Assembly: GCA_016870395.1 (NCBI GenBank)
Contig: VGBT01000008.1
Location: forward strand, 1-64,000
Length of the DNA stretch: 64,000 nt
DNA from: Actinomycetota bacterium
Lineage (GTDB): Bacteria; Actinomycetota; Acidimicrobiia; IMCC26256; JAENVU01
Reading direction: 5' to 3'
Below are positions 1-64,000 of the stretch, piece after piece (the stretch's first letter is position 1; every line of letters starts with the position of its first letter). The notes below the pieces were generated by a model that was not told where the DNA came from, did no database searches, and saw nothing but the letters and a program-made list of their open reading frames with translations. Made by a program: the position numbers and the translations under genes.

Positions 1-320
1 ACCTCGTCGCGCTGAAGGTCATCAAGAGCATGCTCGACGCAGGCCTGTCGCTGCAGTCCGCGCGCAAGGCGCTCGACTACCTCAGGGAGCACCTGGCCGA
101 GGACCTCGCGTCGGCGAGCCTCGTGATCGAGGGCAACCGGTCGGTCATGGCCCACACCGGCGACGCGATCGTCGACCTCGTGCGCAACGGCCAGGCCGTG
201 CTCAACATCGTGCCGCTCGGAGGGCTCGTCGCCCAGCTCGACGCGAGCATCCACGAGATCGAGCCGCGTGCTGCGATCGCCGAGCGCGGGCCGGCCGCAG
301 CGGTGGGCGCGGGAGGGTAG
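1..320 (+). CDS. MerR-family transcriptional regulator, C-terminal part (gene starts before window)
   Basis: Open frame from window start, ...LVALKVIKSMLDAGLSLQSARKALDYL...; helical MerR-like C-terminus and the known actinobacterial MerR-near-gcv synteny. Confidence 0.65.
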   Translation, partial: LVALKVIKSMLDAGLSLQSARKALDYLREHLAEDLASASLVIEGNRSVMAHTGDAIVDLVRNGQAVLNIVPLGGLVAQLDASIHEIEPRAAIAERGPAAAVGAGG

Positions 321-355
321 CGATCAGCGACCACGCCCGGCTCCCGCACGAGCAG

Positions 356-763
356 GTGCGCTTCGCGCACAACTCGGAGCGGCAGTTCGCCAAGCTGCTC
401 GACTTCTACGGCATCGCCTGGGAGTACGAGCCGCGCACGTTCACCCTCGAGGTCGACCGCGAGGGGAACCCGGCCCAGGCGTTCAGCCCCGACTTCTACC
501 TCCCGGCCCAGGACCTCTACATCGAGATCACGACGCTGAACCAGAAGCTCGTGACGAAGAAGAACCGCAAGGCCCGCCGGTTGCGCGAGCTGCACCCGGA
601 GGTGCGCATCAAGGTCCTGTACCAGCGCGACTACCTGAGCCTCCTCGTGAAGTACGGGCTGGAGGCACCGTCCCAGCTCGCCGACCAGCTCGGGGAGCCC
701 CAGCCGTTGCGGCTCGAGCCCGACCGGGCCGGCTGGGTCGCGTCCGACGCACAGACCGCCTGA
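356..763 (+). CDS. Conserved hypothetical protein, restriction-nuclease-like fold (PD...EIT pattern)
   Basis: GTG start; FSPDFYLPAQDLYIEITTLNQKLVTKKNRKARRL resembles PD-(D/E)XK arrangement; stop overlaps gcvT start. Confidence 0.6.
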   Translation: MRFAHNSERQFAKLLDFYGIAWEYEPRTFTLEVDREGNPAQAFSPDFYLPAQDLYIEITTLNQKLVTKKNRKARRLRELHPEVRIKVLYQRDYLSLLVKYGLEAPSQLADQLGEPQPLRLEPDRAGWVASDAQTA

Positions 764-1860
764 TGGGCACCGAGGCGACGCCGCGCCATGGGCCGCTCGA
801 CGCCGAGCACCGCGCACTCGGCGCCCGGATGGCCGAGTTCGGCGGCTGGGAGATGCCGATCCAGTACGCCGGGGTGCTCGAGGAGCACCGCGCCTGCCGG
901 GAGGGGGCGGTGGTCTTCGACGTGTCGCACCTCGGTTCGGTGCGCGTGACGGGCGCTGGTGGGCACTCGCTGCTGCAGTGGTCGTTCACCAACGACCACG
1001 ATCGCATCGCGCCCGGCCGAGCGCAGTACACGCACCTGCTCGATCCCACCGACGCGCACGTGGTCGACGACGTCATCGTGTGGTGGGTGGCCACCGACGA
1101 CTACCTGGTGATGCCGAACGCGTCCAACACCGACCGCATCGTGGGCGCGCTGTCCGACGGGCCCGCGCAGGCGCGCACCGACGGCGCCGTGTCGATGGTC
1201 GACGTCACGTCCGAGCGCGCCGTCCTGGCCGTCCAGGGCCCGGAGGCCCGCACCCGGCTGGCGAAGGTGGTCCCGCTGATGGCCGAGGTGGCCCGCTTCG
1301 CCGTCGCGCCGGCCGACTGGGACGGCGTCGGTTGCATCGTCGCCGGCACCGGCTACACGGGCGAGGACGGCGTGGAGGTGCACGTGCCGGTCGAGGCCGC
1401 CGGCGCGCTCTGGCGCGCGCTGCTCGAGGTCGGGATCGTCCCGGCCGGGCTCGGTGCCCGTGACACGCTGCGCCTCGAGGCCGGGTTGCCCCTGCACGGC
1501 CACGAGCTCGGGCCGGGGATCACGCCGCTGCAGGCGGGCCTGGGCTGGGTCGTGCGCTGGGACAAGGGAGACTTCCGGGGCCGCGGCGCGCTCGAAGCCG
1601 AACGCGAGCGCGGCGTCACCCGCCGCCTGCGGGGGCTGCTGGTGGAGGGCCGTCGGCCGCCGCGCGCCGGGTACGCGGTGCTCGTTGACGGCGAGGCGGT
1701 GGGGGTGGTGACGAGCGGGAACTTCTCGCCCACGCTCGGCCACGCGATCGCGCTCGCGTTCCTACCGCCCGACGTCGCCGACGGCGCGTCCGTGGCCGTC
1801 GACGTGCGGGGCGCCGCGGTCGCGGCCACCGTGGTGAAGCCGCCGTTCGTCGGGTCATGA
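763..1860 (+). CDS. gcvT: Glycine cleavage system T protein (aminomethyltransferase)
   Basis: 365 aa; EFGGWEMPIQYAGVLEEHRACREGAVVFDVSHLG, GTGYTGEDGVEV, ARDTLRLEAGLPLHGHEL. Confidence 0.95.
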   Translation: MGTEATPRHGPLDAEHRALGARMAEFGGWEMPIQYAGVLEEHRACREGAVVFDVSHLGSVRVTGAGGHSLLQWSFTNDHDRIAPGRAQYTHLLDPTDAHVVDDVIVWWVATDDYLVMPNASNTDRIVGALSDGPAQARTDGAVSMVDVTSERAVLAVQGPEARTRLAKVVPLMAEVARFAVAPADWDGVGCIVAGTGYTGEDGVEVHVPVEAAGALWRALLEVGIVPAGLGARDTLRLEAGLPLHGHELGPGITPLQAGLGWVVRWDKGDFRGRGALEAERERGVTRRLRGLLVEGRRPPRAGYAVLVDGEAVGVVTSGNFSPTLGHAIALAFLPPDVADGASVAVDVRGAAVAATVVKPPFVGS

Positions 1861-3185
1861 CGACGGGACGAGCGTCGAGAACCTTCGCGTGGGGTCTCGC
1901 GGGGATCGTCGCCGGCGCCTTCGCGCTGCGGGTGCTGGCCGCGTTTTGGTACGAGGACCACACCGGCGTCGCGGGCGACGGCATCTGGTATCTGGGCGTT
2001 GCCGGCCAGCTCGCCGCCGGCGACGGCTTCGTTGAGCCCCTCAACCTCATCACCACGGGTCGCGCCATCCCGAGCGCGTCGCACCCGCCGCTGTACCCCG
2101 TGTACCTCTCAATCGTCGACTTCGTCGGTGGTCAGTCGAGCCTTGTGCACCGGATCTGGTCGTGCGTTCCGGGTGGGGTCACGGTGCTGCTCGTCGGGCT
2201 GCTGGCCCGCGATCTCGCCGGCGAGCGGGCCGGGCTGCTCGCCGCGGGCCTCGCCGCGGTGTACCTGGACCTCGTGATCCAAGACGTGGTGCTCTGGTCG
2301 GAGGGCATGTACGCGGCCACGATCGTCGCGAGCCTGTGGTTGGCCTACCGCTTCCTGGGCCGCCCCACCTTGCTGCGCGCCGCGGTCCTGGGGGGAGCGG
2401 TGACGCTCGCGACTCTCACCCGGGCCGAGGCTGCGCTGCTCTACCTGGTGCTGTTCCTGCCGCTGGTGGCAGGGGCCTCGAGGCGTTCCGTCCGTCGGTG
2501 CGTCGAGTTCCTGGCCGTAGGGGGTGCGGTCGCCCTTGTGCTCTTTGCACCTTGGCTGCTGTATAACAACTCGGGCCGATTCGAACACCCCGTCGTGATC
2601 TCCACGGGCTTCGGGGGCTTGCTCGCCTCGGCGAACTGCGACAACACGTACACGGGCCCGTTCCTCGGTGGGTGGGGAGGGCTGTGCGCGCAAGGCCTGC
2701 CCGATCCGCTCCCCCGTGACGAGACTGAGACCGACACGATCTTCCGCCGGGCTGGCATTCGCTACGCGCGTGAGCACGCAGGTCGCCTTCCGGTTGTGGT
2801 GCCGGTGCGCGTTCTGCGTTCGTTCGGGCTGTGGAAACCTGTTGCGACAACTGTCGCGGACCTGCAGCTCCCGGAGGGGCGCGCCCGTTGGGTTGCCTAC
2901 CCGGCGGTGGCGCAGTACTGGGCGTACCTCGCCGTCGCCGCGGCCGGGTTCTGGATCCTGCGGCGCCGGGGGGTGCGCGTGTGGCCCCTGGTCACCCCGG
3001 CCGTGGTCGTCGCGGTGATCAGCGTGATCGGCTACGGGACGATGCGCTTCCGCATCGCGTTCGAGGTGGTGCTCCCGGTGCTCGCCGCGGTGGCGCTCGA
3101 CGCGTGGTGGGGCGCGCTCAGGTCGCGCCGCGGCGGACCTCGGATCGAGACGCCCGACGCGACTACCATCGCTGCCGACAGCTGA
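1857..3185 (+). CDS. Multi-spanning membrane glycosyltransferase (GT39/ArnT-like)
   Basis: 442 aa, many TM segments, N-terminal periplasmic-loop motif DGIWYLGVAGQLAAGDGF; overlaps gcvT stop (ATGA). Confidence 0.65.
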   Translation: MTTGRASRTFAWGLAGIVAGAFALRVLAAFWYEDHTGVAGDGIWYLGVAGQLAAGDGFVEPLNLITTGRAIPSASHPPLYPVYLSIVDFVGGQSSLVHRIWSCVPGGVTVLLVGLLARDLAGERAGLLAAGLAAVYLDLVIQDVVLWSEGMYAATIVASLWLAYRFLGRPTLLRAAVLGGAVTLATLTRAEAALLYLVLFLPLVAGASRRSVRRCVEFLAVGGAVALVLFAPWLLYNNSGRFEHPVVISTGFGGLLASANCDNTYTGPFLGGWGGLCAQGLPDPLPRDETETDTIFRRAGIRYAREHAGRLPVVVPVRVLRSFGLWKPVATTVADLQLPEGRARWVAYPAVAQYWAYLAVAAAGFWILRRRGVRVWPLVTPAVVVAVISVIGYGTMRFRIAFEVVLPVLAAVALDAWWGALRSRRGGPRIETPDATTIAADS

Positions 3186-3191
3186 TTACCC

Positions 3192-3415
3192 CGGACGGGA
3201 GAGTCCTCACCACCCACCGCGGCTGACCGTCGCGACGGGGGAGGGGCGCCGAAGGAGCAACCTCCCCGGAATCTCTCAGGCCCAAGAACCGCCCGGGGCA
3301 GGCGACTCTGGAGAGCAGGTCCGGCGCCGGGCGTTCGGGCCTCACCGACGGGGAAAGCCGGTGCGTCCCAGGGCGCAGCGGTGAATCTCTCAGGTCCCGC
3401 GACAGAGGGGGAGCG
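3192..3415 (+). promoter_or_regulatory. Tandem glycine riboswitch (gcvT element), two aptamers upstream of gcvP
   Basis: Aptamer 1: GGGAGAGTC...GCGCCGAAGGAGCAACC...GAATCTCTCAGGCCCAAGAACCGC...GCGACTCTGGAGAGC; aptamer 2: CACCGACGGGGAAAGCC...GTGAATCTCTCAGGTCCCGCGACAGAGGGGG. Confidence 0.93.
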
Positions 3416-3461
3416 GGCCGCATGCCGCGGTCCGGACCCCGGCGTGCGTGGAGGCGGAGAG

Positions 3462-6317
3462 ATGGCACACCAGCGGCGAGACATTTTCGAGGTTCGGCAC
3501 CTCGGCCCCGACGAGGAGGCCCAGGCGAAGATGCTCGGCGCGCTGGGCTACCCGTCGCTCGACGCCCTGACGGACGCGGCGGTGCCCGCGGCGATCCGTC
3601 GCCGCGAGCCCCTCGACCTGCGGCCGCCGCTCACCGAGCCAGAGGCGATCACCGCGTTGCGCGCCCTCGCCGCGCAGAACTCGGTGCGGACGTCGTGCAT
3701 CGGGCTCGGCTACGCCGACACCATCACGCCGGCCGTCATTCGCCGCAACGTGCTCGAGAACCCCGCGTGGTACACGGCGTACACGCCGTACCAGCCGGAG
3801 ATCTCCCAGGGCCGGCTCGAGGCGTTGCTCAACTTCCAGACGATGGTCGCGGATCTCACCGCGATGGACCTCGCGAACGCGTCGTTGCTCGACGAGGCGA
3901 CAGCCGCCGCCGAAGCGATGGCGATGTGCCGTCGGTTGGCGCCGAAAGGCGGCGACATATTCTTCGTCGACGCGGACTGCCATCCCCAGACGATCGCGGT
4001 CGTCGCGGGACGCGCCGAGCCGCTCGGGATCGAGATCGTGGTCGGCGACCCCGAGCGCGACCTGCCGGGAGTCGGGGTGTTCGGGTTGCTGGTCCAGTAC
4101 CCGGGGAGCAGTGGCGAAGTGCGGGACCACGAGGCGTTGATCGAGCGGGCGCACGGCCAAGGGGCGATCGTCGCCGTGGCCGCCGACCTGCTCGCACTCA
4201 CGATCCTGCGACCGCCGGGCGAGATCGGCGCGGACCTCGTGGTCGGCTCGGCGCAGCGCTTCGGCGTGCCGCTCGGCTTCGGCGGACCGCACGCCGCGTT
4301 CCTCGCATGCCGCGACGCCCACAGACGCACGATGCCGGGCCGCCTCGTGGGTGTGTCGGTCGACACGAAGGGCCGGCCCGCGCTGCGCCTGGCGCTGCAG
4401 ACTCGTGAGCAGCACATCCGGCGTGAGAAGGCGACGAGCAACATCTGCACCGCGCAGGTGCTCCTCGCGGTGATCGCGGGGTGCTACGGCGCGTACCACG
4501 GGCCCGAGGGCCTGCGCGCGATCGCGACCAGCGTCCATGCGCTCACCCACGACCTGGCCGGCGCGCTGCGCGAGGCCGGCATCGGCGTGCCGACGGCCGT
4601 CCACTTCGACACCATCACCGCGCGCGTGCCCGATCGTGCGGATGCGGTGGTCGCCGCTGCGCTCGCGCGGGGCATCAACCTGCGCCGCGTCGACCAGGAC
4701 ACGGTCGGAATAGCGTTCGACGAGACGACGACCCGCGAGGTCGTGGAGGCAGTCGCGGCGGCGTTCGGCGTCGAGTCGCTCCGGGTGCCGGCAGTCGACG
4801 CGACCGACGCGATCCCGGGCGCGCTCCGCCGCACGAGCCCGTACCTCACCCACCCGGTGTTCCACGCCCACCGGTCCGAGACCGACATGCTGCGCTACCT
4901 GCGGCGCCTCTCGGACCGGGATCTCGCCCTCGACCGCACGATGATCCCCCTGGGCTCGTGCACGATGAAACTGAACGCCACCACCGAGATGGAGCCGATC
5001 ACCTGGCCCGAGTGGGCGGGGATCCACCCGTTTGCCCCGCTCGACCAGGCCGGCGGCTACCGGGAGCTCTTCGCGGATCTCGAGCGCTGGCTCTGCGAGG
5101 TGACCGGCTACGACGCGGTGTCGCTGCAGCCAAACGCGGGCTCGCAAGGCGAGTTCGCCGGGCTGCTCGCGATCCGGGCCTATCACCGGAGTCGGGGCGA
5201 CGAGCGGCGCGACGTCTGCCTCATCCCCGCCTCCGCGCACGGCACCAACGCGGCGAGCGCGGTGATGGCCGGGTTGCGGGTCGTGGTCGTCGCCACCGAT
5301 GGCGACGGCAACATCGACCTCGACGACCTGAAGGCCAAGGTTGTGGAGCACAGCGCTCGCCTGGGCGCGCTGATGGCTACCTACCCGTCGACGCACGGCG
5401 TGTTCGAGGAGGGAATCGTCGTGGCCTGCGACGTGGTGCACGAGCACGGCGGCCAGGTGTACCTGGACGGCGCCAACCTCAACGCGCTCGTCGGCCTCGC
5501 CGCGCCCGGTCGGTTCGGTGCCGACGTGAGCCACCTGAACCTGCACAAGACGTTCTGCATCCCGCATGGCGGCGGTGGTCCGGGGGTCGGGCCGATCGGG
5601 GTGAGCGCCCACCTCGCGCCGTTCCTGCCGTCGCACCCGCTGGTCCCCGAATGCGGGCCCTCGGACGGCGGTATCGGCGCGGTTGCGGCTGCGCCCTGGG
5701 GTAGCGCGGGAATCCTACCGATCCCATGGGCATACGTGGCGATGATGGGGGCCGACGGGCTGCGCCGCGCCACGCAGGTCGCGATCCTCGCGGCGAACTA
5801 CGTCGCGCACCGTCTCGCCGAGCACTATCCGGTGCTGTACACGGGCGCGCACGGCCTGGTTGCGCACGAGTGCATTCTCGACCTGCGGCCGATCACCGCG
5901 GCGACGGGGGTGACAGCGGAGGACGTCGCGAAGCGGCTGATCGACTACGGGTTCCACGCGCCGACGCTCAGCTTCCCGGTGCCGGGCACGCTGATGGTGG
6001 AGCCGACGGAGTCGGAGCCGTTGTCCGAGCTGGATCGGTTCTGCGACGCGATGGTTGCCATCCGCGAGGAGATCCGGCGCGTGGCGGCGGGGGAGTGGAG
6101 CCACGACGAGAGCCCGCTCGCGAACGCACCCCACCCGGCAGAGGACGTGGTCGCAGCAACCTGGGAGCATCCGTACAGCCGGGAGGAGGCCGCGTACCCG
6201 CTGGCGGGCCTGCGCGCCGCCAAGTACTGGGTACCGGTGAGCCGCATCGACAGCGTGTACGGGGACCGCAATGTCGTGTGCGCCTGCCCCCCGGTCGAGG
6301 TATACGCAGAGGGGTAG
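3462..6317 (+). CDS. gcvP: Glycine dehydrogenase (decarboxylating), P protein
   Basis: 951 aa; [56 protein letters not shown] (PLP-Lys region). Confidence 0.97.
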
Positions 6318-6328
6318 CGTCGCGGCCC

Positions 6329-6601
6329 ATGGCGACCGGACAGCGGGGCATCTTCGCCCAGGGCACCAGAGCCTGCGAGCACCTCGAACTCGACCTGCGG
6401 CGCGGCGCGGGCGCTGACGTCGCGCTCGACGGTGCCGGTGCCGTCGTGGCCGCGCTCGCGTCGGAGACGCAGTGCTTCCTGTACCACGACGGCGGGGACC
6501 TCACGGGCTTCGTCGACGGCACCGAGAACCCGCCGGTCGAGGAAGGTCCGGAGGTCGCGCCGGTCCCGCACCGGGTGCGGGGCGAGGGCGGCGGCGGGTG
6601 A
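6329..6601 (+). pseudogene. Remnant of a DyP-type peroxidase (internally deleted, C-terminally truncated)
   Basis: 90 aa frame; N-terminal QRGIFAQGTRACEHLELDLRRGA joined directly to the DyP signature DLTGFVDGTENP; rest of enzyme absent. Confidence 0.7.
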
Positions 6602-7164
6602 GTGCGAGGGTGCGCACGCGCGAGTGGTCGGGCGCCGACTACTACGACGTGCTCGGGGTGGAGCCCGATGCGCCGAGCGCCGTGGTCGACGACGCCTACC
6701 GACGCCGGGCCAAGGAGCTGCATCCCGACCGCAACCCCGATGCTGCGGCGGCCGAGCGGTTCAAGGAGGTCGTGGCCGCGTACCGGGTGCTGCGCGACCC
6801 GGTGACCCGCTCCGCCTACGACGAGTACCGGTTGCGCGTCGACATGGGCACGCTCTATGCGTCGGCCCCGGGACGGCGACCCGATCCCGGATCGCTGCGC
6901 ACGATCGACCACCTGGCGCCGCCCCGGGTGCCGCGCCCGCGTCGACCCCTACCGGACTGGGCACGGACCACGATCAGCTGGGTGCTGATCGGCGCCGGGC
7001 TTGCGGTCGCGCTCTGGGCCCTGTTCGGCGAGCTGCCCGCGCCGAGCGAGGCCGACACCCCGGTCGCGGTGCAGGTGACGCTCGGGATCATGGCCGCGAA
7101 GCTCGTCGGCTGCGGCCTGATCGTGCACTGGTACCCCCAGCTACGCGCCCGCTGGCACTACTGA
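6598..7164 (+). CDS. J-domain (DnaJ-like) membrane protein
   Basis: DYYDVLGVEPDAPSAVVDDAYRRRAKELHPDRNPD (HPD motif), then two predicted TM segments; GTG start overlaps previous stop. Confidence 0.88.
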   Translation: MSARVRTREWSGADYYDVLGVEPDAPSAVVDDAYRRRAKELHPDRNPDAAAAERFKEVVAAYRVLRDPVTRSAYDEYRLRVDMGTLYASAPGRRPDPGSLRTIDHLAPPRVPRPRRPLPDWARTTISWVLIGAGLAVALWALFGELPAPSEADTPVAVQVTLGIMAAKLVGCGLIVHWYPQLRARWHY

Positions 7165-7279
7165 CCCACTGATCTGGCCGAGGTCGGCGCCCGGTTTGGT
7201 GAGAGATGCGGGCTATGCGCTCCTCGACGCACGAACCCGGCGGGGTTCGGGTGTGGCGAGGGTGGTCGACGGGCGCGGG

Positions 7280-7295
7280 TGAAAACGATAGTTTC
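7280..7295. promoter_or_regulatory. Candidate TetR operator / promoter element (imperfect palindrome)
   Basis: GAAAAC-GAT-AGTTTC dyad in an AT-richer island immediately upstream of the TetR start. Confidence 0.3.
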
Positions 7296-7305
7296 ATTCG
7301 CGCAT

Positions 7306-7947
7306 ATGGGGGTTGCAGACCGGGTCGTGGAGCGGTCGGTGCGCGGCGTGCGGTCGCGGGCCGAGCAGGAGGTCCACGTCCTGCTCGAAGCCGCCTTCTC
7401 GGTGCTGCACCATGGCGGCATAAACGGGCTCACCGTGGCCGAGGTGCTGGCCGAGGCCGGGTTGTCGACGCGCGCGTTCTACCGCCACTTCGCCGGCAAG
7501 GACGAGCTCGTCCTCGCGCTGTTCGCCCGGGAGAGCGAGCGGGCGACGGCCAAGCGACGGGCGGCGATCGCCGGCGCGGGGTCACCCCGGGCGGCCCTCG
7601 ATGCGTGGGTCGACGACGTGCTGGCACTGGGCTACGAACCGCGACGAGCGGCTCGGACGCGAGTGCTGCAGTCCGAGGGGACGAGACTCGCGCGCGAGTT
7701 CCCGAAGGACTTCGCTCGCATCAGGGGCGACGAGCTCTCGCCGCTCGTCGAGATCCTCGAACGTGGATGCGAGGACGGCACGTTCCCGGATGCCCGCCCG
7801 CAGCTCGACGCCCGCACGATCCACGCCGTCGTCTGGTCGCTCGCCAGCGCGCGCCTCGACGGTCTCGACCTGTCGGTCGGCGACGTGCGTGCGCACGTGA
7901 TGCGATACTGCCTGCCCGCGCTCGGTGTGGGGAAGCGCCGCCCGTGA
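7306..7947 (+). CDS. TetR-family transcriptional regulator
   Basis: HTH: GLTVAEVLAEAGLSTRAFYRHFAGKDELVLALF. Confidence 0.9.
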   Translation: MGVADRVVERSVRGVRSRAEQEVHVLLEAAFSVLHHGGINGLTVAEVLAEAGLSTRAFYRHFAGKDELVLALFARESERATAKRRAAIAGAGSPRAALDAWVDDVLALGYEPRRAARTRVLQSEGTRLAREFPKDFARIRGDELSPLVEILERGCEDGTFPDARPQLDARTIHAVVWSLASARLDGLDLSVGDVRAHVMRYCLPALGVGKRRP

Positions 7948-9284
7948 CCGGGCTCTCTCCGGCCGACTCGCCGTACTACGACGCCGAGTACGAGACGATG
8001 TCGCGGGATCGGCTGGCCGACCTGCAGCTGGAGCTGCTGACCGAGACAGTGGCCTTCGCGTACGAGCACTCCGCCTTGACCAGGAAGACGTGGGACGCGG
8101 CCGGGATCACACCGGCCGACGTCCGCAGTTTGGACGACTTCACGGAGAAGGTGCCCTTCCTCGACAAGGACGCGCTGCGCCGGTTCCGTGACGAGCGGAA
8201 GGACCCGTACGGGGGTGTGCTGTGCCGCGACCAGAGTGAGCTCACCGCGATCAGCTCCACCTCGGGGACGACCGGTGACCCGACGCTCGTCCCCGAGGTG
8301 TGGGGCGGCGGCTTCGTGGGCCGGCCGGCGATCATGTATCGGGACTTCTGGGGGATGGGGGTACGACCCGGCGACCACGTCGCCCTCTTCCTCTTCACGT
8401 TCCGTGGCCCGACCTACGGGTTCGTGCAGCAGCTCGGCGCGATCCCGGTGCTCTTCGACTATGGCGTCGACGAGATCGAGCGCCTGCTCCGGTGCTCCCT
8501 GCAGTACCGCCCCACCGCCCTCTACAACTTCGGCGGCAGCATGATCAACGCCACTGAGGAGATCGCGGCGCGAGCCGGCATCGACCCCCGCGACGCGTTC
8601 AGCTCGTATCACGCCGTCGTTTTCGCCGGAGAGCCACTGGGTGAGCGGGCCCGCCGACTCGCCGACGCGTGGGGCATTGAGCTCTTCGAGCATTCCAACG
8701 TCGGCGACGTCACCGCGTGCTTCGAGTGCCCGGCACACGACGGCATGCACTTCTGGGAGGACATGGCCTACGTCGAGGGGATCGATCCGCTCGCGCTCGA
8801 CCACCGCGACGCGCAGCCGGTCAGCGGTGACCGTGTGCGCTGCGAGCTGGTTGCGACCGCGCTGTCGAACCGGGTCGCACCCCTCGTGCGCTTTCGCTCC
8901 GACGACCTCGTCGAGATCGACCGGTCGCCGTGCGTGTGTGGCCGCACGCACGCCCGGATCTGGACGATCGGCCGCAAGGGTGACGAGGTCGTCGTGCAGG
9001 GCGCGTCGGTGCTGCCCGTCGACGTCTGGGCCGCGATCGAGTCGGTCGAGGCCTGCCGGCTCGGGCTCTTCCAGGTGGTCCGCCCCAATCGCGAGTCGGA
9101 CGAGCTGCGCCTGCGGGTCGGATACCAGGACACCCCGGAGGGGCGCCTGGGCTCCCTGGTCGAGGAGGTCGCCGACGCGGTGCGAGCGGCGGTCGGCGTC
9201 GAGCCGGTAATCGAACTGGTCGCCAACGAGGAGCTCCTACGGCTCGGCCCGCCGCACAAGATCCCGCGGGTGACGGCGCGGTGA
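7944..9284 (+). CDS. Phenylacetate-CoA ligase-like AMP-forming acyl-CoA ligase
   Basis: ISSTSGTTGDPTLVPEVWGGG, VFAGEPLGERARRLADAWG, VRFRSDDLVEID...ARIWTIGRKGDEVVVQGASVLPVDV. Confidence 0.88.
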   Translation: MTGLSPADSPYYDAEYETMSRDRLADLQLELLTETVAFAYEHSALTRKTWDAAGITPADVRSLDDFTEKVPFLDKDALRRFRDERKDPYGGVLCRDQSELTAISSTSGTTGDPTLVPEVWGGGFVGRPAIMYRDFWGMGVRPGDHVALFLFTFRGPTYGFVQQLGAIPVLFDYGVDEIERLLRCSLQYRPTALYNFGGSMINATEEIAARAGIDPRDAFSSYHAVVFAGEPLGERARRLADAWGIELFEHSNVGDVTACFECPAHDGMHFWEDMAYVEGIDPLALDHRDAQPVSGDRVRCELVATALSNRVAPLVRFRSDDLVEIDRSPCVCGRTHARIWTIGRKGDEVVVQGASVLPVDVWAAIESVEACRLGLFQVVRPNRESDELRLRVGYQDTPEGRLGSLVEEVADAVRAAVGVEPVIELVANEELLRLGPPHKIPRVTAR

Positions 9285-9958
9285 GCCGGTCGGTGGCGTG
9301 GGGCGTCGGGCAGTACGAGGTGTCGGACCGCACCCGCGTCGCGTGGGAGGTCGGCCATGACGAGATCGACCGGGCGATCGGTGCCGGGTCGACCGTGCTG
9401 GCCGGCCTGGGCATCAGTGCGGGCGATCGGGTGCTGTTCACGTCGATGCTGTCCGAGGCGGTTCACTTCTGGCCGCTCGTCCTCGCGACGATGCTCGCCG
9501 GCGCGCAGCTGTCCTGCGCAGACGCGGCCCGCGGGGAGGCGCGGCGGGTGCGGATGTTCACCCGGCTGCTGGCGTATCGCGCCGTGCTCGGGATCACCCC
9601 GGCTGTTCTCGACGGGCTCGACGAGCTCGGTGCCGATTACACCGACGTGCTCGGCCGCGTGCCCGTGATCGGAGCGCGCCCGGGCGCGTACGAGCGGCTG
9701 GCGGGCACCGGGCTCGCGCCGCATGACTTCGTGCTCGCCGGACCGGCCGTGGCGATCGCCACCGAGCCGGGCGGTCCCGCGTGGGTAAACCGTGACGAGT
9801 GGGAGCTCGACATCGACGACGGGTGGGTGACCGTCACGAGCCGCCGGCCGCGGCTGACGGGGTTCGACCGGGTGCGCACCGCGGTGCGCGCCTCGGTGGT
9901 GGACGGGCACGGGCTGGTCCCGGCTCGATCGTGGCCCGATCGGGGGCCGAGACCGTGA
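9281..9958 (+). CDS. Short AMP-ligase-like protein (N-terminal-subdomain-like only), function unknown
   Basis: 225 aa; GISAGDRVLFTSMLSEAVHFWPLVLATMLAGAQLSCAD resembles adenylate-forming enzyme N-subdomain; no P-loop or C-terminal domain; overlaps upstream ligase. Confidence 0.55.
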   Translation: MSRSVAWGVGQYEVSDRTRVAWEVGHDEIDRAIGAGSTVLAGLGISAGDRVLFTSMLSEAVHFWPLVLATMLAGAQLSCADAARGEARRVRMFTRLLAYRAVLGITPAVLDGLDELGADYTDVLGRVPVIGARPGAYERLAGTGLAPHDFVLAGPAVAIATEPGGPAWVNRDEWELDIDDGWVTVTSRRPRLTGFDRVRTAVRASVVDGHGLVPARSWPDRGPRP

Positions 9959-9968
9959 AGGAGCAGCC

Positions 9969-11084
9969 GTGCAGCCGTTGATCAGCGCCGACAACCATGT
10001 GTTCGAACCCGCGACGCTGTGGGAGGAGCGCCTGCCCGCGTCGATGCGCGAGCGCGGCCCGCGGCTCGTGGTCGACGGCGACTGGTACGTGATGGCCCTG
10101 GAAGGCATGCCAAACCGCAAGCTGACCCGTGTGACACCTCCCTCGGAGTCTGCGGCGGCCTCGGGCCGCGACGCCGAGCGCAACGCAGAGAAGCAGCGGC
10201 GCCGGGCGGTGCTCGGCCGTAGCGGCGGTGCCGACGTCGACGACCGGAAGCGCGACATGGCGATGGACGGTGTCGTCGCGGAGGTGATCTACCCGACGTT
10301 CGGGCTCTTCGTGGACATGATCGAGGACGCGGAGCTCGCGATGGCCTGCGCGCGGGTCTACAACGACTGGCTGGCCGACACCTTCATCGGCGCGGGCGAG
10401 GTGTTCGTGCCGAGTGCCATCGTGCCGATCCGCGACGTGCCGAGCGCGACGGCCGAGATGGAACGCGTCGCCGGCCTCGGGTTCCGCTCGGCGCTCATCC
10501 CGACGACACCGCCCCCCGGCATCCCGTACAACCGTCCCGAGTACGACCCGATCTGGGCGGTCGCGGCCGAGGCGACGATGCCGCTCTCACTGCACACGGG
10601 AACAGGCGCGCTGCCGAGCGCGGAGAAGGGACCGGGCGGGGCGGTGATCAACTACGCCAAGGTCGGGCTGCTCTCGGCGGAGACGCTGTGCTACTTCGCG
10701 GCGTCGGGGGTGCTGGAGCGGTTCCCCGGCCTGCGGCTCGTGTTCGTGGAGACCGGTGCCGGCTGGTTCGCGTACTGCTGCGAGCGCATGGACGAGGCGT
10801 TCGAGGAGCACGAGCAGTGGGTGAGACCGAAACTGGCCGAACGACCGAGCCACTACGCGAAGAGCCAGTGCTTCGTGACCCTCGGCGCCGACCGGGCGCC
10901 GCTGCTCGCCCGAGAGATCACGGGGATCGGACCACTGCTCTGGGCCAGCGACTACCCGCACCCCGAGGGGACGTTTCCGCACAGCCAGGAAGCGGTCACC
11001 CGCATCTTCGAAGGGCTGAGCGACGCGGACCTCGCGGCGGTCACGCACGACAACGCCGCCCGGCTCTACGGGATCTCGGCATGA
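9969..11084 (+). CDS. Amidohydrolase family (Amidohydro_2) protein
   Basis: ISADNHVFEPATLWEERLP, PLSLHTGTGALPS, GPLLWASDYPHPEGTFPHS. Confidence 0.85.
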   Translation: MQPLISADNHVFEPATLWEERLPASMRERGPRLVVDGDWYVMALEGMPNRKLTRVTPPSESAAASGRDAERNAEKQRRRAVLGRSGGADVDDRKRDMAMDGVVAEVIYPTFGLFVDMIEDAELAMACARVYNDWLADTFIGAGEVFVPSAIVPIRDVPSATAEMERVAGLGFRSALIPTTPPPGIPYNRPEYDPIWAVAAEATMPLSLHTGTGALPSAEKGPGGAVINYAKVGLLSAETLCYFAASGVLERFPGLRLVFVETGAGWFAYCCERMDEAFEEHEQWVRPKLAERPSHYAKSQCFVTLGADRAPLLAREITGIGPLLWASDYPHPEGTFPHSQEAVTRIFEGLSDADLAAVTHDNAARLYGISA

Positions 11085-12286
11085 ACGAGGGCGACGGGCT
11101 GACGATGCGGGACCGCACGGCGATCGTGGGCGTGGGCGCCACGCCGTACTACAAGCGCGGCGAGTCCGTGCCGCAGCTCCCAATGGAGCTCGCGGCGAAG
11201 GCGCTGCTCGCCGCGTGTGCCGATGCGGGGCTCGACGTGCACGACGTCGACGGGTTTGCGCTCTACTCGATGGGCTTCGACACGAGCCTGTTCGCGCAGT
11301 GGCTGGGCATCGACGTGCGCTTCGCGGGGATGCTCACCGGCGGGGGTGGGGGAGCGGCCGGTTCGGTGGGCCTGGCCGCGGCTGCGATCGTGAGCGGCCA
11401 GGCCGACTGCGTCGCGTCGATCATGACGCTGCAACAGGCCGCGTCGCGCTTCGGTGCCAGTTACGCGCCGAGGGGCAAGCCCGGCGCCACCTACAGCGCA
11501 CCGCCGTCGCCGGAGGGCAGCTTCATCCAGCCGTCGGGGCTGATGGGTCCGGGACAGATGTTCGCGGTCCTCGCGCAGCGGCACATGCACCGGTACGGCA
11601 CCACGCGCGAGCACTTCGCTGAGGTGGCGATCAGCACGCGCAACAACGCGATCCGACGGCCGACCGCGTTGATGCAGAAGCCGCTCACACTCGACGAGTA
11701 CTTCGACGCTCGGATGATCGCCGACCCGCTGTGCTTGTTCGACTTCTGCCTGGAGTGCGACGGCGCCGTTGCCGTGATCACAATGAGCGCGGAGCGGGCT
11801 TGTGACTGCGCGCAACCACCGGTGTACGTGGCTGCGTCCGCGAACGGCGGGGCCGGCAAGTGGGGACAGGCGATCACGTGGTTCGGCATGCCCGACGAGT
11901 ACTTCGCCTCCAGTGGTCACCGGACCGTCGCCGCCGACGCGTACCGCATGGCCGACATCGGTCCGGCCGACGTCGACGTGGCGCTGCTCTACGACCACTT
12001 CTCGCCGATGGTGATCATGCAGCTCGAGGACTACGGGTTCTGCCCGATCGGCGAAGGGGGCCGGTTCGTCGCGGACGGCAACATCCGGTGGCCGACGGGC
12101 TCGTTGCCGGTGAACACCCACGGCGGCAATCTGAGCGAGGCGTACATCATCGGCATGACGCACGTGAAGGAGGCCGTCGAGCAGCTACGCGGCACTGCCG
12201 TCAACCAGGTGGAGGGTGCAGAGGTCGCGCTCGTCACCGGCGGCCCCGCCTCGATTCCGGTCTCCAACCTCGTCCTCCACCGCTAG
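11081..12286 (+). CDS. Thiolase-fold (SCP-x/Ltp-like) protein lacking the canonical nucleophilic Cys
   Basis: DRTAIVGVGATPYYKRG, GGGGGAAGSVGLAAAAIVSGQAD, NTHGGNLSEAYIIGMTHVKEAVEQLRG. Confidence 0.82.
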   Translation: MNEGDGLTMRDRTAIVGVGATPYYKRGESVPQLPMELAAKALLAACADAGLDVHDVDGFALYSMGFDTSLFAQWLGIDVRFAGMLTGGGGGAAGSVGLAAAAIVSGQADCVASIMTLQQAASRFGASYAPRGKPGATYSAPPSPEGSFIQPSGLMGPGQMFAVLAQRHMHRYGTTREHFAEVAISTRNNAIRRPTALMQKPLTLDEYFDARMIADPLCLFDFCLECDGAVAVITMSAERACDCAQPPVYVAASANGGAGKWGQAITWFGMPDEYFASSGHRTVAADAYRMADIGPADVDVALLYDHFSPMVIMQLEDYGFCPIGEGGRFVADGNIRWPTGSLPVNTHGGNLSEAYIIGMTHVKEAVEQLRGTAVNQVEGAEVALVTGGPASIPVSNLVLHR

Positions 12287-12296
12287 GAGCACCCAG

Positions 12297-12719
12297 ATGC
12301 AGGGAGTCCCCCCGGCCGACGTGATCCGCCTCATGCCGAACGTGTGGACCGAGCCGTTCTGGCGCGCCACCGCCGAGCACCGGATGGTGGTGCCGCGCTG
12401 CACCGCTTGCGGCACCTTCCGCTTGCCGCCGACGCCATTCTGCCCATCGTGTGCGTCACAGGACCTGGAGTGGGTCGAGCACGACGGGCGCGGCACGATC
12501 TACAGCTTCACGGTGATCCGCCACGCGGTGATTCCCGACGTGCTCGACGCGCTGCCGTTGATCGCGGCCGTGGTCGAGCTGCCCGGCACCGGTGGTTGCC
12601 GGCTGGTGGGCAACGTCGTGGGGGTCGCGCCGGAGGAGGTCCGCATCAGCCAGGAGGTCACGGTCGACTGGTACGACGTGCGCGAGGGCGAGACCGTGCC
12701 GGTGTTCCGGCTCGCGTGA
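12297..12719 (+). CDS. DUF35 Zn-ribbon/OB-fold protein (thiolase partner)
   Basis: RCTACGTFRLPPTPFCPSCASQDLEWVEHDGRGTIYSFTVI. Confidence 0.9.
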   Translation: MQGVPPADVIRLMPNVWTEPFWRATAEHRMVVPRCTACGTFRLPPTPFCPSCASQDLEWVEHDGRGTIYSFTVIRHAVIPDVLDALPLIAAVVELPGTGGCRLVGNVVGVAPEEVRISQEVTVDWYDVREGETVPVFRLA

Positions 12720-12726
12720 GTGCCTG

Positions 12727-14271
12727 ATGTCACCGACGCGACGGCTCGTGCTCCACGACGTGCTCGCGCAGCACGCGCGAGCACGAGGCGCGGAGCTGGC
12801 CGTCGGCGACGGTGACGTGCTTCTGACGTGGTCGGAGCTCGCGGAGCGGGTCGACCGGTGCGCGGGGGCGCTCCGCGCGGAGGGCGTGGGCAGGGGCGAT
12901 CGGGTGCTCTGGCTCGGCCAGAACAGCTTTCGGGTGCTGGAGCTGCTCCTCGGGTGCTCACGCCTCGGGGCGCTGTTCTGTGCCGCGAACTGGCGGCAGC
13001 GGGCGGGCGAGCTGGCCTTCGTGGTCGACGACCTCACGCCGGCTGTGCTGTTCACCCAGGCCGAGGAGGTGGGCGACGAGGTGGCAGCCGGGCTGAGCGT
13101 CGCGGACCATCGAGCCCGGACGATCCGGCACGACGCCGATGGTGCCGAGGGGTACGAGGCATGGTGCGCTAGCGCGCCGGCACGCGAGATCGACGACCTG
13201 ACGGAGCCCGGCGACGCGCTGCTCTGCACGTACACGGCGGCGTTCGACGGGCGGCCGAACGCGGCGATGCTCCCGCACCGCGCGATTGTCGCCCAGGGGC
13301 TGCTGATGGGGCCGTGGATGGGGGTGAGTGCCCGGTCGCGGTACCTCGCGGCGGGGCCGTTGTTCCACGTGGGCGTGTGGATGGAGGGCTTCGCGACGTT
13401 CCTCGCCGGCGGTGCCAACGTGTTCGTGCGCCGCAGCGACGGTGAGGCGCTGTGCCGGGCTATCGCGGACTTCGGTTGCACGAGCGGGTACGTGGTGGGA
13501 CCGATGGTGGACGCGGTGGTTGCGGCGAACGAGGGCGGCCGCTTCGACCTGTCGTCGATGCGCGGCCGGCGTGGGCATCCGGCGTACGACGCCTGGGTCG
13601 GGGTGGACGACTCGCCGTGGGGCCGTCGGCCCGGCGGGTACGGGCAGACGGAGACGATGGGCATGTCGACGTTCGCGCTCCTGTCGTCGGCCGACGAGCT
13701 CGGCACGCACGGGCGGCCGTCGCCGCTGGTGCAGGTGCGCGTGGTCGACCCCGACGGCGCCGACGTGCCGGTCGGGGAGACCGGCGAGATCCTGGTGCGG
13801 GGCGAGACCGTGATGTGCGGGTACTGGAACCGGCCCGAGCTCAACGCGGTTCGGTCGCGGGGGGGCTGGCACCACACCAACGACCTCGGTTGCTACGAGG
13901 TCGATGGGTCGTTCTCGTTCGTCGCGCCGAAGGGACGGATGCTCAAGAGCGGGGCGGAGAACATCTACCCCGAGGAGGTGGAGCAGGCGCTGCGGACGCA
14001 CCCGGCGGTTGCTGAGGTCGCGGTGATCGGCGTGCCCGACGAGGTGTGGGTGCAGAGCGTGAAGGCGATCGTCGTGCGGCAGGCGGCAGCGACCGTGACC
14101 GAGGCGGAGCTGATCGAGCATTGCCGGGCGCGTATCGCCGGGTACAAGAAGCCGCGTACGGTCGTCTTCGTCGAGGCGCTGCCGCGCGCCGGCTGGCAGG
14201 TCGACTACGCCGCGCTCGACGCCGCACACGGCGGCGGCAGCTACCCTGGCGGCAACAACCGCCCCGTCTGA
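12727..14271 (+). CDS. AMP-dependent acyl-CoA synthetase
   Basis: Adenylate-forming core GYGQTETMG, GETGEILVRGETVMCGYWNRPE, KSGAENIYPEEVEQAL. Confidence 0.88.
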   Translation: MSPTRRLVLHDVLAQHARARGAELAVGDGDVLLTWSELAERVDRCAGALRAEGVGRGDRVLWLGQNSFRVLELLLGCSRLGALFCAANWRQRAGELAFVVDDLTPAVLFTQAEEVGDEVAAGLSVADHRARTIRHDADGAEGYEAWCASAPAREIDDLTEPGDALLCTYTAAFDGRPNAAMLPHRAIVAQGLLMGPWMGVSARSRYLAAGPLFHVGVWMEGFATFLAGGANVFVRRSDGEALCRAIADFGCTSGYVVGPMVDAVVAANEGGRFDLSSMRGRRGHPAYDAWVGVDDSPWGRRPGGYGQTETMGMSTFALLSSADELGTHGRPSPLVQVRVVDPDGADVPVGETGEILVRGETVMCGYWNRPELNAVRSRGGWHHTNDLGCYEVDGSFSFVAPKGRMLKSGAENIYPEEVEQALRTHPAVAEVAVIGVPDEVWVQSVKAIVVRQAAATVTEAELIEHCRARIAGYKKPRTVVFVEALPRAGWQVDYAALDAAHGGGSYPGGNNRPV

Positions 14272-14309
14272 CCGGCACGCCCTCCCTCCTTCCCCCCGGG
14301 TTGTTGCCG

Positions 14310-14330
14310 GAGGAGCGGTATGCGCTCCTC
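14310..14330. terminator. Strong hairpin downstream of the acyl-CoA synthetase
   Basis: GAGGAGCG-GTATG-CGCTCCTC, perfect 8-bp stem; a second dyad GGCAACAACC (14251-14260)/GGTTGTTGCC (14299-14308) straddles the stop. Confidence 0.4.
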
Positions 14331-14446
14331 AGCGCACAATCTCGCCCAACGGGGCCGGGGCCAAACTCGAAGTGCAGATCGGCGCCACGGAGGTGCTCGC
14401 CGAGCGTTGTCACCACGAGGGGTCCCTCGGCCGCACTGTGCGAAGG

Positions 14447-14466
14447 GGCGGTTCCGCGGAGCCGCC
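14447..14466. repeat. Dispersed palindromic repeat copy 1
   Basis: GGCGGTTCCGCGGAGCCGCC, one mismatch from perfect 20-bp palindrome. Confidence 0.75.
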
Positions 14467-14497
14467 GTTGCGGAGATGCTGGCCGAGTGCAAGCCTG

Positions 14498-14842
14498 GTG
14501 TCCGTGGCATCGAGCGTAGGAGTGCTGCTGGGACTTGGGTACCTCGTCGGACTCGTCGCCGCCCTGTGGTGCGGGCGGGACCTCCGCCGGATCCCGACCC
14601 GGGTGTGGTTCTCGTCGGGTTTCGACGAGCGGGCGTGGTACTGGGGTCTCGGCATCTGGTGGGTTCTCGGCGGCTGGGGCGCGCTCGTCCTCGCCCTCGT
14701 GTGGCGTCGCAGCGACGCGCGCGTTGCCCTCCACGAGGAGATGATCGACTCCCGGGCGCTCCGGCGCCTTCGCCCGGTGTCCCCGGATCTGGTTCGGTCG
14801 CCGGACCGGTCCCGCCGGGCGATGTTCCGTCGCCAGGCGTGA
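14498..14842 (+). CDS. Small membrane protein, unknown function
   Basis: GTG start; two hydrophobic segments (SVGVLLGLGYLVGLVAALW, YWGLGIWWVLGGWGALVLALVW). Confidence 0.5.
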   Translation: MSVASSVGVLLGLGYLVGLVAALWCGRDLRRIPTRVWFSSGFDERAWYWGLGIWWVLGGWGALVLALVWRRSDARVALHEEMIDSRALRRLRPVSPDLVRSPDRSRRAMFRRQA

Positions 14843-14845
14843 GCA

Positions 14846-14865
14846 GGCGGTTCCGCGGAACCGCC
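14846..14865. repeat. Dispersed palindromic repeat copy 2 (perfect 20-bp palindrome)
   Basis: GGCGGTTCCGCGGAACCGCC three bases after a stop codon. Confidence 0.85.
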
Positions 14866-15118
14866 GTTCAGGTGAGGCTGCGGCGGGTGTCCTTCCTCAG
14901 TAGGACGAGGTGCGGGTCCTCGGCAGGGCTCGCGTCGAGCTCGGGCACCAGGAGGAGGTAGCAGGCACTGGCCTCGGGGCTCTCGGCTCGCTCCCTTTCC
15001 CAGGCGCCGCGGCAGGGGCGAGCGGCTCGGGCTCTGGGCGCGCGCTCGTCGGGGGTGGTGCGGCTAGCGCGCTGGGCAAGAGGACACCTGACCCGCGGAG
15101 TCGCGTGCTCAAAGGCGG

Positions 15119-15146
15119 AAGTAACATAACGAGGATTATGGGCGGT
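15119..15146 (-). other. dif: Candidate dif site (XerC/XerD recombination site, chromosome terminus)
   Basis: Reverse strand ACCGCCCATAATCCTCGTTATGTTACTT vs E. coli dif GGTGCGCATAATGTATATTATGTTAAAT; AT-rich island in a gap of GC-rich noncoding DNA at a coding-strand switch. Confidence 0.65.
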
Positions 15147-15333
15147 CCGGCTGCGGCGGGGGGAAGCGGTTGTCGGGTCAAGTCGAGCATTCAGCTCAAG
15201 ACCCGGTCGCGTCCGTTGTCGAGATGGGTGCGCCTAGGCTCAAGAACGCCGACGGCCCCTGGTCCACCCTGCCCGGATCGGGGGCCTCGGCATTTCCCGA
15301 CGCCTCCCCCGTCAGCGGGCAAGATATCGGGAC

Positions 15334-15687
15334 ATGTGGTGTCCGGTGTGTGGCGACGAGTTCGTGGCGAGTGTGACCCGCTGCCCCGACCACGGCGTCG
15401 CGCTCGTGGTCGACCGGCCGACGATATCGCACGAGCCGCCGCACGCCGCCCCCTATGCTCAGGAGTCCCCTCCCGTGCCCGAGTCCCCGCCGCTGCCCGA
15501 GCCCGACGAGGTCGTCGAGTACGACCTCAGCGCCTGGACTGCCGACCAGCACGACGGTGTCGCCGCGTGGCTCGTCGCCGAGAACGTCGCCTACGCGTGG
15601 CCCGAGCCGGGAGTGCTGGCGGTTCCGCGGAATCGCGCGGACGACGTCGAGGAGGCCCTCGGCTACCTCGCGTCCGATTCCGACTGA
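15334..15687 (+). CDS. Small zinc-ribbon protein with DUF2007-like C-terminal domain
   Basis: MWCPVCGDEFVASVTRCPDHG; later DGVAAWLVAENVAYAWPEPGVLAVPRNRADDVEEAL. Confidence 0.65.
   Translation: MWCPVCGDEFVASVTRCPDHGVALVVDRPTISHEPPHAAPYAQESPPVPESPPLPEPDEVVEYDLSAWTADQHDGVAAWLVAENVAYAWPEPGVLAVPRNRADDVEEALGYLASDSD
15618..15637. repeat. Dispersed palindromic repeat copy 3 (partial, inside coding sequence)
   Basis: TGGCGGTTCCGCGGAATCGC; core GGTTCCGCGGAA conserved. Confidence 0.45.
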
Positions 15688-15696
15688 ACCCGGCGA

Positions 15697-16116
15697 TCAG
15701 GCTTCGGGAACGACGCCCGCGTCGACCAGCACCTCGAGCACGCCCGCGGCCAGCTGCATCTCGGCCAGGTTCTCGATCGGCACCCATTCTGCCTCGGTCG
15801 CGTCGTCGGCGGCCTCGGGCTCGAGTGCGGGGTCGTACACATCGACGAAGAAGTCGAGGATCACGAAGTGGTATGGGGGATCCGCAGCCAGGTCGATGCG
15901 CTCCACCCAGCCGAGGAACCGCTCCACCACCACCTCGAGGCCCGTCTCCTCGGCGACCTCGCGCACCACCGCCTCGCGCAGGTCCTCGCCCAGCTCCACC
16001 CGCCCGCCCGGTACCGACCACGCGCCCTGACCCGGTCCGTGGCCCCGTCGCACCAGGAGGATCTCGTCGTCGCGCCGCGCGACCGCTGCGACCGCGACGA
16101 CCGGCGCGTTCATCAC
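15697..16116 (-). CDS. NUDIX hydrolase
   Basis: Nudix box GGRVELGEDLREAVVREVAEETGLEV. Confidence 0.93.
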   Translation of the reverse strand: MMNAPVVAVAAVARRDDEILLVRRGHGPGQGAWSVPGGRVELGEDLREAVVREVAEETGLEVVVERFLGWVERIDLAADPPYHFVILDFFVDVYDPALEPEAADDATEAEWVPIENLAEMQLAAGVLEVLVDAGVVPEA

Positions 16117-16195
16117 TCCGGCGCCTGCGCCTTCGGCGGGTGCCGCTCGGGCCCCGCTCCGCGTCTGCCTCTGTCCGCATGACTCGTGGCTCCGC

Positions 16196-16666
16196 TCATT
16201 CCCGCAGGCTCCGGTGCATCACGAGGGCCCGCGCGGTGAGCCCCGCGCCCTCGAAGAAGTTCTTCGCGGCCCGGTGCCCGGGCAGCGCGAGCGCGTCGAT
16301 ACCGACACATCCGCGTTCGCGGCACCATGTCACCATCGCGGCGAGCACCTGCTCCCCCACTCCCACGCCGCGTGCGTCGGGTGTGACGTAGAGCTCGTCG
16401 ATCACTCCGAGGTCCTCGCCGTCGTGCAGCGGCTCCACGACGCACACGCCGAAACCCACGACCGCGCCTTCGATCGTTCCCGCGACCACGCACACGTCGT
16501 CGCGGCCGATGAGTGCCTCGAAGGCCGCGGCATCGGGGGCGAACCGGGCTTCGCGTTGGGACCACACGGCGCCGCCGCGCATGGGCGTGAGCTCGGCGCG
16601 CAGCTCCTCGGTGAGCGCCACGATCACCCCGACGTCATCGGCGACCGCGAAGCGGGCGGCTTCCAC
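16196..16666 (-). CDS. GNAT-family acetyltransferase
   Basis: VIDELYVTPDARGVGVGEQVLAAMVTWCRERGC. Confidence 0.88.
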   Translation of the reverse strand: MEAARFAVADDVGVIVALTEELRAELTPMRGGAVWSQREARFAPDAAAFEALIGRDDVCVVAGTIEGAVVGFGVCVVEPLHDGEDLGVIDELYVTPDARGVGVGEQVLAAMVTWCRERGCVGIDALALPGHRAAKNFFEGAGLTARALVMHRSLRE

Positions 16667-16668
16667 GC

Positions 16669-17217
16669 TCAGTCCGTGAGCTGGGTGATCTTGCCGAGGA
16701 TCGTGTTGCGGCCCCGGTGCGCGGATTCGTAGGCGCGCACCGCGGCGAGCTCATCCGGGGTGAGGCCGTCGAGTCGGTCAACCACCTGCGACGCCGAGAG
16801 CTGGTCGTAGTCGGGAATCGCGAGCGCGGGCACCTCGACCGGCGGGGCGACCGCCGCCTCGGGTGCAGGCGCGCCTCGGGGCGCGGGCGCTCCGCCGCCG
16901 GGCGAACCGTTGCCGTTGCGTGGCATCAAGAGGCCGTTGATCTTCTGGTCGGCCATCTGGCGCACCTCGCCGACGCGCTGCTCGGCCTGCTGGCGCACCA
17001 CGGGGCCGGCGAACTTCACCGCGAGCTGGCCGACGGACTTGTACCGGTTCGCCTGCTGCTGGGCCTGCTTGCGCTGCTGGTCGAGCTCGGTCTGACCACG
17101 GGCCACGAACATCTTGAAAAAGGTCGGCACGGTGTCCCTGGCGAACATCGCGATGCCGATCGGCGCGTGGACAAACAGGTCGACGCAGCGCTCGACCGGC
17201 TTCTTCTCCGGGATCAC
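16669..17217 (-). CDS. Conserved actinobacterial hypothetical protein
   Basis: 182 aa, GQTELDQQRKQAQQQANRYKSVGQLAVKFAGPVVRQQAEQRVGEVRQMADQK helical region; operonic with lnt. Confidence 0.6.
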   Translation of the reverse strand: MIPEKKPVERCVDLFVHAPIGIAMFARDTVPTFFKMFVARGQTELDQQRKQAQQQANRYKSVGQLAVKFAGPVVRQQAEQRVGEVRQMADQKINGLLMPRNGNGSPGGGAPAPRGAPAPEAAVAPPVEVPALAIPDYDQLSASQVVDRLDGLTPDELAAVRAYESAHRGRNTILGKITQLTD

Positions 17218-18722
17218 GGCCGCAGTCTACGGCGGCTGAGACCGAGGACCAGGGCCCCGAGCAGGCCACCGAAGCACGCCCACTCCACCCAGTCGCCGAA
17301 ACGCACGTAGGGTGTCTTTCCGGTGACCGTGGTGACCCGCGCCGTGACGACCTGGTTGTGGAACAGGCGCGTAGTGTGCGACACGCGCCCCGATGCGTCG
17401 ATGACGGCACTGATCCCCGAGATCGACGCCTGGAGCAGCGGGCGCGCGGTCGCGGCGGCGCTCATCTGGCTCAGCGCAAGGTGCTGCTCGGCGTTCGGTG
17501 ACCGTCGGTACGACCGGTTGTTCGTCGTCACGACGAGCATCTGCGCGCCGTCGCGCACCGCGGTGCGCACCAGTGGTCCGAACGCGGACTCGAAGCAGAT
17601 CGCGGTGCCGACGCGGGTGTCGCCGATGTCGAAGGTGACCGTGCGGTCCCCGGGATCGAAGTCCGTGGGTACCTGCTCCAGCTCGCTGACGAAGTCGAGA
17701 GTGTCGCGCCAGGGCACGTATTCACCGAAGGGCACGAGGTGCTGCTTCGCGTAGGTGGCGACGAGTGCACCCGAGGGCGAGTACAAGCGGTTCGCGTTGT
17801 AGCGCTTGCCCGGCGTCTGCTCGTCGATGGCGTTGAGCACCACGTAGCTGCCGTGCCGGCGCGCGATCTCCGCGATCTCGGCACGCAGGCCCGGGTCAAC
17901 CTCGGGGTCGCTCTGCAGTCCCGACTCGGGGAGCACGATGAGGTCGTAACGGCCGCGCAGCCGACGCGCGAGCTCGAGATGGCTGCGAGTGAGGTACTCG
18001 CGGTCCACCTCGGCCGGCGTGAGGCGCCGGTTGAGGTCGTTGCCCTGAAGCATCGCCACCCGGAGCTGCCCGGTCGCGGTCGGGGTGTAGCGGAACATGT
18101 CGAGCAGCGACACCACGAGCACGACCAGGGCGAGACCGCCCACCGCGAAGGTGCGGGCTCGCGACCGACCGGGGTCAGACCGCCAGACGACGACGGCCTC
18201 GAGGATCAACGCGTTCACGAGCACCACGAGGAAGGTGACGAGTGGCACGCCGCCCCACTCCGCCAGCGCCCGGGCGAAGGGCAGGTCGTGCAGGGCAACG
18301 CCGGTCTGGCCCCAGGCGAACCCACCCAGCGGCCAACGGGTGCGTAACGCTTCGGCGAGCACCCACGCGGCCGCGACGACGAACGGCGAGCGGACCCGCA
18401 ACCGCCCGAGACCGCCGACGACCGCGCCCGCGGCCGCCCAGTACGCGGACTGTGCGACGAGCAACGGCACGATCGCGATCGCACCGAAGTACACGGCCCA
18501 CCAGAGGTGGAGACCGAAGAACGCGAGGCCGCCGACGAAGCCGAACAGCGCGGCACGTCCCGGCCCGGCGTCGCGCCATGCCCAGCACAGCGGCACCAGC
18601 GCGACGAACGCGAGCGGCCCCCAGTCGAAGCCTGGGAACGCGAGCGCGAGCAGCAGACCCGAGGCGACCGCGGCGAGCGCACCCGGGAGCAGCGATCGTG
18701 CGCCCCCGGGTGGTTGCGTCAC
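17214..18722 (-). CDS. lnt: Apolipoprotein N-acyltransferase
   Basis: N-terminal TM bundle plus CN_hydrolase domain: LIVLPESGLQSDP, AKQHLVPFGEYVPWRD, GTAICFESAFG. Confidence 0.9.
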   Translation of the reverse strand: MTQPPGGARSLLPGALAAVASGLLLALAFPGFDWGPLAFVALVPLCWAWRDAGPGRAALFGFVGGLAFFGLHLWWAVYFGAIAIVPLLVAQSAYWAAAGAVVGGLGRLRVRSPFVVAAAWVLAEALRTRWPLGGFAWGQTGVALHDLPFARALAEWGGVPLVTFLVVLVNALILEAVVVWRSDPGRSRARTFAVGGLALVVLVVSLLDMFRYTPTATGQLRVAMLQGNDLNRRLTPAEVDREYLTRSHLELARRLRGRYDLIVLPESGLQSDPEVDPGLRAEIAEIARRHGSYVVLNAIDEQTPGKRYNANRLYSPSGALVATYAKQHLVPFGEYVPWRDTLDFVSELEQVPTDFDPGDRTVTFDIGDTRVGTAICFESAFGPLVRTAVRDGAQMLVVTTNNRSYRRSPNAEQHLALSQMSAAATARPLLQASISGISAVIDASGRVSHTTRLFHNQVVTARVTTVTGKTPYVRFGDWVEWACFGGLLGALVLGLSRRRLRP

Positions 18723-19234
18723 ACGCAGTCCCGGCAGAGGTTCCGCTTGGGGTCGGGACGCTGGCTCAACGGCTTCACCATAAAGCAGAACTCGCAGAGG
18801 AACTCGTCGTCGCGGCGCGGCACGATCTTGCCGGAACCGTCTCCGCGGTCGTCGGGCTCGGCCTCCTCGTCCTCGAGCTCGGCCTCCTCCTCGTCCATCC
18901 GCTCCGCGGCGGTCCGCTCCGCGAGCAGCACGTCGAGGGGCTCCTCCACGTCGTCGGGGTGGAGCTCCTCCTCGAGGTCGACGATCTCGTCTTCATCTTC
19001 GTCGGCCGAATCGTCGGAAGCCTTCGAGGCCTTGCCCTTTCGCCGAGGCGTGGGCACGACCGGATCCACGACGACCTCGCCGATCTCGAGGTCGGCGTCC
19101 TCGTCGTCGAGATTCGCCTCCTCCTCGTCGTCGAGATTCGCCTCCTCCTCGTCGTCGAGATCCGCCTCCTCCTCGAGGTCGAGATCCGCCTCCTCCTCGA
19201 GGTCGGGATCCTCGTCGAAGTTGTCGTCGGACAT
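18719..19234 (-). CDS. DUF4193-like zinc-binding protein with acidic octapeptide-repeat N-terminus
   Basis: C-terminal DDEFLCEFCFMVKPLSQ...NLCRDCV matches DUF4193 pattern; N-terminus (A-D/N-L-D-x-E-E-E)n. Confidence 0.75.
   Translation of the reverse strand: MSDDNFDEDPDLEEEADLDLEEEADLDDEEEANLDDEEEANLDDEDADLEIGEVVVDPVVPTPRRKGKASKASDDSADEDEDEIVDLEEELHPDDVEEPLDVLLAERTAAERMDEEEAELEDEEAEPDDRGDGSGKIVPRRDDEFLCEFCFMVKPLSQRPDPKRNLCRDCV
19098..19210. repeat. 24-bp tandem repeat (about 4-5 units) inside the DUF4193-like gene
   Basis: TCCTCCTCGTCGTCGAGATTCGCC and variants in tandem. Confidence 0.85.
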
Positions 19235-19262
19235 CCTTGCCTTTCGGGGGTTCGGGGGCGCG

Positions 19263-19268
19263 CACTAT
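19263..19268 (-). promoter_or_regulatory. Candidate -10 element of the DUF4193-like gene
   Basis: Reverse strand TATAGT about 30 nt upstream of ATG, with AAAGGCAAGG near the start codon. Confidence 0.3.
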
Positions 19269-19693
19269 ACCGCCGCGTCTGAGCGTCGACGCCCCACCTG
19301 CCGCTGGGTCGCCCCGTGTCCCCGCCCGCCGGCTGAAGCGGGGCCCAGGAGACCGTTGGGGCCACTGCTTGGCCCGGCCGACGGCCGCCGGCGGGTTATC
19401 GCAGCGTTCTCTACTTGGTCTCCTGAGCCCCGAGCCCTCGCGTTGCCCCGTCCGGAACCGGTGCCGGCGGCGAGCTGCAGGCGCCGGGACGGCGCGGGTC
19501 GAAGGCGCACTCGGTATGCAACGAGAACGCGCCCCCCTGTGTCAAGCGCAACGGTCGTGCGCGCCGAGCCCGTGACCTGCGGACTCGCGCGTCGGTCCTG
19601 GTCAACGCACCAGAGGATTTTTCGTGCCGGCGCGACGTGGGCGCGGAGCTCTCACCGGCTGCCACCCTTTGCCTCCCTGTTGCGCGCGGAGTG

Positions 19694-21292
19694 TCACTGC
19701 GCGGCGCGCCGCGCCTCCGCCGCGCGTTCCGCCGCGAGGCGTTCGAGCTCGTAGACCTCGTGGTCCGCGAACTGCATCGCCGCTGCGATCGCGCGGTGGC
19801 CGGCCCGCTCTGCGATGAGCCGGTGCATGTCCTGGGCGACCGTTCGGTACGCGGGATGGCCCTGGGGCGTGGTGCGCAGCTCGATGAGATGCATCGCCTC
19901 GCGCGCGTTCATCTGCATCGCGAAGCGGATCCGGAACGCCAGCGCCACCGCGTACGAGGCCTGCGAAGGGAACCGCAGCACCATCGCGCTGTGAAGCGCG
20001 GCGGAGCGGTTGAGGGCAGTCACGAAGATGGACTCGGAGCCGGCTTCGGTCACCGCCTCCGGCACCATGTAGCCGTGCGTGGGGCTGAGCGGCTGCCACT
20101 CGATCGTGAGCATGCGGTGACGTTGCAGGTCGCGAAACGCCCCGTAGTCGGCGAGGACGTCGAAGCGGTAGTCGGTGCGCTCGAACGCCCGACCCGGCCG
20201 GTGGCGGCGGTTGGCGCGCTCTCCCACGTAGGCCTGAAGCACCGCAACCCGCTCGTCGGCCGACAGCTGTCGCACCCGGGCGAGGATCTGGTCATCGGCC
20301 AGGTTCGTGTGCGGGTAGCAGACCGCGGCGAGCACCTTGTCCTCGCCTTCGGGATCGAAGTCGGTGAGCGTCACCGGCATCCGGGGTCCGGGCTCCTCGA
20401 AGCCGAAGACCCGCCGCACCACGGCCTCGGTGTGCTCTCGGGTCTCGGCCAGATAGCTGGACCAGGCGCCACCGCGCTCGGGTCGGTCGACCCGGCTGAG
20501 GAACGACGGCACCACCTTGCGGAGCTCCGAGAGGATCAGCTCGGAGTAGGCGCGGGCCTCCGGCAAGGGGTGCGCGCGCATCCGCAGCAGCAACGCTTCG
20601 TACGCCTGTCCCGTCCCGTAGATGCCCACGTTGGACAGCGTCGCCGCGGGCAGCATCCCGCGCACCGCGTCGCACGCCTTCGCCTTGATGGTCTGCTTGT
20701 AGACGAAGTCGGAGTCGCCGGGCTCCTTCGGGTACCGATCGCGCGCCCAGTCGAGCATGCGCGGCAGCAGCTCCGAGTAGGCCGCGAACAAGCGATCCAT
20801 CTCCGCGATGTAGAGCGCGCCGAGCGGCGAGTCGAGCACCTCGGGAGGACGGAGGTACCGGTAGCGGCCGCCGAGGCGGCTGTCGTAGGGGATGTAGCGC
20901 GTCGACTGCTCGAGGTACGCCATGAGTCGACCCCACTCGAGCACCTTCGTGAGCAGGTTCGACGCCTGTTCACACGCAAGATGGACACCGCCGAGCTGGG
21001 CGACGGAGTCGTCGCCGTACTCGAGGAACACGCGGTCGTAGAGCTCCTCGGCGCGTCGCAGCCCCGTGCTCGCGTCGAAGGTCAGGTCGCCGCTCACGTC
21101 GAGCGATCCGACGAACTCGTCGAGGAACAGGCGGCGGAGGCTCTTGTCGGAGCGCGAGTAGCGAGCGAACAGCGCGCCCTTCACGACCTCGGGCAGGTTC
21201 ACGAGCGCGAAGACCGGGCCGTCGAGGTTCGTGAAGTACGGGCGGAGGACGTCGCGCTCCGCGCTGCTGAACCGCTCCGCCACGTACTGCAT
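19694..21292 (-). CDS. Two-domain ThyX-like protein (FAD-dependent thymidylate synthase family)
   Basis: 532 aa; half 1 EWGRLMAYLEQSTRYIPYDSR, half 2 RRHRPGRAFERTDYRFDVLADYGAFRDLQRHRMLTIEWQPLSPTHGY. Confidence 0.8.
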   Translation of the reverse strand: MQYVAERFSSAERDVLRPYFTNLDGPVFALVNLPEVVKGALFARYSRSDKSLRRLFLDEFVGSLDVSGDLTFDASTGLRRAEELYDRVFLEYGDDSVAQLGGVHLACEQASNLLTKVLEWGRLMAYLEQSTRYIPYDSRLGGRYRYLRPPEVLDSPLGALYIAEMDRLFAAYSELLPRMLDWARDRYPKEPGDSDFVYKQTIKAKACDAVRGMLPAATLSNVGIYGTGQAYEALLLRMRAHPLPEARAYSELILSELRKVVPSFLSRVDRPERGGAWSSYLAETREHTEAVVRRVFGFEEPGPRMPVTLTDFDPEGEDKVLAAVCYPHTNLADDQILARVRQLSADERVAVLQAYVGERANRRHRPGRAFERTDYRFDVLADYGAFRDLQRHRMLTIEWQPLSPTHGYMVPEAVTEAGSESIFVTALNRSAALHSAMVLRFPSQASYAVALAFRIRFAMQMNAREAMHLIELRTTPQGHPAYRTVAQDMHRLIAERAGHRAIAAAMQFADHEVYELERLAAERAAEARRAAQ

Positions 21293-21407
21293 CGGACCGA
21301 CGAGGCTACCGGCGTGCCGGGCCGGGCCCGGGGATCGCGATCGTCAGAGCCGCGGCGGAGGCGACCACCGCGGCACGGGCCGGCGGAGGGGTCGCCGGAG
21401 CCGACCA

Positions 21408-22085
21408 TCAGACCAGCAGCCTGATGGCGCCGGGCACGATTGCGGCGCCGAGCCGGGTGACCGCCCCGGCCGGGTGGCCGTCGGCGAGCACCGGCAGCGC
21501 CCGGCCGTCGACCGTCACCTCCACGGCGCGCCCCGACCCGGTCGCGATCCGGGGGTGCGGGACGTGGTTGCCCGTCGGGAGCCGGGCCCTGAGGGCCCGC
21601 CGCTCGCGCCGCGCCAGGGCGTACACCTGCACCTCGAGCCGCCCGTCGCCGGGGTGGCCGCGCGGCACCACGTCGGCAGTCCCGAGGAACTGGCCGCTCG
21701 CCACCACAACCGTCGTGGCCGGTCCCCGGTGCAGCTCCCGGCCGTCGACGCACACCCGGACGTCGGTCGAGCGGGTGGTCGCCCGCAGGCCTGCCGGCGA
21801 CGTGCCGACGACGACGAGGTTGAGGGCAAACGGCACCGTCGCGCCGTCGAGCGCGATCCCGTCGAGTGGGAGCGCCAGGCCGGCGGGCGCGCGGGCGTCC
21901 TCACCTGGCCCGCTCTCGCCGAGCCCGAGGGCCCGGGCGAGGTCGGATCCGGTGGGACGGAAGGCCACGAGTGCACCGGGGTGGCGGTGTGCCGCGGCGG
22001 CGAGCGCGGCGTCGTTGCCGGCCACCTCGAAGTCGACCGGTCCGTTCACCGGCTCGCCCCAGTCCCTGTCCTTGCGCAGGGTCAT
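21408..22085 (-). CDS. Diacylglycerol kinase/YegS-like protein with degenerate active-site motif
   Basis: VAGNDAALAAAAHRHPGALVAFRPTGSDLARALGLG follows the GGDGT...GTGND layout but is altered; C-terminal FLGTADVVPRGHPGDGRLEVQVY. Confidence 0.55.
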   Translation of the reverse strand: MTLRKDRDWGEPVNGPVDFEVAGNDAALAAAAHRHPGALVAFRPTGSDLARALGLGESGPGEDARAPAGLALPLDGIALDGATVPFALNLVVVGTSPAGLRATTRSTDVRVCVDGRELHRGPATTVVVASGQFLGTADVVPRGHPGDGRLEVQVYALARRERRALRARLPTGNHVPHPRIATGSGRAVEVTVDGRALPVLADGHPAGAVTRLGAAIVPGAIRLLV

Positions 22086-22095
22086 CGGGCGGGTC

Positions 22096-24738
22096 TCACG
22101 GCCGAACGAGGCTCGACGCGGCGACCACCCCACGGAAGCACTCGTCGGCAGCCGCTCGCGCGACGGCCGCGGTGTCGGGATCGGGCGCGACGTCCGCGAC
22201 CTGGCGGAGCAGGTCGATCACCTGCTTCACGTGGCGCACAAAGTCGCCGCCGGTGAGCTCGTCCTCGTCGCCGAGCACGTCGGCGAGCGTGTCGCCGTCC
22301 GCCCAGGCGTGCAACGCGCCGGCCAGCCCCGGATCGGGGGGCCGCGTCTCGGGCAGTCCCGCGTCGTCCTCGTTCGCGCTCAGCGCGCGCCACAGGCGGT
22401 CGATCGCCCGCGCGCGCTTGGCGACCCGGCTTGAGGGCCAGTGCGGCGGTGGTAGGCCGCGCTGTCCGTCGGGACCCCGCCGCTCGTAGGTGAAGCACGA
22501 CATCACCGCCGCGAGCTCGGGCGGGTCGAGGCCGTCGAGCAGGTGCTCGCGGATCGACTCGGCCAGCAGCAGGTCGGTCTCCGCGTAGATCCGGGTCAGG
22601 AGGCGGCCGCCATCGGTGAGCGACCAGCCATCGACGTAGCCCCACGACTCGAGGACGCGTAGCACCCGGTCGAACTGGCGAGCCAGGCTCTCGCTGCGTC
22701 CCTTCACCCGGCGTTCGAGCCGGGCGACCTCGCGGGTGAGGCGGTCGAGTGCCACGGCCGCCCGGAGGTGCAGCGCGAGCTCGGGACATCCGGCCACGGG
22801 GTGGGCCGCGATCTCGGCTGCCCGGCGCTCGTCCTCGGCCGCTGCGGGATCGGGGGTGAGCGGCGCGGAGAGGTCGGCCCGGCGCAACGCGGTGAGCACT
22901 TCCTTGCGGAAGGCGCTGCTGCGAGGCGCGTACTGCCGCGGCATCTCGATCGTGGTGATCCGCTGGGGTGGTTCGTCGAAGTCGGCTGCGCCGAGGCGCA
23001 CCAGGTTGCGGTTGACACCCAACGCCAGGACCCGGGCGCCGCGGCGCGAGCCCTCGTGCTTGAGCACGACGGCCGCGCTCCCGCCGCGTCGGGCGCGAAC
23101 CACGTCGCCCGGGCGCAGCCGGTCGATCGCCTCGGTGACTCGGCGGGCGCGTTGGGGATCGTGGCGGGTCTCGTCGCGGGCCCGCAGGAGCGCGCGGTAC
23201 TCGTCGAGGTCGCCGCGCTCGCAGCAGGCGAGGTCGCGTTGGCGGGCCAGCGCCTCCTGGCTGCGCTCGAGCCGGCGCTCGAGGCCCACCACGTCTCGAT
23301 CGGCCCGGTACTGCGCGAACGACAGGTTGAGGAGGTGGTGCGCCTCTTCGGCGGCGTAGCGGGACACAAGGTTCGCGGCCATGTTGAAGGTCGGTCGGAA
23401 CGACGACGTGAGCGCGTACGTACGGCGTGATGCCAATCCCGCGACCTGGTCGAAGGGAACGAACGGGTTCCAGAGCACCACTGCGTAACCCCGGTCGTCG
23501 ATCCCCCGCCGCCCCGCGCGCCCGGTGAGCTGGGTGTACTCCCCCGGCGTGAGGAACTCGTGGTGCTCGCCGGTGAATTTCGAGAGCTTCTCGATGACGA
23601 CGGTACGAGCCGGCATGTTGATCCCCAACGACAGGGTCTCCGTCGCGAACACGGCCTTCACGAGCCCGGCGCCGAAGGCGAGCTCGACCGCCTCCTTCAT
23701 CGGCGGGACCATGCCGGCGTGGTGCGCGGCCAGCCCCGCCTCGAGGCCCGCCCGCCACTCGTCGTAGCCGAGCGCGGCCAGGTCGTCGGTGGACAAGGCG
23801 CCGGTGCGGTCGTCGGCGATGCGGCGCAGCTCCCGGCGCTCGTCGCGGGTCGTGAGACGCACACCCGCGGCCAGACACTGGCGCACGGCGTCGTCGCACG
23901 CGGCCCGGCTGAAGATGAAGGTGATCGCCGGCAGCATGGCCTGCTCGGCCAACCACTCGACGATCTCCACCCGTCGCGGCGTGGCGAGGCGGCTGCGCGG
24001 GCGACCCGGCGCGCCTCGGGGGCCGCGGCCGCCATTCCGCTCGTCGAGTCGGGTGGCCTCCGGGTTGGGTCGGAACTCCCCACCCGGCCCGGACGAGAAC
24101 GTGGGGAGCACGTGCAGTCCCCCACCCCGCTCCGCAGCGGCATAGAGGTTCGTCAGCTCGACCGGGCGGCGCTCCTCGATGATCGCGACGGTCTCGCCGC
24201 GCACCGTTCGGATCCAGTCTGCGAACTCCTCTGCGTTCGAGACGGTGGCCGACAGGCACACGAGGTCGACCGTAAGCGGGAGGTGGATGATCACCTCCTC
24301 CCATACCGGCCCGCGGTACGGGTTCTGGAGGTAGTGCACCTCGTCGAGCACGACGTAGCGAAGTCGCTCGAGGGTGTCGGAGCCCGCGTAGATCATGTTG
24401 CGGAGCACCTCGGTGGTCATCACCACCACGGGCGCGTCACCGTTGATCGCGTTGTCGCCCGTGAGAAGGCCGACGTTCGCCGGTCCGTGGACCCGTACGA
24501 GATCGGCGTACTTCTGGTTTGAGAGCGCCTTCAGCGGCGTCGTGTAGTACGCCTTCGTCCCAGAGGCGAGCGCGAGCGCGACCGCGTACTCGGCCACGAG
24601 CGTCTTGCCGGAGCCGGTCGGCGCGGCCACCAGCACCGACCGACCGGCGTCGAGCGCGTCGAGCGAGCGCCGCTGGAACGGGTCGAGTGCGAAGTCGCAC
24701 CCGGCTTCAAACGCCGAGCGCGACGCCGCCGCGGTCAT
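22096..24738 (-). CDS. helY: Ski2/Mtr4-like DEAD/DEAH-box helicase HelY
   Basis: VAAPTGSGKTLVAEYA, LDEVHYLQNPYRGPVWEE, LSATVSN, QLTGRAGRRGIDDRGYAVV. Confidence 0.93.
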   Translation of the reverse strand: MTAAASRSAFEAGCDFALDPFQRRSLDALDAGRSVLVAAPTGSGKTLVAEYAVALALASGTKAYYTTPLKALSNQKYADLVRVHGPANVGLLTGDNAINGDAPVVVMTTEVLRNMIYAGSDTLERLRYVVLDEVHYLQNPYRGPVWEEVIIHLPLTVDLVCLSATVSNAEEFADWIRTVRGETVAIIEERRPVELTNLYAAAERGGGLHVLPTFSSGPGGEFRPNPEATRLDERNGGRGPRGAPGRPRSRLATPRRVEIVEWLAEQAMLPAITFIFSRAACDDAVRQCLAAGVRLTTRDERRELRRIADDRTGALSTDDLAALGYDEWRAGLEAGLAAHHAGMVPPMKEAVELAFGAGLVKAVFATETLSLGINMPARTVVIEKLSKFTGEHHEFLTPGEYTQLTGRAGRRGIDDRGYAVVLWNPFVPFDQVAGLASRRTYALTSSFRPTFNMAANLVSRYAAEEAHHLLNLSFAQYRADRDVVGLERRLERSQEALARQRDLACCERGDLDEYRALLRARDETRHDPQRARRVTEAIDRLRPGDVVRARRGGSAAVVLKHEGSRRGARVLALGVNRNLVRLGAADFDEPPQRITTIEMPRQYAPRSSAFRKEVLTALRRADLSAPLTPDPAAAEDERRAAEIAAHPVAGCPELALHLRAAVALDRLTREVARLERRVKGRSESLARQFDRVLRVLESWGYVDGWSLTDGGRLLTRIYAETDLLLAESIREHLLDGLDPPELAAVMSCFTYERRGPDGQRGLPPPHWPSSRVAKRARAIDRLWRALSANEDDAGLPETRPPDPGLAGALHAWADGDTLADVLGDEDELTGGDFVRHVKQVIDLLRQVADVAPDPDTAAVARAAADECFRGVVAASSLVRP

Positions 24739-25025
24739 GGCTGAGCGGCTGGCGTGGTGATGGTGGTCGCGGAGGTGTCGGAGGAGGTGTCCGCGGGCGT
24801 GACCGCGGGCGGTGGGACCGGCTGCTCGACCGGGACCTGGTTGGACGTCGAGTCGTCGGGGGGCTTGAGGATCCAGATCGCGGCGACGGTCACCACGACG
24901 ACGCCCACGGCCGCGCCGATCGCCTCCAGGATCCGGCGGCGGTCGCGGGGCGGCTTCCACGCGGTCGGGGAACGCCGCGTGGGCGTGCGCTTGGCACCTG
25001 TCGGTGCTGCTCGCTGCTTGCTCAT
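24735..25025 (-). CDS. Small single-TM protein
   Basis: 96 aa; basic N-terminus, one TM, Pro/Thr-rich tail; start/stop overlaps with helY and tatC. Confidence 0.6.
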   Translation of the reverse strand: MSKQRAAPTGAKRTPTRRSPTAWKPPRDRRRILEAIGAAVGVVVVTVAAIWILKPPDDSTSNQVPVEQPVPPPAVTPADTSSDTSATTITTPAAQP

Positions 25026-25768
25026 CGCTTGAGGATCCTACCGATGAGGATCGCGCCTTCGTAGAAGAGGTACATCGGCACCGCCATGAAGGCGAGGGAG
25101 TAGGGGTCCTGGCTGGGCGTGATCAGGGCCGAGAAGGTCACGATGGCCACGATCGCCCATCGGCGGGCCTTGCGCAGCTGAGCGGTCGTGATCACGCGGG
25201 CGAGCAACAGGAAGACCAGGACCACGGGGAACTCGAAGGCGAGCCCGAAGGCCACGACCATCAGCGAGACCAGCCCGAGGTACTTGTCGGAGGTGAAGAG
25301 GGGCTGCTGCGCGTCACCGCCGACCGCGATGAGGAAGTGCAGCGCCGGTTCGAGGGTGAGGAACGCCACCACCGCGCCGAGGCCGAAGAGCACGAGTGCG
25401 GACACGAGGAACGGCACTGCGTAGCGCTTCTCGTTGGGGTGCAACCCCGGCGTCATGAAGCGCCAGAGCTGCCAGAGCCACACCGGGAGCGCGAGCACGA
25501 TACCGCCGTAGGTCGCGACCTTCAGGCGGGTCAGGAAGGCGTCGGCGGGCGCCGTGAAGACGAGGGCCTTCTTCGGGTCGTCGGTGGCCTCCTTGTAGTA
25601 CTCGAGGAGGAAGTCGATGATCTGGTTGGAGAAGGTGAATGCGACGATGCCGCCGAGGGCGATCGCGATCGCGCAGATGAAGATCCGGCGACGCAGCTCG
25701 GCGAGGTGCTCGAGCACCGGCATCTGTGCGTCGGGTGTGCGCTGCTTGCGCTTCCTGGTCAGGGGCAT
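25022..25768 (-). CDS. tatC: Sec-independent protein translocase TatC
   Basis: MPVLEHLAELRRRIFICAIAI, LWQLWRFMTPGLHPNEKRY, FGLAFEFPVVL. Confidence 0.97.
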   Translation of the reverse strand: MPLTRKRKQRTPDAQMPVLEHLAELRRRIFICAIAIALGGIVAFTFSNQIIDFLLEYYKEATDDPKKALVFTAPADAFLTRLKVATYGGIVLALPVWLWQLWRFMTPGLHPNEKRYAVPFLVSALVLFGLGAVVAFLTLEPALHFLIAVGGDAQQPLFTSDKYLGLVSLMVVAFGLAFEFPVVLVFLLLARVITTAQLRKARRWAIVAIVTFSALITPSQDPYSLAFMAVPMYLFYEGAILIGRILKR

Positions 25769-25778
25769 CGGAGAAGCG

Positions 25779-26141
25779 TCAGGAGCTCGGCGGGGGCTGG
25801 GCCGGGCCGCGAAAGCGCGACGGCGCCCGGCCGGAGGGTGGAGCCGGAGGCGCCGGTGTCACCGCGGGGGGCTCCGGCGCGGGGAGCGCCGCCGGGGACG
25901 CCTCGGGCGGCTCGACCCCGGCCGTGACGGAGTCGCTCGGCGTCGAGCCGGTGGCGGTACTCGTGGCTGTGTCGCCGTGGAGCACCTCGTCGAGCTCGCC
26001 TTTGATGGTCTCCTGGAAGCTGCGGAGCTGGCGCAGGGCGCTGCCGACCTGGCGGCCGACCTCGGGGAGCTTGTGCGGGCCGAAGACCAACAGCGCGACG
26101 AGGACGATCAGGAGGACCTCCAACGGGCCGATTTGGGGCAT
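25779..26141 (-). CDS. tatA: Twin-arginine translocase TatA/TatB family subunit
   Basis: IGPLEVLLIVLVALLVFGPHKLPEVGRQVGSALRQLR. Confidence 0.92.
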   Translation of the reverse strand: MPQIGPLEVLLIVLVALLVFGPHKLPEVGRQVGSALRQLRSFQETIKGELDEVLHGDTATSTATGSTPSDSVTAGVEPPEASPAALPAPEPPAVTPAPPAPPSGRAPSRFRGPAQPPPSS

Positions 26142-26180
26142 CGGGGCTCCTTTCGCGCCGGGTTGGCCCCGGTGGGCACA

Positions 26181-26408
26181 CTAGCCCCAGGAGTGCTCGG
26201 AGCCCCCTTGCGTGAGCGCGTCCCTGCGCTCACGCAACGCGACGGCCTCGTCGCGCACCGCGAAGGTCGCCGGGGCGAGTGCGCTTCGGAGCTCTGCGAA
26301 CGCCCGCACGGTGAGCGTTACCTCGTCGCGCACCCGCCGGGCGGCGAGGACCAGCGCGACGCTGCCCAGGGCGGCGAGCACGGCGACGGTCGACCACAGG
26401 GTGATCAC
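26181..26408 (-). CDS. Small membrane-anchored protein
   Basis: 75 aa; N-terminal TM LWSTVAVLAALGSVALVLAA then amphipathic helix. Confidence 0.5.
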   Translation of the reverse strand: MITLWSTVAVLAALGSVALVLAARRVRDEVTLTVRAFAELRSALAPATFAVRDEAVALRERRDALTQGGSEHSWG

Positions 26409-26417
26409 CGCGGCAAC

Positions 26418-26759
26418 CTAGCGCGGCATCGACCGCCGGACCATTGCGGACAGGTCGTCGAACCAGCCGTTACGGCGCAGCAGCAGATGGAAGTCGAGCA
26501 GGTCGTCGGGCGAGATCGGTGGGCCCTCGTGTGCTTCGTTGAGCTCGGCGGGTCGGCGCCAGACCTCTATGCGCACGCCCGAGGAGACCAGGAGGTCGAC
26601 GATGCGCCGGCTCGCCTCCTTGGCGACTGCGGCCGCACAGGTGGGACACCGGAAGGTGTAGGAGCCACCCTCGTCGTCCGAGCACACCCGGACCGTCAGG
26701 TCCGAGGCACGCAGCCGGACATCGCCGCAGCTCGGGCAGTTGGCACGGATGGTGGTCAC
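26418..26759 (-). CDS. Zinc-ribbon protein
   Basis: VTTIRANCPSCGDVRLRASDL...FRCPTCAAAVAKEASRRIVDLL. Confidence 0.65.
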   Translation of the reverse strand: MTTIRANCPSCGDVRLRASDLTVRVCSDDEGGSYTFRCPTCAAAVAKEASRRIVDLLVSSGVRIEVWRRPAELNEAHEGPPISPDDLLDFHLLLRRNGWFDDLSAMVRRSMPR

Positions 26760-26904
26760 TCGAACCCCTCTCGGTTCCCCGCAGACCTCGTGTGGCCCAC
26801 CCCGACGGGTGCACCGTTGGATGTGCCATCGGCAGCGCCCCAGGGGTCCTTGAGAGCGGATGCGTGGCCCTCCCGGGCTCTGCCTCGTGCCACCATGGCG
26901 GGTC

Positions 26905-27600
26905 GTGCCGGTCATCGCCTTCGCCCACCGCGGCGCCCGCACCGAGGCTCCCGACAACTCGCTCGCGGCCTTCCGACGCGCCCTCGACCTCGGGGCCTCG
27001 GGCCTGGAGACCGACGCCCGGCTCGCCGCCGGCGAGGTGGTCCTCGCCCACGACCCCGTCCTGCGGCGGGGGTTGCGCCGCATCCGGGTCTCCGAGCAGT
27101 CTCCGGAGGCGCTCGCCGCGCTCGGCGTCCCCCGGCTCGCCGAGGTCTACGCGCAGCTGGGGACCGGCTTCGAGTGCTCGGTCGACTGCATGGTGCCGGC
27201 TGCGGCCCGGCCGATCATCGCGGTCGCCCGGGCTGCCGGCGCAGCCGAACGACTCTGGCTCTGCTCCCCCGACGTCGACCTGCTCGTGGGGCTGCGCGAC
27301 GAGGCGCCCGAGGTGAGGCTGGTGCACTCCCCGGGGCGGGACGCGCCGCCGGCGCCGGCTATGGAGCGCCACGCCGCCGAGCTCGCTCGGCTCGGGCTCG
27401 ACGCGATGAACCTCCACCACACGGCGTGGAGTGGCGGCCTCGTGAGCCTGTTCCAACGCTTCGGGCTGCGCGCGTTCGCGTGGGACGCGCAGGAGCACCG
27501 CCAGCTGCGTGCGGTGTTGCGGATGGGCGTCGACGGCATCTACGGCGACCGGGTCGACCGCATGGTCGCCGCCATCGCCGAGTGGGCCACGGGCGGTTAG
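26905..27600 (+). CDS. Glycerophosphodiester phosphodiesterase family protein
   Basis: AFAHRGARTEAPDNSLAAFRRALDLGASGLETDARL...VVLAHDP; only plus-strand gene in a long minus-strand run. Confidence 0.88.
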   Translation: MPVIAFAHRGARTEAPDNSLAAFRRALDLGASGLETDARLAAGEVVLAHDPVLRRGLRRIRVSEQSPEALAALGVPRLAEVYAQLGTGFECSVDCMVPAAARPIIAVARAAGAAERLWLCSPDVDLLVGLRDEAPEVRLVHSPGRDAPPAPAMERHAAELARLGLDAMNLHHTAWSGGLVSLFQRFGLRAFAWDAQEHRQLRAVLRMGVDGIYGDRVDRMVAAIAEWATGG

Positions 27601-28331
27601 GGGTGATCGACGACGTCGCGGCGCCGACCGAGGAGGACCCAGCCCAACACGACGAGCACGAGGACTCCGGCGCCGACGACGAGCAGCCAGCCGGGCACCG
27701 AGATGTGGTCGAGCGGCCAGATCACGAGGAACATCTTGCCGACCATCACCTCGCGGGTGATCGGTCCGAAGACTGTCGAGTCCCGCGACGCCAGGCGGTT
27801 GTCGCCCAGCATGAAGTACGAGTTGGTCGGGACGTGGAACGGCTCGCCGGGACAGCTCGCCTCCACCCGCTCCACCGTGCAGCGGTTGAAGTCCTTCGAG
27901 ACGACCCCGTCGGGGAGGTACGTCTCGTCGAGCAGCCGGCCCTCGATGTAGATCCGGCCGTCGCGTCCCTCGATCGTCTCCCCGGGCAGGCCGACCACGC
28001 GCTTCACGAGGTCCTTGATGTCGCCGGTCTCGGCTTCCTCCGGCGCCTTGAAGACGACGATGTCACCACGAGCGGGATCGCCGATCTTGTAGCTGAGCTT
28101 GCTGACCAACACCCGGTCGTCGATCTGGAGCGTGGGCACCATCGACTCGGACGGGATGTAGAACACCTGGAGCACGAAGGTGCGTATCACGATCGCGGTG
28201 AGCACCGCGACAACGATGAGCACGGTCCACTCCGCGACGGCCCTGCCGTGGCGTCGCGTCGGTCGCGTCGGTCGCGTCGGTTCGGAGGCTTCGGATGCAG
28301 GCGCGGCCTCGCCGATCGGCGTCTCGCTCAC
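27597..28331 (-). CDS. lepB: Signal peptidase I
   Basis: FYIPSESMVPTLQIDDRVLVSKLSYKIGDPARGDIVVFK, FMLGDNRLASRDST. Confidence 0.95.
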   Translation of the reverse strand: MSETPIGEAAPASEASEPTRPTRPTRRHGRAVAEWTVLIVVAVLTAIVIRTFVLQVFYIPSESMVPTLQIDDRVLVSKLSYKIGDPARGDIVVFKAPEEAETGDIKDLVKRVVGLPGETIEGRDGRIYIEGRLLDETYLPDGVVSKDFNRCTVERVEASCPGEPFHVPTNSYFMLGDNRLASRDSTVFGPITREVMVGKMFLVIWPLDHISVPGWLLVVGAGVLVLVVLGWVLLGRRRDVVDHP

Positions 28332-28402
28332 CGGTCTCGTTCCAAGGGTCCCATCTTCGCGCGGCGCAGAGGCCGGGTGGGTACCGCGGGCCGGCATTCG
28401 TC

Positions 28403-29329
28403 TCAGGTTCGGTAGCGCGCGAGCACGCGCAGGGCGGCGAGGCGGCCGGCGGCGCGCAGCTCGGGTGGGTCGACCACCCGGGCGCCGGTGCCGACTCGTA
28501 GCAGGATCCGATCGAGCCACGCGGGCTCGCTCACGGCGACGACGACCCGCTGGCCGCCGCCGGGCAGATCCTCGACCGATTCGGCCGGGAAGCTCTCGGC
28601 GACCCAGCTCGCGCCCGCGGGGAGCTCGAGCGTGACCCGGGGATCGCCTGGACGGGGCGCGTAGAGCACTTCGGGCACCGGGGCCGCGTCGGGATCGAAG
28701 CGCTCGCCCGTGGCGCGCAGCGCCCGGATCCGGTCGACGCGGAACATCCGCTGCTCGTCGCGCAGATGGCAGTAGGCATCGCTGTACCAGCGGCCCAGCG
28801 CGAAGAACGGAGGCCCTGGGTCGATGCGGCGGGTCGTCACCTCGTCTCGTCCCGCGCTCCAGTAGTCGATCTCCACCCGTTCGCCCGCGCTGGCGGCCCG
28901 CCGCAGCTCGGCCAGCTCCGCCGGCGCCCCGAACTCCACGACCACCTCGCTCATGCCGAGTGCGTCCTCGAGCTTCACGAGGGCGGTGGCGAGCGGGCCC
29001 TCCGGATCGGAGCCCTCCACCGCCAGGAGCGCGCGGCCCCCGGCGAGAAGCGCGAGGCCCTCGGAGGGGCTGAGCTGCAGCGGGCGCGTGAAGTAGTCGG
29101 CGAGCCAGAGCTCGACGGTGTCGCCCTCGGCGTACACGTTGATGTAGTCGCCGGGCGTGTACGGCGGGACTCCGACCATCATGATCAACCCGAGATCGCG
29201 CTCGAGCTCGTCACGGGTGATCCGGAAGCGGGCCGCGACCTCGTCCTTGTGAACGCCCGGGCGTGAGGCGAGCCACGGGATCATGGCGAGGACGCGCTGA
29301 AGCTGGTGCTCGGCCTCCGGGCGGCTCAT
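28403..29329 (-). CDS. pafC: WYL-domain regulator PafC-like
   Basis: HTH plus WYL domain (VEIDYWSAGRDEVTTRRIDPGPPFFALGRWYSDAYC); adjacent to PafB-like gene. Confidence 0.88.
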   Translation of the reverse strand: MSRPEAEHQLQRVLAMIPWLASRPGVHKDEVAARFRITRDELERDLGLIMMVGVPPYTPGDYINVYAEGDTVELWLADYFTRPLQLSPSEGLALLAGGRALLAVEGSDPEGPLATALVKLEDALGMSEVVVEFGAPAELAELRRAASAGERVEIDYWSAGRDEVTTRRIDPGPPFFALGRWYSDAYCHLRDEQRMFRVDRIRALRATGERFDPDAAPVPEVLYAPRPGDPRVTLELPAGASWVAESFPAESVEDLPGGGQRVVVAVSEPAWLDRILLRVGTGARVVDPPELRAAGRLAALRVLARYRT

Positions 29330-30243
29330 GTCGCGATCGCCTCGAGCCAGGCGACGACGGCCGCTCGGGCCTCCGGCGGGTCGAGCACCTCGGCATGCTC
29401 GAGGAAGCCGACGACGTAGCTGCACAGCGTGTCGAGGTTCACCGCCTGCAGCGTCACGATCGCCGAGCCGTCGGCGACCGGCTCGACGGCACCGGGCTCG
29501 GCCCGGGCCGCGAGCGCGGCCGCGTGCCCGGCGTCTGCAAGCACGCGCACGGCGAGCGGCCGGCCGCCGCCGTACTGCCAGGGCTGGTCCTCGAGGTAGC
29601 GGTCGGCCCGGAAGTCGGCCGGGACCACGAACGCGCGCGGTGTGCCCGCCTCGACGTCCCCCTCGATCCGGTTGGCTCGGTAGACCCGCATGTCGTCGAC
29701 CCCGTGGTCGAGGCCGACGACGTACCAGTTGCCGAACTTGGAGGTGAGCCCCCACGGCTCCAGCTCGCGCTCGCGGCCGCGGTAGCGGAATCGCACGACC
29801 GCACGGCGCCGGGAGGCTTCGAACAGGGGCACGAGCGACTCGGCGAGCGGCAGCGCGGCAATCGGCACTGCACCCTCGCCTTCGATGCCGCCGAGCTTCA
29901 TGAGCGCGCCCTCCCCCGCGCCGTCGCCGAGGCCGATCGCGGTCACGGCCACGTGGAGCGCGGCGAGCTCGCCGTCGGAGAGGTCGAGCGCAGGCAGGTA
30001 GTACTCGGACGGCGTCACCCGGTAGCGGGTCTCGTTGTCCTTCTCGGTGTCGCGCAGCGGCACGCCCATCGCGCGGAGGCTGGCCTTGTCGCGCTCGAAG
30101 GCCCGGCGGGCCGCCGCCGCGCCCGCCGGATAGCCGAGCGTGGGGTTATTGACGATCTCGGCGCGCGTGAGGCCGCGCCGGGTCTCGAGCAGCGCCGCCA
30201 ACAGGTTGAGCAGGCGCTCGCGACGATCCGGGGCGTCGCTCAC
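29326..30243 (-). CDS. pafB: WYL-domain regulator PafB-like
   Basis: HTH/WYL (VRFRYRGRERELEPWGLTSKFGNWYVVGLDHG); overlaps pafC start. Confidence 0.88.
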   Translation of the reverse strand: MSDAPDRRERLLNLLAALLETRRGLTRAEIVNNPTLGYPAGAAAARRAFERDKASLRAMGVPLRDTEKDNETRYRVTPSEYYLPALDLSDGELAALHVAVTAIGLGDGAGEGALMKLGGIEGEGAVPIAALPLAESLVPLFEASRRRAVVRFRYRGRERELEPWGLTSKFGNWYVVGLDHGVDDMRVYRANRIEGDVEAGTPRAFVVPADFRADRYLEDQPWQYGGGRPLAVRVLADAGHAAALAARAEPGAVEPVADGSAIVTLQAVNLDTLCSYVVGFLEHAEVLDPPEARAAVVAWLEAIAT

Positions 30244-31301
30244 CGCGCTGATGCTGCCACGACGGCGGCCGCACCGGCGCACTCGAAGAGCACCGGGTCG
30301 TCCGCGGCGGCCCGGCCCATCGAGGTGATGCGCAGGTCGTGGCGCTGGAGCGCGCCGAGGGTGTCGGGCGCCGGGATGAGCCGCACGTCGTGGCGCTCGG
30401 CAAGGCCGGCCGCCGCCAGGTCGGTCTCGATCGTCGCCTGGACATCGCCGCCCAGGGCGGGCACGGGCAGGACGACCCTGCTCCGGCACGCGACCGACAA
30501 CGTCGTGAGCGTGTGGTGGGAGACCCCGCGATGGCGCAACCGGGGGTCGGCGAACGACACCCGCAGGCACGCGATCGGGTCGCCCCCGAGGCCGGTCACG
30601 GCATCGAGGAGCGGTCCGACCTCGATCCCGGAGAAGCCGAGCCGCGTGCCGGTGCCCACGATCCCCGGGCCCATCGCGACGACCGCCGCGTCGGCGTGCA
30701 CGACATGGCGTGCGATGGCGAGTGCCGAGAACACCGACACCGCCTCGTAGTCGCCGCCGAACGCGTGGCCACAGGTGATCGTCGCGTCGAGGAGGTCGCG
30801 GGCCTGGAGGTCGGCCACGAGGTCTGAGAGCGCCAGCGGCAGCGCGGCACCGTCGGTCATCACGTACGCGAGCCGTGCCGTCGGGCGGAGCTCCTTGAAC
30901 ACCGCCGCCACCGCGGGGACCTGGCTGTGCAGGGCGGCGGCCACGACGGGCATGCCGTCGATCGAGGTGAGGTCGGCGAGGTCGGGGTCGAGGTGCTCCT
31001 CGGTGCTGCCGACATCGGCTTGCAGGCTCGTGTAGCGCGCCTTGATGATGTGGCCGGGACCCTTCTCGGTCCATTCCGTGCGCGCCAGGTTCCAGTGCAC
31101 CACGTGCCACCCGCCGGTGCCGAGGCCGAGCTCCACGGCGGTGGTGTTCACCACGACGGAATCGCCGGTCGCTACGGTCCCCGTGAGCTGAGACAGCACG
31201 TAGGCGCGCTCGGGGCCGTCGCCGAGGTCGACCTCGACCCGCTGGAGGCCGGGACGCTCCTCCAGCAACGCGACGACCCGGCCGGTCCGGAACGACGGCA
31301 T
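30240..31301 (-). CDS. DUF3866 family protein
   Basis: NTTAVELGLGTGGWHVVHWNL, GHIIKARYTSLQ, SVFSALAIARHVVHADAAVVAMGPGIVGTGT. Confidence 0.8.
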   Translation of the reverse strand: MPSFRTGRVVALLEERPGLQRVEVDLGDGPERAYVLSQLTGTVATGDSVVVNTTAVELGLGTGGWHVVHWNLARTEWTEKGPGHIIKARYTSLQADVGSTEEHLDPDLADLTSIDGMPVVAAALHSQVPAVAAVFKELRPTARLAYVMTDGAALPLALSDLVADLQARDLLDATITCGHAFGGDYEAVSVFSALAIARHVVHADAAVVAMGPGIVGTGTRLGFSGIEVGPLLDAVTGLGGDPIACLRVSFADPRLRHRGVSHHTLTTLSVACRSRVVLPVPALGGDVQATIETDLAAAGLAERHDVRLIPAPDTLGALQRHDLRITSMGRAAADDPVLFECAGAAAVVAASAR

Positions 31302-32660
31302 CTACAGCGAGGCGATGAGGCGCTCGACCCGTTCGTCGCGGGCCTTGAACGGGTCCTTGCAGAGCACGGTGCGCTGTGCCTGATCGTTGAGCTTTAGGTG
31401 GACCCAGTCGACGGTGTAGTCGCGCTTGCGCTCCTTGGCCTTCTTGATGAAGGCGCCGCGCAGGCGCGCTCTCGTGGTCTGGGGCGGGTTGTCGACGGCG
31501 TGGTCGATGTCGGCATCGATCACCGTGCGGTCGACCTGGCCGCGCCGTTCGAGGAGGTAGTAGAGCGACCGCGGACGGCTGATGTCGTGGTACGTCAGGT
31601 CGACGAGCGCGACACGTGGATGGGTGAGCGGGAGGTCGTGCTTGCGCCGGTAGGCCTCGATGAGGTGGTACTTGACGACCCAGTCGACCTCGCGGTCGAG
31701 CTTGAGCGGGTCGTTCTCGAGGTGGGTCATCACGTGCTCCCACATCTCCAGCGCCTGCTGCTCGAGCGGACTGAGCCCGCGCCGCTTCGCGAACCGCAGC
31801 GCGCGGTTGAGGTACTCGGCCTGGATCTCGACCGCGGAGAGCTCGCGGCCGTTCGCCAGGCGCACCCGACGGCGGCACGTGACGTCGTGGGAGATCTCGC
31901 GGATCGCCCGGATCGGGTTCTCGAGGCTGAGGTCACGCCACGGACTCGCCTCCTCCTCGAGCATCCGCAACAGGATCGAGGTGGCGCCGACCTTCAGGAA
32001 CGTCGTGTACTCGCTCATGTTCGAGTCGCCCACGATCACGTGCAGGCGTCGGAAGCGCTCAGCGTCGGCGTGGGGCTCGTCGCGGGTGTTGATGATCGGG
32101 CGGGATCGGGTGGTGGCGCTGGAGACGCCCTCCCAGATGTGCTCCGCGCGTTGCGCGATGCAGTACATCGCGCCGCGGGCAGTCTGAAGCACCTTCCCCG
32201 CGCCGGCGTACACCTGGCGCGAGACCAGAAACGGGATCAGCACGTCGGTGAACTTCGCGAAGTCGCCGTCGCGCTCCACGAGGTAGTTCTCGTGGCATCC
32301 GTACGAGTTGCCCGCCGAGTCGGTGTTGTTCTTGAACAGGTAGACCTCGCCGCGTATCCCTTCCTCGCGGAGGCGTTGCTCGGCGCTGTGCACGAGCCCT
32401 TCGAGGATCCGCTCCCCCGCCTTGTCGTGCACGACGAGGTCGGAGATCGAGTCGCACTCGGGCGTCGCGTACTCGGGATGGCTGCCGACGTCGAGGTAGA
32501 GGCGCGCACCGTTCTCGAGGAACACGTTGCTCGAACGTCCCCAGGACACCACCCGCCGGAACAGGTACCGCGCGACCTCGTCAGGGCTGAGCCGGCGCTG
32601 GCCGCGCAGCGTGCAGGTGACGCCGTACTCGTTCTCGAGCCCGAAGATGCGGCGCTCCAT
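31302..32660 (-). CDS. pafA: Pup-protein ligase PafA
   Basis: [74 protein letters not shown]. Confidence 0.97.
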
Positions 32661-32851
32661 CAGGGGGCACCGACGCTCGCGGTCATGCGCCAAGCGTACC
32701 GGGGTCCTGGAGACCCCCCGGTCGTGCCGGTAGGAACCTCAGCCGAAGCCCCGGTTGCAGGCGCGGGCCTTGTCGAACGCCCGCTCGAGATCGCCGTTCC
32801 GCTCGACGGTGTCGATCGCCTCGGCGTTCGCCGCGATCGAGAGCGTCGCGG

Positions 32852-33541
32852 CTACGAATCGCTGAGCAGGGTTTCGAGCTCCTCGCCCTTGATGCGGCGG
32901 AACGCGCGCTCGGGCCGGGCACGGTCTAGCAGCGCGACTTCGAGCTGGTCGGCGGGCGGCGAGGCGTCGTGGTCGGCGCCGAGAACCTTGGCGCCGAGGC
33001 GCACCGCGGCCCCGAGGTCGAGGCCCGGCTGGTACTCGGCCGCGAGCGCCTCCGCTACGGCTTCGGCCTGGCCGCCGAGAACGGTGTAGCCCTCCTCGTC
33101 CATCACGGTGCCGTCGTAGAGGATGTGGAAGAGCTCGTCAGGCTCCTCGGGGGTCGCACCGACGGACGCGACGAGGATCTCCACCTCGTAGGGCTTCATC
33201 TCGTGGGTGAAGACCTGGCCGAGCGTCTGCGCGTAGGCGTTGGCGAGCGAGTTCGCGGTGACGTCCTCGGGCGAGTACTGGTAGCCCTTGAGGTCGGCGA
33301 GGCGAACACCGCCGATCTTGAGGCTCTGGAACTCGTTGTACTTGCCGACGCCGGCAAACGCGATGCGGTCGTAGATCTCGGAGATCTTGAACAGCGTGCG
33401 GCTCGGGTTCTCCGCGACGATCACCACGCCGGCGGTGCACTCGAGGGCGACCAGGCTGCGGCCGCGCGCGATGCCCTTGCGCGCGTAGTCGGCCCGGTCT
33501 TTCATCAGCTGCTCGGGCGAAACGTAGAACGGCATGCTCAT
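32852..33541 (-). CDS. prcA: 20S proteasome alpha subunit
   Basis: MPFYVSPEQLMKDRADYARKGIARGRSLVALECTAGVVIVAENPS. Confidence 0.97.
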   Translation of the reverse strand: MSMPFYVSPEQLMKDRADYARKGIARGRSLVALECTAGVVIVAENPSRTLFKISEIYDRIAFAGVGKYNEFQSLKIGGVRLADLKGYQYSPEDVTANSLANAYAQTLGQVFTHEMKPYEVEILVASVGATPEEPDELFHILYDGTVMDEEGYTVLGGQAEAVAEALAAEYQPGLDLGAAVRLGAKVLGADHDASPPADQLEVALLDRARPERAFRRIKGEELETLLSDS

Positions 33542-33629
33542 CTGGTCCGCTCCTGGTGCTCCGCACCGGGCCGCTCGGGCCCCGCTCGGCCGCTATCGAG
33601 CTCGGTCGGCGTCGTGATGGCGGCCCCGC

Positions 33630-34493
33630 TCATTCCGCGCCACCTTCCACTCTCGGCTCGCCGCCGGTGGTCTCGTTGCCGCCGCGCTCCGCGCCGCCGA
33701 GCAGCGCCTGGGCCCGGGTGGCGACCTCGTCGTCGTCCATAGAGCGGAAGCCTTCGGCGTCGATGAGCGCGACGTTGGGGTAGATGCCGCGCACGAGGTC
33801 GGGGCCGCCGGTGGCGACGTCCTCGTCGGCCGCGGCGAACAGGGAGCGGATCGCGAGGGCGATCGCCTGGTCGGCGGCGAGGGTCTCGACCCAGCCCGAC
33901 TTGATCCAGTTGCGGGCGTGGACCCCGCCGGAGCCGTTGGCCTGGAAGTCGGCCTCCTCGTACTTGCCGCCGGCCGCGTCGAAGGAGAACACCCGCCCAC
34001 AGTCTCGGCGGCGGTCGTAGCCGGCGAACAGCGGTACCACCACGAAGCCCTGCATCGCGGCCGGGAGGTTGGCGCGCACCATCTGGGCGAGCTGGTTGGC
34101 CTTGCCCTCGAGGCTGAGGCCCTCGCCCTCCACCTTCTCGTAGTGGCGGAGCTGAACCTGGAAGAGGCGCGCCATCTCCACGGCGGGTCCGGCCGCGCCG
34201 GCGATGGCGATGCCTGAGTGCTCGTCGGCCGGGAGGACCTTCTCGATGCGGCGGTTGGCGATCGTGTAGCCGGCGGTGGCGCGCCGGTCGCCCGCCATCA
34301 CGACCCCGCCGGCGAAGCGGATCGCGACGACGGTGGTGCCGTGGGTGATCTCGAACGGCGGCCCGGCGCTCGTGCCGGCGGCGCCGGAGAGGTGGTCGGG
34401 CGCGACGCGGCGCAGGAGGTCGACGAACGACGGGCCGGGATCGAGGGCGCCGAGCTGCATCGGCAGCGCCCAGGTCGGTTCGGGTGTGGTCAC
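33630..34493 (-). CDS. prcB: 20S proteasome beta subunit
   Basis: Propeptide then GTTVVAIRFAGGVVMAGDRRATAGYTIANRRIEKVLPADEHSGIAIAG (Thr nucleophile at HGTTVV). Confidence 0.97.
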   Translation of the reverse strand: MTTPEPTWALPMQLGALDPGPSFVDLLRRVAPDHLSGAAGTSAGPPFEITHGTTVVAIRFAGGVVMAGDRRATAGYTIANRRIEKVLPADEHSGIAIAGAAGPAVEMARLFQVQLRHYEKVEGEGLSLEGKANQLAQMVRANLPAAMQGFVVVPLFAGYDRRRDCGRVFSFDAAGGKYEEADFQANGSGGVHARNWIKSGWVETLAADQAIALAIRSLFAAADEDVATGGPDLVRGIYPNVALIDAEGFRSMDDDEVATRAQALLGGAERGGNETTGGEPRVEGGAE

Positions 34494-34533
34494 GGCGGGC
34501 GAGCCTACCGGCCGCAGGTCGCGACGACGTGGC

Positions 34534-34722
34534 TCAACGGACCCGGCGCAGCAGGCGCCATCGGGCGAGGCGTCGCTGGAGGCGACGGAGGTGGCGCTCG
34601 TCGCGGGCCGCGGCGACGACGTCGTCGGGAACCCGCAGCGCCCGGCCCCGCGCCTCGAGGGCCAGGTGCTGGCCGAGGGCGCCCTGGACGGGCCCCTGCG
34701 CGCCCAGACCGCCGAAGCTCAC
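34534..34722 (-). CDS. Small basic protein (62 aa) between pup and prcB, unknown
   Basis: GTG start overlaps (GTGA) the stop of the upstream zinc-binding ORF; Arg-rich, DERHLRRLQRRLARWRLLRRVR. Confidence 0.4.
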   Translation of the reverse strand: MSFGGLGAQGPVQGALGQHLALEARGRALRVPDDVVAAARDERHLRRLQRRLARWRLLRRVR

Positions 34723-35009
34723 CTCACCAGCGCGTAAGCCTGTTCGCGCCCTGTGCGCGTCGGCCGCGCGTTGTAGCGGCGCTGATACGCGAGGAACAGC
34801 TCTCGGTTCGCTTCGCGCCAGGCCTGGACTCGCCGGATCCGAGCTTCACGATTCCGCCGGTAGTCCTCGCGTCGGCGGTTCCGATCACAGTCCTTGCAGA
34901 TATTGCGGAGGCCATCTCGGTTCGCGGCGGCTCGGTAGAACGCAGTCGCTGGCTTCGTCTGCCCGCAATCCCGGCAAGCCTTTGAGTCGGGATTGTCCGC
35001 AATAGTCAC
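34719..35009 (-). CDS. Small CxxC/CxxC zinc-binding, HNH-like protein
   Basis: [53 protein letters not shown] start overlaps pup stop (GTGA). Confidence 0.72.
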
Positions 35010-35200
35010 TCACCTCCCTTTTGTACGTACGACCGCACGAACTCCTCGGCGTTCACTTCGAGCACGGAGTCGATCTCGTCCAGGAGGTCGTCGAGCTCCT
35101 CCTTCAGCGCCTCCCCCTGGTTGACGGGCGCGGCGACCTCGGCCTCGTCGTTAGCCCGCTCCTTCGGGGCGGGCTTCTTCTTCTGCTCCCGTTCGGGCAT
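35006..35200 (-). CDS. pup: Prokaryotic ubiquitin-like protein Pup (C-terminal Gly-Gly-Glu)
   Basis: [31 protein letters not shown]. Confidence 0.97.
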
Positions 35201-35248
35201 TACGACTCCTCCTCGGCGACGAACGCACCCTAGGGCGATGGTCGCGCC

Positions 35249-36733
35249 CTATTGCGCCAGGGCGTCCACCAGCTCGGCCGGTGTCGGGCACCGGTGGAAC
35301 AACCGCTCGACGTGCGCCCGGCTTCCCTTGAGCGGTTCCATCATCGGGATCCGCCGCAGGGGGTCCGTGCCCACGTCGAGGATGATGCTGTCCCAGTTGG
35401 CCGCGACCACCGCTTCGGGCCAGCGGGCCAGGCATCCGCCCCGGAAGTAGGCACGGGTCCGGCCGGGAGCCTCGGTCACCGCGGCGAGCACGGCGTCCTC
35501 GGCGACCAGGCGTTCGATCTTGCCCGCCCGCACCAGCCGCTCGTAGAGCGACCGCTCGGGGCGCACGTCGTGGTACTGGAGGTCGAGCAGCGCGAGCTTG
35601 GGGTCGTCCCAGTCGAGCCTGTCGCGCTCGCGGTACGCCTCGAGCAGGGCGAGCTTGGTCACCCAGTCGAGCGTGCCGTCGAGGCCCATCGGGTCGCGCT
35701 CCAGCGCGCCGAGCACCTGCTCCCAGCGGACCAGCACCGTCTCGGCCACCTCCCCGCCGCACTCCTCCAGCCCCACCTCGTCGGCGTACTTCTGGGCGAG
35801 GCGAAGGAACTCCCACTGCAACTCCACCGCGGTACAGGACCCGCCCTCGGTCAGGTCGACCGTCGCGCGACACGTGAGGTCGTGGCTCACTGTGCGCACC
35901 GCGTGCACCGGCCCGACGATCGAAAGGTCCTTGCCGATGAAGTCGTCCTCGATCATGGCGAGCACGATGGCGGTCGTACCCACCTTCAGGAACGTCGACG
36001 TCTCGCAGAGGTTCGCGTCGCCGGCGATCACGTGGAGGCGGCGGTACTTCTGGGGATCCGCGTGCGGCTCGTCGCGCGTGTTGACCAACGGCCGCTTCAA
36101 CGTCGTCTCGAGCCCGACCTCCTCCTCGAAGAAGTCGGCTCGCGAGGAGATCTGGTAGTCGACGGCCTCCGCGCCGTTCTCGGCGCCGACCTTCCCCGCA
36201 CCCGTGAACAGCTGGCGACTCACGAACCAGGGCAGCAAATTGCGCACCAGCGACGCGAACGGCACCGTGCGGTCCACAAGGTAGTTCTCGTGGCACCCGT
36301 ACGAGTTGCCCTTGCCGTCGGAGTTGTTCTTGTAGACGACGACCTCCTGGCCTGGCTCCATGATGCGGCGCGCGGCCTGCATTGACCGGGCGAGGATCCG
36401 CTCCCCCGCCTTGTCGGCCGCTACGAGCTCGAGCGCGTCCAGGCACTCCGGCGTGGAGTACTCGGGGTGCGCGTGGTCGACGTAGTAGCGGGCACCGTTG
36501 GTGAGCACGGTGTTCACCAGATGGGTCTCGACCTCGGGGGCCTGGCCGCCGTCGCGCCCGAACCCGCGCGCGTCGCGCCCCGGCGACTCGTCCTCGAAGT
36601 CCCAGCCGACGCGCCGGTGCTCCACGTACCCGTTGATGAGCAGAGACGACGCGAGCACCGGGTTCGCGTCGTGCGCGCCGCGCAACGAGACGCCGTACTC
36701 CGTCTCGATCCCGCACACCTTCGGCACTGCCAC
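35249..36733 (-). CDS. dop: Depupylase/deamidase Dop
   Basis: [55 protein letters not shown]. Confidence 0.96.
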   Translation of the reverse strand: MAVPKVCGIETEYGVSLRGAHDANPVLASSLLINGYVEHRRVGWDFEDESPGRDARGFGRDGGQAPEVETHLVNTVLTNGARYYVDHAHPEYSTPECLDALELVAADKAGERILARSMQAARRIMEPGQEVVVYKNNSDGKGNSYGCHENYLVDRTVPFASLVRNLLPWFVSRQLFTGAGKVGAENGAEAVDYQISSRADFFEEEVGLETTLKRPLVNTRDEPHADPQKYRRLHVIAGDANLCETSTFLKVGTTAIVLAMIEDDFIGKDLSIVGPVHAVRTVSHDLTCRATVDLTEGGSCTAVELQWEFLRLAQKYADEVGLEECGGEVAETVLVRWEQVLGALERDPMGLDGTLDWVTKLALLEAYRERDRLDWDDPKLALLDLQYHDVRPERSLYERLVRAGKIERLVAEDAVLAAVTEAPGRTRAYFRGGCLARWPEAVVAANWDSIILDVGTDPLRRIPMMEPLKGSRAHVERLFHRCPTPAELVDALAQ

Positions 36734-36796
36734 GCGATCAGCCTACCTGTCTCGGGTCGCGCCCGGGCTCGCACGCGCCGACGCGCGATTGCGCTC

Positions 36797-38557
36797 CTAG
36801 AGGTACTGGCCGGTGGTGACGCGCTCGATCTGGCGTCCGCCGCCCTGGTCCACGTCGCCCTCGGAAAGTAGCGTGCGCACGAACACGATCCGCTCGCCCT
36901 TCTTGCCCGAGATTTTCGCCCAGTCGTCGGGGTTGGTCGTGTTCGGCAAATCCTCGTGCTCGCGATACTCCTGCTTGATCGAGTCGAGCAGGTCCTGGGT
37001 GCAGATCCCGCGCGCGCCGCCCGCGATCTGTCGCTTGATCGACAGCTTCTTCGCGCGCCGCACGACGTTCTCGATCATGGCGCCCGACGAGAAGTCCTTG
37101 AAGAACAGAGTCTCCTTGTCGCCGTTCTGGTACGTGACCTCGAGGAACCGGTTCGCCTCGTCGGCCGCGTACATCGCCTCGACCGCGCGATCGATCATCA
37201 CGCGCACCGCAGCGGCGGCGTCGCCGTCATGGTGCTTGGTCTCGTCCTCGGCGATCGGCAGGGTTGGCAGCAGATAGCGGGAGAAGATCTGCTTCGCAGA
37301 CGCCTCGTCGGGGCGTTCGATCTTGATCTTCACGTCGAGGCGCCCGGGGCGGAGGATCGCGGGGTCGATCAGGTCCTCCCGGTTCGACGCGCCGATGACG
37401 ATCACGTTCTTGAGGCTCTCCACCCCGTCGATCTCGGCAAGGAGCTGGGGAACGATGGTGCTCTCGATGTCGGAGGAGATCCCGGTGCCGCGGGTGCGGA
37501 ACAGGGAGTCCATCTCGTCGAAGAACACGATGACGGGCACGCCCTCCTCGCTCTTCTCCCGGGCGCGCTCGAAGATGAGCCGGATCTGACGCTCCGTCTC
37601 GCCTACGTACTTGTTGAGCAGTTCGGGGCCCTTGATGTTCAGGAAGTAGGAACGGGTCTTCGCGTTGCCCGTCTTCTCGGCCACGCGCTGCGCGAGCGAG
37701 TTGGCGACCGCCTTGGCGATGAGCGTCTTGCCGCACCCCGGCGGGCCGTAGAGCAGGATGCCCTTCGGTGGCGCCAGATCGTGCTCGTGGAACAGCTCCG
37801 CATGCAGGTACGGCAGCTCGACCGCGTCGTGGATCTGCTCGATCTGGTCGTCGAGGCCGCCGACGTCGGCGTAGGTGATGTCGGGCACCTCCTCGAGGAC
37901 GAGCTCCTCCACCTCCGGGCGGGGGATGCGCTCCACGAGCAGCCCCGAGCGCGCCTCCATCAGCACGTGCTCGCCTGCGCGCAGCCGCACGCCGAGCAGA
38001 TCGTCGGCCAGCTCGCACACCCGCTCCTCGTCGGCGCGACCCACCACCAGCGCGCGCAGACCGTCCTCGAGCAGCTCCTTGAAGACCACCACCTCGCCCT
38101 GGGACTCCGGGGCGCGCGCGAGCACCACGTTGAGCGACTCGTTGAGGACGACCTCCTGGCCGCGTGACAGCTCCTCGACCTCGAGCTCGGGGTGCACGTT
38201 GACCCGCATCTTGCGTCCGGCCGTGAACACGTCGACGGTGCCGTCGTCGTTGGCCCCCAGCAAGGTGCCGTAGCCGGACGGGGGCATCGTGAGCTTCTCT
38301 ACCTCCTCACGCAGCGCCGCGATGTGCTCGCGCGCTTCGCGCAAGGTGGCCGAGAGCCGCTCGTTCTGGGACACTGCCTGCGCCAGCTGACCCTTGGTCT
38401 CGAGCAGCCGCTCCTCCAGGGTTCGCACCCGCTTGGGCGCATCTTGGAGCCGGCGCCGGAGGAGCACCATGTCCTCCTCGAGCGTCTTGATCTGGTCCTG
38501 GAGCTCGCCGACCTGGCGCTCGTACTCGGCGAGGCGTCGTTCGTGCTCGGCAGCCAC
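36797..38557 (-). CDS. arc: Proteasomal AAA+ ATPase ARC/Mpa
   Basis: N-terminal coiled coil, [45 protein letters not shown]-terminal GQYL. Confidence 0.97.
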
Positions 38558-38769
38558 GATGCCTCCTCCTCTCGCTCCTCGTGACGCCATGACCGGTCGG
38601 CCACGGCCTCTACGCGGGACCCTAGCGATCCCACGTCCTCCCGATGTGCATTTTCCCCGAAGGGGCCTGGTGAATTGCTGTCGCGTGCCGATATGTCGGT
38701 ACGCTCCCATCGACCACCCCCCGCTCCACCCTGAGCCCCCGCTCGGGGCGACCTCGAGGAGAAGGCCAC

Positions 38770-39003
38770 ATGAAGGTCTGGATCGACCAGGACCTCTGCA
38801 CCGGCGACGGGCTCTGCGAGGAGATCGCGCCCGCCGTGTTCACCCTGCTCGACGACGGCCTGGCCTACGTGAAGGAGGCGGACAAGGTCTTCTCGGACCC
38901 GGGCGGGCCCGAGGGCATCGTCAACATCCCCGACGGCATGCTCGAGGCCACCATCGAGGCCGCCGAGGAGTGCCCCGGGGAGTGCATCTTCATCGAGGAG
39001 TAG
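38770..39003 (+). CDS. Small ferredoxin ([3Fe-4S]-type pattern)
   Basis: [24 protein letters not shown]...[12 protein letters not shown]. Confidence 0.88.
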
Positions 39004-39087
39004 CCCTCCGGGCACGGAGTGCGGTGGCGGCCCGGGTCCTGGTGCCCCGGGCCGTTGCGCGCCCGGGGCGGTACAGTTGGGGCCCCT

Positions 39088-39333
39088 GTGGGCCGAGAGA
39101 CAGGCTCGCGACGCCGAAGCGAGGAGCAGCGGCCCACGGAACTGGGTCGCCCGAGCGGGGCCCGAGCGGCCTGTGCCGAAGGCGCAAGAGCGGAAAGGTG
39201 GTGAGGCGCATGCATACCGGCGAACCCCCGAGTAGATGCGACCGCGCCCGCCGTCCGTGCTGCGTCTGAGCTGACGAGCCGACGGGCCGGTCCTGTGCGC
39301 CCGCGTCCGTCCGCCCCTCGAAGGAGGTGTGTT
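39088..39333 (+). promoter_or_regulatory. Structured 5' leader of the MgtE-N/NRAMP operon, unknown class
   Basis: Nested stems GTGGGCCG (39088-39095)/CGGCCCAC (39130-39137) and CTCGC (39105-39109)/GCGAG (39119-39123), ~330 nt untranslated gap after ferredoxin, AAGGAGG SD at its end. Confidence 0.4.
39210..39269 (+). CDS. Candidate leader-peptide ORF (19 aa, MHTGEPPSRCDRARRPCCV)
   Basis: ATG preceded by AAAGGTGGTGAGG; consecutive Cys codons at the end; sits in the structured leader. Confidence 0.35.
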   Translation: MHTGEPPSRCDRARRPCCV

Positions 39334-40689
39334 ATGGCCCGTCGCCCTCCCCTGCCCACGCCCGCCGCGCTCCGACGCCGGCGCGAGCACCGAACCCAGC
39401 GCCTCCTCGCGAACCGCGCCGTCGCGGAAGCGCTCGTGTCCGCGGCCGGCCTCGTCGGTCGGCCGGTCCTGGCCCGCGGCGGTGCGGAGGTCGGCCGCGT
39501 CGTCGACTTCGTCGTTCGGTGGCAGGGCGAGACCTACCCGCCGGTCACCGGCCTGGTGGTCCGGGTGGGACGACGCCGCGCGTACGTGCCCGCCGAAGCC
39601 GTCGCGGACGTCGTCCCGGACCGCGTCACCCTCAGCACCGCACGCCTCGACCTGCGCGACTTCGAGCGGCGCACCGGCGAGGTGGTGCTCAACGGCGACG
39701 TGGTCGACCACCAGCTCGTCGACGTCGACGGGGTGCGGGTCGTGCGGGCCGCCGACCTCTACCTCTCGCGCGTCGGCGAGCTGTATCGCCTTGTGGGTGT
39801 CGACGTGGGCTTCCAGACGCTGCTCCGCCGGCTCGGCCCGAGCCGCTGGCGGCGGCGCCCGACGCCGGACCGCGTCATCGACTGGGGGGCGATCCAGCCG
39901 TTCGGCACCGGCGCCTCGGAGCCGGGCCCGCCGGGGCCGATGCGCCTCCACCGACCCAACCATGCGCTGCGCCGCCTTCGCCCCGCCGAGGTCGCGGACC
40001 TCCTCGAGGAGCTCGGTCGCGAAGAGCGCCAGGAGCTGCTCGCCGCGCTGGAGCCGGAGGCGGCCGCGGACGCGCTCGAGGAGATGGACCCCGACGAGCT
40101 CGGCGCGCTCCTGCGCGAGTCCGGCACCAAGCAGGCGGCCGAGCTGCTCGCCGAGATGGAGCCCGACGAGGCCGTCGATGCGCTGCGCGACCTGGAGGTC
40201 GGCGAGGTCGACGAGATCCTGGCCGTCATGACCTCGACGGTCGCCGACCGCCTGCGCGCGCTGCTGCTGTACCGGGAGGGCTCGGCCGGCGGGCTGATGA
40301 CCACCAACCTCGTCCTGGTCCGGCCGCACCAGACCGTCGGCGAGGTCCGCCGCATCCTGCGCACGCAGGCCGAGCATCAGGACGACGTCGACGCGGTGAT
40401 CATCGTCGACGAGAACGGCCGGGTGGTACACGACCTCGGCCTGTGGGAGCTGCTCGTCGCGGCGAAGAACGACGCCGTCATCGACGTGGCCGGCCCGCCC
40501 GAACCGACGACGGTCCAGCCGGACGCGCCGCTCAAGGAGGTCGTGGACCAGTTCATCGACTCGCGCGGTTCGTCGCTGCTCGTGGTCGACGAGCAGGACC
40601 GTCCCGTCGGGCGGATCCTCGCCGACGACCTGGTCGACGCGCTCGTGCCCGAGCACGGCCGCGTCCGCTTCCCGAGGCTGTTCGGCTAG
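39334..40689 (+). CDS. PRC-barrel / MgtE intracellular N-domain / CBS-domain protein without transporter domain
   Basis: LRPAEVADLLEELGREERQELLAALEPEAAADALEEMDPDELGALL, then CBS pair GGLMTTNLVLVRPHQTVGEV...FIDSRGSSLLVVDEQDRPVGRILADDLVDAL. Confidence 0.88.
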   Translation: MARRPPLPTPAALRRRREHRTQRLLANRAVAEALVSAAGLVGRPVLARGGAEVGRVVDFVVRWQGETYPPVTGLVVRVGRRRAYVPAEAVADVVPDRVTLSTARLDLRDFERRTGEVVLNGDVVDHQLVDVDGVRVVRAADLYLSRVGELYRLVGVDVGFQTLLRRLGPSRWRRRPTPDRVIDWGAIQPFGTGASEPGPPGPMRLHRPNHALRRLRPAEVADLLEELGREERQELLAALEPEAAADALEEMDPDELGALLRESGTKQAAELLAEMEPDEAVDALRDLEVGEVDEILAVMTSTVADRLRALLLYREGSAGGLMTTNLVLVRPHQTVGEVRRILRTQAEHQDDVDAVIIVDENGRVVHDLGLWELLVAAKNDAVIDVAGPPEPTTVQPDAPLKEVVDQFIDSRGSSLLVVDEQDRPVGRILADDLVDALVPEHGRVRFPRLFG

Positions 40690-40694
40690 CTGTC

Positions 40695-41969
40695 ATGAGC
40701 GCGGTTCCTGTGTCCCCACCGCCGGCGCCTCGCCGGCGCCGCTACGTGCGGCCCGCCGCGATCCTGGGCATCCTCGGCCCGGGTCTGATCGCGGCCAACG
40801 CCGGCAACGACGCGGGCGGGATCGCGACCTACGCGGAGGCCGGCGCCCTTTTCGAGTACCGAACCTTGTTCATCTGCGTGTGCGTGATCGTCGCGCTCGT
40901 CGCAGTGCAGGAGATGGCCGCGCGGGTCGGTGCCTACAGCGGCGAGGGTCTGATGTCGCTCGTGCGTGAGCAGTTCTCGCTGCGCCTCGGCGCGTTCGCG
41001 GTGTGCTGCCTGCTGGTCGCGAACCTCGGTCTCGTCGTCTCGGAGTTCGCGGGCATCGGCGCCGCGCTCGAGATCTTCGGCGTCTCCCGGTACGTCTCCG
41101 TGCCGATCGCGGTGGTGGTGATCCTCGGCGTCGTGTTGTTCGGGTCCTACCGGTACGCGGAGCGGGTCTTCCTCGTCCTCTCGCTCGTGTTCCTCACCTA
41201 CCCGGTGGCCATGATCCTCGCCGATCCCGACTGGGGTGATGTCGTGTCCAACGCCCTGATCCCGCACTTCGTCGCCGACCGCGACTTCCTGCTGATCGCG
41301 GTTGCGCTCGTGGGGACGACGATCACGCCGTACATGCAGCTCTACCAGGCTGCCGCGGTCGCCGACCGTGGCATCGGCCCTGAGGACTATCGCAACGAGC
41401 GGATCGACGCAGTTTTCGGAGCCCTGTTCGCCGGGTTCATCTTCGTCTCGGTTTTGATCGCCACGGCGGCGACCATCGGGGGCACCGGCGGCATCACCTC
41501 CGCGGCCAACGCCGCGCAGGCGCTCGAGCCCGTCGCCGGTCAGCGCGCCGAGGCGCTGTTCGCGATCGGCCTGCTGGGAGCGTCGATGCTTGCGGCGGCC
41601 ATTGTCCCGCTGTCGACCGCCTACGGCCTCGCCGAGGCGGTGGGAGCCGAGCGCTCCGTCTCGCGCCGCTTCCGGGAAGCGCCGCTGTTCCTCGGGCTCT
41701 TCACGGCGCAGGTCTTGATCGGCGCCGCCGTCGCCTTGATCCCGGTGAATCTGATCGACCTGCTCGTGAGCATGCAGATCCTCAACGGGTTCATCACGCC
41801 CGTCATCCTGGTGATCCTCTTCGTGCTCACGAGCCGGCCCGCAGTCGTCGGCGACGCGGTGAACGGCCCGCGCTTGCGGGTTTTCGCGTTCGTGTGCGTG
41901 GTCGCGGTGTCGGTGTTGGCGGTGTCGGTGCTCGGTCTCACGGTCGCCGGATGGCTCGGCCTGGCCTGA
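40695..41969 (+). CDS. NRAMP-family divalent metal transporter (NRMT-like variant)
   Basis: GPGLIAANAGNDAGGIATYAEAG, VGTTITPYMQLYQAAAVADRG; multiple TM segments. Confidence 0.88.
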   Translation: MSAVPVSPPPAPRRRRYVRPAAILGILGPGLIAANAGNDAGGIATYAEAGALFEYRTLFICVCVIVALVAVQEMAARVGAYSGEGLMSLVREQFSLRLGAFAVCCLLVANLGLVVSEFAGIGAALEIFGVSRYVSVPIAVVVILGVVLFGSYRYAERVFLVLSLVFLTYPVAMILADPDWGDVVSNALIPHFVADRDFLLIAVALVGTTITPYMQLYQAAAVADRGIGPEDYRNERIDAVFGALFAGFIFVSVLIATAATIGGTGGITSAANAAQALEPVAGQRAEALFAIGLLGASMLAAAIVPLSTAYGLAEAVGAERSVSRRFREAPLFLGLFTAQVLIGAAVALIPVNLIDLLVSMQILNGFITPVILVILFVLTSRPAVVGDAVNGPRLRVFAFVCVVAVSVLAVSVLGLTVAGWLGLA

Positions 41970-42069
41970 CGCATTCGGCGCCGGTTCCGCACTCCCTGGC
42001 GCTCGCTCTCGGCGCCGAATTCGAGCATAGGCGCGCAAAGGGCGCGTGTCGGAACGTCGGGCGCCCCGA

Positions 42070-43236
42070 TCAGCCGATCAGGCAGTAGCCGGTGTCGACC
42101 GAATCGCGCGCGACGGAGGCGAGCACCGCGGAGAGCTCCGCATCGGTGAGGGCGTACGCGGTCCCCGCGAAAGCCGGGTCGATCGCGAACGCCACGCCCA
42201 CGACGGTGCCCTGCTCGTCGACGAGGGCGCTTCCGGAGTCACCGGGCTCGAGATCCGCGGCGAGCACGAAGACGTCGCGGCGGGTCTCGCTCGTGCGATA
42301 GATGTCGGAGCCGCGAGCGACGATGCGCTCCGCGATCCGGGCGGGTGAGAGTGAGAGCGGCCCGCCTCGCGAATAGCCGTACACAACGGCGAGCGCACCG
42401 ACGTCGGTGTCGCCGTGCGCGAGCGGTGGCGCGTCAAGGCCGGGGACGCGCAGGACCGCAAGGTCGCGGCGAGGATCAAAGCGGACCACCGTCGCGCGAT
42501 GGTCGCCCCCCTCCGCGTCGAGCACGGTGGTGTCGCGCTCCCCCGCCACGACGTGTGCGTTCGTGACCACGATGCCCGGCGCGGCGACGAAGCCCGAGCC
42601 CTTCTGGATCTGGTCACAGGCCTGTCCTTCGACGCGAACGACCGAAGCGCGCACTCGCGCGTCGACCTCCGGCGCGAGGAACGTGGTGGGGACCTCACCG
42701 GGCGGGCGGGGGCCGCCGTCGGGCCCGAAGACCTCGGGGTACGGCGCCTCGGCGACCATCCGCCCGAGCTCGCGCAGCGACGCCGGCGGCTCCGGCGCCA
42801 CGTCGTCGATCGTCGAGACGATCGTGGAGCCGCGGGCCTCCCGCGCGGGCCAGCCGGGTGCGCTGGTCAGCGCGGGGACCAGCAGCCACACGAGCACGAG
42901 CACACCGAAGACGCCGACGGTCGCACCGCCCGCCTGGTCGCCGCGGTGGAGCACCTCGCCGCCGGGGATGTGCTGCTGCACCAAGGTGCCGACCGCCAAT
43001 CCGAGCGCCTGGCCGAGCAGGCCGAGCCCGAACACGAACGCCAGGACCGCGAACAGGCGGCCACGGGGCGAGGCTCCGGCGAGCGCGGTCATCAGATCGG
43101 GCACGAACCGGATCGCGACGAAAACGGCCAGGGCGAGCCCGATCCACGACAGCGATCGGGCCAGGAAGCCGAGCCGGTACCCACCGATCGCGGCGGCGAC
43201 GATCGCCACCAGGATCACGGCGTCGAGGAGGTTCAA
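42070..43236 (-). CDS. Membrane-anchored trypsin-like serine protease (MarP-like)
   Basis: CvpA-like TM region then GSGFVAAPGIVVTNAHVVAG (His), DPRRDLAVLRV (Asp), LEPGDSGSALVD (Ser). Confidence 0.9.
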   Translation of the reverse strand: MNLLDAVILVAIVAAAIGGYRLGFLARSLSWIGLALAVFVAIRFVPDLMTALAGASPRGRLFAVLAFVFGLGLLGQALGLAVGTLVQQHIPGGEVLHRGDQAGGATVGVFGVLVLVWLLVPALTSAPGWPAREARGSTIVSTIDDVAPEPPASLRELGRMVAEAPYPEVFGPDGGPRPPGEVPTTFLAPEVDARVRASVVRVEGQACDQIQKGSGFVAAPGIVVTNAHVVAGERDTTVLDAEGGDHRATVVRFDPRRDLAVLRVPGLDAPPLAHGDTDVGALAVVYGYSRGGPLSLSPARIAERIVARGSDIYRTSETRRDVFVLAADLEPGDSGSALVDEQGTVVGVAFAIDPAFAGTAYALTDAELSAVLASVARDSVDTGYCLIG

Positions 43237-43246
43237 CGGCCCTCGC

Positions 43247-44029
43247 TCAGGTCGACGGCGCCAGGAGCCGCGCGTGGGTGAGGAAGCCGGTGTGGGCGAC
43301 CATGCGGTGATCGGGGCGCACCGACTGGCCCTCGACGTGCCAGCTCCGCTGGAGCACCTCGAGCGACTCCACCATCCCGAACGCGGAGTCGGTGAGTTCT
43401 TCGCGGAGGCGCGCGACCTGGCCGATCGTCGGTAGGTACGAGAGCAGAATGCCGCCAGGCCGGAGCGAGGCCTGCGCGTGCTTGACCACCCGCCACGGTT
43501 CCGGGAGGTCGAGCACCACCCGATCGAGCTCGACTTCGTCGATGCCGTCGTACACGTCTCGGACCTCGACGGTGAGCGGCACGTCGGGTCCGAGGAAGCC
43601 CTCTACGTTGCGCCGCGCCCGGTCGGCGAAGTCCTGGCGCAGCTCGTAGCCGAGCACCTGGCCGGTCGGCCCTACCGCGCGTAGCAGCGTCGTCGTGAGC
43701 GCGCCCGACCCCACTCCGGATTCGAGCACACGCGCACCCGGGAACACGTCACCCAGCATCAGGATCGGTCCCAGGTCCTTCGGGTAGATCACCTGTGCGC
43801 CACGCGGCATCTCGAGGATGTACTCCGACAGGGTCGGGCGCACCGCGACCATGCGCGCGCCCTGGCTCGTGCGGACGGCGATGCCCTCCTCGTTGCCGAT
43901 GAGCGCGGCGTGCTCGAGGACACCCGTGTGGCTGTGGAAGGCGCCGCCTTCGGCGAGCGTCACGAGGTGCCGCCGGCGCTTCGCGTCGACGAGCAGGACT
44001 CGGTCACCCACCGCGAACGGCCGGGGCAC
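43247..44029 (-). CDS. trmI: tRNA (adenine-58-N1)-methyltransferase
   Basis: IYPKDLGPILMLGDVFPGARVLESGVGSGALTTTLLRAVGPTGQVLGYE, VVLDLPEPW. Confidence 0.94.
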   Translation of the reverse strand: MPRPFAVGDRVLLVDAKRRRHLVTLAEGGAFHSHTGVLEHAALIGNEEGIAVRTSQGARMVAVRPTLSEYILEMPRGAQVIYPKDLGPILMLGDVFPGARVLESGVGSGALTTTLLRAVGPTGQVLGYELRQDFADRARRNVEGFLGPDVPLTVEVRDVYDGIDEVELDRVVLDLPEPWRVVKHAQASLRPGGILLSYLPTIGQVARLREELTDSAFGMVESLEVLQRSWHVEGQSVRPDHRMVAHTGFLTHARLLAPST

Positions 44030-44032
44030 CGC

Positions 44033-44968
44033 CTACCGCCCCGTCCGCAACGCGACCGGCTGAGGGTTGCTGACGCGGACGCGCAACGAGCAGAAGGCGC
44101 ACAACCCGCCCGTGCTCGTAGGGCCTCCGCAACCGCTGCAGGGCGCGAGCGTCTCGCGCTCTGCGTCGCTGGCGTCGGCGAAGCGCCCGTGGCCGCGGGC
44201 GAGGAAGCCGAACAGGAACGCGGCCTTGGTGCCCGGCGACTGCTCCTCGAGCGCGTTGAGGGTGGTCTTGAGGCCGAGGTGCCGGTTGCCGTCGGCCATC
44301 GGGCACTCCTCGATTTGGTAGTCGATGCCGTTGAGCACGCAGTACGCGGCCATCTCCCGCTCACCGAGCCGCACGAGCGGCTTCACCTTCTTGACGAAGC
44401 CGTCGGTGGCCGGAAGGACGGGATGCTGGCGACCGAGGTATCCGGTCTCCCAGCGCAGGACGTTGCCGAGGAGCACTGCGGCCTCGTCGTCGAGGTTGTG
44501 GCCGGTGGCGACCACGTCGTAGCCGTGCTCGAGCGCGAACCCGTTGAAGAGGTGGCGCTTCGAGAGCCCGCACGCGCCGCACGGCGACCGACGGGTGGCT
44601 CGCGCCGCACCCGGGACGTCGTAGCCGTAGTCGGTCGGCAGGTCGACCTCGTGCAGCCCGGCGCCGACGCGGGCCGCGAAGTCGCGTGCGTAGCGACCGG
44701 ACTCGTCGGAGTACTCGCCGATGCCGAGCCCGAGGTAGAGCCCGTCGGCGTCGATGCCCAGCTCGGTGAGGAGGTGCCAGAGCGCGAGCGAGTCCTTGCC
44801 GCCGGAGACGGCCACGAGCACCCGGTCGCCCGGTACGAACATCCGGTGCTCGTCGATCGCCCTGCGTACCTGCTCCCGGCAGTGGCGCAGGAAGCACTCG
44901 CGACAGAACGCGGCGTTGTGCCGCGGGATCTCGATGACGGCCGGGGCCTTGCAACGGCGGCACTTCAC
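44033..44968 (-). CDS. ttuA: tRNA 2-thiolation enzyme TtuA/Ncs6 family
   Basis: N-terminal CRRC...CREC zinc site, VLVAVSGGKDSLALWHLL PP-loop, CGACGLSKRHLFN, ATGHNLDDEAAVLLGN, C-terminal CSGCGGPTSTGGLCAFC. Confidence 0.9.
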   Translation of the reverse strand: MKCRRCKAPAVIEIPRHNAAFCRECFLRHCREQVRRAIDEHRMFVPGDRVLVAVSGGKDSLALWHLLTELGIDADGLYLGLGIGEYSDESGRYARDFAARVGAGLHEVDLPTDYGYDVPGAARATRRSPCGACGLSKRHLFNGFALEHGYDVVATGHNLDDEAAVLLGNVLRWETGYLGRQHPVLPATDGFVKKVKPLVRLGEREMAAYCVLNGIDYQIEECPMADGNRHLGLKTTLNALEEQSPGTKAAFLFGFLARGHGRFADASDAERETLAPCSGCGGPTSTGGLCAFCSLRVRVSNPQPVALRTGR

Positions 44969-45165
44969 GGCGCGCCCCCCGAGATGACCGGCCGGATCTC
45001 GATCTGGTCGCCGGCGTCGAGGCGCGCGTCGCTGGTGACGAGGGTATCGCCCCGGATCACGAGTACCGACTCGGGCACCAGCTCGAGGCGCGCCAGCAGG
45101 GCGGCGACGGTGATGGGGCCGGGCACCTCGAGCTCACGCCGGGGGTTGCGGAGCAGGACCTTCAC
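44965..45165 (-). CDS. TtuB/ThiS-like ubiquitin-fold sulfur carrier ending ...ISGGAP
   Basis: 66 aa beta-grasp pattern MKVLLRNPRRELEVPGPITVAALLARLELVPESVLVIRGDTLVTSDARLDAGDQIEIRPVISGGAP; GTGA overlap with ttuA. Confidence 0.85.
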   Translation of the reverse strand: MKVLLRNPRRELEVPGPITVAALLARLELVPESVLVIRGDTLVTSDARLDAGDQIEIRPVISGGAP

Positions 45166-45174
45166 GCCCCCAGG

Positions 45175-45369
45175 CTACTGGCCGCGGCGCAGGCCCCTGA
45201 TCTCGTAGCGCTCCCCCGGCCTCACCTCGAAGCGCAGAAGCGTCCGCTGCTTCGTCGACATCACGCGGCGGACCGCCCGGAACCCGAACGACGCGATCAC
45301 GAGGTACAGGTAGGCGCGGCTGCCGCGGCGCGCACCGACCGTGCGCATGACGATCTGGAACGGGTTCAT
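45175..45369 (-). CDS. Small basic protein, unknown
   Basis: 64 aa; RAYLYLVIASFGFRAVRRVMSTKQRTLLRFEVRPGERYEIR; overlaps neighbour. Confidence 0.55.
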   Translation of the reverse strand: MNPFQIVMRTVGARRGSRAYLYLVIASFGFRAVRRVMSTKQRTLLRFEVRPGERYEIRGLRRGQ

Positions 45370-45572
45370 ACCCGGCGGATCTCCACGATCGTTGCCAGGC
45401 GCTTCCCGCGGCGGCGCCCGAGCGCGAACGCGGTGAGCACCACGACGACCGCGACGACCACGCCGACGGTGATCGCGACCGACTTGGCGTCGCCGACCTC
45501 GGTGTCGACCTCGCCCTTCAGCTCCTTCAGCTTGTGCTGGATGTCGGCCTTGGTAATGGGGTCCGGGCTCAC
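45366..45572 (-). CDS. Small TM protein
   Basis: GTG start; ITKADIQHKLKELKGEVDTEVGDAKSVAITVGVVVAVVVVLTAFALGRRRGKR. Confidence 0.6.
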   Translation of the reverse strand: MSPDPITKADIQHKLKELKGEVDTEVGDAKSVAITVGVVVAVVVVLTAFALGRRRGKRLATIVEIRRV

Positions 45573-45937
45573 GCGGCCTCCCGCTTCTCCTTGCGCCGGG
45601 CGCCGACCTTCCAGGTCAGCGCGCCGCCGAGGGCGAGCAGCACCGTCATGATCAGGTACGGGACCCAGGACCAGTTGCCGATGAAGGTCGTGCCGGTCTC
45701 CTCCTGGAGCACCCGCAAGCCACCGACCGTGAGGAACACGACGCCGAACCCGAGCAGGAGCGACCCGGCGACCCCGAAGGCGACGACCCGCCCGATTGCC
45801 TTGAGCGGTTCGGTGGTCTCCTGCTTGAAGTACGCGACCACGAGCTCCCACAGCTCGGTGACGATCTGCGGGATCGGGGGAGGTCGCTCGGCCACCGACG
45901 GATTCAACACGCGACCGTTACCACCCGGCAAGCCCAC
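45569..45937 (-). CDS. Phage-holin-superfamily-like (DUF1469-like) membrane protein
   Basis: ELVVAYFKQETTEPLKAIGRVVAFGVAGSLLLGFGVVFLTVGGLRVLQ plus second TM. Confidence 0.6.
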   Translation of the reverse strand: MGLPGGNGRVLNPSVAERPPPIPQIVTELWELVVAYFKQETTEPLKAIGRVVAFGVAGSLLLGFGVVFLTVGGLRVLQEETGTTFIGNWSWVPYLIMTVLLALGGALTWKVGARRKEKREAA

Positions 45938-45948
45938 CGCCGCCCGAG

Positions 45949-47364
45949 TCAGGGGGCGGGGACGAGCGTGTCGGGGTCGGGCGCGTTCGGGTAGGCGGCC
46001 ACAGCCGCGGCCATCCGTTCCCGGAGAGTGAGCGCTGAGCTCTCGGAGAACTGGCCGTTCAGGAGCAGCGCGAAGTCGAGTGGGCGGCGTGTGGTGGTGA
46101 CCCCGGCCAGACCCGAGACGCCGTTCAACGAGCCGGTCTTTGCGACGAGGCGGCCGGCGAGCGGGGTGCCGACCAACCGGGTCGCGAGGGTGCCGCGTTC
46201 TCCTGCCACCGCCAGGCCGTCACGGAGCGTGGCATAGCGCGGGTCCTCGCGGCCCAGTGCGAGGGTCGCGAGGAGCGCGTTGCAGGTCGCGCGGTCGTCG
46301 CGTGAGAGCCCCGAGCCGTCGACGATGGTGACGCCCTCGAGCGGGATCCCCAGGGCGGCGAGCCGCTCCATCACGACCTGGACGCCGTTCGCCGTCGTCC
46401 CGGGTGTTCCGGCCCGTACGGCCAGCTCCTTCACCAGCATCTCGCCGGCGAGGTTGTCGCTCGAGGCCAGGAAGCTGGTGAGCACCTCGGTGAGTGGCGG
46501 CGACGCGACCGTCGCGATGGGGACCGAGGGATCCGGGGCGCGGCCACGGCCGGGTGCGCCGACGACCACCCCCCGGGCCGCGAGGAGCCGGGTGAGCTGG
46601 GCCGCCGCGTCGAGCGCCGGGTCGGTGCTCGGCCCGCCCGCGCCGCTCGGGCCCGTCTTGCCTCCGTTGACGACCAGCGCGCCGACGGCGCCGATCTCGC
46701 TGCGGTACGACGCGGGCCAGCGCGGCGAGAAGCGCTCGGTGTCGAAGCGGTCGTCGACGCCGATGACGCCCCCGGGGATGCTCTGGACCCCGACGGCTAC
46801 GATCCCGTCGGCCAGTTGTGCGAGCGGGGTGCTCGCCGACCCTGCGGTCAGCGGGTCGGCTGCGATCTCGGCGACGCGCTCGGGCGTCGAGAGGACCGGA
46901 TCGCCCACGCCGACGAGGTACAGCTGCTCGACGACGCCACCCTGCGGTTCGGACGCGGCGACGGCGCGGGTGGTGTAGCGGTAGTCGGGGCCGAGCACGT
47001 ACAGGGCCGCGGCTGCGGTGAGCAGCTTCAGGGTCGAGGCAGGGATCTCGGAGGCCTCGGGCGCCGCGGCCGCGAGCGGAGCGGTGCCGTCTCGCACCTC
47101 GAAACAGTGCTGGGTGCCGGCAGCGATCTCGCTCAGCTCGGCCTGGAGGCGTTGCGCACCCACCAGGTCGGTCACCGCGGACGGCACGCGGCGGACCGAC
47201 CACAGCGGTGCGCCGGGCCCGGATGATCTCGCGGCCACCGAGGAGGCCGAAGGTGGACGGAGCGCCGCTACCACGAGGGCGATGCCGCCGAGGAGGAGCA
47301 CGCCGATGAGGAGCCGGCGCACGAGGGTGCCTTGGTGTGACGCCGCGGCGCGACGGCGATTCAC
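45949..47364 (-). CDS. dacB: D-alanyl-D-alanine carboxypeptidase/endopeptidase (PBP4-type)
   Basis: EIPASTLKLLTAAAALYVLGPDYRYTT, SSDNLAGEMLVKELA, KTGSLNGVSGLAG. Confidence 0.92.
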   Translation of the reverse strand: MNRRRAAASHQGTLVRRLLIGVLLLGGIALVVAALRPPSASSVAARSSGPGAPLWSVRRVPSAVTDLVGAQRLQAELSEIAAGTQHCFEVRDGTAPLAAAAPEASEIPASTLKLLTAAAALYVLGPDYRYTTRAVAASEPQGGVVEQLYLVGVGDPVLSTPERVAEIAADPLTAGSASTPLAQLADGIVAVGVQSIPGGVIGVDDRFDTERFSPRWPASYRSEIGAVGALVVNGGKTGPSGAGGPSTDPALDAAAQLTRLLAARGVVVGAPGRGRAPDPSVPIATVASPPLTEVLTSFLASSDNLAGEMLVKELAVRAGTPGTTANGVQVVMERLAALGIPLEGVTIVDGSGLSRDDRATCNALLATLALGREDPRYATLRDGLAVAGERGTLATRLVGTPLAGRLVAKTGSLNGVSGLAGVTTTRRPLDFALLLNGQFSESSALTLRERMAAAVAAYPNAPDPDTLVPAP

Positions 47365-48842
47365 GCGAGCCCGCGACTCCGCCGCCAGCGCGCGTACCGG
47401 TAGAGGTGGCCGAGCGCGATGACCGCGCGGTTCGAGGACGAGTAGCAGAGCCGCCTGGTCCCGCGGACCGTGGTCGGTCCCGGATTGGCCGGGTCTGCGG
47501 TCGCGAGCTCCGTTGCGGTGAGGATCGGCTTGCCGGTCTGCTCGCTGATCTCGGCCGCGGCCCGGGCGAAGCGCGCGTCCTGGCGCTGGTGGTAGTCGAC
47601 GATCCGCTCGAGCCCGTCGCCGGGGTAGAACGGACCCTCCCGCATGAGCCGGGCCTGGTTCGACTGGATGCCGAGCCCCAAGTACACGATGGCATCGATT
47701 GCCGGGTGCCCCGCCACCATCGTCATCACCTCGGGGATCGTGTCGCGGGTCTCACCGCCCGCGAGGTCGATCGGGTTGTTGCGGCTCCAACGCGGCGGCA
47801 GCTTCGTGTCGATCGAGGCGCGCAGGTCTTCGGGTAGCGGGGCCAGCGCGAGGTCGCGGTGCGCAGTGATCGCGTCGGCGGTGACGACACCCCATCCCCC
47901 GGCGGTGGTGAGCACGGCGACGTTGGGCCCGGCCGGGAGGGGCTGGGTCGCGAACGTGGCCGCGGCCTCGAAGGCCTCCTCGACGGTCGCGGCGCGGATC
48001 GCGCCCATCTGGTGGCACATGCCGTCGAGGACGCGATCGTCGCTGGCGAGCGCGCCGGTGTGGCTCGCCGCGGCGCGCTGGCCGCCCGCGGTCGCGCCGC
48101 CCTTGAGCAGCACGAGCGGCATCCGCTCGGTGATGACGCGCACCCGCTCCGCGAACGCGCGACCGTCGGCGATGCCTTCCACGTACGCGAGGCCGACGGT
48201 GGTCTGCGGGTCGTCCGCATAGAAGTCGAGGTAGTCGGGCACGGTCACCATCGCCGCGTTGCCGGCGCTCACCGCGCGGCTGATGCCGATCCCGGTCTGC
48301 ACGGAGTAGTTGAGGAAGCTCGAGACGAAGTTGCCGCTCTGGCTCGCGACGCCGATGTCTCCGCCCGGCGGGTACGGCGCGACGATCTGCGCGCACAGGC
48401 GCGACGGCGTGGAGACCACGCCCTGCCCGTTGGGGCCCGCGAGCAGGATGCCCAGCTCGTCGGCAAGGGCCACGAGGTCGCGCTCGGCGGCTCGGCCCTC
48501 GTCGCCGGCCTCGCCGTATCCCGCGCTGGTGACGAACGCGGCGGTGATGCCGCGCTGCGCGCACGCTCGGAGCAGCTCCGGGTTCGCGCCCGCCGGGGTG
48601 CACACGAAGACGAGGTCGAGCGGTGCGTCGGCCGCGAGGTCGTCGATGCTCGGGACGGCCTCGACGCCGAGGATGGTGCCCCCCTCGCGATTGGTCGCAC
48701 GAACCGCGCCCGCGTAGCCCTGGCTGAGAATGTTGTGCAGCGCCACGAACCCGAACTTCCCGGGGTGACTCGACGCGCCGGCCACCACGATCCCGCGGGG
48801 GTCGAACAGGGCGCGGAAGCGCTCGGGGTGCAGGGGCTTCAC
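47361..48842 (-). CDS. ADP-forming acyl-CoA synthetase alpha-like subunit (CoA-binding plus ligase domains)
   Basis: FDPRGIVVAGASSHPGKFGFVALHNIL, IGVASQSGNF, AAASHTGALASDD. Confidence 0.9.
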   Translation of the reverse strand: MKPLHPERFRALFDPRGIVVAGASSHPGKFGFVALHNILSQGYAGAVRATNREGGTILGVEAVPSIDDLAADAPLDLVFVCTPAGANPELLRACAQRGITAAFVTSAGYGEAGDEGRAAERDLVALADELGILLAGPNGQGVVSTPSRLCAQIVAPYPPGGDIGVASQSGNFVSSFLNYSVQTGIGISRAVSAGNAAMVTVPDYLDFYADDPQTTVGLAYVEGIADGRAFAERVRVITERMPLVLLKGGATAGGQRAAASHTGALASDDRVLDGMCHQMGAIRAATVEEAFEAAATFATQPLPAGPNVAVLTTAGGWGVVTADAITAHRDLALAPLPEDLRASIDTKLPPRWSRNNPIDLAGGETRDTIPEVMTMVAGHPAIDAIVYLGLGIQSNQARLMREGPFYPGDGLERIVDYHQRQDARFARAAAEISEQTGKPILTATELATADPANPGPTTVRGTRRLCYSSSNRAVIALGHLYRYARWRRSRGLA

Positions 48843-49495
48843 CGGGTCGATCCCTCGGCGAGCTCAACGAGCGCGTCGACGGCGATCGGGCGACCGTCAA
48901 CGACGATCAGCGGGTTGAGATCGACGGACACGACGCTCGGGTCGGCCACGGACAGCGCGCTCAGGCCGAGGAGCGTCGCGGCGAGCGCCCCGCGGTCGAT
49001 GGCCGGCTCACCCCGGAAGGCGCCGAGCAGCGGCTGCGTGCCGAGGTCGTCGATCATCTCTGCCGCGTCGAGTGCCGTGATCGGGACCAGGCGGAAGACG
49101 ACGTCTCGGATCGCCTCGGCGAGGATGCCGCCGACGCCCAGCATCACGGTGGGCCCGAACTGCGCGTCGGTGTGGAGGCCGGCGATGAGCTCGCGGTTGC
49201 CGGAGAGCATCGGGGCGACGAGCAGCGCGACGGGCCCGTCCTCGGGGGTGGCGGCGGCGAGCAGGTCGACGGCCGCGGCGCGCACGTCGTCTGCGGTGCG
49301 CAGGTTGAGGCGCACGAGGCCCCGCTCGGTCTTGTGGGCGATCGCGTCGCCGCACAGCTTGGTGACGACCGGGAACCCGATCGCCTCGGCGGCGGCCACG
49401 GCGTCGTCGGCGGTGGCGACGATCCGCTCGTCGGGGACGAGCACCCCGTGCGCGGCGACGCGCGCCTTCGAGTCGGCTTCCGAGAGGGTGGGCAC
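48839..49495 (-). CDS. ADP-forming acyl-CoA synthetase beta-like subunit (ATP-grasp)
   Basis: AEAIGFPVVTKLCGDAIAHKTERGLVRLNLRTADDVRAAA, FGPTVMLGVGGILAEAIRDVVFRL. Confidence 0.9.
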   Translation of the reverse strand: MPTLSEADSKARVAAHGVLVPDERIVATADDAVAAAEAIGFPVVTKLCGDAIAHKTERGLVRLNLRTADDVRAAAVDLLAAATPEDGPVALLVAPMLSGNRELIAGLHTDAQFGPTVMLGVGGILAEAIRDVVFRLVPITALDAAEMIDDLGTQPLLGAFRGEPAIDRGALAATLLGLSALSVADPSVVSVDLNPLIVVDGRPIAVDALVELAEGSTR

Positions 49496-49514
49496 GGCCG
49501 GTGATCGTAGGGCA

Positions 49515-49533
49515 GGCGGTTCCGCGGAACCGT
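49515..49533. repeat. Dispersed palindromic repeat copy 4
   Basis: GGCGGTTCCGCGGAACCGT (16-bp perfect core), immediately after the HIT-gene stop on the minus strand. Confidence 0.8.
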
Positions 49534-49540
49534 TTCGGTC

Positions 49541-49986
49541 TCAGCCGGTGAGGATCGTGCGGGCCGTTGCGGCGAAGGCCTCGACCGCGGCCGGATCGGG
49601 AGCGGCGCCGCGCTCGAACATCCGTTGCTGGAGCAACGGACCGTGGGCATCGAGCTCGCGCATCAGGCCCGCGTCGACCGGCTGCACCACGAAGTGGATG
49701 TGGCACGGGCCGTGCGACCACAGGCACACGTAGACCTGCTGCGGCGCGCAGAGCTGGGTGACCGCCGCGCTGACGCGCTGGAGCAGCGGCCCGAGCTCGG
49801 CTGCCTCGTGCGGTGAGAGGTCCGCCACGTGGAGCACGTGCCGCAAGGGCTTGACCACGAGGGTCCCCACCCGAGTGGCCCGACGCAGTGTTCGACCCGC
49901 CAGTGTCCGGTCGTTTGGATCGCGCCCCCAGGCAATGCGACGCGGCCGTCGGTCAGGTCACAAGCCAGGCAGCCCTCCCAGCCCAT
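49541..49986 (-). pseudogene. HIT-family gene interrupted by a single-base frameshift
   Basis: Frame A MGWEGCLACDLTDGRVALPGGAIQTTGHWRVEHCVGPLG then frame B VGTLVVKPLRHVLHVADLSPHEAAELGP...HGPCHIHFVVQP; switch at GGGTGGGG (about 49863-49873). Confidence 0.78.
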
Positions 49987-50012
49987 GCCGACCAGGCTAA
50001 CAAGCCGGCCCG

Positions 50013-50030
50013 ACGGTTCCGCGGAACCGT
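50013..50030. repeat. Dispersed palindromic repeat copy 5 (perfect 18-bp palindrome)
   Basis: ACGGTTCCGCGGAACCGT, followed by CCCGGTCTCAGC as at copy 4. Confidence 0.8.
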
Positions 50031-50111
50031 CCCGGTCTCAGCTCGGTCAGCGGCGGCCGAGAGCGCCGATGTCGAGGTCGGCGTCGGCGTCGGTGGGTCG
50101 GCGCAGGCGGA

Positions 50112-50498
50112 TCACTGCACGCGACAGCTCGGGGATCCGCCGGGCATGCGGTGGCGGTAGCGCGCGATCAGCGGGTAGACGACCGTGCCGAGCCACGACA
50201 GCGGTGGGGCCGCGAGCAGCCGACCGGCGATCCGCGCCCAGCCGGTGGCGTGGGCCATCGCCGCGGCGATCGCGCGGTGCCCGCGCCGCGGGTGGCCGTC
50301 GGCACCCACCCACCAGGCCGCGTCGGTCACTTGCGCCTCGGAGAGCCCCAGCTCGCGCAGGCCGTCGGCGCCGAGCTCCTGCCACGCGACGATCGCCGCC
50401 GGGTCGGCCCACCGGTGGGAGATCCAGCGTGCGCTGCGCGTGCAGAACCCGCAGTCGCCGTCGTACACGAGCACCGGCAGGCGCGGGCGGTCAGGCAC
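50112..50498 (-). CDS. DCC (DUF393) thiol-disulfide oxidoreductase-like protein
   Basis: VLVYDGDCGFCTRSARWISHR. Confidence 0.9.
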   Translation of the reverse strand: MPDRPRLPVLVYDGDCGFCTRSARWISHRWADPAAIVAWQELGADGLRELGLSEAQVTDAAWWVGADGHPRRGHRAIAAAMAHATGWARIAGRLLAAPPLSWLGTVVYPLIARYRHRMPGGSPSCRVQ

Positions 50499-50522
50499 GA
50501 GCCCAGCCTACGACCGGGTGGG

Positions 50523-52097
50523 TCAGACCGCGGCCTCGCGGTCCTTCCAGTACTCGTCGCGCAGCACCCGCTTGAGCAGCTTCCCCGCGTCGGTGCGCGG
50601 GAGCTCGTCGCGCAGCTCGTAGCCACGGGGGCGCTTGTAGCCCGCCATGTGCTCGTCCGCGAACGCGCGCACCTCGTCGAGATCGATCGTCTCCCCGGGC
50701 TTCGCCTGCAGGATGCAGTGGACGCTCTCGCCCCACTCGTCGTCGGGGACGCCGAACACCGCGACGTCGAGCACCTGCGGGTGCTGGTGCAGCACCGCCT
50801 CGATCTCGGCCGGGTAGATGTTGACCCCACCGGAGATGATCATGTCCTTCTTGCGGTCGCAGATGTAGAGGTAGCCCTCGTCGTCGGCGTAGCCGATGTC
50901 GCCGACTGACTTCCAGGCGCCGTCCTCGATCTCGCTGAGCTGCTCCTCGGTGCGGTGGTACCCGTCCATCGCGAGGCCGGTCGACATGAACAGCTCGCCT
51001 TGCTCCCCCGGCGCCGCGTCGGTGCCGTCGTCCTTGACGATCCGGTAGTCGATCCCGCCGTAGGTCTTCCCGCACGAGCCCGGCTTGCGGAGCTGGTCCT
51101 CGGGCCGCAGCACGGTGATGATCCCCATCTCGGTCGAGCCGTAGACCTCGAACAGGAACCCGTCCCCGAGCTTGGCGATCACCTCCTGCTTCAGCGCGTA
51201 CGGCACGGGCGCCGCGTTCGCGATGAGGCAGCGCATCGACGAGCAGTCGGCGCCGGCAAGGTCGTGCTCGGGCAGGCTCACGATGCGCTTCAGCTGCGTC
51301 GGCGCGGAGAACGTGTTGGTGACGCGGTGCAGCTTCACCGCCGCGAGCCACGCGACGGGATCGAAGCGGCGCAACACCACGATCGGCGCGCCCATCGTGT
51401 GGTTCACCGTCACGAACGCGAGCGGCCCGGAGTGGTACATCGGCCCGGTGGTGATGTGGACCTCGTTGCCGATCTGCAGGCCGAGCTCACCGAGGAGCGC
51501 CATGACGACGGACGGGTTCGTGGTGGTGCGCAACGCCCCCTTCGGCTTGCCGGTCGTCCCCGACGTGTAGAGCATCTGCGCGCCGACGGCGGAGGCGTCG
51601 ATCGACACGGGCTCATCGTCGGGCTGACCCTCGACCAGCTCGTCCCAGCCGACGAAGCCCTCGGGCAGCTCGCAGTGCTCGGCCGTCGCCACGTAGCCGA
51701 GCATCGCCCGCACCTTGGGCAACCGGTCGCGCACCGACGCGAGGAGCGGCGCGTAGTCGGCGTCGACGACCACGAGCGTCGCGTCCGAGTTGTCGACGAC
51801 GTACGCCATCTCCTCGGCGTTGAACCGGTACGAGAGCGGCACCGCGACGAGCCCGGCCTTGCGGGCCGCGTGGATCACCGCGATGGTCTCCAGCGAGTTG
51901 GGGCCACACCACACGAGCCGGTCCCCCGGCGCCGCACCGAGCGACCGCATGCCGTGTGCGAGGCGGTTCACCAGCCGGTTCAGCTCGGCGAACGTGGTCA
52001 CCGAAGGGCGAGCGCCGTTGCTCGCGTCCACGATCACCGCGTGCTTGTCCGGCGAGCCCTGCGCGTGCAGCGCCAGGACGTCAGGTGTGTCGGCCAT
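50523..52097 (-). CDS. AMP-dependent acyl-CoA synthetase
   Basis: MLYTSGTTGKPKGALRTT, VYGSTEMGIITVL, GDIGYADDEGYLYICDRKKDMIISGGVNIYPAEIE. Confidence 0.93.
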   Translation of the reverse strand: MADTPDVLALHAQGSPDKHAVIVDASNGARPSVTTFAELNRLVNRLAHGMRSLGAAPGDRLVWCGPNSLETIAVIHAARKAGLVAVPLSYRFNAEEMAYVVDNSDATLVVVDADYAPLLASVRDRLPKVRAMLGYVATAEHCELPEGFVGWDELVEGQPDDEPVSIDASAVGAQMLYTSGTTGKPKGALRTTTNPSVVMALLGELGLQIGNEVHITTGPMYHSGPLAFVTVNHTMGAPIVVLRRFDPVAWLAAVKLHRVTNTFSAPTQLKRIVSLPEHDLAGADCSSMRCLIANAAPVPYALKQEVIAKLGDGFLFEVYGSTEMGIITVLRPEDQLRKPGSCGKTYGGIDYRIVKDDGTDAAPGEQGELFMSTGLAMDGYHRTEEQLSEIEDGAWKSVGDIGYADDEGYLYICDRKKDMIISGGVNIYPAEIEAVLHQHPQVLDVAVFGVPDDEWGESVHCILQAKPGETIDLDEVRAFADEHMAGYKRPRGYELRDELPRTDAGKLLKRVLRDEYWKDREAAV

Positions 52098-52135
52098 GTG
52101 TGATCTCCCCGGTCGAGGCCGGTAGCGTACCGATC

Positions 52136-53590
52136 GTGCCCCGCACCGTCCCCTTGCGCGGCGTGATCGAGGGCTTCTACGGCACTCCGTGGACCCCCGA
52201 GGCGCGCATCGCCACCGTCGAGCTGCTCGGTGCGCACGGGATGAACGCGTACGTCTACGCCCCCAAGGACGACCCGCGCCACCGGGCCGAGTGGCGGGAG
52301 CCCTACGACGCCGAGGCAGCCGCGGCGTTCGCCGACCTGGCTCGTGCGGGCGAGGCCTCCGGGGTGGAGATCGGCTTCGCGCTCTCCCCCGGACTCGACG
52401 TCGACTACGGGTCGACGGTAGACCGCGACGCACTCGCCGGCAAGCTCGACGCGGTGCGCGGGCTCGGCATCGACTGGCTCGTGCTCGCGCTCGACGACAT
52501 CCCGATGCGCGACGGGCTGGCCGCAGAGCAGGCCGAGCTGACCGCCTGGCTGGTGGACCGCTGCGCCGGGGCCCGGGTCACCCTCGTGCCGACCGAGTAC
52601 CTCGGCACCCGTCCCAGTCCGTACCTGTCCACGCTGGCCGCCGGGCTACCCGACGGCGTCGACGTGATGTGGACCGGGCCCACCGTCTGCTCGCCCACGA
52701 TCAGCGCCGCGGATGCCCGCGGCTGGGCGGTCGCGCTCGGCGGTCGCCGCCCGGTCGTCTGGGACAACTACCCGGTCAACGACGCCACGATGAGCCGGGC
52801 GCTGCACCTCGGCCCGTACCGCGGGCGGGAAGCCGCGCTCACCGACGAGGTCGACGGGATCCTCTGCAACCCGATGACCCAGGCCCGCGCGTCGTGGGTG
52901 GCGATCCTCACCGCGGCCGAGTACCTGCGTGACCCGGCGGGCTACGACGAAGCGGCGGCGTGGGAGCGTGCCCTCGACACCGTGGGCGGTCCGAACGCCG
53001 TGCCGTTGCGCGCTCTGGCCACGGCTTGTGCGGACTCCCCCGTCGCGCCGCCGGACCGGATGCCACTGGCGGGCCTGCTCGACCGGTTGGAGGCCGTGCT
53101 CGCGGACCGGAGCGACCCCTCGGCACCGGCTCCCACCCTGGCCGCGGTGCGGGAGCACCTCGAGGCCGTGCAGCGGGCACCGGCCGACTGGCCGATCGGC
53201 GACCCGCTGCGCACCGAGGTCGCGCCCTGGCTTACCGCGACGGGTGCGGCGGCCGCGGCTGGGCTCGCGGCCGTCAGGCTCGTCGAACGGTGCAACGCGC
53301 CCGAGCCCGGCTCGGCTGAGTCGCTCATGCAACACGCGTTCGGCGTGCTGTACCTGTGGGACGGAGTGCGCCGCGTGCGTGAGACCGTCTTCGGACCGCG
53401 GTTCGCGGTCTACGCGGCGATCGTTCAGCGCGCCGACGGGTCGCCCGCGCTCGACGTGTCGGAGGCGCTACGCGAGGACGCCAACGCGATCGACCGTTGC
53501 TGCCGGCTCGCGCTGGCGGAGTACAGAAGATGGGCCGGGATGCCGATGACCTCCGAGTCCGAACGGCGAGACCCGAGGAACGCCGCGTGA
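52136..53590 (+). CDS. GH84-like beta-N-acetylglucosaminidase
   Basis: LRGVIEGFYGTPWTPEARIATVELLGAHGMNAYVYAPKDDPRHRAEWREPY, LALDDIP, MWTGPTVCSPTIS, VVWDNYPVNDA. Confidence 0.88.
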   Translation: MPRTVPLRGVIEGFYGTPWTPEARIATVELLGAHGMNAYVYAPKDDPRHRAEWREPYDAEAAAAFADLARAGEASGVEIGFALSPGLDVDYGSTVDRDALAGKLDAVRGLGIDWLVLALDDIPMRDGLAAEQAELTAWLVDRCAGARVTLVPTEYLGTRPSPYLSTLAAGLPDGVDVMWTGPTVCSPTISAADARGWAVALGGRRPVVWDNYPVNDATMSRALHLGPYRGREAALTDEVDGILCNPMTQARASWVAILTAAEYLRDPAGYDEAAAWERALDTVGGPNAVPLRALATACADSPVAPPDRMPLAGLLDRLEAVLADRSDPSAPAPTLAAVREHLEAVQRAPADWPIGDPLRTEVAPWLTATGAAAAAGLAAVRLVERCNAPEPGSAESLMQHAFGVLYLWDGVRRVRETVFGPRFAVYAAIVQRADGSPALDVSEALREDANAIDRCCRLALAEYRRWAGMPMTSESERRDPRNAA

Positions 53591-54306
53591 TCTCGATCGT
53601 GATGCCCGCCTACAACGAGGCCGGGCTCCTCGGCCCGAGCGCGCGGGAGGTCGTCGACGGGATGCGCGCGCTCGGCGAGTCCTTCGAGGTGCACATCGTC
53701 GAGAACGGGTCCACCGACGGGACGCCGGCCATCGCGGCTCGCATCGCCGAGGCGCTTCCGGAGGTCGAGGTGCACTCGATGAGGGTGGCGGACTACGGCG
53801 AAGCGCTGCGCACAGGGCTGCTGGCCTCACGGGGCGAGATCGGCGTCGTCTTCGACGTCGACTTCTACGACCTCGAGTTCCTCAAGGCCGCGCTCGACGT
53901 GCTCGACGCGGGCGGCGACCCGAGTGGGCCGGTCGTCGTGGTGGGCTCCAAGCGGGCGCCCGGGTCGCGCGACGAGCGGTCGCCGCTGCGCCGCGCGGCC
54001 ACCTCGGTGTTCACCTGGATCCTGCACCGCGGCTTCGGGCTCTCGCTCTCGGACACGCACGGCATGAAGGTGCTCAACCTCGGGGTGCTGCGCCCGGCGC
54101 TGCAAGCCTGCCGCCTCGGCGCCGACCTGTTCGACACCGAGCTGATCATCCGGGCCGAGCGCAGCGGCTGGCGGGTCGCGGAGATCCCGGTCACGGTGCG
54201 CGAGCTCCGCCCGGCGCGCACCTCCATCGCCCGGCGCGTGCCGCGCACGCTGGTCGGCCTCGCGCGACTCCGACTCGCGGTCGGCCGCGCGCCGCGGCAG
54301 ACCTGA
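53587..54306 (+). CDS. Glycosyltransferase family 2
   Basis: ISIVMPAYNEAGLLGPSAREVVDGMRALGESFEVHIVENGSTDGT, VVFDVDFYD. Confidence 0.88.
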   Translation: MISIVMPAYNEAGLLGPSAREVVDGMRALGESFEVHIVENGSTDGTPAIAARIAEALPEVEVHSMRVADYGEALRTGLLASRGEIGVVFDVDFYDLEFLKAALDVLDAGGDPSGPVVVVGSKRAPGSRDERSPLRRAATSVFTWILHRGFGLSLSDTHGMKVLNLGVLRPALQACRLGADLFDTELIIRAERSGWRVAEIPVTVRELRPARTSIARRVPRTLVGLARLRLAVGRAPRQT

Positions 54307-54313
54307 GCCGCGC

Positions 54314-55420
54314 GTGACCGCCACCGTCCTCGCCGCTCGCAACCGCTGGGTCGCGGTCGAAGACGGGCTCGTCGTCGACGAGGGCTTCGAACGCCCTCCT
54401 GCCGGTGCCGTCGCGCTCGGCGACGTCTGGCTCCTCTCCGGCTTCGTCGATCTCCAGTGCAACGGGGTCGGCGACGTCGACTTCATGACCGCGGAGCTCG
54501 ACGGGTTCCGGGCGGCCGGGGCCGCGCTGGTGCGCACCGGCGTCACCTCGTACCTCCCGACGCTCGTCAGCGCACCGCTCGACCGCTACGGCCCGGCACT
54601 CGATCGCGTCGCCGACGCGCAAGCCGACGCGGTCGGTTCCGGTCTGCCCCGCATCGAGGGCGTCCACCTGGAGGGTCCGTTCCTCGGCGGCGCACCCGGA
54701 GCCCACCCACCCGAGCTGCTCCGGCCGATGGACGTCGAATGGCTCGCCGCGCTCCTCGACGCCCACCCGGGACTCGTCCGGCTGGTCACCCTCGCGCCCG
54801 AGGCGGATCCCGGCCTCGCCGGCATCCGCATGCTGCGCGACCGCGGCGTTGCGGTCGCGCTCGGCCACTCGCGCTGCAGCTACGACGAGGCGCTCGCGGC
54901 AGCAGCGGCCGGGGCGACGCTCGTTACCCACGTCTTCAACGGCATGGGCCCGCTCCACCACCGCGCGCCCGGGCTCGTGAACGCCGCGCTCGACCCGGGC
55001 ACGGGTCTGACGCCCACCCTCATCGCCGACCTCGTGCACCTGCATCCGTCGGTGGTTCGACTGGTGATGGCGGTCACGAGTGCGATCTTGGTCACCGACC
55101 GGGTGGCGACCGGCGTCGATTCCTTCGGGCAGCACGTGGGCGAGCGCGACGGCGCGGCGTTCCTCTCCGACGGCACCCTCACCGGATCCACGCTCACGAT
55201 GGACCGAGCCGTCCGCAACGCGGTCCGGGAAGGCGTCGAGCCCGAGACGGCCTTCGACGCCGCGTCCGGCACGCCTGCCGACGAACTCGACCTCGACGTC
55301 TACGCCTCGTCGACGGAGGGCGGGCGCGCGGACCTGGTGGCCCTCGACCGGGAGACCCTCGAGGTCGAGGGCGTCTGGTGCAGCGGCCAGCGGGCGTACA
55401 CGCGTCGGCGCGAACCGTGA
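54314..55420 (+). CDS. nagA: N-acetylglucosamine-6-phosphate deacetylase
   Basis: VWLLSGFVDLQCNG, IEGVHLEGPFLGGAPGAHPPELL, ALGHSRCSYDEALAAAAAGATLVTHVFNGMGPLHHRAPG. Confidence 0.92.
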   Translation: MTATVLAARNRWVAVEDGLVVDEGFERPPAGAVALGDVWLLSGFVDLQCNGVGDVDFMTAELDGFRAAGAALVRTGVTSYLPTLVSAPLDRYGPALDRVADAQADAVGSGLPRIEGVHLEGPFLGGAPGAHPPELLRPMDVEWLAALLDAHPGLVRLVTLAPEADPGLAGIRMLRDRGVAVALGHSRCSYDEALAAAAAGATLVTHVFNGMGPLHHRAPGLVNAALDPGTGLTPTLIADLVHLHPSVVRLVMAVTSAILVTDRVATGVDSFGQHVGERDGAAFLSDGTLTGSTLTMDRAVRNAVREGVEPETAFDAASGTPADELDLDVYASSTEGGRADLVALDRETLEVEGVWCSGQRAYTRRREP

Positions 55421-55512
55421 GCTCCGGCAACGTCGTGCGCGGGCTCGGCGGTCGCCCGGCGTTGGAACGGCTGGAGGACCTGGCCGCCGCGTCCACGGAC
55501 GCCGATCTCTGA
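55417..55512 (+). CDS. Candidate micro-ORF (31 aa) coupled to nagA
   Basis: GTG overlaps nagA TGA; VSSGNVVRGLGGRPALERLEDLAAASTDADL. Confidence 0.3.
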   Translation: MSSGNVVRGLGGRPALERLEDLAAASTDADL

Positions 55513-55584
55513 GCCCCTTCGGCGGGTACGCCAGGTAGCGCAGCCCGCCTTCTAGCATCGGCGCAGCGGACTGAAAGGGGCCCC

Positions 55585-57570
55585 ATGACGGTCGACGACC
55601 TCGAGCAGCGCGGCATCAACACGATCCGCGGCCTCGCGATGGACGCGGTGCAGCAGGCCAACTGCGGCCACCCCGGCACCGCGATGGCCCTCGCGCCCCT
55701 GGCGCACGTGCTGTTCACCCGCGTCATGACCTACGACGCGACCGATCCGGCGTGGCCCGACCGAGACCGCTTCGTGCTCTCCGCGGGCCACGCGTCGATG
55801 CTGCTGTACTCGATGCTGCACCTCACCGGGTTCGGCCTCGAGCTCGACGACCTGCGCGACTTCCGCCAGTGGGGCTCGCGCACGCCCGGGCACCCCGAGT
55901 ACTGGCACACGCCGGGGGTGGAGCTCACCACCGGTCCCCTCGGTCAGGGCATCGGCAACGCAGTGGGCATCGCGCTCGCGGAGGCCAACCTGCGCGAGCG
56001 GTTCGGTTCCGCGGCGTGCGACCACCGCGTGTTCGCGATCTGCGGCGACGGCGACCTCTCTGAGGGCGTGAGCCACGAAGCGGCGTCGCTCGCCGGCCAC
56101 CTCGGGCTCGGGCGCCTCGTGGCGGTCTACGACGACAACCACATCACGATCGACGGGCCAACGGAGATCGCGCTTACCGACGACGCGGTCGGGCGCTTCC
56201 GGGCCTACGGCTGGCACGTCGTCGAGCTGGGCGAGGTGGCCAACGACCTCGACGCGCTTGAGCGCGGCCTCGCCGAGGGGATCGCCGAGGCCGACCGCCC
56301 CAGCCTCCTCGTGCTGCGCAGCCACATCGGCTGGCCGTCGCCACGTTTCACCGACTCGCCGAAGGCGCACGGCGAGGCGCTCGGGGAGGACGAGGTGCGG
56401 GCGGTCAAGGAGATCCTGGGTATGGATCCCGACGCGCACTTCGCAGTGGCCGACGACGTGCTCGCGATGTACCGCGACGCCGGCCGCCGTGGCGCGGCGG
56501 CGCGCACGGAGTGGGAGGCGCGACGCGGAGCGTTCGCCACGGGCGAGCCGGCGCTCGCCGCGGAGCACGACGCCTGTCTCGCGCAGGGCGGTCTCCCCGG
56601 CTGGGAGGCGAAGCTCCCGGTGTGGAGCCCCGGCGACGGCATCGCGACCCGCCAGGCGTGCAAGGCGGCGCTCGACGCGATCGTCGGCGTGGTGCCCGGC
56701 CTGGTGGGTGGGGGCGCCGACCTCACGGGGAACACCGGCACGGCCGTCCCCGACGCGGGGGTGATCGACACCCACCGCTTCGGGGGTCGCCAGGTGCACT
56801 TCGGCGTGCGCGAGCACGGCATGGGCGCAGTGCTGAACGGGATGTCGGTGGGCGGGCTCGTGCCCTTCGGCGGCACGTTCTTCGTGTTCAGCGACTACAT
56901 GCGCGGCGCCGTGCGGGTCGCCGCGCTCTCGGGCTACAAGGTCATGTTCGTCTGGTCGCACGACTCGATCGGGCTGGGCGAGGACGGCCCGACTCACCAA
57001 CCGGTCGAGCAGCTCGCCGCGATGAGGGCGATGCCCGGCATCCGCGTGATCCGCCCGGCCGACGCCAACGAGACGGCCCAGGCGTGGCGGGTGCACGTCG
57101 AGGGCGATGGCCCGACCGCGCTCGTGCTGAGCCGGCAGAAGGTGCCCGTGCTCGACGGCACCGCGGAGCGCGCCACCGCCGGGGTCGTGGCCGGGGCCTA
57201 CCCGCTGGTCGACGAGTCCGGCGCCCTCGAGCTGGTGCTCGTCGGGACGGGCTCGGAGGTGCAGCTCTGCGTCTCGGCCGCGTCGCGTCTTGCCGAGCGC
57301 GGCCTCGGCGTACGGGTCGTCTCGATGCCCTGCTGGGAGCTCTTCGCGGCGCGTCCCGACGACGAGCAGGCCGCGGTGCTGCCGCCGGGCGTCCCGACGC
57401 TCGCGGTCGAGGCCGCGGCGTCGTTCGGCTGGGACCGCTACGCGGACGACGTCGTCGGCCTCGACCGGTTCGGCGCTTCCGCTCCCGGGAACATCGCGCT
57501 GGAGCAGCTCGGTTTTACCGTCGACAACGTCGTCGCGCGCGCCGATGCGCTGCTCGCGCGCGACGCCTAG
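55585..57570 (+). CDS. tkt: Transketolase
   Basis: RGLAMDAVQQANCGHPGTAMALAPLAHVLF, TTGPLGQGIGNAVGIA, CGDGDLSEGVSHEAASLAGHLGL. Confidence 0.97.
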   Translation: MTVDDLEQRGINTIRGLAMDAVQQANCGHPGTAMALAPLAHVLFTRVMTYDATDPAWPDRDRFVLSAGHASMLLYSMLHLTGFGLELDDLRDFRQWGSRTPGHPEYWHTPGVELTTGPLGQGIGNAVGIALAEANLRERFGSAACDHRVFAICGDGDLSEGVSHEAASLAGHLGLGRLVAVYDDNHITIDGPTEIALTDDAVGRFRAYGWHVVELGEVANDLDALERGLAEGIAEADRPSLLVLRSHIGWPSPRFTDSPKAHGEALGEDEVRAVKEILGMDPDAHFAVADDVLAMYRDAGRRGAAARTEWEARRGAFATGEPALAAEHDACLAQGGLPGWEAKLPVWSPGDGIATRQACKAALDAIVGVVPGLVGGGADLTGNTGTAVPDAGVIDTHRFGGRQVHFGVREHGMGAVLNGMSVGGLVPFGGTFFVFSDYMRGAVRVAALSGYKVMFVWSHDSIGLGEDGPTHQPVEQLAAMRAMPGIRVIRPADANETAQAWRVHVEGDGPTALVLSRQKVPVLDGTAERATAGVVAGAYPLVDESGALELVLVGTGSEVQLCVSAASRLAERGLGVRVVSMPCWELFAARPDDEQAAVLPPGVPTLAVEAAASFGWDRYADDVVGLDRFGASAPGNIALEQLGFTVDNVVARADALLARDA

Positions 57571-57579
57571 GAGGACCCC

Positions 57580-58677
57580 ATGGCCAGTGCCATCGCCCGA
57601 CTCAACGACTTCGGTCAGAGCCCCTGGTACGACAACATCACGCGCTCGCTGGTGCGGGAGGGCGGGTTGGCGGCGCTGGTCGCCGACGACGGGATCCGCG
57701 GTGTCACGTCGAACCCGACCATCTTCGAGAAGGCGATCGCGGGCGGCGAGGGCTACGACGACCAGCTCCTCGGCCTGCATCGTGACGGCACCGGGACAGA
57801 AGACGCGTTCTGGGCCCTCGCGGTCGACGACATCGGCCACGCCGCCGACATCCTGCGACCCGTGTACGACGCGCAGGGCGGGGGCGACGGGTTCGTTTCG
57901 ATCGAGGTCTCGCCGTTGCTCGCCCACGACACCGCGGCGACGATCGAACAGGCCGCGGCGCTGTTCGCACGCCTCGGGCGGCCGAACATCCTGGTCAAGA
58001 TTCCGGCAACCGTCGAAGGGGTGCCGGCGATAGAGGAGACGATCGCCGCCGGAATCAACGTCAACGTGACGTTGATTTTCAGCCTCCAGCGCCACGCCGA
58101 GGTCATCGAGGCGTACCTCCGCGGCCTCGAGCGTCTCGTGGCGTCGGGTGGCGACCCCGCGAAGGTCGCCTCCGTCGCCTCCTTCTTCGTGAGCCGGGTC
58201 GACACCGAGACCGACCGGCGCCTCGCGGCGGGCTCGCCGCTGCGCGGCCGGGCGGCGGTCGCCAACGCCAAGCTGGCCTACGAGCTGTTCCAGCAGCGGT
58301 TCGCGGGTGAGCGCTGGGACGCGCTCGCCGCGAAGGGAGCTCGCCTGCAGCGGCCGCTGTGGGCATCGACGTCCACGAAGAACCCGGCGTACTCCCCCAC
58401 GCTCTACGTCGACACGCTGGTCGGTTCCGACACCGTCAACACGCTTGCGCCGGCGTCCATCGACGCGCTGCACGACGGCGACGTGCTCCTGCGGGCCGAC
58501 ACCGTGACCGAGGACGTTGAAGGGGCGCACCAGGTGATGTCCGACCTCGCGGCCGCCGGGGTCTCCTACGACGATGTGACGGCCACGCTCGAGCGCGAAG
58601 GCGTCGCTTCGTTCGCACAGTCGTTCCGCGACCTGCTCGGCACCCTCGAGCGCAGGGTCGGCGAGCTCGGCGCGTAG
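57580..58677 (+). CDS. tal: Transaldolase
   Basis: GIRGVTSNPTIFEKAIAGG, NILVKIPATVEGVPAIEETIAAGINVNVTLIFSLQRH, LWASTSTKNPAYS. Confidence 0.97.
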   Translation: MASAIARLNDFGQSPWYDNITRSLVREGGLAALVADDGIRGVTSNPTIFEKAIAGGEGYDDQLLGLHRDGTGTEDAFWALAVDDIGHAADILRPVYDAQGGGDGFVSIEVSPLLAHDTAATIEQAAALFARLGRPNILVKIPATVEGVPAIEETIAAGINVNVTLIFSLQRHAEVIEAYLRGLERLVASGGDPAKVASVASFFVSRVDTETDRRLAAGSPLRGRAAVANAKLAYELFQQRFAGERWDALAAKGARLQRPLWASTSTKNPAYSPTLYVDTLVGSDTVNTLAPASIDALHDGDVLLRADTVTEDVEGAHQVMSDLAAAGVSYDDVTATLEREGVASFAQSFRDLLGTLERRVGELGA

Positions 58678-58678
58678 C

Positions 58679-59737
58679 TCACGCGCCGAGTGCTGCTGCC
58701 GCGCGGAGGTGCTCGGTCAGCTCGCCGAGCGGGGTGCGGGCGTTGAGGCCACTCGTGTTGGGCATCACGTAGGTCGGGACGCCCGCGAACGGAGCGGGCT
58801 GGACGCCCGGCCGGGCACGGCGGTCGACCACCTCGCGATAGCCGGCAAGACCCACGAAGCACAGCGCTGCCGGCCGCAGCCACTCCACCAGGCGCGTGAG
58901 TCGCGCTGCGCCCTCGGCGTACTCATACCCCAAGAGCTCGTCGGCGCGTGCGGTGGCCCGCTTCACGAGGTCGGTCATGCCGACCCTGTTCACGCGCAAG
59001 GCGTGTGCGGGATCACGATCGACGGTGAGGATCCCGGCGCCGAGCGCCGCGGGCCAGAAGCGGTTTCCCGGGCGGGCGAAACCGATGCCGACGTCCGCGG
59101 CGTAGAGGCTCGGGTTCAACCCGCACACGAGGAGGCGCATCCCGGGACCGACGACGTCGGGCAGCATCCGCTCGCGGACGCACTCGGCGTCGAGCCACTC
59201 CTCGCCGTCGTCGCGCAAACCCTCGATCGAGAAGCCGGCACCGATGAGCACGTCCGCGAGTCGCGCCGCAGACCAGTACTCGAAGTGGCGCCCAGGGAAC
59301 TCGGTATCGGGCGCGGGCCCGATCCGATCCGAGGTCACGCGCAGGTGCAGCGGGGCGCCGACGACGAGCGCCCCGTGAAGGTCGGCCAGCGCGCGCGGGA
59401 GAGCAGCCATCGCGAGGTGCATGTAGACCTTGTTTGCCCAGGCACCGTGCAACGACGCGCGCCGCAGCGGCAGTGCGTCGACGGTCGCCTGCACGCGCAG
59501 CGCTCCGGGAGCATGGTCGACCACGAGGTCGAGCATCGCTCCGGCGGCGTCGAGTGCGAGCAGCGGTGCACCGAGTGCCGGGCCGTGCCAGCCGGGCCCG
59601 CACCCGAGATCGGCCCGCAAGGCTCCCGGCGCGCAGCGGGCCGCGAAACCGGCAGCGGGGTCGAGGGCCCCCGGCGACTTGCGCGTCGCCCACTCCGCTG
59701 CCCGCGTCTCGTAGACGTCCACCGTGCGCCGGTCCAT
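58679..59737 (-). CDS. Methyltransferase-uracil/mismatch DNA glycosylase (Mug/TDG-like) fusion
   Basis: N-terminal class I MTase (RADLGCGPGWHGPALG); C-terminal RLLVCGLNPSLYAADVGIGFARPGNRFWPAALGAGI ... YVMPNTSGLNAR. Confidence 0.82.
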   Translation of the reverse strand: MDRRTVDVYETRAAEWATRKSPGALDPAAGFAARCAPGALRADLGCGPGWHGPALGAPLLALDAAGAMLDLVVDHAPGALRVQATVDALPLRRASLHGAWANKVYMHLAMAALPRALADLHGALVVGAPLHLRVTSDRIGPAPDTEFPGRHFEYWSAARLADVLIGAGFSIEGLRDDGEEWLDAECVRERMLPDVVGPGMRLLVCGLNPSLYAADVGIGFARPGNRFWPAALGAGILTVDRDPAHALRVNRVGMTDLVKRATARADELLGYEYAEGAARLTRLVEWLRPAALCFVGLAGYREVVDRRARPGVQPAPFAGVPTYVMPNTSGLNARTPLGELTEHLRAAAALGA

Positions 59738-59754
59738 CGCCGTATCATCCCGCG

Positions 59755-60396
59755 ATGGCGACGGTCTGCGAGGTGGGTAGCGTTCCCGAGGCGTTCGCCG
59801 ACCTGGTGGTGCAGCGCGCGCCCCGGTCGATCGCGCTCTCGGGCGGCGGGACCGCCACCGACTGCTACCGGGCCCTCCGAGCGCGGACGCCCGATTGGAG
59901 TGGCGTCGAGGTGTTCTTCGGCGACGAGCGCTCCGTGCCCGTCGACCATCCCGACAGCAACGAGGGGATGGCCCGGCGGGTGCTCCTCGAGGGGGCGATC
60001 CCCGCCGCGATCCACTCCCTCGCGACCGCCGGGACCACTCCAGAGGCTGCGGCCCTCGCCTACGACGGGCTGCTGTGCGGGTACGGCCCGCTCGATCTGG
60101 TCCACCTCGGGCTCGGCCCCGACGGCCATACCGCATCGCTCTTCCCGGGCTCGCCGGCGCTGGAGGTGTCCGACCGCCTCGTGATCGCCACGGGCGACGA
60201 CCTGCACCGGCACCCACGCCTGACCTTCACGTTCCCCGCGATCGCGTCCGCGCGGCTGGTCGTCTTCACGGTGGCGGGAACCGAGAAGCGCGATGCCCTC
60301 GCCGGCGTGCTCGCCGGCGACGTGGCCCTCCCGGCGGCGCGGGTCCGCGCCGGCGAGGTGGTGTTCCTCGCCGATGCCGCAGCACTGCGCGCGTAG
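59755..60396 (+). CDS. pgl: 6-phosphogluconolactonase
   Basis: IALSGGGTATDCYRAL, VEVFFGDERSVPVDHPDSNEGMARRVLLEG, GLGPDGHTASLFPGSPAL. Confidence 0.93.
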   Translation: MATVCEVGSVPEAFADLVVQRAPRSIALSGGGTATDCYRALRARTPDWSGVEVFFGDERSVPVDHPDSNEGMARRVLLEGAIPAAIHSLATAGTTPEAAALAYDGLLCGYGPLDLVHLGLGPDGHTASLFPGSPALEVSDRLVIATGDDLHRHPRLTFTFPAIASARLVVFTVAGTEKRDALAGVLAGDVALPAARVRAGEVVFLADAAALRA

Positions 60397-60406
60397 GCTG
60401 CGCAGC

Positions 60407-62794
60407 GTGATCAGCGGAGGCGATGCGCGCGATCTGCTCCACCAGCCGACTGACGCGCTCGTGGGCGCGGCCGGGGCGCTCCGGGACGCCGGGCACGGTT
60501 CCCGCGTCACCTTCTCCCCGAAGGTGTTCGTCCCGCTCACGATGCTCTGCCGGGACCGCTGTGGGTACTGCACGTTCGCCAAGCCTCCGGCCCGCCTCGA
60601 CGCGCCGTTCCTCGAGCTCGACGACGTGCTCACGATCGCTCGGGCCGGCGCGGCCGTCGGCTGCCACGAGGCCCTGTTCACGCTGGGTGAGGCCCCGGAG
60701 GCCCGCTACCCGGCGGCCGCCGACTGGCTGGACCACCGCGGATACGTCTCGACGGTCGACTACCTCGCCGCCGCGGCGGCCGCGGTACTCGCGGAGACCG
60801 GCCTCCTCCCGCACGCGAACGCCGGTGCGCTCGACCAGGCTGCGCTCGAGCGGCTCCGGGCCGTCAGCCCCTCCCAGGGGATGATGATCGAGTCGCTCGC
60901 CGACCGCCTGCACGAGCCGGGTGGCCCGCACTTCGGCGCACCCGACAAGACCTCGGCTCGCCGGCTGGAGACCTTGGAAGCCGCGGGGCGGGCGCGGGTG
61001 CCCTTCACGACCGGGATCCTGGTCGGCATCGGCGAGGCCCCCGAGGAGCGCGTCGACGCGCTGCTCGCGATCCGCGCGTCGCACGAGCGCCACGGCCACG
61101 TGCAGGAGGTGATCGTCCAGAACTTCCTGCCCAAGCCGGGCACGCGCATGCACGACCGGCCGGCGTGCGACGCGGAGGACTTCGTCCGCACGGTCGCGAT
61201 CGCGCGTCTGGTTCTCGGCGCCGACATGCATCTCCAGGCCCCGCCGAACCTCACCGACCCCGACGGGCTTGCCGCGCTGCTCGCCGCGGGGATCGACGAC
61301 TGGGGAGGCGTCTCGCCGGTGACGCCCGATCACGTGAACCCCGAGCGGCCCTGGCCGGCGCTCGACGTGCTGGCGGCCGCGACGGCCTCGGCCGGCAAGG
61401 TGCTCGCGCCCCGGCTCACCGTCTACCCGGAGTACGTGCGCCAGCCGGAAGCATGGCTCGACCCCGCGGTGCGCACAGGCGTCCTGGCAGCGTCCGACGC
61501 GGAGGGCCTCGGGCGTGACCACGCGTGGGCGCCCGGCAGCGACGCGCCGGCCCCGAGGCTGCTGCCGGCCGCGCTGGCGCGGGCCGGTGGGCCGGTGGGC
61601 GAGGTGCTCGAAGGTGTCGCCCACCGCGAGGAGGTCGGCGTCGAGGAGATCGTCGCGCTCCTGGCTGCTCGGGGAGCCGAGATCGCCGCCGTGTGCGACA
61701 CGGCCGACCGGCTTCGGCGCGAGAGCGTCGGCGACGTGGTGACCTTCGTGCGAAACCGCAACGTCAACTACACCAACATCTGCACGTTCAAGTGCCGGTT
61801 CTGCGCCTTTTCGAAGGGGCCACTCTCGCTGAACCTGCGCGGCGAGCCGTACCTGCTCGACCTCGCGGAGGTACAGCGGCGAGTGGTCGAGGCCGTGGAG
61901 CACGGCGCCACCGAGGTGTGCCTCCAGGGTGGCATCCACCCCGACTTCGACGGTGGCTACTACCTCGACGTCGCCCGGGCTGTGAAGGCCGTCGCACCTG
62001 ACATCCACATTCACGGGTTCACTGCGCTCGAGGTGACCGAGGGCGCGCGCCGACTGGGGATGCCGTTGCGCGACTACCTGGTGCTAGCGAAGGAGGCCGG
62101 CCTTTCGACGCTCCCCGGTACCGCGGCCGAGATCCTCGACGACGAGGTGCGCGCGGTCATCTGTCCCGACAAGGTGACCACCGAGGAGTGGCTCGAAGCG
62201 CACCGGACCGCGCATTCGGTGGGCCTGCGCTCGAACGTCACGATCATGTTCGGTCATGTCGAGCGCCCGGTGCATGTGGCCCGCCACCTCGTGCGCACTC
62301 GGGACCTGCAGCGGGAGACCGGCGGCTTCACCGAGCTGGTGCCCCTTCCCTTCGTGCACATGGCGAGCCCCATCTACCTGCAGGGCCGGGCGCGCCGGGG
62401 TCCGACCTTCCGCGAGGTGCTGCTGCTCCACGCCATCGGCCGCATCGCGTACCGCGACACGATCGAGAACATCCAGGTCTCGTGGGTCAAGACGGGCGTC
62501 ACGGGCGCTCGCCAGATGCTGATGGCGGGGTGCAACGACCTCGGGGGGACCCTGATGGACGAGAACATCTCCCGGGCGGCAGGCTCCGAGCACGGCCAGG
62601 AGGCCGACGAGGCCGATTTCCGGACCATCGTCGAGCCGTTGGGCCGCACGCTCGAGCAACGCAGCACCCTCTACGGGCGCATCCAGACGGTGGGCCGGCG
62701 CCTGCGACCCGCCGAGCCGGCCCGGCGCGAGGTTGCGCCCGAGGTCGGCATGCCCGTGACGTTGCGGTCGCCGGCGAACGCGGGCCGTCCGTGA
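60407..62794 (+). CDS. fbiC: FO synthase (fused CofG/CofH radical SAM), coenzyme F420 biosynthesis
   Basis: Two radical-SAM motifs CRDRCGYC and CTFKCRFC; 795 aa. Confidence 0.95.
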   Translation: MISGGDARDLLHQPTDALVGAAGALRDAGHGSRVTFSPKVFVPLTMLCRDRCGYCTFAKPPARLDAPFLELDDVLTIARAGAAVGCHEALFTLGEAPEARYPAAADWLDHRGYVSTVDYLAAAAAAVLAETGLLPHANAGALDQAALERLRAVSPSQGMMIESLADRLHEPGGPHFGAPDKTSARRLETLEAAGRARVPFTTGILVGIGEAPEERVDALLAIRASHERHGHVQEVIVQNFLPKPGTRMHDRPACDAEDFVRTVAIARLVLGADMHLQAPPNLTDPDGLAALLAAGIDDWGGVSPVTPDHVNPERPWPALDVLAAATASAGKVLAPRLTVYPEYVRQPEAWLDPAVRTGVLAASDAEGLGRDHAWAPGSDAPAPRLLPAALARAGGPVGEVLEGVAHREEVGVEEIVALLAARGAEIAAVCDTADRLRRESVGDVVTFVRNRNVNYTNICTFKCRFCAFSKGPLSLNLRGEPYLLDLAEVQRRVVEAVEHGATEVCLQGGIHPDFDGGYYLDVARAVKAVAPDIHIHGFTALEVTEGARRLGMPLRDYLVLAKEAGLSTLPGTAAEILDDEVRAVICPDKVTTEEWLEAHRTAHSVGLRSNVTIMFGHVERPVHVARHLVRTRDLQRETGGFTELVPLPFVHMASPIYLQGRARRGPTFREVLLLHAIGRIAYRDTIENIQVSWVKTGVTGARQMLMAGCNDLGGTLMDENISRAAGSEHGQEADEADFRTIVEPLGRTLEQRSTLYGRIQTVGRRLRPAEPARREVAPEVGMPVTLRSPANAGRP

Positions 62795-63792
62795 ACGGTG
62801 CGTCGAGGGCCGTCGTCGGGATCGGCAACGCCCTCGTCGACGTGCTGAGCCAAGCGTCCGAGGAGTTCGTCGCCGATCAGGGCATGGTGAAGGGCTCCAT
62901 GGCGCTCATCGACACCGACCGTGCCGTCGCGCTCTACGGCGCGATGGGCCCCGGCGTCGAGATCTCGGGAGGATCGGCCGCCAACACGATGGCGGGCATC
63001 GCCTCCTTCGGCGGCAACGCCGCGTTCATCGGCCGGGTGAGCCGCGACCAGCTGGGCGAGGTGTACACCCACGACCTGCGATCGGCGGGAGTGCGCTTCG
63101 ACACCGTCCCCGCCGACGGCGGCATGCCTTCCGGCCGTTGCCTGATCCTCGTGACACCCGACGCGCAGCGCACGATGAACACCTATTTGGGCGCCTCGGC
63201 GGAGCTGGGCCCCGACGACGTCGACGTCGACCTCGTGCGGGCCGCGGCCCTGACCTACCTCGAGGGCTACCTCTGGGACGCGCCCGACGCTCAGGCGGCG
63301 TACCGGTTCGCGGCGCAGGTTGCGCACGAGGCCGGCCGCCGGGTCGCGCTGACACTCTCGGACGCATTCGTGGTGGACCGCCACCGCGCGACGTTCCTCG
63401 AGCTCGTCGAGCACGACGTCGACGTGCTCTTCGCGAACGAGGCCGAGATCTGCTCGCTCTACGAGGTCGAGTCCTTCGACGACGCGCTTCAGCACGTGAG
63501 CCGCCACTGCGAGATCGCCGCGCTGACCCGCAGCGAGAAGGGTTCCGTCCTGCTCCGGGGCGACGAGGTGCACGTGATCGACGCGTCCCCGGTTCCGGGC
63601 GGGCACGTCGTCGACACGACGGGCGCGGGCGACCTCTACGCGGCCGGCGTCCTCTACGGTCTCACGTCCGGCTTCGACCTCGGGCGATGCGGCCGACTCG
63701 GGGCCGTCGCAGCCGCCGAGGTGATCTCGCATCTCGGCGCCCGCCCGGAGCAGCCGCTGGCGAGGCTCGCCGCGCCGCACCTCTCGGGCTAG
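62791..63792 (+). CDS. PfkB-family carbohydrate/nucleoside kinase
   Basis: GIGNALVDVLSQ, EISGGSAANTMAGIASFGGNAAFIGRVSRDQLG, DTTGAGDLYAAGVLYGL. Confidence 0.92.
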   Translation: MNGASRAVVGIGNALVDVLSQASEEFVADQGMVKGSMALIDTDRAVALYGAMGPGVEISGGSAANTMAGIASFGGNAAFIGRVSRDQLGEVYTHDLRSAGVRFDTVPADGGMPSGRCLILVTPDAQRTMNTYLGASAELGPDDVDVDLVRAAALTYLEGYLWDAPDAQAAYRFAAQVAHEAGRRVALTLSDAFVVDRHRATFLELVEHDVDVLFANEAEICSLYEVESFDDALQHVSRHCEIAALTRSEKGSVLLRGDEVHVIDASPVPGGHVVDTTGAGDLYAAGVLYGLTSGFDLGRCGRLGAVAAAEVISHLGARPEQPLARLAAPHLSG

Positions 63793-63800
63793 CGCACCGC

Positions 63801-64000
63801 GTGGCCGGCGACGCGACGGGGCTGCCCCGCTACCGCACCGGCGATCCGGATCTCGACGCGGCCGTCGCCGCGCTTGTCGAGCAGGCCGGCGGTGCGAAGG
63901 ACCCCGATCTCGTCTTCGAGATCGTGGTCACCGCGCTCCGGCTCGCGCGTGATGGCGCGACGCGTGGAGACCTGAAGATCGCGAACGGCGCGCTGAAGGA
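63801..64000 (+). CDS. LOG/TIGR00730-like (lysine decarboxylase-like) family protein, N-terminal part (runs off window)
   Basis: DPDLVFEIVVTALRLARDGATRGDLKIANGALKE resembles actinobacterial LOG-type N-termini. Confidence 0.5.
   Translation, partial: MAGDATGLPRYRTGDPDLDAAVAALVEQAGGAKDPDLVFEIVVTALRLARDGATRGDLKIANGALK

Follow-up and report, generated by a model that had tools for sequence, protein, structure and literature searches.

The stretch of DNA analysed here, 64,000 nucleotides in length and referred to below as the window, contains a complete Pup-proteasome locus on its minus strand, in the order arc, dop, pup, zn96, orf62, prcB, prcA, pafA, a DUF3866 gene, pafB and pafC (Table 1). Published accounts of the actinobacterial locus give the order arc/mpa-dop-pup-prcB-prcA-pafA-pafBC (PMC3511204, PMC8223512). 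An earlier note on this DNA had reported two open reading frames between pup and prcB, chained by GTGA overlaps, and both are present in the window sequence. The TGA of pup meets the GTG of zn96 at AGGTGAGTGACT and the TGA of zn96 meets the GTG of orf62 at GAGGTGAGCTTC, with a 4-nt GTGA overlap at each joint. Since the pup stop codon overlaps the zn96 start codon, translation of zn96 together with Pup is probable, as the note had proposed. We call the space between pup and prcB the slot.

Table 1. Genes of the Pup-proteasome locus (window positions)
Gene	Coordinates	Strand	Basis and remarks
arc, proteasomal ATPase	36797..38710	-	named by sequence and position; start codon uncertain
dop, depupylase	35249..36733	-	named by sequence and position; tblastn partner of the dop genes in all slot loci
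pup, 64 aa, C-terminus KGGE	35006..35200	-	Pfam Pup, E = 1.4e-20; TIGR03687, E = 1.6e-20
zn96, 96 aa, GTG start	34719..35009	-	N-terminal zinc module of endonuclease VII (EndoVII), without catalytic core
orf62, 62 aa, Arg-rich, GTG start	34534..34722	-	homologues only in three genomes of the same family
prcB, 20S proteasome beta subunit	33630..34493	-	TIGR03690, E = 4e-89
prcA, 20S proteasome alpha subunit	32852..33541	-	TIGR03691, E = 4e-96
pafA, Pup ligase	31302..32693	-	named by sequence and position; start codon uncertain
DUF3866 gene, between pafA and pafB	30240..31301	-	DUF3866, E = 1e-114
pafB, WYL-domain half of the PafBC damage regulator	29326..30243	-	Pfam WYL, E = 2e-14; WCX, E = 1e-13; end points inferred
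pafC, other half of PafBC	28403..29329	-	Pfam HTH_PafC, E = 1.7e-29; WYL; WCX; end points inferred

The product of zn96 carries the motif CRDC...CKDC and is strongly basic (pI 10.8; 25 Lys and Arg against 12 Asp and Glu). It matches the phage endonuclease VII family PHROG 1035 (E = 7e-16) and PHROG 2340 (E = 1e-10) over the part that lies ahead of the catalytic core. These matches rule out a chance reading frame and bear out the earlier description of a zinc protein of a nucleic-acid-binding type. Alignment to full-length enzymes of other genomes places the end of zn96 at the linker just before the core, with all four cysteines kept, and zn96 is 46% identical to the corresponding module of one slot EndoVII. 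This zinc/basic N-terminal module is found in phage and slot EndoVIIs but is not universal in the EndoVII family. An AlphaFold model of zn96 showed a compact fold with a zinc site, built from short strands and a long helix (pLDDT 96-97 at residues 11-70). Its structural neighbours among viral proteins are mainly HNH-type or other endonucleases, or are unnamed, and a fold search of the PDB gave a weak lead only (Hpy99I, E = 0.55). The PF02945 core, marked by HxDH and by a CxxC...CxxC zinc site of its own, was found neither in zn96, nor in nearby frames, nor elsewhere in the window genome, which rules out a full EndoVII disrupted by a frameshift. Judged by its sequence, zn96 is the N-terminal zinc/basic-helix module of EndoVII, the leading half of a DNA-cutting enzyme of phage type, and as such could bind DNA or protein at most, with no means of cutting.

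orf62 encodes a very basic protein (pI 12.0; 14 Lys and Arg, none of them Lys) that matched no family in searches of the Pfam, TIGR and PHROG profile libraries. Homologues were found only in G001, G003 and G004, all of the same family (E = 6e-24 to 1.5e-33) and always between pup and prcB, giving the gene order pup-orf62-prcB, and in most comparisons the differences concentrate at third codon positions. Together these observations rule out a chance reading frame. Nor is there support for orf62 as the lost C-terminus of EndoVII, given that it has homologues of its own in family members without EndoVII. In G006, which belongs to the same genus as the window genome, pup is joined straight to prcB by an ATGA overlap, and both orf62 and zn96 are missing (locus L007). 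orf62 is therefore a family-specific gene that is conserved in this slot, and it has probably been there longer than zn96. The earlier note had described the two frames as a two-gene insertion. Two extra genes are indeed present, but the retention of orf62 in zn96-free family members indicates two separate events, orf62 being older and family-wide and EndoVII in this slot being phylum-wide.

We surveyed 296 genomes of the window's class, searching with zn96 and then with the PF02945 profile at its cut-off. The zn96 query found matches in 18 class genomes besides its own, and in 15 of these 18 the match adjoins pup, prcB or both. The slot genes matched in this way are mostly whole EndoVIIs of about 150-190 aa. 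PF02945 was confirmed in the three slot genes that were checked (E = 2e-17 to 2e-23), and a slot EndoVII aligned with T4 endonuclease VII (1e7d; E = 4e-12) through the HxDH motif and the zinc cysteines. Across the class, PF02945 scored above its cut-off in 21/296 genomes, in 15 of which the gene lies directly upstream of prcB; the majority of pup-prcB gaps in the class are short and contain no gene. Further slot loci were found in a public genome collection, three Geodermatophilus genomes among them, and a phylum-wide sample added several more families. A tree test did not reject a single origin of all slot EndoVIIs (P = 0.40). On the evidence of gene content and order, the pairing of nuclease and proteasome genes, in the form of a full-length EndoVII between pup and prcB, is recurrent across Actinomycetota. 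An exception among the slot genes is L011, where the catalytic core has been lost in frame, and the slot EndoVII of L022 has a broken frame, so that the slot gene, as judged from these sequences, decays in several lineages.

Some loci in the survey depart from the simple arrangement. In other families of the phylum, L170, L172-L175, L177 and L178 hold a tandem pair of EndoVIIs, or one EndoVII and a partial second, between pup and prcB, and some of the frames in these tandem loci are interrupted. The slot EndoVIIs of Geodermatophilus (L038, L039 and L041) apparently have two zinc modules before the core, and damage elements of the kind described below are absent from these loci. At L119 (G082) and L128 (G015), which belong to a single genus of the order, the pup-prcB gap measures 844-887 nt and is filled by a gene of another kind, about 280 aa long and without a Pfam match. 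NCBI labels similar Streptomyces genes endonuclease VII domain proteins, so individual genes of this kind have surely been annotated. In the open literature, to which the search was confined, we found no mention of an EndoVII at the pup-prcB slot.

The earlier note had also remarked that zn96 is less GC-biased than its neighbours and had taken this as a hint of acquisition. The measurement holds, with a GC3 of 0.73 for zn96 against 0.88-0.94 for the other locus genes listed, but the interpretation does not, because low GC3 is common to slot EndoVIIs. In 27 of the 27 slot loci scored (some genomes being counted twice), the GC3 of prcB exceeds that of the slot gene, by 0.03-0.22. Low GC3 is therefore ruled out as a sign of recent capture and does not date zn96.

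In class relatives, the sequence between pup and the start of the slot EndoVII contains one of two kinds of element, either TTGTCACAC-N8-TACNNT-like or CGAACN4GTTCG. The former fits the published PafBC/RecA-NDp consensus, tTGTCRgtg-8nt-TannnT (PMC5656591), and the latter is a LexA box (SOS box). To score PafBC-type elements, we used a weight matrix whose training set was the recA promoters of these genomes alone. It gave 12.5-33 at 12 slot loci and no more than 8.6 at any of the roughly 128,000 positions in the window. Altogether, a predicted damage element lies upstream of EndoVII at 17 of 21 class slot loci, 12 of them PafBC-type (RecA-NDp) and 5 LexA (L009, L010, L027, L028 and L029). Scanned over the same length, none of 40 EndoVII-free pup-prcB gaps contained either element, which rules out that the PafBC-type motif belongs to such gaps in general (Fisher P = 1e-11 for element against EndoVII presence, although the loci are related and the value is only a guide). 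The recA genes of genomes with a slot EndoVII also bear PafBC-type or LexA elements. Outside the class, most slot EndoVIIs have no damage element, so the motif is not supported as a phylum-wide rule.

In all but one of the scored loci with a PafBC-type element, 6-8 nt separate its end from the EndoVII start codon, suggesting that the transcripts may be leaderless. At 13 loci the distance between the EndoVII stop codon and the prcB start, as estimated, is -8 to +22 nt, and with this spacing the element should drive prcBA too. The slot EndoVII of the class is thus probably induced by DNA damage through its predicted PafBC-type or LexA elements. In the window operon we found no PafBC-type element and no LexA box. 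Both elements are present at recA of the window genome. PafB and PafC are encoded in the window, which counts for the reading of zn96 preferred below. The suggestion in the earlier note of a link to DNA damage accordingly holds for the gene family, by way of the relatives' whole enzymes and their PafBC-type or LexA elements, and fails for the window copy, which has neither the core nor a damage promoter.

What became of zn96 itself can be read in more than one way. On balance we favour its descent as a nuclease-less derivative of a slot EndoVII, an enzyme that in whole form would be made in relatives upon damage together with extra 20S proteasome, with the window copy most likely being a remnant. 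The stop codon at the linker, together with the 15 of 18 relatives in which the match adjoins pup or prcB, favours derivation from a slot EndoVII, and the broken copies at L011 and L022 favour a remnant, as does the lack of zn96 in the rest of its family. Several observations count against this reading. In a tree of 82 columns, grouping zn96 with the long-type slot EndoVIIs was neither rejected nor favoured (P = 0.08); zn96 has kept an open frame, all four cysteines and both of its coupled junctions, which decay need not have spared; no intermediate, in the form of remains of a promoter or a core, is visible around zn96 in the window; and most slot EndoVIIs outside the class have no damage elements.

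The intact state of zn96 leads to the possibility, which we consider less probable, that it is a tamed and functional protein, a catalysis-free EndoVII recognition module kept for its binding to branched or damaged DNA, or for competing there with nucleases, and made constantly with Pup by coupling. Apart from its open frame, full set of zinc ligands, confident fold model and strongly basic character, its stop codon falls on a domain boundary, its GTGA joints to pup and orf62 are seamless, and the slot copy of L011 has likewise lost its core in frame. Set against this, zn96 occurs in a single genome, it is missing from all its family relatives, and another slot copy, L022, shows plain decay. 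A remnant thus most likely describes the window copy better than a tamed DNA-binding protein does. It is unlikely that zn96 was never a slot EndoVII and instead represents an independent capture of a phage endonuclease fragment. For this reading speak the frequency of the module in phages, the lack of a damage element at zn96 and its absence from the rest of the family, as well as the tree, in which zn96 falls together with phage genes and a single slot gene, without resolution inside the group. The best matches of zn96, however, are by far slot genes of the same order and class (46% identity, E = 1e-17), whereas the best phage match, from a larger database, reaches 40% and E = 7e-5. Low GC3 is normal for slot copies, and for a captured fragment to land in the very slot used by the EndoVII family would be a large coincidence.

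The absence from all relatives that the earlier note had named as counting against its reading is true of zn96 inside its own family, where the window genome is the only holder, but not in the order and class, where relatives were found. That note had also raised the idea that the inserted genes are accessory factors of the proteasome, such as an adaptor or a regulator of Pup, Arc or the 20S particle. For zn96 and orf62 together we regard this as very improbable. Position and translational coupling speak for it, as does the conservation of orf62 in the slot within the family, but zn96 is a member of a nuclease module family, orf62 has no library family match, and most relatives have neither gene, pup and prcB being directly joined even in the same genus. 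Nor did we find the conserved presence with pup and prcBA expected of a core component, zn96 occurring in 1 genome and orf62 in 4 genomes of one family. Nothing in the analysis spoke for a proteasome adaptor.

For the relatives in the class, the preferred reading, with zn96 derived from a slot EndoVII, suggests the following sequence of events. DNA damage would switch on a promoter within the operon, of PafBC type or under LexA control, and so lead to production of the whole slot EndoVII; the enzyme would be expected, from its sequence, to cut branched DNA. The same internal promoter would read into prcBA, such that more 20S proteasome is made alongside EndoVII. After repair, the proteasome may remove EndoVII, which would fit other PafBC targets; this step draws on the reported pupylation of those targets (PMC8223512). 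In the window genome the core and the damage promoter would have gone, leaving a zinc module translated by coupling from pup. Tentatively, the actinomycetotal operon may hold a damage cassette, in which one internal promoter controlled by PafBC or LexA makes a phage-derived branched-DNA nuclease and the extra 20S proteasome that removes it; in some lineages, including that of the window, the nuclease may have shrunk to its recognition module, a Pup-controlled, non-cutting DNA binder.

The Pup-proteasome locus encodes PafBC, and after damage the proteasome clears repair proteins, but accounts of the locus in the open literature searched describe no repair enzyme inside the operon. The slot EndoVIIs of one class, with elements pointing into prcBA, offer a direct test of whether proteasome supply is damage-induced, and the enzyme itself is a nuclease that is probably among the clients of pupylation. 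The window copy illustrates that a slot gene can lose its catalytic half.

Several known systems can be compared with this arrangement. One is the phage-type recombination endonuclease VII (T4 gp49; PF02945, PHROG 1035). Like many phage EndoVIIs, zn96 has the N-terminal zinc/basic-helix module, and the whole slot genes share the catalytic core of the T4 enzyme. Unlike the phage enzyme, zn96 has no core. The slot genes differ in being chromosomal, in their place between pup and prcB and, within the class, in the PafBC-type or LexA element that most of them have. In gene order and in linkage to PafBC, the window agrees with the Pup-proteasome locus of Actinobacteria, but in accounts of that locus pup is directly upstream of prcBA and no nuclease is named, whereas the window and its relatives have an EndoVII or a fragment of one in the gap (PMC3511204, PMC8223512). 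The promoter consensus of the mycobacterial PafBC/RecA-NDp regulon matches the element that precedes the slot EndoVII (PMC5656591, PMC8223512). In M. smegmatis, neither pupylation nor the proteasome components were influenced by PafBC under the conditions tested (PMC5656591). Unlike that regulon, slot loci of the class hold the element inside the operon, ahead of prcBA, and the window operon holds none. Finally, WhiA is a relative of homing endonucleases in which catalysis has been lost (PMC4255298), and it resembles zn96 in being an actinobacterial member of a nuclease family without catalytic residues. The two differ in nuclease fold, and WhiA is known to have kept DNA binding (PMC4255298), whereas for zn96 such binding is predicted.
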